From the IMG/VR virus record IMGVR_UViG_3300025890_000142, positions 1 to 25,689 of that record: a stretch of DNA of 25,689 bases; one strand, 5' to 3'. Positions within the stretch are counted from its first letter, which is position 1, and each line of letters begins with the position of its first letter. The notes below the pieces were generated by a model. The model saw only the letters and a program-made list of their open reading frames with translations, did no database searches and was not told where the DNA came from. A program made the translations under genes and the position numbers. Positions 1 to 25,689 of the stretch are shown piece after piece. This DNA is from a virus.

Positions 1-230
1 CTGCCAAAGGTAATGGTCCAACTCATGCTGGCGCATTAGCCCAAGATGCACACTACGGTGTAGTTTTAGGTGGACAAGCAGAAGCTGTAGCAACTGCAGA
101 GCAAATGAACAAAGTTGAGAACTACAGAGATCCCGACTCATTTGCAGACATTGTACGTGGTATGCACCTATATGGACGTAAAATTCTACGCCCACAAGGA
201 TTGGTGTCAGCTATTTACAACGTAGCATAA
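1..230 (+). CDS. Major capsid protein, C-terminal fragment
   Basis: The open frame enters from the left edge (first full codon at base 3) and ends with TAA at 228-230, giving 75 residues. The end reads RGMHLYGRKILRPQGLVSAI followed by YNVA, the kind of ending seen in phage major capsid proteins. The adjacent 'LAQDAHYGVVLGGQAEAVA' stretch also fits a capsid shell protein. Position supports the call: a strong terminator follows immediately, as it does after gene 10 of T7-like phages, and tail genes come next. The start and most of the protein lie outside the window, so the fold family cannot be named. Capsid identity is inferred from the C-terminal pattern and the context. Confidence 0.7.
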   Translation, partial: AKGNGPTHAGALAQDAHYGVVLGGQAEAVATAEQMNKVENYRDPDSFADIVRGMHLYGRKILRPQGLVSAIYNVA

Positions 231-243
231 TAAAAATAACCTT

Positions 244-270
244 AGAGGCTGGCTATATGCTGGCCTCTTT
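244..270 (+). terminator. Intrinsic terminator after the capsid gene
   Basis: Bases 244-253 pair with 259-268 around a five-base TATAT loop. The outer AGAGGC/GCCTCT arm is perfect, and two G-T wobbles lie inside before GC pairs close the loop. The stem runs into TTT and then a T-rich tail. It starts 14 bases after the capsid stop codon. In T7 the main late terminator lies in the same place, just after the capsid gene, which lowers expression of genes downstream relative to capsid. Confidence 0.85.
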
Positions 271-295
271 GTATGTTTAACAAAAGGACATTCTC

Positions 296-754
296 ATGGG
301 TACTATTACAACGGCAATGTGTAACAGCTTCAAGCAAGAGCTTCTTGGGGGTGTTCACGATTTAGATACAGACGTATTAAAACTAGCTCTAATTAAACCT
401 TCACCAACTGGTACGTTTGGTGCAGCTACAACTAACTACTCTGATTTAACAAGTAGCTCTGATGAAGCTTCAGGTACAAACTATACTGCAACTGGACAAA
501 ACTTAGGTAGTGTAGCTATCTCAATTCCTTCTGGCACTAGTACGGCTATTGTTGACATAGCTGATGAAGTGTTTTCTAATCTGACACTATCAGCAGCAGG
601 GGCCTTGATTTATAATTCTTCTACCAAAGCAAGCGTTGCAAATAGGGCCATAGCAGTATTTGCATTTGGCAGTACAGTTACATCTACTAGTGGTGACTTT
701 ACCGTAGTATTTCCTACAGCAGACGAAAATAACGCAGTTATTCGTATTACATAG
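296..754 (+). CDS. Conserved small phage protein, probably virion-associated
   Basis: This 152-residue protein starts at ATG 296 behind an AAGGA ribosome site at 284-288. It has no signal peptide and no membrane segment. It is rich in Ser, Thr, Ala and Gly with short alternating hydrophobic stretches, which suggests a mostly beta fold. The N-terminus (MCNSFKQELLGGVHDL) and the C-terminal segment (GDFTVVFPTADENNAVIRI) match a pattern I know from uncharacterised small proteins near tail genes of marine phages. It is the first gene after the capsid terminator and lies just before the long fiber, so a structural or fiber-accessory role is likely. That role is inferred from position only, and no biochemical function is known to me. 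Confidence 0.6.
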   Translation: MGTITTAMCNSFKQELLGGVHDLDTDVLKLALIKPSPTGTFGAATTNYSDLTSSSDEASGTNYTATGQNLGSVAISIPSGTSTAIVDIADEVFSNLTLSAAGALIYNSSTKASVANRAIAVFAFGSTVTSTSGDFTVVFPTADENNAVIRIT

Positions 755-766
755 TAAGGCTTTATA

Positions 767-3700
767 ATGGCTTTTGTCTTAAAAGATCGTGTAAAAGAAA
801 GCACGACAACTACTGGTACAGGTGATTTAACTTTAGGTGGTTCTTCTGCTACGTTTGATGCATTTCAAACTTACATGTCAAATGGTGATACTACTTACTA
901 CAGCTTGTCACATACTGGTGCAGGAGTAGATGAATGGGAAGTAGGCATAGGTACTTGGAACACAGGTAATACTTTTAGTCGTACTACTATTTTAGCTGGG
1001 TCTAATAGTACATCTGCTGTCGATTTGTCAGCAGGTACTAAAGACATATTTATGACCTACCCTGCTGATAAAGCTATATTTAAAGATGCAAGTGGTAACT
1101 TAACTGTTAGTGGTAATCTTACAGTTGATGGTAGTACTACTACTATTAATTCAACTAACAAAGTTCTTACAGATAAACTAATAGAATTAGCAAGTGGTAC
1201 TAGCGGTTCAGCGTCAGGTGATGCTGGTATTGTTATAGAGCGTGGCAGTGATGCTAACGCTTTTATTGGTTTTGATGAAAGTGAAAACAAATTCAAACTA
1301 GGTACAGGTACTTTTACTGGTGCTTCTACTGGTGATCTTTCTATAACAACTGGTACTCTTATATCAAACCTTGAAGCAGACAGTGTTGTAGTTGGTGGAA
1401 CAGATGGCGTAACTTTAGGTCAAGGTTCTATATCTATAAAGAATGGTGGTTCACAGTCATATGTAGACTTTTACTGTGAAACAAGTAACGCACACTATGC
1501 AAGGCTTCAGGCTCCTGCCCATAGTGATTTTGGTGGTAATATTACTTTAACGCTACCTGCTACTACAGACACACTAGTTGGTAGAACAACTACAGATACT
1601 CTAACAAACAAAACACTAGCTGCTCCTGCAATGACAGGTACAACAACTTTTGGGGGTGCGTCAGGTGTTAGTATCGCTCAAGGTGCAATATCTATTAAGA
1701 ATGGTGGCACACAATCTTATGTAGATTTTTATTGTGAGTCTAGCAATGCACACTACGCTAGGTTACAGGCTCCAGCGCATAGTGCTTTTAGTGGTAACAT
1801 TACACTTACACTCCCTGCTACCACAGATACACTTGTAGCAAGAACAACTACAGATACACTTACTAATAAAACATTAACCGCACCTGTTATAACAAGTATT
1901 AGTAATAGTGGTACTATCACCCTTCCTACTGGAAATGATACATTAGTAGCTAGGGCTACAGTAGATACCCTAACAAATAAAACATTAACAACCCCTGCAA
2001 TAACAAGTCCTGCGATAACAGGCACTGCAACTTTTGGTGGAGCATCAGGTGTTAGTATTGCTCAGGGTGCTATATCTATAAAGAATGGTGGAACTCAATC
2101 ATACGTAGACTTCTACTGCGAATCAAGTAATGCTCATTACGCTAGACTACAAGCTCCAGCGCACTCAGCTTTTAGTGGTAATATTACTCTTACCCTCCCT
2201 GCTGCTACTGATACATTAGTAGGTAAAGCCACAACAGATACATTAACAAATAAAACTTTAACTTCCCCCACATTAACTTCCCCAGTTATAAACACTGGCG
2301 TAAGCGGTACAGCTATATTAGATGAAGATAATATGGCTAGTGACTCAGCTACAAAATTAGCTACACAACAGTCTATTAAAGCATACGTTGATGCAGAAGT
2401 CTCTGGTGTATCAGTTTCAACAGAGGCTGTTCAAGATATTGTTGGAGCTATGTTTAGTTCTAATACAGAGACAAATATAGCTGCTACTTATGAAGATGAT
2501 GATGGCACTATTGATCTTGTTGTTAACTCACTTCCTAATTCATCATTAGCAAATTCTTCTGTTTCTTTTGGTGGTATAAGTCTTGCATTAGGTGCTACTG
2601 ATGCTACTCCTGCTTTTGATTTGCAAGATGCTACTGGTTATCCTACCAGTTCACTTACAGGTACAATCACTAATGCCCAGCTTGCAGGATCTATAGCCAA
2701 CGCAAAACTAGCTAATAATTCTATAACTGTATCAGATGGTTCAAATTCTACTGCAACAGCTTTAGGGGGTACTATTACTTTTGCTGCTACTAGCAACGAA
2801 ACTACTGTAGCAGAAAGCTCAGGCACAGTAACTATTGGACTGCCCAGTGATGTAACTGTATCTAATGACCTTACCGTTTCAGGTAACCTAGTTGTTTCGG
2901 GTAGTACAACTCAAACAGGCGCTATTATAACAGACAACAACTTTACTGGTCTTACAAATGCCAACACAGGAAACGCTACAGACTTTGGTTTCTATGGAAA
3001 GTATGTAGAGTCTAGCACAACTAAGTATGCTGGTTTGTATTATGATGCATCAACAGATAACACTTTTAATTTATTCTGTGATACTCAAACTGTACCTTCC
3101 TCAACAATAAATACATCTGCTACAGGATATGCTGCTGCAAACTTGTCAATTAATAACTTAGTAGTAGGTGGAACTGTAGATGGGCGTGATGTAGCGGCTG
3201 ATGGAACTAAGCTTGATGGCATTGCAACTGGTGCAACTAATGTAACAAACACAAATCAGTTAACTAATGGCGCAGGGTTTATAACTTCGGCTGACGGTGG
3301 AAATGCAGCTACGCTAGATGGTATAGATAGTGCATCGTTTCTAAGAAGTGATACAGGTGATAGTTTTACTGGGAATACACTGAGTTATACAGGAAGTACT
3401 GATGAAAAGATAATTCTTTCTGGCTCAAGTAATCCTTACATAAGGTTTCGTGAAGGAAGTGATAACAAAGCATACATACAATGGCACTCTAGTAGCGGAA
3501 CCCTTTTTATAAGAAATACAGAGGATGGCTCTGGTATTAGAGTACATGACAGTCTTGAGTTCACTCCTGACGGAACAAACTTTTATAACATTTGGCACGC
3601 TAATAATGGTGGTTCGGGTTCAGGTTTAGATGCAGATACTTTAGATGGTGTGCAACCAAGTGCTTCCGCAGGTAATAGTACAATAGTTCAAAGACATTCT

Positions 3701-4726
3701 TCTGGCTATATCTATGCTAACTACTTCAATACAACACCTAATGATATTGCTACAGGTAGCATAACAAAAATTGTTGCTGAGAGTGGTAACGATGGTTTTA
3801 TGCGCCATGCAACTGCAGCCGCAGTAAGGTCATTTCTAAATGTTGAAGATGGCGCAACGGCTGGTGGTGGCGCAGCAGGTGCAGCATATCTTGACATAGC
3901 AACAGGCAACTACGGCACTGTTAAAGTAGACGATGATCGTGGTATTGGTTGGGCAGGGTATGCCATTCGTGATGATTGGGTGCTTATGTCGGATGGCCCA
4001 AGTAATTGTGGTATTTATAACGACACTGATAATGAATGGGGTGTGCTATGTAGGCGTAATGCTGAAGTAGAAATATGCCATAATGGGTCGGTCAAAATGG
4101 AAACAGCCAGTGACGGAATTACAGTCACAGGCAATGTTGACGTATCTGGTCAAGTTGAAATTGGCGGTGAGGTAATTTTAAAAGAAAGTTCTGATAGGGC
4201 AGACTTATTAGAAATAACATCTAGTACCTCTGGTTGGGCAGGAATACAAATCCGCAATAGCTCTGACGAAGGGCGTTGGTCTTTTATGACTGATGGTTCT
4301 TACTCAGGAATATATGACGATCAAAATAACGAGTGGTTGCAAAGGTGGAATGAAAACGGAAGTGTAAATATATATTATAATAACGTTGAAAAATTTGCAA
4401 CAAGTAGCACTGGTGTAACAATAACAGGCACAGCAAGTGCAACACAATTTACTGCTACATCAGACTTAGCTAAGAAAGAAAACTTAGAAGTTGTAGATAA
4501 TGCATTAAATAAGATTGACAAACTTACTGGTTACACGTATAATATGAAAGAAGATGGCTCTCGCAAAGCAGGGCTTATAGCGCAAGATGTAGAGAAAGTA
4601 TTACCCGAAGCGGTTGATGGTGAAGAAGGTGAAAAGACACTGGACTATAGTGCAACCATAGCCTTGTTAGTTAATGCCATCAAAGAGCAACAGAAACAAA
4701 TAGAAGAACTTAAGGCAAGGTTATGA
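767..4726 (+). CDS. Long tail fiber with C-terminal S74 intramolecular chaperone
   Basis: This 1319-residue fiber has four visible parts. Residues 1-105 form an N-terminal module (MAFVLKDRVKESTTT start, a TTYYSLSH segment, ending near MTYPADKAI) that probably anchors the fiber to the virion. A beta-rich shaft with SGNLTVDGSTT-type motifs follows. Three repeats lie at about residues 210-500, each with IKNGG.QSYVDFYCE and ending in TDTLTNKTL. The C-terminus from residue 1232 matches the S74 chaperone of endosialidase: SDLAKKENLE, then GYTYN, then AGLIAQDVEKVLPEAV, and a terminal coiled coil. In that family the fiber trimerises and the chaperone cleaves itself off before the Ser of the SD pair, so mature product would end near residue 1231. 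The stop overlaps the next start (ATGA), which indicates translational coupling. It probably binds the host surface; the receptor is unknown. Confidence 0.85.
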   Translation: MAFVLKDRVKESTTTTGTGDLTLGGSSATFDAFQTYMSNGDTTYYSLSHTGAGVDEWEVGIGTWNTGNTFSRTTILAGSNSTSAVDLSAGTKDIFMTYPADKAIFKDASGNLTVSGNLTVDGSTTTINSTNKVLTDKLIELASGTSGSASGDAGIVIERGSDANAFIGFDESENKFKLGTGTFTGASTGDLSITTGTLISNLEADSVVVGGTDGVTLGQGSISIKNGGSQSYVDFYCETSNAHYARLQAPAHSDFGGNITLTLPATTDTLVGRTTTDTLTNKTLAAPAMTGTTTFGGASGVSIAQGAISIKNGGTQSYVDFYCESSNAHYARLQAPAHSAFSGNITLTLPATTDTLVARTTTDTLTNKTLTAPVITSISNSGTITLPTGNDTLVARATVDTLTNKTLTTPAITSPAITGTATFGGASGVSIAQGAISIKNGGTQSYVDFYCESSNAHYARLQAPAHSAFSGNITLTLPAATDTLVGKATTDTLTNKTLTSPTLTSPVINTGVSGTAILDEDNMASDSATKLATQQSIKAYVDAEVSGVSVSTEAVQDIVGAMFSSNTETNIAATYEDDDGTIDLVVNSLPNSSLANSSVSFGGISLALGATDATPAFDLQDATGYPTSSLTGTITNAQLAGSIANAKLANNSITVSDGSNSTATALGGTITFAATSNETTVAESSGTVTIGLPSDVTVSNDLTVSGNLVVSGSTTQTGAIITDNNFTGLTNANTGNATDFGFYGKYVESSTTKYAGLYYDASTDNTFNLFCDTQTVPSSTINTSATGYAAANLSINNLVVGGTVDGRDVAADGTKLDGIATGATNVTNTNQLTNGAGFITSADGGNAATLDGIDSASFLRSDTGDSFTGNTLSYTGSTDEKIILSGSSNPYIRFREGSDNKAYIQWHSSSGTLFIRNTEDGSGIRVHDSLEFTPDGTNFYNIWHANNGGSGSGLDADTLDGVQPSASAGNSTIVQRHSSGYIYANYFNTTPNDIATGSITKIVAESGNDGFMRHATAAAVRSFLNVEDGATAGGGAAGAAYLDIATGNYGTVKVDDDRGIGWAGYAIRDDWVLMSDGPSNCGIYNDTDNEWGVLCRRNAEVEICHNGSVKMETASDGITVTGNVDVSGQVEIGGEVILKESSDRADLLEITSSTSGWAGIQIRNSSDEGRWSFMTDGSYSGIYDDQNNEWLQRWNENGSVNIYYNNVEKFATSSTGVTITGTASATQFTATSDLAKKENLEVVDNALNKIDKLTGYTYNMKEDGSRKAGLIAQDVEKVLPEAVDGEEGEKTLDYSATIALLVNAIKEQQKQIEELKARL
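1394..2260 (+). repeat. Three repeated fiber modules (IKNGG...LTNKTL)
   Basis: Module copies begin at 1394, 1652 and 2036. Each carries IKNGG(S/T)QSYVDFYCE, then NAHYARLQAPAHS, then NITLTLPA, and ends with DTLTNKTL. Copy 2 also has an extra LPTGNDTLVARATVDTLTNK half-module before copy 3. Copies 2 and 3 are identical over 56 consecutive residues (1652-1819 and 2036-2203), yet by my count 28 of those 56 codons differ. Copy 1 differs from copy 2 at about 10 of the same 56 residues. Confidence 0.9.
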
Positions 4727-5331
4727 GTATTGGTAGTTTAACTTTAGGTCCGTATGGATATTCTACTATAGATGAAGTTGTAACTTCAAGCTCAACAAGT
4801 TCAATTAATTTAGACTTAAATACAACTAGTATTACTTCACCTGATATTGGTGGATCAAGCACTTCAAGTAGTGCGGATTTAGTTTGTGTTGCTGGTGATT
4901 TAGCTTTTGATGGTAATAATAGGTATCTGTTTTTTCGATTTGCTAGTAGTGCTACAGGAGGTACTATAGCACAAGGAACGTATAGGACACGTGCACATTA
5001 TACAACTAGCACTTATAGTAGTAGCAATAATACATATGTAGACGCTGCTACCTATTATACTATTGGAAATATAAATTCTACTACATCAAAAAGTGGCGAA
5101 CGTCTATCGTTTCTTTGTTGGATAAAATATAATGCTGCTCATAGCCTTGGTAGACCTTGGGGAGATGTAACTATGTGGTATCAAACTTGTGGTAATAATC
5201 CATATCTAAACCTGACCCATGGCGTGTTTCAAACGTTTAATACGTCAGCATCAAGATTTTTAAGAATTTATCCAAACAGCGGTAGTTGGGCTGCATGTCG
5301 AGTAAAAGCCTGGCATATTGGCGCTAGTTAG
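4723..5331 (+). CDS. Small candidate adhesin / fiber-associated protein, paralog 1 of 3
   Basis: This 202-residue protein starts at ATG 4723, overlapping the fiber stop codon as ATGA, with AAGG at 4712-4715 as ribosome site. It is very rich in Ser, Thr, Tyr, Asn and Gly, with no signal peptide or membrane helix, as expected for a beta-structured virion surface protein. It shares a layout with the next two genes: a G.YG.S.ID opening (also in the second), a central PWGDVTMWYQT segment and a C-terminus of aromatic and basic residues ending KAWHIGAS. I recognise no named family. Coupling to the fiber suggests it assembles with or near it, perhaps as a tip or receptor-binding subunit. This is inference. 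Confidence 0.6.
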   Translation: MSIGSLTLGPYGYSTIDEVVTSSSTSSINLDLNTTSITSPDIGGSSTSSSADLVCVAGDLAFDGNNRYLFFRFASSATGGTIAQGTYRTRAHYTTSTYSSSNNTYVDAATYYTIGNINSTTSKSGERLSFLCWIKYNAAHSLGRPWGDVTMWYQTCGNNPYLNLTHGVFQTFNTSASRFLRIYPNSGSWAACRVKAWHIGAS

Positions 5332-5342
5332 TAAGGAAAAGC

Positions 5343-5885
5343 ATGGCAGTTACTTATGGAAAATATGGAATGTCGGTTATTGACAGTGGCTCAAACACTG
5401 GGAGTTATACTAATTTTACTATGGCTTGTGGGGATCAAAATTCTAACTACGATCTTGTTCAAGCAAATTTAAGATTTACTGGTGCAACTGAAGATCAATG
5501 GTTGTTTACCAAATTAAGAGCAGGTTTAACTTCTTATAAAAATGTTATATATAGAGCGCAAGGAGCAGGTACATCTAGTACTATGGGTAGTACAAATGGT
5601 TCCCTTTGGTCAACCTATGCAAAAAATAGAAGTAATGGAGACTACAGTTACGCACAATTTACAATTAAAAATATGCACTCAGACAGTAACCCTTTTGGCG
5701 ACACTACACTTTTTTGCAGATACCTAATAAGGATTAAACAATCTACTGTCCAAAATTGGAGAAATGATTACACTTTCGCAAGGGCAAGAGTAACAGGCTG
5801 TCCTGATAAAATAGAATGTTATTTTCAAAATGGAAATGTTACAGGTTATGAATATAAAGTTTATGGATTTGCGAGTTCAGATTAA
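5343..5885 (+). CDS. Small candidate adhesin / fiber-associated protein, paralog 2 of 3
   Basis: This 180-residue protein has a clear AAGGAA ribosome site at 5333-5338. The opening YGKYGMSVID echoes paralog 1 (GPYGYSTID), and NPFGDTTLFCRYLIRI lines up with PWGDVTMWYQT of paralog 1. The C-terminus YEYKVYGFASSD matches the basic-aromatic ending of both neighbours. It contains several Cys residues but no CxxC pairs. It has no signal peptide or membrane segment. The stop TAA overlaps the next start by one base (TAATG), so the next protein is probably made by reinitiation. The family is unknown to me. Its place among fiber genes and its composition suggest a virion surface role. Confidence 0.6.
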   Translation: MAVTYGKYGMSVIDSGSNTGSYTNFTMACGDQNSNYDLVQANLRFTGATEDQWLFTKLRAGLTSYKNVIYRAQGAGTSSTMGSTNGSLWSTYAKNRSNGDYSYAQFTIKNMHSDSNPFGDTTLFCRYLIRIKQSTVQNWRNDYTFARARVTGCPDKIECYFQNGNVTGYEYKVYGFASSD

Positions 5886-6478
5886 TGGGTACTGGTGTAT
5901 ATTTTAACTACGGACACGATGAAGCTTACAGTACTAATGTACCTAGTAGCCAAGGTGGTACTGGCTATGGAGTAAGTTCTGTTACAATAGACATAAACGA
6001 TAGTACCATGAGTGCAGGTTGGTCTATGGTAATGGTTACTTGCAGTACAAACCCAAATGGTGATGGTTCTAGCTCCATTGAACCTAGTACTTATTTTCAA
6101 ATATGGCCTAAAAATTCAAGTAACAGCTATATTAATGCAGACTATTGTTTGAGTGCAAATAGTACACATTCTATACTGACCAGTGGATCTTCTTCAGATC
6201 AAAATGCAAGGATATCTTATTGGACATCAATAGGTCATGCTGCCGCAGCAATTGCCGCTGGTGGTGAACGACATCAAATGCTTTTAAGTTGCAGCCATTT
6301 GAGTGACGGTACTCATATTAGTTGTCATGTTATGACTTGTCAAAATAATGGCAGCCGAAATTACCACACAACAGAAATTATAACAGCCTCTCCTGCTAGA
6401 TATTTAAATTTTAGAGGTACCAGCAATTGGTTCTATCAGTGGAGATCAAAGACTTATTTTTTAGGAGCAAGTCCATAA
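5885..6478 (+). CDS. Small candidate adhesin / fiber-associated protein, paralog 3 of 3
   Basis: This 197-residue protein starts at ATG 5885 in a TAATG overlap with the previous gene. It is Ser-, Asn- and His-rich. The C-terminal half has the same plan as its two neighbours: a Cys-containing strand (HISCHVMTCQNN), an RYLNFRG segment that matches RFLRIYP of paralog 1, and an ending WRSKTYFLGASP that matches KAWHIGAS. The N-terminus is diverged and longer. It ends in another TAATG overlap with the assembly-chaperone-like gene. I infer that it arose from an old tandem duplication and acts in adsorption. An alternative is that the three only share composition and fold, without common descent. Confidence 0.6.
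   Translation: MGTGVYFNYGHDEAYSTNVPSSQGGTGYGVSSVTIDINDSTMSAGWSMVMVTCSTNPNGDGSSSIEPSTYFQIWPKNSSNSYINADYCLSANSTHSILTSGSSSDQNARISYWTSIGHAAAAIAAGGERHQMLLSCSHLSDGTHISCHVMTCQNNGSRNYHTTEIITASPARYLNFRGTSNWFYQWRSKTYFLGASP
6463..6467 (+). promoter_or_regulatory. Ribosome site fixing the start at 6478
   Basis: AGGAG sits 10 bases before ATG 6478, which overlaps the previous stop as TAATG. This favours 6478 over the in-frame ATG at 6427, which would lie inside the previous gene. Confidence 0.75.
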
Positions 6479-6804
6479 TGGGAAGTTACAGTTTTTTAAG
6501 AAAAAGAGAAGATGGCGACTTTGACCATGTTGAAGTAAATGAAACAGAAGGAACTGAAACAGTTTTTGCTAAAGTTCTAGCGGCTGATGAGCAGTTTCCT
6601 TGGGGCAGACCCACCGATGAAGAAACCGCAGAAGAACATAGAAATATGAGAAACGAATTACTTGTGCAAACAGATGTATGGGCTTTGTCTGATAGAACTC
6701 CTACACAGGCGCAAAAAGATTATAGACAAGCTTTGAGAGAACTACCAACTCACTCTAACTGGCCTAATTTAAATAATGAAGATTGGCCTGTTAAACCTTC
6801 ATAA
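6478..6804 (+). CDS. Tail fiber assembly chaperone-like protein
   Basis: This protein has 108 residues from the preferred ATG 6478; an upstream in-frame ATG at 6427 would add 17 residues that overlap the previous gene. The C-terminal half has the pattern R-N-x-LL-x-x-TD-x-W near residues 59-71, then D-R-T-P, then Q-x-x-YRQALRELP, and a closing W-P-V-K-P. This is the signature of phage tail assembly chaperones (Phage_tail_APC-like and related tail fiber assembly proteins), which help fold or attach fibers and are normally encoded just after the fiber gene. The position after the fiber and the three small candidate adhesins agrees. Its client is probably one of those proteins. The N-terminal 45 residues are acidic and I do not recognise them. 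Confidence 0.7.
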   Translation: MGSYSFLRKREDGDFDHVEVNETEGTETVFAKVLAADEQFPWGRPTDEETAEEHRNMRNELLVQTDVWALSDRTPTQAQKDYRQALRELPTHSNWPNLNNEDWPVKPS

Positions 6805-6817
6805 GAAAGTAAAGTAA

Positions 6818-7969
6818 ATGTTAGGCTTTAGTGCTTTTTCTGGCGCACCACTGGGTTCTTCTGGAGGCGTTTCTGCCACAATTACTGTAGCCTCTCAGGT
6901 AATAAATCAAGTAGTAAATACTTTAACTACTCAAGCTAAAGCAAATATTACAAATCCTTCTGCTACTTCTACGTTTAGTTTAGGTATAGGGTTTGATGCT
7001 CAGGCAAACATTACGCCAAGCACTGCTGTTTCTGTATCTACTGCAGGTACGGTAGGGTTTGATGCCAAAGCAAATTTAACAACCAGTGCTGTTGCTTCTG
7101 TTACTGCTGCAGGTACGATAGGGTTTGATGCAGCAGCGAATATAACACCAAGCGCAGCCACAGCCACCTTTGGTTTAGGCATAGGCTTTGATGCCCAGGC
7201 TAATACCACTTTAAGTTCTGCTTCTGTTGTTTCTGCTGCAGGTATAGCAGGTTTTGACGCACAAGCAAGTGTAATTACAGGTTCTGCTTCTGCTACATTT
7301 GGTTTGGATATTGAGTTTGACGCTAAAGCCAATATTACTTCAAGTGCAGTTACTTCAACAATAACATCAGGTACAGCAGGGTTTGACGCTCAGGCAAATA
7401 TTACTCCAAGTTCTACTGTAGCAAACTCTGTCGGTGGTACACTAGGGTTTGATGCTGATGCAAACATTACTTCAAGTGCAGCTACAGCTACAGTCTCAGC
7501 AGGTACAGCAGGGTTTGACGCTAAAGCTAATACTAATTTAGATACAACATCTTCTTCTATTTCTACATCAACGCTTGACTTTGACGCAAAAGCGAATATA
7601 ACTACAAGCAGTATTAATATTTCAACTACCCTTGTTGATATAACAACATTCTTACGAATAAATACAACAGTAGAATTAAGTAGCTTACTAGGTTTATTTA
7701 GTATAAACTTAGACCCACCTGCTAATAATCTTTTTGACTATGATGCACATGCAGATGATTACAATAGAACAAGGACTGTATACATACTTCCTGAAGGGGG
7801 TTACGGTCTAAGTAAAACAGTACATTTACCACAGCAAGATAATAATACTATATCTCTAATAAACTATTCTTTAGGTCTAGGTAATGTTGTACACATAAAC
7901 CCAGAAAATTTTACATTAACTGTAGATAAACACAGAGCTTTACCTACTACTGTATTAATAACACGATAA
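6818..7969 (+). CDS. FDAxAN-repeat virion protein
   Basis: This 383-residue protein has three parts. The N-terminus (MLGFSAFSGAPLGSSGG) resembles the short leader of repeat proteins seen in marine phages. Residues about 58-265 hold ten repeats of 21-22 residues, each starting with (G)FDA.AN and followed by a Ser/Thr/Ala/Val strand. The C-terminal 120 residues are not repetitive, contain NNLFDYDAHADDYNRTR and TVYILPEGGYGLSKTVHL, and look like a folded domain. There is no signal peptide. Repeats of this type usually make an elongated beta structure, and the position among fiber genes suggests a spike or fiber spacer. The ribosome site is weak (AAGAAAGTAAAG just upstream), so expression may depend on coupling to the previous gene. 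Function is unknown. Confidence 0.6.
   Translation: MLGFSAFSGAPLGSSGGVSATITVASQVINQVVNTLTTQAKANITNPSATSTFSLGIGFDAQANITPSTAVSVSTAGTVGFDAKANLTTSAVASVTAAGTIGFDAAANITPSAATATFGLGIGFDAQANTTLSSASVVSAAGIAGFDAQASVITGSASATFGLDIEFDAKANITSSAVTSTITSGTAGFDAQANITPSSTVANSVGGTLGFDADANITSSAATATVSAGTAGFDAKANTNLDTTSSSISTSTLDFDAKANITTSSINISTTLVDITTFLRINTTVELSSLLGLFSINLDPPANNLFDYDAHADDYNRTRTVYILPEGGYGLSKTVHLPQQDNNTISLINYSLGLGNVVHINPENFTLTVDKHRALPTTVLITR
6989..7612 (+). repeat. Ten tandem FDAxAN repeats (period 21-22 residues)
   Basis: FDA(Q/K/A/D)A(N/S) occurs ten times with spacing close to 63-66 bases, from 6991 to about 7600. Codons vary between copies (for example GATGCT, GACGCT, GATGCC), so the DNA repeats are less exact than the protein repeats. 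Confidence 0.85.
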
Positions 7970-7978
7970 GGACAAGCA

Positions 7979-8296
7979 ATGTCTTATAGATGGCCTGATA
8001 AAGACCCTGATGAAACGGTAGACTATAGCGTAGATTGGTCACGCTTTATACCTAATGACACACTTTCTGCAAACACTTGGTTTATTCAAGATGCTGCTGG
8101 TGCTAAAGAAGCAGTCTCTAATGCTGAAGTAGTAGATGGGCTACAGTTTGTACAGTCTACTATATCAGGTAAAACTGCTACGGCTCGTTTTGCTTTAGGT
8201 ACAAACAACAAACAATATAAGGTTACCTGTCAAATAACTACAGGTGACGGTCTTGTTTTTGAACGAGCAATCTTTCTAAAGATAAAAGAGAAGTAA
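7979..8296 (+). CDS. Small conserved phage protein, probable tail/fiber adaptor
   Basis: This 105-residue protein has AAGGA at 7968-7972, overlapping the previous stop. The opening MSYRWPDKDPDETVDYSVDW is a recognisable pattern in small phage proteins with a K-D-P-D-E...DY..DW signature, followed by an immunoglobulin-like beta domain ending YKVTCQITTGDG and ERAIFLKIK. Relatives are annotated in some phages as a fiber-tail adaptor or head-tail structural protein. Its location immediately before tail tubular A fits a part at the head-tail or fiber-tail junction. The adaptor role is inferred from memory of the family pattern and from neighbourhood. Confidence 0.6.
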   Translation: MSYRWPDKDPDETVDYSVDWSRFIPNDTLSANTWFIQDAAGAKEAVSNAEVVDGLQFVQSTISGKTATARFALGTNNKQYKVTCQITTGDGLVFERAIFLKIKEK

Positions 8297-8297
8297 T

Positions 8298-8981
8298 ATG
8301 GCATATGATTTTTTAGGACTAGTTAATGATGTCAACAGTAGACTTAATGAAGTACAACTAACTACAGATACTTTTCCTACTGTTACAGGGTTTTTTGCTT
8401 TTGCTAAAGAGGCAGTAAATTCTTCAATTAGACATATTCAACAGGAGGAGTATGAATGGCCTTGGAACCATGTAGAGGCTAACGAAACATTAACCGTAGG
8501 TGAGCCTAGATACAGTTATCCTAATGATGCAAAAACTATAAATATGAATAGTGTTAGATTAAAAAGAAACTCTACTCTTAACATTGGCACTATAAAGTTA
8601 AAGAATATGACATACGAAGAGTACTTAGAAAAGTATGCTGATGCTGAATACAATACCGAAACAAAATCATGTCCTACACATATAATAAGGACACCTAACA
8701 GAGAACTAATTTGTTACCCTATGCCAGACAAAGCTTATGAAATGGTGTATGAATATTATAGGATAGGATATGATCTAATTGGTTCTACAGATGTACCTTC
8801 TGTACCAGAACAATATAGATTCTGTATTATTGATGGTGCAATGCATTATGCATATCAGTTTAGAGGAGATACAGCTAGTTCAAACGCTGCGTTACAAAAA
8901 TTTCAACAAGGCATAAAGCATCTTAGAAGCATAAACATTAATAGAACAGATTACTTAAGAGACACGAGGGTACATTACTAA
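8298..8981 (+). CDS. Tail tubular protein A (T7 gp11-like head-tail adaptor)
   Basis: This 227-residue protein has the layout of gp11-type adaptors: an N-terminal helix pair (LGLVNDVNSRLNEVQL, then FFAFAKEAVNSSIRHIQQEE), a W-P-W motif, a YSYPNDAKTINM strand, Y-E-Y-Y-R-I-G-Y, and a C-terminal helical part (PEQYRFCIIDGAMHYAYQFR) that ends with a helix containing FQQGIKHLRS. In T7 a dodecamer of this protein joins the portal to the nozzle. The length is close to the T7 protein. It overlaps the tail tubular B gene by one base (TAATG), and this A-B pairing is the strongest support. The start site is weak in Shine-Dalgarno sequence. Confidence 0.8.
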   Translation: MAYDFLGLVNDVNSRLNEVQLTTDTFPTVTGFFAFAKEAVNSSIRHIQQEEYEWPWNHVEANETLTVGEPRYSYPNDAKTINMNSVRLKRNSTLNIGTIKLKNMTYEEYLEKYADAEYNTETKSCPTHIIRTPNRELICYPMPDKAYEMVYEYYRIGYDLIGSTDVPSVPEQYRFCIIDGAMHYAYQFRGDTASSNAALQKFQQGIKHLRSININRTDYLRDTRVHY

Positions 8982-10795
8982 TGCCTACACAATGGTCTAC
9001 ATTTCCTGTTGAGTTTAAGGGTGGGTTAATTTCTAACATGTCTCCCTTACAACAAGGTATAAACTCTATAGGTTCTGCTACTATATTACAAAACATGGAA
9101 GCAGACAGGCAAGGCGGCTACTCAAAAATAAAAGGTTATAAAAAGTATAGTTCTTCAGAAATACCAGGAAACGGTAACGTTATAGGATTACACGTAGTAT
9201 CTAGTGGTAGGGCATTAGTTGCTCGTAAAGTAGATGCTGCTGCTGTAACAGAATTACAAACAGCTACTGCTAGTGTTAATGGTGCTACTTCTTCAGCTAC
9301 TGCAGTTGTATTAGATGGAAACAGTGGAACAATAGAAGTTGGAATGTTTGTAACAGGCACAGGCATATCTGGTACTGTTACTGTGTCAACTGTTACTAAT
9401 CAAAATAATATTGTTTTATCTTCTGTACAATCATTAGCAGATGATGCTGCTTTAACTTTCGGACATCTTTCAAGTACAGAAACTTCACGTACTGCATACT
9501 ACATGAGTACTGGAACTACTTGGACACATTTAATTACGTCTGCTCAGTCTGGTGGTGGTAAAGTACGTAAGGCCATGTTCAACTACAGCGGTGATAACAA
9601 AGTAGTTTTTGTTGATGGCTTACATTATCCTATGGTGTATAATACTTCTGGTAACACAACTGAGTACTTAACTTCATCTACTTCAAATATAAATACTGAT
9701 GTAGAGGGCGCACAATTAGTTACTATATTTAAAAATCATACATTCTATGCTAAAGATCATCAACTTTTCTTTACAGTACCTTTTTCTGTTTCCAATTTTA
9801 ACACAGGCGCTGGGGCTGGTAGTATAAACATTGGAAGTGATATAACTGGTCTAGCTGTTTTTCGTGATCAACTTATTGTTTTTACAGCAGACTCAATTAA
9901 AAAAATAATAGGTGACACATCGTCTGATTTTAAATTACAGCCTATAACAGACAAGCTAGGTTGTATTAACTCTGATAGTGTCCAAGAGTTTGGTGGAGAT
10001 ATTATGTATCTAGCACCAGATGGATTAAGGTTATTAAGTGCAACAGATCGAATAGGAGACTTTGGATTAGATGTTGCCTCTGATAAAATATACAAAGATT
10101 CTGATGACTTTTTAAGCTCGACAACACAATTTTCTTCTGTTATATTGCGTGAAAAAGGACAGTATAGAATATTTGCATTCTTACCAACGCAATTAAAATC
10201 TTTATCTTCAGGCTTAATAGCAACAAAATTTATAGCTCAAGGTGCTGAGAATATTCAATGGTCTACAACTAAAGGTATAAAAGCATTTATAGCAGACAGT
10301 ATATATTCAGGTACTTTAGAGTCTGTTATGTTTGTTAACGATGATGGTTACCTTTATGAAATGGAAGAAACAAATGCTTTTGATGGAGCCAATATAGAGA
10401 CAATAGTAGAAACACCTTACATGCCTATAACAGATCCAGAGGTACGTAAGACAGCATACAAGTTAACTTTATACACAGACCCCACAGGTAGGATGGATTT
10501 AAAATTTAGGTTGCTGTTTGACTTTGATTCAGGTGGAGATACAAGAATAGTACAACCAGAAGAAATAACAGTAGGCTCAAGCACAGGTGGAAGTGGTGTT
10601 TTTATGTTTGGTGCGCCTAACTCTACTTATGGTACAGCAGGTGTTATATATGGAAGTAAAGTAAAGAAAGTATTTAATGAAAACTTAATAGGGTCTTTTC
10701 ATACAGTAGCAATGAGAATAACAAGCGATAGTACTAACCCACCTTTTACACTAGACTCAGCAGTATTACAATATAGACAAAACGATAGGCAATAA
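8981..10795 (+). CDS. Tail tubular protein B (T7 gp12-like tail nozzle)
   Basis: This 604-residue protein starts in a TAATG overlap behind GAGGG at 8966-8970. The N-terminus has the hallmark of nozzle and stabilisation proteins: a segment with FKGGLISNMSPLQQG, then NMEADRQGGYSKIKGYKKY. Later FRDQLIVFTADSIKKIIGD and APDGLRLLSATDRIGDFG look like beta-propeller blades. In T7 a hexamer of gp12 forms the nozzle through which DNA leaves. It is shorter than T7 gp12. A segment at about residues 85-160 (GNSGTIEVGMFVTGTGISGT and following) breaks the first part and looks like an inserted beta domain found in several marine phage structural proteins. Confidence 0.8.
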   Translation: MPTQWSTFPVEFKGGLISNMSPLQQGINSIGSATILQNMEADRQGGYSKIKGYKKYSSSEIPGNGNVIGLHVVSSGRALVARKVDAAAVTELQTATASVNGATSSATAVVLDGNSGTIEVGMFVTGTGISGTVTVSTVTNQNNIVLSSVQSLADDAALTFGHLSSTETSRTAYYMSTGTTWTHLITSAQSGGGKVRKAMFNYSGDNKVVFVDGLHYPMVYNTSGNTTEYLTSSTSNINTDVEGAQLVTIFKNHTFYAKDHQLFFTVPFSVSNFNTGAGAGSINIGSDITGLAVFRDQLIVFTADSIKKIIGDTSSDFKLQPITDKLGCINSDSVQEFGGDIMYLAPDGLRLLSATDRIGDFGLDVASDKIYKDSDDFLSSTTQFSSVILREKGQYRIFAFLPTQLKSLSSGLIATKFIAQGAENIQWSTTKGIKAFIADSIYSGTLESVMFVNDDGYLYEMEETNAFDGANIETIVETPYMPITDPEVRKTAYKLTLYTDPTGRMDLKFRLLFDFDSGGDTRIVQPEEITVGSSTGGSGVFMFGAPNSTYGTAGVIYGSKVKKVFNENLIGSFHTVAMRITSDSTNPPFTLDSAVLQYRQNDRQ

Positions 10796-10797
10796 TC

Positions 10798-12672
10798 ATG
10801 GCAGGATATACACGTCAAGCGACAGCTAACATAGTTACAGGTGCAGTTATTGATGCTGCAGACTTTAACTCAGAATATAATGCTATTGAAGCAGCATTTA
10901 ATGCAACAACAGGGCATACACACGATGGTAGTACGGGAAATGGACCACCCATTGAAAACTTAGGTCCCTCCCAGGATTTAGTAGTTACATCTAGTGTTGT
11001 ACGTGCTAAGACAGACAACACCTACGACTTAGGTACGTCCTCTATTGAATGGAAAGATGGCTTCTTTGATGGAACACTAAGAACAGATATACTTACTGTA
11101 GATGAAACTTCTACTTTAACAGGAAACGTAACAGCTTCTGCAGATGTCTCTGTTGGTGGCAACCTTACAGTCACAGGTAATGCTACAATAAATGGTAACT
11201 TAACATTTGGTGATGCTGATACAGATAGTGTTGCTTTTGGTGCAGACATTACTAGTAGCTTAATACCAGATGGATCAACTCAGGATTTAGGTAGTAGCAC
11301 AAAGCAGTGGCGTAATCTTTACATAGATGGAACAGCTAACATAGATGCTCTTGTAGCTGATACTGCTGACATAAATGGTGGTAGTATTGATGGTACTATA
11401 ATAGGTGCTAATGCTACTGCTGCTATTACAGGTACAACAATTACAGGTACTAGTCTTGTTGGTCCTCTTACAGGTAACGCATCGGGGTCTGCTGGCTCTT
11501 GTACTGGTAATTCAGCTACAGCGACAAAACTAGCAACAACACGTGCTATAGCGTTAAGTGGTGCAGTCACTGGTACTGCAAACTTTGACGGTAGTGCTGG
11601 TATTACAATATCAACCACTGCAGCATCTGATCCTAGTCTTACTTTGCAGGGAGATGTCACTGGCTCTGCAACATTTACTAACCTTGGCAATGCCACTCTA
11701 ACTGCATCACTAGCCGCAAACTCTGTAGGAACTAGTGAGATAGCTACCAACGGTGTAGGAACTACTGAAATAGCAGCAGACGCAGTTACTTCAGCTAAGA
11801 TTGCAGCAGGTGCTGTAGACAGTACAGCACTTGCAACTGATGCAGTAACTACAGCTAAGATAGCTGACAATGCAATAACTGCAGCTTTGATAGCAGCTAA
11901 TGCTGTAGGAGCTAGTGAAATAGCAGCTAACGCTGTGGGATCAAGTGAAATTGCTACCAATGCTGTTGGTTCTGATGAAATAGCAGCTAACGCTGTAGGG
12001 GCAAGTGAAATTGCTGCATCTGCTGTAGGGGCAAGTGAGCTTAATGTTAGTGGTAATGGTACTACTTCTGAGTTCTTACGTTCAGATGGGGATGGTACAT
12101 TTACATGGGCTACTCCTGCTGGACAAACTCTTACTGGGGGTACTTCTATTTCTATAAGTGGGTCAGCAATTAATTTAGATGCAGACTCAAGGTTTGGTAA
12201 TGCTGTTGATGTTAAAGTTGGTAATGATCACGAATACATTAGGTTTAATCCATCTTCAAATGGTCAAATAAATTTTCATAATAATAACGGTACTGAAAAT
12301 ATGAGATTGTTTGGTGGTGGAGGCCTACAAGTTAAGGATAATATTACTGCATTCTCCACAACAGTTTCAGACCAACGTTTAAAGCATGATATTGAAAAAA
12401 TAGAAGGTGCTTTGGATAAAGTAACAAAACTAAGTGGTTATACATTTAGCTATAATAAAGATAGTAAAAAGTCTGCTGGTGTATTAGCACAAGAAGTAGA
12501 GAAAGTACTACCATCTGCTGTAGAAAATAAGTCACTAGTATTTCATGGTGAAGAGAATGTTGAATATAAAACAGTACAGTATGACCAGCTTCATGGATTA
12601 CTAATAGAAGCTATCAAAGAACTAAAAGAAAAACTAGATGAATGTAAGTGTAAAAAGTGTGAGTGTGAGTAA
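10798..12672 (+). CDS. Second tail fiber with S74 chaperone and Cys-rich tail
   Basis: This 624-residue fiber starts with an N-terminal module (MAGYTRQATANIVTGAVIDA, then HTHDGSTGNGPP) typical of phage fibers. A shaft follows with VGGNLTVTGNATINGNLTFG, two DLG(T/S)S...W(K/R) motifs and LVGPLTGNASGSAGSCTGN. Eleven decapeptide repeats lie at residues 308-417. An S74 chaperone begins at Ser524 (SDQRLKHDIEKIEGALDKV), with GYTFSY and AGVLAQEVEKVLPSAV. The C-terminus is a coiled coil that ends with Cys616, Cys618, Cys621 and Cys623 among charged residues. By family precedent the chaperone would be released by cleavage before Ser524. It follows the nozzle gene and overlaps the next gene (TAATG). It is one of two S74 fibers in the window, and the N-terminus differs from that of the first, so the two probably attach at different sites. 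Confidence 0.85.
   Translation: MAGYTRQATANIVTGAVIDAADFNSEYNAIEAAFNATTGHTHDGSTGNGPPIENLGPSQDLVVTSSVVRAKTDNTYDLGTSSIEWKDGFFDGTLRTDILTVDETSTLTGNVTASADVSVGGNLTVTGNATINGNLTFGDADTDSVAFGADITSSLIPDGSTQDLGSSTKQWRNLYIDGTANIDALVADTADINGGSIDGTIIGANATAAITGTTITGTSLVGPLTGNASGSAGSCTGNSATATKLATTRAIALSGAVTGTANFDGSAGITISTTAASDPSLTLQGDVTGSATFTNLGNATLTASLAANSVGTSEIATNGVGTTEIAADAVTSAKIAAGAVDSTALATDAVTTAKIADNAITAALIAANAVGASEIAANAVGSSEIATNAVGSDEIAANAVGASEIAASAVGASELNVSGNGTTSEFLRSDGDGTFTWATPAGQTLTGGTSISISGSAINLDADSRFGNAVDVKVGNDHEYIRFNPSSNGQINFHNNNGTENMRLFGGGGLQVKDNITAFSTTVSDQRLKHDIEKIEGALDKVTKLSGYTFSYNKDSKKSAGVLAQEVEKVLPSAVENKSLVFHGEENVEYKTVQYDQLHGLLIEAIKELKEKLDECKCKKCECE
11719..12048 (+). repeat. Eleven in-frame 30-base repeats (NAVGxSEIAA type)
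   Basis: Eleven consecutive ten-residue units run without a single insertion or deletion. Examples are NAVGASEIAA, NAVGSSEIAT, DAVTTAKIAD and NAITAALIAA. The last units are most alike. A strict 10-residue period suggests a repeating trimeric shaft with a fixed rise per unit. Confidence 0.95.
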
Positions 12673-13499
12673 TGGCTCTACAGTCTAGTGGCGTAATAAC
12701 TCTACAAGATATACATGATGAAGCTGGGGGAACTACTAACTCCACAGCCGAAGCTACTATTAATGATACTGATATACGTGGCTTAATAAATAAATCTTCT
12801 GGTGCAACTATGGCGTTTGATGAATGGTATGGAGCCTCTGGTGCAAGTGGAAGTGTTTCATTTATAGGTGCTTCATCTACTACCACTGGCAACTTTGCAA
12901 ACGGAAACAGAACACTATCTTCTGGAACTAAACTAGTTGTTGTTGTGTCTGCACATACAATGGCAGTTAGTTCAAATACCTCTACCAATCCTACTAGTGT
13001 CTTATGTGGCGGTGTTGCCATGACCAAGGCAGTGGGGGGAGTACCCCATTACAACGCTTCAACTGGCATAGGATCTCAAACAAGCATATGGTATTTAGAA
13101 ACCACCCAATCAGGTAGCACCCTAATTTCTGGAAACAGTGGCGGCACGGGGGCGCAAGACGGGTTTGCTTACACCTACGAAATAACAGGATACACCAGTT
13201 CTACACCCTATGCGACTGCTTCTGCCAGTACCTCCACCAATGCACTAAGTGAGACTATTGCTGTAAATGGTCAAAGTGGAGGGGTAACTTTTGTTGTGGG
13301 AGGTTTTGCAGGTCCAGGTACTGCTGCAGTTTCAGGTGGTAACCTTTCAATAAGTCAACAAACTGCTCAAACTTTTGCTCAATACTTTGTTGCAACTGCC
13401 TCTAACATAGGCAGTGGAAGCACAACTTATACGGTAACTAAAAGTAGTAACACAAATACAAACAGTGCGTTTTCTTTAAATGCTGTATCTTTTGGATAA
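12672..13499 (+). CDS. Fiber-like / minor tail protein
   Basis: This 275-residue protein starts in a TAATG overlap with the second fiber. Residues 1-55 (MALQSSGVITLQDIHDEAGG, then NDTDIRGLINKSSG and AFDEWYGA) form a short N-terminal module shared by many marine phage tail proteins, usually a capping or attachment segment. The rest (about 60-275) is Ser/Thr/Gly-rich beta sequence with FIGASST, LVVVVSAHTM, an IWYLETTQSG strand and YEITGYTS, which resembles a jelly-roll or adhesin domain. No catalytic motif is visible. No clear Shine-Dalgarno precedes the start, so translation is probably coupled to the fiber. Its role is likely host recognition, inferred from the N-terminal module and from position. 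Confidence 0.6.
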   Translation: MALQSSGVITLQDIHDEAGGTTNSTAEATINDTDIRGLINKSSGATMAFDEWYGASGASGSVSFIGASSTTTGNFANGNRTLSSGTKLVVVVSAHTMAVSSNTSTNPTSVLCGGVAMTKAVGGVPHYNASTGIGSQTSIWYLETTQSGSTLISGNSGGTGAQDGFAYTYEITGYTSSTPYATASASTSTNALSETIAVNGQSGGVTFVVGGFAGPGTAAVSGGNLSISQQTAQTFAQYFVATASNIGSGSTTYTVTKSSNTNTNSAFSLNAVSFG

Positions 13500-13511
13500 T
13501 TTGAGGATAAT

Positions 13512-13754
13512 ATGATAACACCAGAAGAATTAGAAGCTATGCTAGATCGTGCAGCAAAGCGTGGAGCTAAGATGGCATTGCGTGAAGTAGGATTACATGA
13601 TGATGATGCTCGTAAAGACATAACAGAAATGCGTAACTTACTAGAAGCATGGCGTGACACACGTAAAGGTGTGTGGTCAACTATGGTTAAGATGTCAACT
13701 GTAGCAGTAATAACATTCATTGCCGCATCATTGTGGATGCAAATAGGGAAATAG
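13512..13754 (+). CDS. Small single-span membrane protein (DUF6127-like)
   Basis: This 80-residue protein is preceded by GAGGAT at 13502-13507. The N-terminal 50 residues are helical and charged (TPEELEAMLDRAAKRGAKMA, then EVGLHDDDARKDI and LLEAWRDTRK). One membrane helix lies at about residues 58-76, with a short C-terminal end. The N-terminal signature matches the small phage family I know as DUF6127, often found near lysis or tail genes. A cytoplasmic amphipathic helix plus one C-terminal membrane span could fit a spanin-less holin accessory, a pinholin-like protein or an inner-membrane anchor. Nothing in the sequence decides between these. Confidence 0.6.
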   Translation: MITPEELEAMLDRAAKRGAKMALREVGLHDDDARKDITEMRNLLEAWRDTRKGVWSTMVKMSTVAVITFIAASLWMQIGK

Positions 13755-13757
13755 AAA

Positions 13758-15665
13758 ATGGCTAAGAAATTTGCAGGGTTTAAGCCTGAGACACTACAAA
13801 ACAAAATATTACCATCGCTAGGTTATAATGGACCTACTGATCAAGCGTCTATAAATAAGTTTTTAGCGTCTAGTCCTTCAGCAGCAGCTAAGATGGGTAA
13901 GTTCACTATGGTTGCTAGGCAGATGGTTGAGGGTAAACCTATCAAAGCTGCACCTGGTACAAGTGTAGAGGATATGTCACAGGAGCAACTTGAGCAGTAT
14001 AACGCAGAAGCATATGATGCATTGGATAAGGCTTTGGCAGAACAGCAAGGTACTACAGGTAACGTTGTATCTGGTGCTGATATAACAGAGAACATACTAG
14101 CAGATCCTGTAGCTGCTGTATCAAGACCTACAGTTGTGTCTCAAACAGGTGAAGGTACTATAATAGATAGTGCTGAGGATAAGTTTAATGTATCAACTGA
14201 TGGGGCAGATCTTGTAGCTACACAAGCTGTAGCAGCAGATGATATAGTTGCACCAGATAGTGTAGAAACACAGCAAGTAACAGCAGCACAGTCACAAGAT
14301 AAAGTACAAGAAGCAGCAGACAATTTTACAGAGGCTGTAGGGCAGGTTAGTGATAAAGCTCAGTATGATGCATCTACCATAGACCCAACCAAGTCTGCTG
14401 TACTTGACTTAGAGGTAGCACAAGGCGAAGCTGCTCAAGTAGATGCACCAGATGAGTTGCGTGTAGGAGAAGGTGAACTCTTAGAAGGGTCTGCTGTAAA
14501 TCAGAGTAGGATAGAAGAAGAGTTAGCAAAGACAAAAGCTGGCAGTGTGCAAGATGAATTAGCTGATCTTATGCAGGACTTTGAGGGCGGTAATACACCT
14601 GCTTGGGCTGCAGGAGCTATGCGTCAAGCAAACGCAGTAATGGCTGCACGTGGTTTATCTGCATCCTCTATGGCAGGTATGGCTGTAGTACAGGCTGCTA
14701 TGGAGTCAGCTTTACCTATAGCAAAACTAGATGCATCTAATAAAACTTCTATGGCATTAGAAAAAGCTAGACAACGTGCTGATTTTTTAGGCATAGAGTT
14801 TGACCAAGAGTTTGAGACTAAGGTAAAGAATGCTGCACGTATATCCGAAATAGCTAACATGAACTTTACTGCTGAACAAGATATAGCCTTAGAAAATGCT
14901 AGACTTACTAATACTATGAATATAGCAAACTTAGATGCTAAGAGTGCTAAGACTGTTGCAGACACAGCAGCGTTGGCAAGCCTAGAGAGAACTAACTTAA
15001 ACGCTATCAATACGGCTGCTGCAGATAATGCACAAGCTTTCTTAGACATGGACTTTAAAAACTTAGACAATGAGCAAGAAGCTTCAAAGCTTAAGTTTCA
15101 AGAAATGGCTAACACTATTATCTCAGACACAAACCAAAAGAATGTTGTAGCACAAACTAATATGCAAGAAGCAAACGATGCTGAACAGTTCTTACTTGAC
15201 CTAGCCTCTAAAGCTGCTGTAGCTAATCAGAACCAGACTAACATTATGGCAGCAGAAAATGCTAGAGCAGAAAATCTTATGGCTGAGTTTAACGCAGAAG
15301 ATGATCGTATTAGAGAAGAGTTTAACTCAGAGAATGCTAGAATAATTGAAACAGCTAATGCAGCATTTAAACAGCAAGTAACTACAGAAGAGACTGCAGC
15401 TATTAACGCAGCGTATGAGCTAGAAGCAAAAGCTGCCAACACACTAAGCAAAGCTGCCTATGATGCAGTTGTTAGTGAAGTAAAAGATATGATGTACTAT
15501 GCATTCCAAGGAGAGCAGAGTCATTTAGATAGGGTAAATAAAGTTACTACAGCAAACATAAACTCAGGCAGTGGTGGTGAGTTAGAAAAAGGACTTGCTG
15601 ATATGGCTAAGGAAGTAGTAACCACGTGGATAACAAGCAAATTTACAAGCAGCACAGGAACGTAA
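13758..15665 (+). CDS. Ala-rich coiled-coil internal virion protein
   Basis: This 635-residue protein lies 3 bases after the membrane protein gene. Residues 1-75 form a basic N-terminal part (KKFAGFKPETLQNKILPSLG). Residues 75-260 are acidic, low in complexity and probably flexible. Residues 280-325 hold the clearest conserved block (GAMRQANAVMAARGLSASSM, then VVQAAMESALPIA). Residues about 325-600 are Ala-rich heptad-like helix with repeated ENARL, NSENARI and AAENARAENL segments. The MRQAN..MAARGLSASS block is a pattern I know from structural proteins of marine phages. Together with a place before the lysozyme-like and very large proteins, it suggests a part of the DNA-ejection core analogous to T7 gp14-gp15. 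There is no membrane segment. Confidence 0.6.
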   Translation: MAKKFAGFKPETLQNKILPSLGYNGPTDQASINKFLASSPSAAAKMGKFTMVARQMVEGKPIKAAPGTSVEDMSQEQLEQYNAEAYDALDKALAEQQGTTGNVVSGADITENILADPVAAVSRPTVVSQTGEGTIIDSAEDKFNVSTDGADLVATQAVAADDIVAPDSVETQQVTAAQSQDKVQEAADNFTEAVGQVSDKAQYDASTIDPTKSAVLDLEVAQGEAAQVDAPDELRVGEGELLEGSAVNQSRIEEELAKTKAGSVQDELADLMQDFEGGNTPAWAAGAMRQANAVMAARGLSASSMAGMAVVQAAMESALPIAKLDASNKTSMALEKARQRADFLGIEFDQEFETKVKNAARISEIANMNFTAEQDIALENARLTNTMNIANLDAKSAKTVADTAALASLERTNLNAINTAAADNAQAFLDMDFKNLDNEQEASKLKFQEMANTIISDTNQKNVVAQTNMQEANDAEQFLLDLASKAAVANQNQTNIMAAENARAENLMAEFNAEDDRIREEFNSENARIIETANAAFKQQVTTEETAAINAAYELEAKAANTLSKAAYDAVVSEVKDMMYYAFQGEQSHLDRVNKVTTANINSGSGGELEKGLADMAKEVVTTWITSKFTSSTGT

Positions 15666-15666
15666 G

Positions 15667-17259
15667 ATGGTAGAATATAATCCTCGTAGTATAGATCAAA
15701 TGTATGAGCAGTATGGCAGGGTACAGTCTTCTAGGGCTGCAAAGTTTAACAAGTCGCCCTTGGATGACAATACTAGTAGTGGCTTTGGTGGTATGGGGCC
15801 AGACCCTGAAGCTAAAGCTAAGGGATTAGGCTCTCCAACAAATCAAACTAGTAAGAAAGATGATGACGATGATAAAGAAGTTGGTGGTATTGGTAGGTTG
15901 TTTTCCAAGTTTTTTGGAGCAGCAGAAAGTGCTGGCCTAGAGTTTAAAAAGCTTGATAGACCTAAACCTTCTATCTATGACAGAGATGACATGAAGCCTA
16001 TTGATATAGATGCTATGGACAAACGTATAGATGATGCAGTTAACTTTGATCTTGCAAATCCATTACCCTCTATGAACTTTAAGGATGATGAGTATGCAGC
16101 AAGTACTTACGATGAAGTGCAACCCTTAGAGGGCGCAGATACATACAAAGCTAGAAGGACAACAGCACAGGGTATCAACGACACTATCAAAGGACTTATG
16201 GATACAGAACAAAGACAGACAGACATAAGGCAAGCTGTTAATAAAACTATAGAAAGCCTGAAGTCTGCTGATGCTAACGTACCTTATGTAATACAAGCAG
16301 GTGATACTCTATCTGATATAGCTGCTAAGACAGGTACTACTGTACAAGACTTAGTTAAAACAAATAATATAAAAGACAAAAACAAAATATACACTGGTAA
16401 TGAATTAATAGTACCTACAGATAAAACTACTAAGACTAAAGAAGAGATTGTTAATAATCTTGTTGAAAATTATGAAATAAGGATAACCACAAGAGGTGAT
16501 GAAGATCCACAAAGACAGTTCAACCAGTCTGGTGTACCTATGGATCAAAGAGATTTTGCACCAGAGGATACAACTGGTTTTGGTGGGATGGGGCCAGATC
16601 CAAGTACAGGTCAATCAATTACTAAAGGCTTAATGTCTAAAGCAGATGATGATATGGGCTTGCCTTATACAAGGTCTGATACAGAACAGATAATAGCACT
16701 TGAGCCTATGTTTAAGTTTATTGAAAAAGGTGAGGGTGATTATAACTCTAGTAACAGAGGCACTATAGGAAAAAATATAAAAGGCAGTACAAATAATACA
16801 ATTAGAGATGGTAAAAAACTAACTGAAATGACTATCGGTGAAATAAAAGAAAAGCAAGAAATAACAGACCCTAACAATCCTGAAAGACTTTATGCTGTAG
16901 GTAGATTCCAAGCAATACCAACTACTTTAGATATGGCTATTGATGATTTAGCTTTATCAGATGATACAGTATTTAATGAAGACACACAAGATAAGATTGG
17001 TAAATATTTAATTACTAAAAAAAGAAAGAAAGTAGGAGAGTATTTAGAAGGTAATAACTCCGTTAGTCAAGATGAAGCAATGCTGCAGTTAGCAAAAGAG
17101 TTTGCTTCTTTTCCTGTACCAAAAGATATGACTATTAAAAGAGGCGGTAAAACTGTAAAGCTTAAAAAAGGCGATAGCTACTACGGAAATGGAAATAAAG
17201 CGCAACATACCTTCGAGGAAGTAGAGGAAGAGCTAGACAAACTAAGAGGAAATATGTAA
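15667..17259 (+). CDS. LysM and lysozyme-like peptidoglycan hydrolase
   Basis: This 530-residue protein has four parts. Residues 1-200 are flexible. Residues 207-250 are a LysM domain (YVIQAGDTLSDIAAKTGTTV, then NNI...IYTGNELIVP), which binds peptidoglycan. Residues 255-340 are a second linker. Residues about 345-485 are a lysozyme or transglycosylase-like domain, with FIEKGEGDYNSSNRG (Glu353 or Glu356 as candidate catalytic acid) and YAVGRFQAIPTTL, which resembles the GRYQ motif of lambda-type endolysins. A motif GFGGMGPDP occurs twice, at residues 39-47 and 304-312. The long linkers, no signal peptide and flanking internal virion genes point to a virion-borne hydrolase that opens the wall during entry. 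A role as the lysis endolysin is the main alternative. Confidence 0.75.
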   Translation: MVEYNPRSIDQMYEQYGRVQSSRAAKFNKSPLDDNTSSGFGGMGPDPEAKAKGLGSPTNQTSKKDDDDDKEVGGIGRLFSKFFGAAESAGLEFKKLDRPKPSIYDRDDMKPIDIDAMDKRIDDAVNFDLANPLPSMNFKDDEYAASTYDEVQPLEGADTYKARRTTAQGINDTIKGLMDTEQRQTDIRQAVNKTIESLKSADANVPYVIQAGDTLSDIAAKTGTTVQDLVKTNNIKDKNKIYTGNELIVPTDKTTKTKEEIVNNLVENYEIRITTRGDEDPQRQFNQSGVPMDQRDFAPEDTTGFGGMGPDPSTGQSITKGLMSKADDDMGLPYTRSDTEQIIALEPMFKFIEKGEGDYNSSNRGTIGKNIKGSTNNTIRDGKKLTEMTIGEIKEKQEITDPNNPERLYAVGRFQAIPTTLDMAIDDLALSDDTVFNEDTQDKIGKYLITKKRKKVGEYLEGNNSVSQDEAMLQLAKEFASFPVPKDMTIKRGGKTVKLKKGDSYYGNGNKAQHTFEEVEEELDKLRGNM

Positions 17260-17706
17260 ATGTTTGGACTCCCACTAGAACTAATAACAATGCTTGGCTC
17301 CACCGTACTAGGTGGGGTGATGTCCATATGGGGGCAGAGCATGAAGATGAAACAAGAGCAGAACAAGATGCTCATGGAACGTGCCAACGCTAATGCAAGC
17401 TTTGTAGCTGATGCACGTAACGCTGGAAAGAACGATAAACATTTCGCATGGACAAGAAGACTTATTGCATTATCTGCAGTCTTTGCTATAATAGTGTTGC
17501 CGAAGTTGGTTGCTGTGTTCTACCCAGAAGTAGGTGTGTACGTAGGCTACACTGAGGTACAGGTAGGCTTCTTAGACTTTATCTTTGGATCAGGTCCAGA
17601 GTTAGTTAAGTGGCAGTATGCTGAAGGATTTGTAATAACACCACTAGACACGCACATAGTATCTGCTATAGTAGGCTTATACTTTGGTGCAGGATTTACT
17701 AAATAG
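17260..17706 (+). CDS. Three-span membrane protein, holin-like candidate
   Basis: This 148-residue protein starts directly after the hydrolase stop codon (TAA then ATG). Three hydrophobic spans are visible: residues about 5-24, 67-87 and 130-146. Between spans 1 and 2 lies a basic and polar helix with KMKQEQNKMLMERANANA. The region between spans 2 and 3 contains EVGVYVGYTEVQVG. Three spans and a position right after a cell-wall hydrolase are typical of class I holins. The length is greater than that of most holins, and related proteins in marine phages have been found without proven function, so an inner-membrane virion or ejection role is possible. Confidence 0.6.
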   Translation: MFGLPLELITMLGSTVLGGVMSIWGQSMKMKQEQNKMLMERANANASFVADARNAGKNDKHFAWTRRLIALSAVFAIIVLPKLVAVFYPEVGVYVGYTEVQVGFLDFIFGSGPELVKWQYAEGFVITPLDTHIVSAIVGLYFGAGFTK

Positions 17707-17715
17707 GAAAAGATT

Positions 17716-18240
17716 ATGGCAGCAGGACGCTTTGATAGACCAATACCAGGGATGTCTATGACTTCCCCATTAGGCAAGTACCCTTATGAACAGCCACCAG
17801 AAATGGTTGATGCTGAAGAGGTATTGCAATACTACATGGACAAAATAGCAGATGAAGAAGCCATAGATGATATTGCTTTAGTTTGTGATATGGGTGTACC
17901 ACTTAAACCTATTGTACAATCTATGTTAACAGCTAATCAAATGGAGGGTAAACACTCTGTAGATGTAGGACTTATACTAGCTCCTCTGCTACACGCATTC
18001 CTAAAAGGAGCCATAAAAGCACAGACAGGCATAGATGTAAAAGATGATGATCGTGACTATCAGAAAGAAGCAGATGCTAAAGAAATGCAAAAGTTTAAAG
18101 CACTTACTATGAAGTACATAGCTGACATGGATAAGCAGGGTGACCCAGGTATAGAACTATTAAAAGATATAGTAGAGCCTGAAGCAGCACCAGAAGAACC
18201 AGTAGAAGAAAAGCCTATGGGCTTAATGGCAAAGGGTTAG
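17716..18240 (+). CDS. Conserved marine phage virion protein (RFDRPIPG type)
   Basis: This 174-residue protein has AGGAAA at 17704-17709. The N-terminus GRFDRPIPGMSMTSPLGKYP and the central block with NQMEGKHSVDVGLILAPLL are a recognisable pattern that I know from T4-like marine phages as well as from podoviruses. The protein has a conserved middle helical domain and an acidic, Pro-rich C-terminal 20 residues (EAAPEEPVEEKP). There is no membrane span and no signal. Its function is unknown in any phage I know. It lies between the holin-like and internal virion genes and is likely a component of the virion or its assembly. Confidence 0.65.
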   Translation: MAAGRFDRPIPGMSMTSPLGKYPYEQPPEMVDAEEVLQYYMDKIADEEAIDDIALVCDMGVPLKPIVQSMLTANQMEGKHSVDVGLILAPLLHAFLKGAIKAQTGIDVKDDDRDYQKEADAKEMQKFKALTMKYIADMDKQGDPGIELLKDIVEPEAAPEEPVEEKPMGLMAKG

Positions 18241-18244
18241 TATA

Positions 18245-19726
18245 ATGAGTAAGTTTGATTGGAAAGCATTTACAGGACAGCTTGCAGGTGGATTAGCTTC
18301 TGATATACGTCAGAGAAGACTTGATGCTAGGGAGTATGAAGAAGAAGAAAAGGATTTAGCTGAACGTAATCTTCCTAAAGTACAAAAGAATAAAATGTTA
18401 GCAAATCAAGCTGCACAACTAGGTCTTAGAGCTAGGGCGTTGGGTGCTACTGACGCACAGATACAGAATGCACTAAACTCTGGCATGAATGGCATAGCAG
18501 ACTTTTATGATAAGCTACAATCAACAGTAGAAGAAAAAGGTGTAAAGACTTTAGGTAAGGCTGACATAGATGCTATTGTAAATATGCCAAACATACCTGA
18601 TGTTGACTTTACTTTTGCTGATGGTCAACTAGACAAACAGACACGACAGCTTTATGGTTTTTCTAAACCAGAAGTAAAGCGTCAAGACACTGATGATAAT
18701 ATGCTTAAAACATTGTTTGGGTTTGATGCAAAGGATCGTGCAAAAGAAAGACTACGTAGTAGACAGTTTTCTGATGGCATGAGTATTGCTGAAATAAATG
18801 CTGCAGCTAGGCAGGGTGAGTATGAGTCTATATTCCCTGAATCTACTATGACATTTACTGATGTAAACTTTTTTGGTAAGAAAGATCTACTTGCATTTAG
18901 TAGAAGTTTATCAACAAACATGGCCTCTTCATTAAGGAACCCTGATGCTGTAGCTAATATAAAACTAGCAGGAGAAAATGCTGCTAAAGAATATGCAGCA
19001 GGTAAAGAGTTAGGTGAAGTTGATGTTGTTGAACAAAATAAAATAAAGGCTGCAGCAGAACGAGAAGAAAGAAGCTTTGTTGAAATGGAGGCAGCAGTAG
19101 TAGAAATAGAAAATGCTATGTCTATTTACTTTATTCCAGACTTACTAAAGAACGAAGCATTTGAAAGATTAGTTGTAGGTTCCGTAGGTCAGGAATACTT
19201 TGATAAGCTATTAAAAGAAAACGATATGCTAGAGGAAAATGAACCAAAAGACTTTGGAGAAGAAACAGAAGATATACCCTTTTCTACAATACCAGGATTT
19301 ACAGGTGACGCAGAAGCAGATAGAGAATATAGAGAAGAACAGGAGTCAACCAATCAGGAAGAACCTCAAAGTGAAGAAGCTCCCGAAGCGGAAGCGCCCG
19401 ATACAGAAGCTAAAGAAGCAGCGTTACTTGCAAAAACTTTCCCTAAAAGGAAGAGTAAACGTGGTCTAAGCGGTAAGGGTGAATGGGATAGAGAGTATGA
19501 AGGTAAGGTAAACCCGGATACTGGTAAGGTAATCATTGCACCACCTAGACCTACTGATGGTGGAGAGAAAACTAAAGAGCTAGCTATAAGAGTTGGGTTA
19601 CTAGGATCACCAACAGGAAAGAAAAGAAAAGTTACTGAGGCTGAGTACTGGGATGCAACCTATGGTGATACCCACGATCCTTCGACTGGACTTCCATTAG
19701 GTATAGATAAACTTTTAGAGGACTAA
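18245..19726 (+). CDS. Virion-associated protein with paired WDxxY motifs
   Basis: This 493-residue protein has AAGGG at 18232-18236. It opens with KFDWKAFTGQLAGGLASDI and a strongly charged helical stretch to about residue 40 (RQRRLDAREYEEEEKDLAER). A middle helical part runs to about 320. An acidic, probably disordered region follows at about 325-385, rich in Glu and Pro. A basic C-terminal tail holds two short motifs: EWDREYEGKVNPDTGKVI near residue 413 and EYWDATYGDTHDPSTGLPLG near residue 466. Related tails with (E)WD..Y......P.TG occur in structural proteins of marine phages. No enzyme motif is visible. Because it sits among internal virion genes, I infer an ejection or structural function. 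Confidence 0.55.
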   Translation: MSKFDWKAFTGQLAGGLASDIRQRRLDAREYEEEEKDLAERNLPKVQKNKMLANQAAQLGLRARALGATDAQIQNALNSGMNGIADFYDKLQSTVEEKGVKTLGKADIDAIVNMPNIPDVDFTFADGQLDKQTRQLYGFSKPEVKRQDTDDNMLKTLFGFDAKDRAKERLRSRQFSDGMSIAEINAAARQGEYESIFPESTMTFTDVNFFGKKDLLAFSRSLSTNMASSLRNPDAVANIKLAGENAAKEYAAGKELGEVDVVEQNKIKAAAEREERSFVEMEAAVVEIENAMSIYFIPDLLKNEAFERLVVGSVGQEYFDKLLKENDMLEENEPKDFGEETEDIPFSTIPGFTGDAEADREYREEQESTNQEEPQSEEAPEAEAPDTEAKEAALLAKTFPKRKSKRGLSGKGEWDREYEGKVNPDTGKVIIAPPRPTDGGEKTKELAIRVGLLGSPTGKKRKVTEAEYWDATYGDTHDPSTGLPLGIDKLLED

Positions 19727-19727
19727 T

Positions 19728-22700
19728 ATGCCAAACTATTTAGAACTAAAAAGAAAGAGAGAAGCAAGGCTCTCCAATGTTCCTACACCTACTAGTATGG
19801 TGGAAGAAGAGGATGACTTTATCCTTGACCCTGAAGCTACCCTCAAGAAGGATGACTTGAAAAAGGGTAGAAACCTAAACGACATACGCACCTATATGAT
19901 AGGGCGTAAGGGTGTAGACTATAAGACGATGGATGCAGATCAAGCTGTTGATGATTATGTAGAACACCTGCGCTTCTTCAATGCTAACACTGTTTCTACT
20001 GCAGGTGAGGTACGCTATATTAATAAGGCAACCCCAGAACAAAAAGAGGCAGCTAGAAGAGCATATGAACTATACGATAGGCTAGGTAATGTATTTGTAA
20101 ATGATGGTGTATATGGTGCAATAGATGGTGTCAAGGATTATGTATTTGCTGCAGCTACAGACCCTACTAATTACTTAGGTGTGGCTACTGGTGGTATAGC
20201 ACGTGCATATGCTGGTGGTGCTAGGATGTTTGGTAAGAAAGTTATTGCTGACTCTGTACGTAAAGTTCGTATGGAAGCTATAGCTAGTGGTGCAAACAAA
20301 GCTGCTGCGGATAAAGCTGCACTTGCTGCTGGAAGAGAAGCAGTAAAGAGAGCAGTAGCTGCTGGCGTTGGTAAAAGAAAAGCTGCTGGTGTTGGTGAGA
20401 AAGTAAAAGATCGTGTCTATAGAGATGGACGCAGGGCGTTGGTCAAGAAAGCTATGGATGATGAACAACGCAATCTGTATGACAGAGCTAGTGGCAAGGC
20501 ATTAAAAGCTACTATAGGTATTGATGCAGGAGCAGCTATGCTTCAAGACAACATGGTACAAAATGCTGAAATGGAAGTAGGCGCACAGGAAAAGTATAGT
20601 GCTATGCAGACAGGCCTATCTGCTTTCCTTGGTGGTGTAGCAGGTGGAGCGCAGTTAGGCTTCGGTAAGTTTCGTGGAGCATCAGGTCTTGCTGATGAAC
20701 GTGATCCATTAGATCGTGTAGCTAACATTGCTGTTGAAGAACTATCTCCTATATTCAAAAAGAAAGACATGAAAGCAATATCAACTTCCATGAAGAAAGA
20801 GATAACTGCTTGGAATAAAAAGGTAGAGGATGGAAGAGATGCTACATCTGCAACCATGCCAGCAGACTTAATCAAACACATTATGTTAGGAGAAGATAAC
20901 AAGGGTGGCCTAGCTAAAATATTTAAAGATAAAAATATGAAGCTGTCTCGTAAGAAAACAGTATCAGATGTACTTACTAACGTAGCTACATTCTTACCAC
21001 CTAGTGAGCTTGGTGAAATAAATAAGCTTATGAGACAAAAGACAGGTATTGTAATAGGAGAAGCTGCAGAAGATGGCACACAACTAGGAGACTTTTTAGC
21101 TAAAGATATTAGTAATGCTGGTCAGACTCTAAACGTAATGAGTCAGGTTCGTAAGACGTTAGACTCCAGTTTAGTTGCTGCTAGTGAGAGACTTACAAAA
21201 ACACTAGATGAAGTTAATAGTAAAGAAGAGATAGGTGCAGAACTAAAGAAAGCTAAGAATGCAGAAGGTATACGTTACGGTCAGTCTGTATGGAAACGTT
21301 TGCTTGTATCCTCTCCTGCTACAACAGCCGTTAACGTTGCAGGTTTTGGTCAGTACTACATAGGTCAGACTGTTGCGGATCTGTTTAACTCTACAGGCTT
21401 AATGACAAAAGGCTTAGGTCAATTAGCTTTAGGTAAGACAGCAGGAGCTACAGAAAGTTTTAGACGTGCAAAAGCTTTGACTGCTATACAGTCACAGAAG
21501 TTGAGAAACTTTGCAGACCCGTACACTACACATGATGCATACATGAAACTGCTAGATGAGAACCAAGATGCACGTAAGCTACTCTTTGAAACTATCTCTG
21601 GTGGTATAGAAATAAATGCTGATAGATACGGCATAAACCCAAAGAACAAACTCTATAGAAACGTAGAAGCTGGAGCTAAGGCTGCTGCTGATGCTTCAGG
21701 TGTACGTGTACAGGATAGCTTTACTAAGTCACAAATGTTTATAACAGAGCTTGATAAGTACTTACGTATCTCTAAGGATGTTACTTTAAAAGAAGCATTA
21801 ATGTCTGATGACAATATGCTAGATGATAATGTAATGCAAGCTGCACTAGATGCAACTCTTAAGTCAGTCTACTCAAAAGACTACACATCAAAAGATCAAC
21901 CACAGCTACTACGTTCTACAGCTAAGTTAGTTGAGACAATCTCAAACACACCTGGTATAGGAACACTGTTACCCTTTGGTAGGTTTATGAATAATGTGGT
22001 TGCTACATCTTATCAGTGGTCACCCTTTGCTACTCCTGAGTTTTTCTATCAGTATGGTAAACGTATATTGAAAGGACAAAAAGCAGACTTGCAAGAGGGT
22101 GAGGTAGCTGCTCGTATACTTGTAGGTTCTACTGCTGGTTACATGGCTATGCAGTACGATAAAGAAAGACAGGAAAAGAAACTAGGTGTGTATGAAATAG
22201 AAGGACCAGGTGGCGCTATCATAGACGCTAAGAATACTTTTCCTTTCTCTGTATTTCTTGCAGTAGGTAGAGCATTAAATATAAAGTATGTACAAGGTGA
22301 AGATGTACCTAGAGAATTAATACAAGAGTTAGGTACTCAGCTTGCCGTTGGTCAGGTATCAAGAGACTTCCAGTTTGCTAATGACTTGAACAACTTGCTT
22401 GATGTTTTAATAAACGAGGATGGTGCTAAGAGGGGTGATGGTATACATGCTTTTTCTAAAGCTTCTGGTAATTTACTAGCAGGTGTAACCAGACCACTAG
22501 ATGCTATTAATAAGGTAGCAGGTTTTGCTATGGGTACAGACACAGCTAAAGATGTAAGACAGGCAGAAGGGATAGATGTATTCACACAGAGTGCAACTAA
22601 GTATGTTGACAATATCTTCGAAGTCTTTTCAGATAAGACAGAAGCTATAACAGGTGAAGAGTTAAGAGTGGCAACAAGGGAAGGTGAAGTGTATGATGCT

Positions 22701-23192
22701 AATCCTTACTCTAAGATATATGGACTTACTGTTAAGCCCTCTCGTACAGCTACAGAGATAGCTTACACTATGTCTGAAATGTTTCCTTGGTCTGCTAGTG
22801 AGCGTACAAAAGTACCTGCGTATGATAAGATCTTTAATACTATAATATCCCCTATACTAGAACAGAAGACAGACTTTCTAATAAGGAGTAAGCAGTTTAA
22901 TGATGCAAGCCTTACAGGTAAACGGGATATGTTAAACAAAGTTGTAAGCCAAGTTAAGGCTGATGTAAGAAAAAGGATGGAAGCAGGGTACTTAGGTGGT
23001 GATAGTCAAAGACTTCGCATGGCAGCTAAAGCAATGGCAGTTCCAAAAGGTATAAGGAAAGAAGCTCTTACTATGATGAAAGAACAGTATGGAGTAGAGG
23101 CATCTATTGAGGACTTTAGTATAGCAGAGACTGATACATTCTTAGAGATAGTTGATTATCTTAAAGATGTGTATGATGAAGTAGGAACATAG
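19728..23192 (+). CDS. Very large internal virion / DNA-ejection protein
   Basis: This 1154-residue protein is the last structural gene, with a good AGAGGA ribosome site at 19717-19722. The N-terminal third contains an MIGRKGVDYKTMDADQAVDD block and a hydrophobic Gly/Ala region near residues 140-170. Next comes a very basic Ala/Lys-rich region (AAADKAALAAGREAVKRAVA). The central part has KRLLVSSPATTAVNVAGFGQ (about residues 522-541) and a second amphipathic stretch after it. The C-terminal third is helical with no long membrane spans. Size, position at the end of the late block and amphipathic segments resemble T7 gp16-type ejection proteins, but there is no visible transglycosylase domain here; that activity would come from the protein encoded at 15667. 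The role is inferred. Confidence 0.6.
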   Translation: MPNYLELKRKREARLSNVPTPTSMVEEEDDFILDPEATLKKDDLKKGRNLNDIRTYMIGRKGVDYKTMDADQAVDDYVEHLRFFNANTVSTAGEVRYINKATPEQKEAARRAYELYDRLGNVFVNDGVYGAIDGVKDYVFAAATDPTNYLGVATGGIARAYAGGARMFGKKVIADSVRKVRMEAIASGANKAAADKAALAAGREAVKRAVAAGVGKRKAAGVGEKVKDRVYRDGRRALVKKAMDDEQRNLYDRASGKALKATIGIDAGAAMLQDNMVQNAEMEVGAQEKYSAMQTGLSAFLGGVAGGAQLGFGKFRGASGLADERDPLDRVANIAVEELSPIFKKKDMKAISTSMKKEITAWNKKVEDGRDATSATMPADLIKHIMLGEDNKGGLAKIFKDKNMKLSRKKTVSDVLTNVATFLPPSELGEINKLMRQKTGIVIGEAAEDGTQLGDFLAKDISNAGQTLNVMSQVRKTLDSSLVAASERLTKTLDEVNSKEEIGAELKKAKNAEGIRYGQSVWKRLLVSSPATTAVNVAGFGQYYIGQTVADLFNSTGLMTKGLGQLALGKTAGATESFRRAKALTAIQSQKLRNFADPYTTHDAYMKLLDENQDARKLLFETISGGIEINADRYGINPKNKLYRNVEAGAKAAADASGVRVQDSFTKSQMFITELDKYLRISKDVTLKEALMSDDNMLDDNVMQAALDATLKSVYSKDYTSKDQPQLLRSTAKLVETISNTPGIGTLLPFGRFMNNVVATSYQWSPFATPEFFYQYGKRILKGQKADLQEGEVAARILVGSTAGYMAMQYDKERQEKKLGVYEIEGPGGAIIDAKNTFPFSVFLAVGRALNIKYVQGEDVPRELIQELGTQLAVGQVSRDFQFANDLNNLLDVLINEDGAKRGDGIHAFSKASGNLLAGVTRPLDAINKVAGFAMGTDTAKDVRQAEGIDVFTQSATKYVDNIFEVFSDKTEAITGEELRVATREGEVYDANPYSKIYGLTVKPSRTATEIAYTMSEMFPWSASERTKVPAYDKIFNTIISPILEQKTDFLIRSKQFNDASLTGKRDMLNKVVSQVKADVRKRMEAGYLGGDSQRLRMAAKAMAVPKGIRKEALTMMKEQYGVEASIEDFSIAETDTFLEIVDYLKDVYDEVGT

Positions 23193-23212
23193 GTAGAGTA
23201 ACACACTAAAAG

Positions 23213-23238
23213 AAGGGGCCGCATTTAGCGGCCCTTTT
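23213..23238. terminator. Terminator between converging transcription units
   Basis: Bases 23213-23222 pair with 23228-23237 (AAGGGGCCGC with GCGGCCCTTT, one G-T wobble) around an ATTTA loop. On the plus strand it ends in TTTT. On the minus strand the sequence after the stem reads CTTTTAGTG, also T-rich, so it can stop transcription from both sides. It lies 20 bases after the last plus-strand stop codon, and the minus-strand zinc-ribbon gene ends inside its T-run (stop at 23238-23240). Confidence 0.9.
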
Positions 23239-23417
23239 CATTTCCAGTATAACAATAAGAATGTATCACAAGTATTGCAACTAAAGTTGCTAACTATGAA
23301 ATCATCCTCTCCATCGTGGTCACCACCTTGTATCATTTCGGTGTCACACTTAGGACATATTATCTTTCCTTTACGTTTAGCCTCCATGTATTCTTTTGCC
23401 TCACGTTCTAAGTTCAT
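23238..23417 (-). CDS. Small zinc-ribbon protein
   Basis: This protein has 59 residues from ATG at 23417-23415. A TTG start at 23420 would add one residue but is less likely. The protein is helical and charged for its first 18 residues (NLEREAKEYMEAKRKGK), then has CPKC and, after a 22-residue acidic loop (GGDHDGEDD), CNTC, a typical four-Cys zinc ribbon. Its stop falls in the terminator T-run. The start overlaps the stop of the upstream gene by one base (TGATG). Zinc ribbons of this size often bind DNA, RNA or a protein partner. Coupling to the nuclease-like gene suggests the two act together, which is inference. Confidence 0.75.
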   Translation of the reverse strand: MNLEREAKEYMEAKRKGKIICPKCDTEMIQGGDHDGEDDFIVSNFSCNTCDTFLLLYWK

Positions 23418-23869
23418 CAAGCTACCTGTATTAACTCTGCTTCTTGGTAAGGTATATGATAGAAGGTTTCATTCTTTGGTATCCTGTAGTTAGGACCCGT
23501 AGGTTTCTTTAGATTATCGTCAGACATTTGACTAGCTTTAATCTTCCAAGCTTGCTCATAGTTTTTATCTACTATGTAGAAGAATAACTTATCAGCATCA
23601 TACTTCTCAAGCAATCTTCTTTTTCTTCCAGGGATACGTATCTCTGCCCACCAGGTAGGCCAATCACCACTCCATTGAGCTTTACGTTCTACTTCGTGAT
23701 AATAGGTAGTACCTTCTTTCTCACTTACAACATCAGCATTATAATCTTCTTTGCTTTGTATTATGCTGTGTCCTTGCAACTCTAAATATTTTATTAGGGC
23801 TTTTTTACAAGGTGCATCTACTTTATCGTAGACATCTTTCTTAAATTTTCTTACATATACTTCTGTCAT
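23417..23869 (-). CDS. PD-(D/E)XK-like nuclease candidate
   Basis: This 150-residue protein has a very strong GGAGG ribosome site at 23876-23880. After an N-terminal helix (CKKALIKYLELQGHSIIQSK) come NADVVSEKEG and then YYHEVERKAQW: an Asp on one strand followed by E-x-K (Glu-Arg-Lys) on the next, the core arrangement of PD-(D/E)XK nucleases. WWAEIRIPGRKRRLLEKYDA and LFFYIVDKNYEQAWKI follow as expected for the later helix and strand. T7 also carries a small nuclease of this fold (gp3), but the sequence here differs from it. The gene lies in the RNR operon next to a zinc ribbon. I infer DNA processing or host DNA breakdown. Without structural comparison the fold call is moderate. Confidence 0.55.
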   Translation of the reverse strand: MTEVYVRKFKKDVYDKVDAPCKKALIKYLELQGHSIIQSKEDYNADVVSEKEGTTYYHEVERKAQWSGDWPTWWAEIRIPGRKRRLLEKYDADKLFFYIVDKNYEQAWKIKASQMSDDNLKKPTGPNYRIPKNETFYHIPYQEAELIQVA

Positions 23870-23870
23870 T

Positions 23871-24068
23871 CTATACCTCCTGTGGTATTTGTGTACACCA
23901 TACCCAATAGTCTGCTTCCCACATAGATTTAGGTCTAGTAGCCTCTAGATAATCACTGCGTTCAGTTGCAGCTTCATTGCACTTCTCTCTACTTTCGTAT
24001 AATATGTTGTCGCTCATAATCATTGGCTCCTCATTGAATATAAAGAGTGCTACTAAAACCCAAGCCAT
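23871..24068 (-). CDS. Small protein with hydrophobic N-terminus
   Basis: This protein has 65 residues from ATG at 24068, with AAGGA at 24075-24079. The first 11 residues are hydrophobic (MAWVLVALFIF), followed by a polar body with Cys30 and Cys58, SREKCNEAATERSDY and DYWVWCTQIPQEV. The layout resembles a very short membrane anchor or signal with a body that could be held by one disulfide outside the cytoplasm. The hydrophobic part is short for a full span. I do not recognise a family. It is coupled to the nuclease-like gene, whose ribosome site lies within its last codons and the stop region. Confidence 0.5.
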   Translation of the reverse strand: MAWVLVALFIFNEEPMIMSDNILYESREKCNEAATERSDYLEATRPKSMWEADYWVWCTQIPQEV

Positions 24069-24071
24069 ATC

Positions 24072-24185
24072 TTATTCCTTCACTTCTGTGTATTGATCTA
24101 CTTTATCTGACACCCAAGGTGATACCTTCTCTACGATGTCTGCTGTTACTAAGAAAGCAATTAATGCTCCGATTACTACGTCCAT
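24072..24185 (-). CDS. 37-residue membrane peptide in the RNR operon
   Basis: This small gene has ATG at 24185-24183, TAA at 24074-24072 and an AGGAG ribosome site at 24192-24196 that overlaps the stop of the RNR gene. The peptide begins MDVVIGALIAFLVTADIVEK: an Asp followed by a hydrophobic helix of about 15 residues, then a polar tail (VSPWVSDKVDQYTEVKE). This looks like a single-span small membrane protein with the C-terminal part outside the lipid. The tight spacing on both sides (9 bases from the RNR stop, 3 bases to the next start) argues that it is translated. Function is unknown; candidates include a small holin-type or regulator peptide. Confidence 0.65.
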   Translation of the reverse strand: MDVVIGALIAFLVTADIVEKVSPWVSDKVDQYTEVKE

Positions 24186-24190
24186 ATTTA

Positions 24191-24196
24191 ACTCCT
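24191..24196 (-). promoter_or_regulatory. Ribosome site for the 37-residue peptide
   Basis: AGGAGT on the minus strand lies 5 bases before the ATG and overlaps the RNR stop codon TAG. This supports the small gene at 24072-24185 as real. Confidence 0.65.
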
Positions 24197-25689
24197 ATGT
24201 TATATCGACTACTTCACACACGTCCCCAGAGCAAGCAAAAGTTTGACTGGACTTAGTGTTATCTTCTTGTTCATACTCTGAAAGTTTACTCCAGTCAATC
24301 TTTTCTGGCATACATGATAATAAATATTCATAGTCATGCTTACCACAATCTTGATAAGGTGCTTGCTGATAGGTATGGTCTGAGTGTGGTAAAAATGACA
24401 CACCTGACATTTCGTCAAAGTGTCTGTAGACAAAGGCTCCCACATCAAGCCATTCATCATCCCGTACTGATATTGTAACTGAGGGCTTATGCTCACACCA
24501 ATAGCGTTGGTACATGATCCAAGTCTCTAGCTGTTCAATAGCAGTCATATCGTTTCGTGTTATCGCTTGCTCTGGTGCTTTTACAGGGAAGCTGAACACG
24601 GTTGTAGTATCACCCTTGAATACACATGGCTCATTAGGTACACCATTGTCAATCATAAACTGTGTAAGGGGATCTTTATTATCACCTCGTACAGTACGGA
24701 TGTAATATGGAGAGTGACGAGCATGTATACCACTGGCACTGTCCACCAACTGCGAGACAGTACCCGAAGGTTTGACGCAGGTAATAGCAGCAGACTGAGG
24801 TATACCAAGCAAGTCAGCGTATTCAAGATTAGTAGCCACTGCGACATTTCGTAGTTCATCTAGTACTCCTGCAAGTTTAGCGTTAACTGAGGTCATCAAT
24901 GGGTTGTCCATGATACCTGTTAGTGACACACCAAGCAATCTCTCTTCTTCTGTATTACGTTGCCACACTTTACGCAAGTAAGGAAACTTTGTGTACGAGC
25001 TTTGGATTGTCCCAAGTATTGTGGCGAGTTTGACTTTACGCTCCAAGTCTTTAACCGAATCAGTGGCACGAACAACAACCTCCGTAAGATTGCAGAACTG
25101 GTAGGGTCTAAGTATGATTTCACTGCATGGATTAGTTCCGAACTGCCAGTCAGGATCACGCCTACCATACTTCGCAGCTTGTGCTTTAGATGCTTCACGA
25201 TTAAAGATACCTCTCTCACCTGATTTACTTTCTACCAACGCAGTCCACTCACGCATGAATGTTTCTATGTCAGGTCTTTCTGTATAGGAAACAGAGTTGT
25301 TAGCCAATGCTCTGTGTGGTGCTGTCTCCCACCACTGTCCTGACTTAGCATGACGCATACGATCATCACTCAGGTTGGACAAAGAAATCATGGCTGACCT
25401 ACGTACACCACCCACTACAACTATTTGACCAATGAAACACATCAAGTCATGGCACTCCATAGAGGTAAGCTTACGTCCTTGTGCATTCTTAAAAGTGTTG
25501 ACTGAAAAGTTAAACAACTCGACAAGAGGTCCAGGTCCACTAGCTCTACCACCAAACGTCTTGAGCCTAGCACCTGCAGGGCGCACACGTGACACATCCC
25601 ACTGTGGTATCTCACCTGCCCATAGTAAGGCTAGTAGTTGTCTGAACGACTTAGCCCAACCTTCTTTGCTATCCTTAACTACAATGGTA
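24195..25689 (-). CDS. nrdJ: Class II ribonucleotide reductase, C-terminal part
   Basis: About 497 C-terminal residues are visible; the frame continues past the right edge without a start. The protein reduces ribonucleotides to deoxyribonucleotides with adenosylcobalamin as radical source and fits the monomeric triphosphate-type class II enzyme. Signs are GGVRRSAMISL, LANNSVSYTERPD, the active-site motif NPCSEI at 25116-25133 (Cys with Glu two residues on), CVKPSGTVSQLVDSASGIHA and RHSPYYIRTVRGD, HKPSVTISV, SGVSFLPHSDHTYQQAPY, and a C-terminal redox pair CSGDVC at 24216-24233. The usual residue after Cys in the first motif is Gly; here it is Ser. No intein or intron breaks the visible part. 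It leads the minus-strand operon and would supply dNTPs for phage replication, given B12 in the host. Confidence 0.9.
   Translation of the reverse strand, partial: TIVVKDSKEGWAKSFRQLLALLWAGEIPQWDVSRVRPAGARLKTFGGRASGPGPLVELFNFSVNTFKNAQGRKLTSMECHDLMCFIGQIVVVGGVRRSAMISLSNLSDDRMRHAKSGQWWETAPHRALANNSVSYTERPDIETFMREWTALVESKSGERGIFNREASKAQAAKYGRRDPDWQFGTNPCSEIILRPYQFCNLTEVVVRATDSVKDLERKVKLATILGTIQSSYTKFPYLRKVWQRNTEEERLLGVSLTGIMDNPLMTSVNAKLAGVLDELRNVAVATNLEYADLLGIPQSAAITCVKPSGTVSQLVDSASGIHARHSPYYIRTVRGDNKDPLTQFMIDNGVPNEPCVFKGDTTTVFSFPVKAPEQAITRNDMTAIEQLETWIMYQRYWCEHKPSVTISVRDDEWLDVGAFVYRHFDEMSGVSFLPHSDHTYQQAPYQDCGKHDYEYLLSCMPEKIDWSKLSEYEQEDNTKSSQTFACSGDVCEVVDIT

What the first reader, a model, noticed from the sequence alone, without database searches (positions are those of the whole stretch)
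4723..6478. Three consecutive small paralog-like proteins after the main fiber
Genes at 4723, 5343 and 5885 encode 180-202 residue Ser/Tyr/Asn-rich proteins with a common plan: a YG.S.ID opening in the first two, a P(W/F)GD.T segment in the first two, and a basic-aromatic ending (KAWHIGAS, KVYGFASSD, KTYFLGASP) in all three. They are translationally linked to the fiber and to a fiber-assembly-chaperone-like gene. Tandem, fast-diverging adhesins would be a way to vary receptor binding.
Basis: partly seen in the sequence, partly recalled or inferred. Interest (0 to 1): 0.6.

Follow-up and report, generated by a model that had tools for sequence, protein, structure and literature searches.

The report
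Three tandem phage fibre-tip paralogs
A marine bacterial virus carries, right behind its main fibre gene, three distantly related copies of a small protein that probably forms the host-gripping tip, and similar tandem sets recur in other marine viruses, including cultured ones that infect the abundant ocean bacterium SAR11.

Summary
P1 (4723-5331), P2 (5343-5885) and P3 (5885-6478) are real paralogs: a profile built without any window protein finds them at E 1.4e-30, 1e-17 and 2.6e-7, although P2 and P3 show no direct similarity. Nine distinct viruses carry the family in one to three copies, the last directly upstream of a Phage_tail_APC chaperone gene. The genes are 20-35% identical between the window and a relative whose neighbouring tail genes are 70-84% identical. 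A virus with a different gene order shares both flanks at 85% DNA identity, but nothing between. P1 and P3 give beta-sandwich models with matching strand order; the nearest solved folds are lectin-like, with only middling scores. Profiles link the family to domains fused to other marine fibres and, more weakly, to three-gene sets in cultured pelagiphages. Best reading: separately encoded, fast-diverging fibre-tip adhesins. Receptor binding and presence in virions are inferred, not shown. A hetero-oligomeric three-part tip is possible but untested.

The parts
767..4726 (+). Main fibre, 1319 aa, ending in a Peptidase_S74 intramolecular chaperone domain (residues 1232-1283)
   Evidence: ORF; PF13884 52.9 bits; PHROG tail fibre families
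4399..4713 (+). Conserved upstream border: fibre S74 end, 85% DNA identity with L089, which has a different gene order
   Evidence: blastn and blastp
4723..5331 (+). P1, tip-domain paralog 1, 202 aa
   Evidence: Held-out profile E 1.4e-30; beta-sandwich model pLDDT 77; start overlaps fibre stop as ATGA
5343..5885 (+). P2, tip-domain paralog 2, 180 aa
   Evidence: Held-out profile E 1e-17; not folded; AAGGA before the ATG
5885..6478 (+). P3, tip-domain paralog 3, 197 aa
   Evidence: Held-out profile E 2.6e-7; model pLDDT 71 with the strand order of P1; TAATG overlap with P2
6478..6804 (+). Phage_tail_APC chaperone, 108 aa, with N-terminal DGDFD motif; conserved downstream border (6478-6789, 85% DNA identity with L089)
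   Evidence: PF16778 39.2 bits; motif pairing; blastn

Best explanation
P1, P2 and P3 are tandem paralogs of a small beta-sandwich fibre-tip domain, made as separate proteins. Shown: common ancestry; a place between an S74 fibre and an APC chaperone; much faster divergence than the flanks; a related domain fused to the C-terminus of other marine phage fibres. Inferred: after the S74 domain has helped the fibre trimerise (and is probably cleaved off), the small proteins, folded with the help of the APC chaperone, cap the distal end of the fibre and bind the host surface, probably glycan. The operon couples their translation to fibre and chaperone. Duplication and divergence, with most change in two segments of the domain, and exchange of the module between phages across the conserved fibre end and chaperone, would let the phage change its specificity.
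For: Held-out profiles; the last copy sits directly before the chaperone in all nine viruses; slot identities 20-35% against 70-84% for neighbouring tail genes and 76% for the chaperone; conserved 85% DNA borders in a virus with another gene order; profile-profile Prob 94.8 over 156 columns to domains next to the chaperone in other phages, two of them at the end of fibre-like proteins, column-shuffled controls at most 0.3; chaperone N-terminal motif present in 9 of 9 chaperones with the family and 0 of 60 without; changes clustered in two segments in close pairs; BFVD matches to ends of proteins named tail fibre; lectin-like sandwiches as nearest solved folds for both models.
Against: No experiment shows the proteins in virions or any binding. 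Structure scores against solved folds are middling (Z up to 8.4 and 7.1) and Foldseek gives none under 1e-3. The window three alone do not match the fused domains (Prob 0.7), and the fused L099 domain is recovered only at 3.5e-4 when left out. The P1/L022 pair shows no clustering of change (715 of 2000). The chaperone motif was written after seeing the sequences, and its rows share descent.
Confidence: 0.72

Rival explanations
1. The three paralogs are obligate, non-interchangeable subunits of one hetero-oligomeric (for instance heterotrimeric) tip on the trimeric fibre, so three copies are a structural need and not a repertoire of alternatives.
For: In L022, L089 and L093 the first, second and third genes group by position with 97/95, 98/92 and 99/96 support; four of the nine viruses have exactly three copies and three cultured pelagiphages also have three.
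Against: L095 and L098 have one copy and L096 a recent pair; the window's own three are not placed in the slots with support; in the pelagiphages only the first position is supported. No complex was predicted.
Confidence: 0.18
2. The proteins are further folding or assembly helpers of the fibre, not part of the virion.
For: They sit between two chaperone elements, the S74 domain and the APC gene.
Against: Both chaperone elements stay conserved (chaperone 64-84%) while these fall to 20-41%; helpers of a conserved fibre end would be expected to stay conserved. A related domain is fused to fibre-like proteins elsewhere.
Confidence: 0.06
3. The proteins act in the infected cell or on its surface, for instance in superinfection exclusion, and are only neighbours of the fibre.
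For: The fibre-to-repeat-gene locus of HMO-2011-type relatives also holds genes that need not be tail parts, for instance a possible oxygenase in L047 and L076, named from memory and not tested.
Against: Overlapping start and stop codons with fibre and chaperone, chaperone pairing, fused relatives.
Confidence: 0.04

Closest known systems
Three tandem ~205 aa hypothetical proteins of pelagiphages HTVC010P, HTVC019P and HTVC034P
   Same: Three consecutive paralogs of like length with variation clustered in two segments; profile-profile Prob 73.9 over 165 columns
   Different: 44-65% identical to each other, not next to an APC gene in the annotated stretches, function unannotated
phrog_14820, a C-terminal domain of marine phage proteins (L115, L151)
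   Same: Profile-profile match over nearly the whole domain; same place before an APC gene
   Different: P1-P3 do not match phrog_14820 by hmmscan; in L115 the domain is part of the fibre polypeptide
T-even gp38 tip adhesins
   Same: Separate tip protein encoded directly after the long fibre (gp38 layout recalled; PMC12892980 seen as a listing with the start of its abstract)
   Different: No glycine enrichment (8.9-9.4% Gly against 8.8% overall), beta-sandwich model, three copies, and a separate chaperone gene
Fibre plus chaperone pairs of Pam3 and Alteromonas phage V22
   Same: Host-binding fibre with a chaperone gene encoded directly downstream; in Pam3 the chaperone has a conserved C-terminal and a variable client-binding N-terminal part (PMC9608196 and PMC7289586, passages read)
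   Different: A single receptor-binding fibre gene with no tandem tip proteins described in the passages read; the window's chaperone has no sequence match among solved structures

Membership tests
One protein family for P1-P3 | Each found by a profile built without it, better than unrelated ORFs | tested here: met
   1.4e-30, 1e-17, 2.6e-7 with all window proteins left out
phrog_14820 | hmmscan match of P1-P3 to the family | tested here: not met
   P1 and P3 no family at E 10, P2 only phrog_32109 at 0.23; so related to it, not filed in it
HMO-2011-type podophages (the genome) | Tail tubular protein and synteny shared with HMO-2011 and CRP phages | tested here: met
   66% to CRP-207, 40% to HMO-2011; gene order
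PF16778 Phage_tail_APC (6478-6804) | Score above the curated cut-off | tested here: met
   39.2 against 26.6 bits
Concanavalin A-like lectins and galectins | Same beta-sandwich fold | tested here: inconclusive
   Z up to 8.4 (P1) and 7.1 (P3), middling; no Foldseek hit under 1e-3
Concanavalin A-like lectins and galectins | Carbohydrate binding | not testable with these tools
   Needs a binding assay
T-even gp38 adhesins | Gene directly downstream of the long fibre gene | tested here: met
   the defining layout is recalled
T-even gp38 adhesins | Polyglycine-rich tip domain (recalled) | tested here: not met
   Gly 8.9-9.4% against 8.8% overall
Fibre-tip adhesins in general | Present at the fibre end of virions and binds the host | not testable with these tools
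   Needs virion proteomics, cryo-EM and a binding assay

The most novel reading that the evidence does not exclude
Marine phages of several lineages have turned a homotrimeric fibre-tip domain into a separately encoded, three-gene tip kit whose slot-specific paralogs assemble as one hetero-oligomeric cap on an S74-matured fibre; the kit travels between phages with different gene orders as a cassette bordered by the conserved fibre end and its matched chaperone.
Probability: 0.18. Interest if true: 0.78.

Novelty: new variant of a known kind. Interest (0 to 1): 0.55.

Why it matters
HMO-2011-type phages and pelagiphages are described as among the most abundant in the ocean (PMC9038755 and PMC3861242, passages), and how they recognise hosts is largely open. 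A separately encoded tandem set of tip domains with a matched chaperone would be a defined, movable unit behind some of the hypervariable islands seen in such genomes (PMC3909814, section 11 and passages; PMC10504331, passages), and the cultured HTVC phages make the idea directly testable.

Tried and rejected
Direct searches found no cultured phage relative: P2 none at E 1, P1 one chance hit at E 7; L022c, L071b and the L099 domain none. P3 was not run against the phage collection. Pattern scans of IMG/VR found only the same virus for P2 and P3 and none for P1; later slot-based scans brought only viruses already held. A PDB profile search gave one hit at E 0.95, taken as chance. HMO-2011's own tandem small genes were considered as members: 14 genes tested, best E 0.11, not supported; five of them form another paralog family. 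The idea that P2 and P3 are the slot-2 and slot-3 orthologs was dropped, because the tree does not place them. Recombination as the cause of the conserved borders was not separated from strong constraint on them. Positive selection was not measured. The one genome-contig scan, two VIA jobs and two searches of annotated records were left unused. Passages were read from six papers (PMC9038755, PMC3909814 with its section 11, PMC7289586, PMC9608196, PMC10504331, PMC3861242); others were seen only as search listings. Searches for tandem or paralogous marine tip proteins listed one, none and none; the one (PMC12028318, large vibrio phages) was seen as a listing only. These searches are narrow.
Full report
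WHAT IS THERE. The window is a 25,689-base virus record of an HMO-2011-type podophage. Its tail tubular protein is 66% identical to roseophage CRP-207 and 40% to HMO-2011. The gene order is S74 fibre (767-4726), P1 (4723-5331), P2 (5343-5885), P3 (5885-6478), APC chaperone (6478-6804), a repeat protein (6818-7969), Gp77 adaptor (7979-8296), then tail proteins. The junctions are ATGA, an 11-base gap with a ribosome-binding-like AAGGA, TAATG and TAATG.

ARE THEY PARALOGS? By pairwise alignment P1-P2 is z 5.1, P1-P3 z 3.5 and P2-P3 z 0.1. BLASTP gives E 0.007, 0.91 and 0.51. Relatives settle it. Among 80 loci fetched with the tail tubular protein, L022 has three such genes and L071 at least two, before the same chaperone. 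Leave-one-out profiles of 8 members recover P1, P2 and P3 at 3.3e-21, 2.6e-7 and 1.1e-5, with the best unrelated ORF at 0.3-1.2; with all three window proteins out of these 8, P2 fell to 0.015 and P3 to 4.1e-4. After 80 loci were fetched with the chaperone, 77 of them new, an iterated profile collected 34 of 4,122 ORFs. A 23-member set without window proteins gives 1.4e-30, 1e-17 and 2.6e-7. In that set 21 of 23 members are recovered under E 0.02 when left out. The two that fail are L094:420-1121 (0.85) and L094:3-407 (52); the weakest recovered are L106 (0.015) and the fused L099 (3.5e-4).

WHERE ELSE. Distinct viruses with the free-standing form: window/L001, L022/L023/L088, L071, L089/L090/L091, L093, L094, L095, L096/L097 and L098, that is nine. 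Copies: three in the window, L022, L089 and L093; two in L096; at least two in L071 and at least one in L094, whose contigs begin inside the region; one in L095 and L098. In the tree the first, second and third genes of L022, L089 and L093 group by position (97/95, 98/92, 99/96). The two L096 genes are a recent pair (100/100; 52% identical). The window's three are not placed with support and have long branches.

CONSERVED FLANKS, VARIABLE MIDDLE. Window against L022: P genes 35, 20 and 29%; chaperone 76%, Gp77 84%, tail proteins 78 and 70%. The repeat protein (47%) and second fibre (50%) also diverge. Across five other pairs of viruses compared, slots are 21-41% and chaperones 64-84%. L089 and L090 show no match to Gp77 or either tail protein in the stretch held. 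Yet window 4399-4713 and 6478-6789 are 85% identical to them at DNA level, with no DNA match in between. L093 and L095 behave similarly. The stretches are partial contigs, so 'different gene order' is said only of what is held. In closer pairs the change is clustered: L095/L098 identity falls from about 0.75 to 0.3 and 0.15 in two segments (1 of 2000 permutations reaches it), the L096 pair 12 of 2000, three pelagiphage pairs 0-2 of 2000. The L095/L098 chaperone (1133 of 2000) and the P1/L022 pair (715 of 2000) show no clustering.

CHAPERONE PAIRING. Among 107 chaperone ORFs, 94 have an upstream ORF of 90 aa or more and 13 do not. Of the 94, 14 carry both the family and the motif [RKA].DG[DT][FY]D in the chaperone's N-terminal part, and 80 carry neither. 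Without redundant rows this is 9 of 9 against 0 of 60; among loci fetched with the tail protein it is 3 of 3 against 0 of 9. The motif was written after seeing the sequences, one pattern contains it, and shared descent of the module makes the rows not independent. In Pam3 the chaperone's variable N-terminal domain binds the fibre and its conserved C-terminal domain trimerises (PMC9608196, passages). That the window's chaperone works alike is inference; no solved relative was found by sequence.

FUSED AND TANDEM RELATIVES. L099, L106, L115, L151 and L154 have a related domain directly before an APC gene, in L099 and L115 at the end of a fibre-like protein. L115 and L151 match phrog_14820 (7e-13, 4.4e-7). 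Profile comparison of the free-standing family with L115/L151/L154/L140 gives Prob 94.8 over 156 columns, and with nine pelagiphage proteins Prob 73.9 over 165; 20 column shuffles of each reach at most 0.3 and 0.7. The window three alone give 0.7 and 4.6. HTVC010P, HTVC019P and HTVC034P each hold three consecutive ~205 aa paralogs annotated as hypothetical. In the phage collection only these three phages (five records) and a partial match in EXVC029P are found with HTVC010P's second protein. Their nine members group by position with support only for the first position (100/98).

FOLD. P1: mean pLDDT 77, pTM 0.77, 11 strands. P3: 71 and 0.72, 11 strands in the same order. Both rest on the same 20 sequences. 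PDB Foldseek: nothing under 1e-3 for either. VIA: GH32 C-terminal sandwiches, galectins and legume lectins for both, Z up to 8.4 and 7.1, which is middling. BFVD for P1: 80 hits under 1e-3, best 1.4e-9, both ~170-215 aa proteins and longer ones, some named tail fibre.

HOW IT LIKELY WORKS. The fibre trimerises with its S74 domain. The small sandwich proteins, folded with the APC chaperone, attach to the fibre's end and bind the cell surface. A related domain fused elsewhere to fibre stalks, the gene position and the chaperone pairing argue for the tip; clustered variation argues for a binding face. Attachment, stoichiometry and ligand are inferred. Whether the three form one mixed cap or serve as alternatives is open.

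KNOWN OR NEW. Variable lectin-like and tail fibre genes in marine phage islands are known (PMC3909814, section 11 read). Skadi-1 has a hypervariable region with a lectin-domain gene (PMC10504331, passages). The HMO-2011-type paper does not contain 'tail fiber', 'receptor', 'hypervariable' or 'tandem' in its main text (PMC9038755, term search). The tandem free-standing family with its matched chaperone and conserved borders is a new variant; no paper on it was found, which were narrow searches of an open-licence library.

Noticed in passing
window 6818-7969: Protein of imperfect repeats (..FDAKANIT..) between chaperone and Gp77 adaptor, also in relatives, of very different length; only 47% identical to L022.
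   Followed up: no
L055, L009, L011, L047, L060, L076, between fibre and repeat gene: The same locus in other HMO-2011-type contigs holds unrelated occupants: nothing, an 80 aa gene, a 136+147 aa pair, a possible oxygenase (named from memory), or Gly-rich proteins.
   Followed up: partly
L084 13861-18676 (HMO-2011): Five paralogous small genes of about 125-133 aa, four of them ending in GDLA, interleaved with APC-like genes and a C1q gene: another tandem tail family.
   Followed up: partly
L166 3328-5163, L167 3881-5839, L168 3920-5749: Three consecutive ~205 aa paralogs in each of three cultured pelagiphages, all annotated hypothetical.
   Followed up: yes
window 10798-12672: A second fibre-like protein with its own Peptidase_S74 domain (58.3 bits), so the phage has two S74 fibres.
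   Followed up: no

Follow-up and report, generated by a model that had tools for sequence, protein, structure and literature searches.

The window, meaning the whole stretch of DNA analysed here, is a 25,689-base virus record in which one minus-strand arm meets a convergent virion arm at the region of interest. Its source is a marine podovirus akin to the HMO-2011-type and cobavirus-type roseophages, both of which have a wide reported distribution in the oceans (PMC9038755, PMC6775973). At the DNA level, the closest cultured relatives of the region are CRP-207 and CRP-603 (~70%). The features of the minus-strand arm that concern us are as follows.

24195..25688, minus strand: class II (B12-dependent) ribonucleotide reductase (RNR), the anchor of the locus; its 5' end lies beyond the window edge
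24072..24185, minus strand: 37-aa peptide (P4 family) with a hydrophobic, helix-length stretch and a charged tail
23871..24068, minus strand: 65-aa two-cysteine protein (P3 family), predicted to be soluble with a beta-beta-alpha-beta order
23876..23881, minus strand: AGGAGG Shine-Dalgarno-like motif within the final codons of the 65-aa gene and 6 bases 5' of the nuclease ATG
23417..23869, minus strand: predicted 150-aa PD-(D/E)XK endonuclease, current occupant of an exchange slot (from an AlphaFold2 model, an alignment and its replacement in relatives)
23681..23734, minus strand: putative nuclease active-site region D46 ... E59-x-E61-x-K63, invariant in 88 aligned sequences
23238..23417, minus strand: 59-aa terminal gene encoding an N-terminal tag and a zinc ribbon (C21, C24, C47, C50)
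23376..23411, minus strand: the N-terminal tag, LEREAKEYMEAK, common to last-gene proteins of unrelated families
23268..23357, minus strand: Cys4 zinc ribbon core, with untagged versions in other marine phages
23216..23234, minus strand: GC-rich terminator-like hairpin (fold -17.8 kcal/mol, z -3.5) with a T-rich stretch after it

The reductase is recognized by PHROG 367 (E 3e-148) and by the Pfam RNR barrel and RNR-II insertion domain. As the original prediction had it, four small genes follow directly downstream on the same minus strand, and all four open reading frames (ORFs) are taken as real rather than chance because each has close IMG/VR relatives and dN/dS is low (nuclease family 0.07, ribbon family 0.11). 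Their tight packing in front of a single terminator was likewise borne out: the spacings from the RNR to the last gene are 9, 3 and 1 base, followed by a stop/start overlap, and the hairpin at 23216-23234 divides the RNR arm from the convergent virion gene at 19728-23192. Two arms converging on a terminator are known for cobaviruses (PMC6775973). A search of the window against Rfam gave no match. On the plus strand, two virion proteins (767-4726 and 10798-12672) have similar C-terminal stretches that resemble an intramolecular chaperone of the S74 type, and the product of 15667-17259 contains a LysM-like stretch, YVIQAGDTLSDIAAKTGTTVQDLVKTN, and is perhaps a virion-borne cell-wall protein.

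The 150-, 65- and 37-aa proteins have no significant family in Pfam, PHROGs or PADLOC, and for the 150-aa protein the fold was approached by structure prediction. An AlphaFold2 (AF2) model built with 12 relatives (mean pLDDT 82.6, pTM 0.79) places helices at residues 11-31 and 81-89 and strands at 35-38, 47-51, 54-62, 76-80 and 95-100, and these elements follow the alpha-beta-beta-beta-alpha-beta core order of PD-(D/E)XK nucleases. The top Foldseek matches are Holliday junction resolvases (2eo0, E 9.4e-4; Hjc) and I-Ssp6803I (2ost, E 1.1e-3), and VIA-align gives Z-scores of 8-10 against Hjc, the SPARDA nuclease domain and I-Ssp6803I. Among Hjc structures the scores reach 9.8 (1gef) and 9.7 (2wcw), so that the overall Hjc-type fold is matched. 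Eight residues (D46, E59, E61, K63, W66, R82, K83 and E134) do not vary among the 88 aligned sequences; D46 opens strand 47-51 and E61-x-K63 ends strand 54-62, which sets D and (D/E)xK on adjacent strands. Model, structural matches and invariant residues together bear out the earlier guess that this gene encodes a PD-(D/E)XK-like nuclease: the protein is predicted to have the restriction-nuclease fold with a conserved active site.

With the archaeal Hjc resolvases the protein shares a predicted fold (Z 8-10 over ~105 residues) at 10-20% identity. Its best match outside the resolvases is I-Ssp6803I, an intron-encoded homing endonuclease, with a Z-score of 8.1 over 115 residues at 10-15% sequence identity; the gene in the window is free-standing. 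The top structural matches in BFVD are unnamed proteins of phages and proteins of giant viruses of the klosneuvirus type. The sole match of the nuclease profile to PDB sequences, tardigrade SAHS1 (E 0.0025), is regarded as spurious.

Relatives of the nuclease are common in marine viruses. They were found in at least 565 of the 599 IMG/VR stretches listed as family-pattern matches, so that over 500 marine viral contigs encode one; wherever the neighbors were examined, these relatives lie behind the RNR or its satellite genes. Twenty-one phage records carry a relative, usually as an unannotated hypothetical protein; in those that were opened, it sits behind the RNR together with glutaredoxin, PhoH, MazG or DUF3310 genes. 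SIO1 lacks a separate coding sequence for the relative, which there falls under a misc_feature labelled PhoH. Among 187 pattern matches from about 85,000 genomes of bacteria and archaea, none was confirmed as a relative. In both the window and the annotated phage records examined, the nuclease is thus inserted beside a conserved functional gene, downstream of the RNR.

Comparison across loci reveals that 23417-23869, where the RNR operon ends, is a slot in which free-standing DNA endonucleases are exchanged; no prior description of it was found in the cited literature. Among 144 non-redundant RNR loci (hereafter numbered with the prefix L), a set that is biased because many were retrieved using the nuclease itself, 78 slots hold the PD-(D/E)XK protein, 31 a GIY-YIG protein of the T5orf172 family and 14 an endonuclease-VII type protein (HNH7). 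The remaining slots comprise 14 with no recognized occupant, which need not be empty in every locus, two with both types in tandem, and single loci with other genes. The 62 loci retrieved by RNR alone give 21 PD-(D/E)XK, 14 GIY-YIG, 11 HNH7 and 11 with none recognized. By Pfam, the alternative occupants are identified as T5orf172 (E 3e-13) and Endonuclease_7 (E 3e-14). As to the rarer occupants, that of L246 matches an endonuclease PHROG, that of L060 is another putative PD-(D/E)XK protein, and those of L221 and L257 are taken as further candidates of the same kind from an E/D-x-K pattern. Relatives of the window that carry the 37-aa, 65-aa and ribbon genes mostly have a different occupant between them (GIY-YIG, endonuclease VII or the L060 protein) or none.

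The exchange is precise and separates close relatives. Relatives whose RNR DNA is 95-98% identical bear different occupants, swapped exactly from start codon to stop codon. For instance, the window and L034 have 96.7% identical RNR DNA and different occupants; homology ends at the start codon of the slot gene and restarts two codons before its stop, so that only the ORF differs. Similarly, L274 and L277 (RNR 97.7% identical) differ in occupant, while of L049 and L056 (96.4%) the former has no occupant and the latter an HNH7 gene. In L049 and L059, whose slots are unoccupied, the 65-aa gene and the last gene join directly through a stop/start overlap. Mapped on the RNR tree, occupants have switched at least 33 times, and the HNH7 type is scattered almost randomly (12 changes in 14 rows). 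Alleles turn over within the PD-(D/E)XK family as well: L023 and L141 have 94% identical RNRs and 40% identical nucleases, and overall nuclease identity barely tracks RNR identity (Spearman 0.16). On a larger scale, the RNR and virion-side trees conflict in their placement of the window with L036, a grouping rejected on the virion side (AU p 5e-8) and not on the RNR side. Recombination has thus taken place between the two arms, somewhere between the RNR and the virion gene and not provably at the slot. The mosaic flanks at the slot are compatible with co-conversion and give no direction.

Given the precise ORF exchange, the alternative nuclease families, the unoccupied alleles and the adjacency to RNR, homing-type exchange is the most likely cause of this pattern. 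We put at about one half the probability that the slot is a site for free-standing homing-type nucleases, like that of mobE and hef at the T4 nrd genes; the homing step itself we infer. Occupied and unoccupied alleles with conserved flanks display the sporadic presence typical of free-standing homing endonucleases, and the occupants are free-standing ORFs with folds known among such enzymes (I-Ssp6803I-like for the resident nuclease, T5orf172 and Endonuclease_7 for the alternatives). In such a scheme, when a co-infecting phage does not carry this occupant, the nuclease would cut the matching region of its genome, and recombinational repair would then copy in the cassette with some flanking DNA, amounting to intronless homing with local marker exclusion. 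The carrier genome would be spared as the insert splits or alters the target.

Several known systems resemble this locus. In T4-like phages, mobE and hef are both directed at one nrd gene (PMC2988022); there, too, different nuclease families target or occupy one position beside a ribonucleotide reductase gene, and the case provides a precedent for intronless homing and marker exclusion. The present locus differs in having a class II RNR, a marine podovirus background and a PD-(D/E)XK occupant. Homing members are documented for T5orf172 (PMC10448857) and for proteins with the Endo VII motif (PMC6083498). RNR occurs in 33% of T5orf172 neighborhoods (PMC10448857), and the T5orf172 and IPA-HNH homing genes described at genetic-exchange boundaries in that survey share with our loci a T5orf172 occupant beside RNR and mosaic flanks. 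The survey covers T5orf172 and IPA-HNH; our slot is occupied most often by a PD-(D/E)XK family that matches nothing in Pfam or PHROGs. The F-CphI and Endo VII-motif homing endonucleases (PMC6083498) find their counterpart in the endonuclease VII-type occupants of relatives; the window has none.

The main rival to homing is that the PD-(D/E)XK protein serves the phage as a stably kept nuclease, which mobile nucleases displace from time to time. Such a domesticated phage enzyme might resolve junctions or branches in the manner of Hjc, or break down host DNA to feed nucleotides into the RNR pathway; GIY-YIG and HNH enzymes would replace it because they are able to do a similar job, an instance of non-orthologous displacement. 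We regard this as a possible explanation, less probable than homing. Omega is 0.07 for the PD-(D/E)XK family, compared with 0.09 for the RNR and 0.35 for the GIY occupants, and no disrupted copy of the nuclease is present in the aligned set. Low omega, intact copies and a place next to the RNR or its satellite genes in all loci examined, across very different RNRs, are more like a settled useful gene than a transient selfish one, and the unusually strong purifying selection argues partly for a domesticated enzyme. The nearest solved folds are the archaeal Hjc resolvases, and the neighbors encode RNR, glutaredoxin, MazG and PhoH. Junction resolvases are known, too, in the endonuclease VII and GIY-YIG families. 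Against these points, about 10% of loci have no recognized nuclease in the slot, and the GIY occupants are loosely constrained and sometimes disrupted. Five GIY-YIG copies have internal stops and are apparently decaying (L226:5722-6306, L232:5722-6282, L270:5421-6056, L277:5473-5988 and L278:1999-2619), while the PD-(D/E)XK occupants are intact. Moreover, every testable GIY, HNH7 and occupant-free locus has a T7-type endonuclease I gene upstream; of the 24 testable PD-(D/E)XK (NUC) loci, 12 have a copy and in the other 12 none was detected. Its presence throughout the first three groups, whatever their slot state, counts for homing and against the domesticated enzyme, and gives no support to a non-orthologous swap between endonuclease I and the slot nuclease.

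The fast turnover of occupant type and allele could also be read in terms of conflict, with the slot nucleases serving as weapons against particular competitors or satellites, like Odn of ICP1, and retained because they interfere, not because they propagate themselves. Odn-type antagonists are indeed found among the T5orf172 proteins (PMC8263062). No satellite or target is known in these hosts, however, and the low omega and invariant core of the nuclease do not suggest a changing target, which makes this explanation improbable.

On the homing reading, the small proteins of 37 and 65 aa would be neighbors of the slot and not nuclease subunits, and so would the product of the tagged terminal gene. 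Relatives of the 37-aa peptide (45-100% identical) occur between the RNR and the 65-aa gene in ~30 IMG/VR loci. Its single hydrophobic stretch is long enough for a membrane helix, in keeping with the membrane peptide first proposed, and a small membrane protein is plausible. Between the window (24072-24185) and L034 (2881-2994), the 37-aa products are only ~53% identical despite a near-identical RNR and 65-aa gene; their comparison points to a second small exchange between those two genes. The 65-aa protein, on the other hand, had been described as anchored or exported-looking, a view that the AF2 model (mean pLDDT 89) does not favor. Strands are predicted at 3-11, 14-19 and 53-60 and a helix at 27-44; the hydrophobic N-terminus thereby becomes a beta strand, and the protein is predicted to be a compact soluble beta-beta-alpha-beta domain that is not anchored. 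C30, P46, C58 and P62 are invariant in 41 P3 sequences. Comparison with the PDB gave no clear match (best Foldseek E 0.24, VIA Z at most 6.5), a result that is not evidence of a new fold. The last gene of cobaviruses (62 aa; L025:5650-5838, L027:6005-6193 and L030:5655-5843) resembles the P3 family by eye.

The end of the 65-aa gene may explain how a newcomer is accommodated. A Shine-Dalgarno-like motif is found at 48 of 75 distinct P3 gene ends versus 7% of same-length RNR windows, and the AGGAGG in the last codons of the window's copy is probably the ribosome-binding site for whichever gene comes next. With this site supplied by the neighboring gene and stop/start overlaps at both ends of the slot, an incoming ORF would be expressed with the operon.

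For the last gene, the most likely start is ATG 23417 (59 aa, with a TGATG overlap with the nuclease stop) and not TTG 23420, because its relatives start at the ATG. Its Cys4 pattern agrees with the zinc ribbon proposed for it. A broader suggestion was that nuclease and ribbon form a complex that, helped by two membrane or exported proteins, serves host takeover or anti-defence. The tight, overlapping genes behind one operon would suit such a module, small early phage genes are often anti-host, and an alternative last gene in relatives is weakly Acb2/Tad1-like, as described below. The ribbon and nuclease are nevertheless freely recombined among loci. Only 3 of the 78 nuclease-only loci have the ribbon; it accompanies a GIY-YIG nuclease in 10 loci, an endonuclease VII type in one and no recognized nuclease in another. 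A dedicated pair is therefore not supported, the ribbon occurring with PD-(D/E)XK in 3 loci versus other or no nucleases in 12. Nothing found points to host takeover. Nor did PADLOC, whose coverage of counter-defence is limited, point to anti-defence for any window gene, with no match for the nuclease, 65-aa and 37-aa proteins and only a weak one for the ribbon (E 0.017). With the 65-aa protein also predicted to be soluble, a complex of this kind is improbable. Stand-alone ribbons of 52-54 aa with the core MIQGGDHD...SNFxCPxC are found in other marine phages (L097-L107, L112, L121) and appear to be a widespread family without a clear Pfam model.

What the window's ribbon shares with unrelated last-gene proteins is its N-terminus. 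The tag, with the motif L-x-x-E-A-x-x-F/Y (LEREAKEYMEAK in the window), is present on unrelated proteins that are encoded last before the terminator, including those of L005, L026, L028, L040, L160 and L200. It is carried by 14 of 14 ribbons, 21 of 22 RDYF-type proteins and most helical proteins, and was detected in 157 of 1501 family ORFs versus one in shuffles. MazG has the tag in 10 of 10 cases when encoded behind the RNR and in 0 of 99 when in front of it; likewise, the tag is absent from a ribbon in front of the RNR (L091) and from the stand-alone ribbons of other phages. The tag thus depends on gene position, whatever domain comes after. When families are compared, identical residues of the tag agree at the third codon position in a fraction of 0.38-0.58, compared with 0.57 in the RNR. 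Synonymous sites as diverged as those of the RNR speak against a recent DNA recombination handle and imply that the tag is conserved as a peptide, at the protein level. No prior description of such a position-specific tag was found in the cited literature.

In many relatives, a helical protein takes the place of the ribbon (e.g. L200:4945-5148 and L040:3745-3933). The commonest Pfam match of this family is the Acb2/Tad1 hairpin, hit by 10 of 22 members (best E 0.0029, short of the curated cutoff). Among PDB sequences Tad1 ranks first (E 0.076), with T4 Vs.4 also listed (E 1.3). From these similarities, the helical protein is a possible cyclic-nucleotide sponge, a weak though consistent pointer to counter-defence in which the last gene of the window has no part. 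One might go further and view the end of the RNR operon as a two-slot platform, on which a homing-type nuclease, by converting its surroundings again and again, shuttles a tagged last gene (zinc ribbon, MazG, RDYF or Acb2/Tad1-like), the tag docks these proteins to a common partner and some of the cargo serves counter-defence; we consider this unlikely.

For marine phages, the analysis offers a predicted function for a gene that is present in more than 500 viral contigs and has until now been annotated as hypothetical. Should the tag prove to be a docking signal, the placement of accessory genes in phages would be subject to a constraint of a new kind. Finally, occupied, unoccupied and multi-family alleles behind a near-identical operon form a natural series that could serve to weigh homing of a PD-(D/E)XK enzyme against its domestication.
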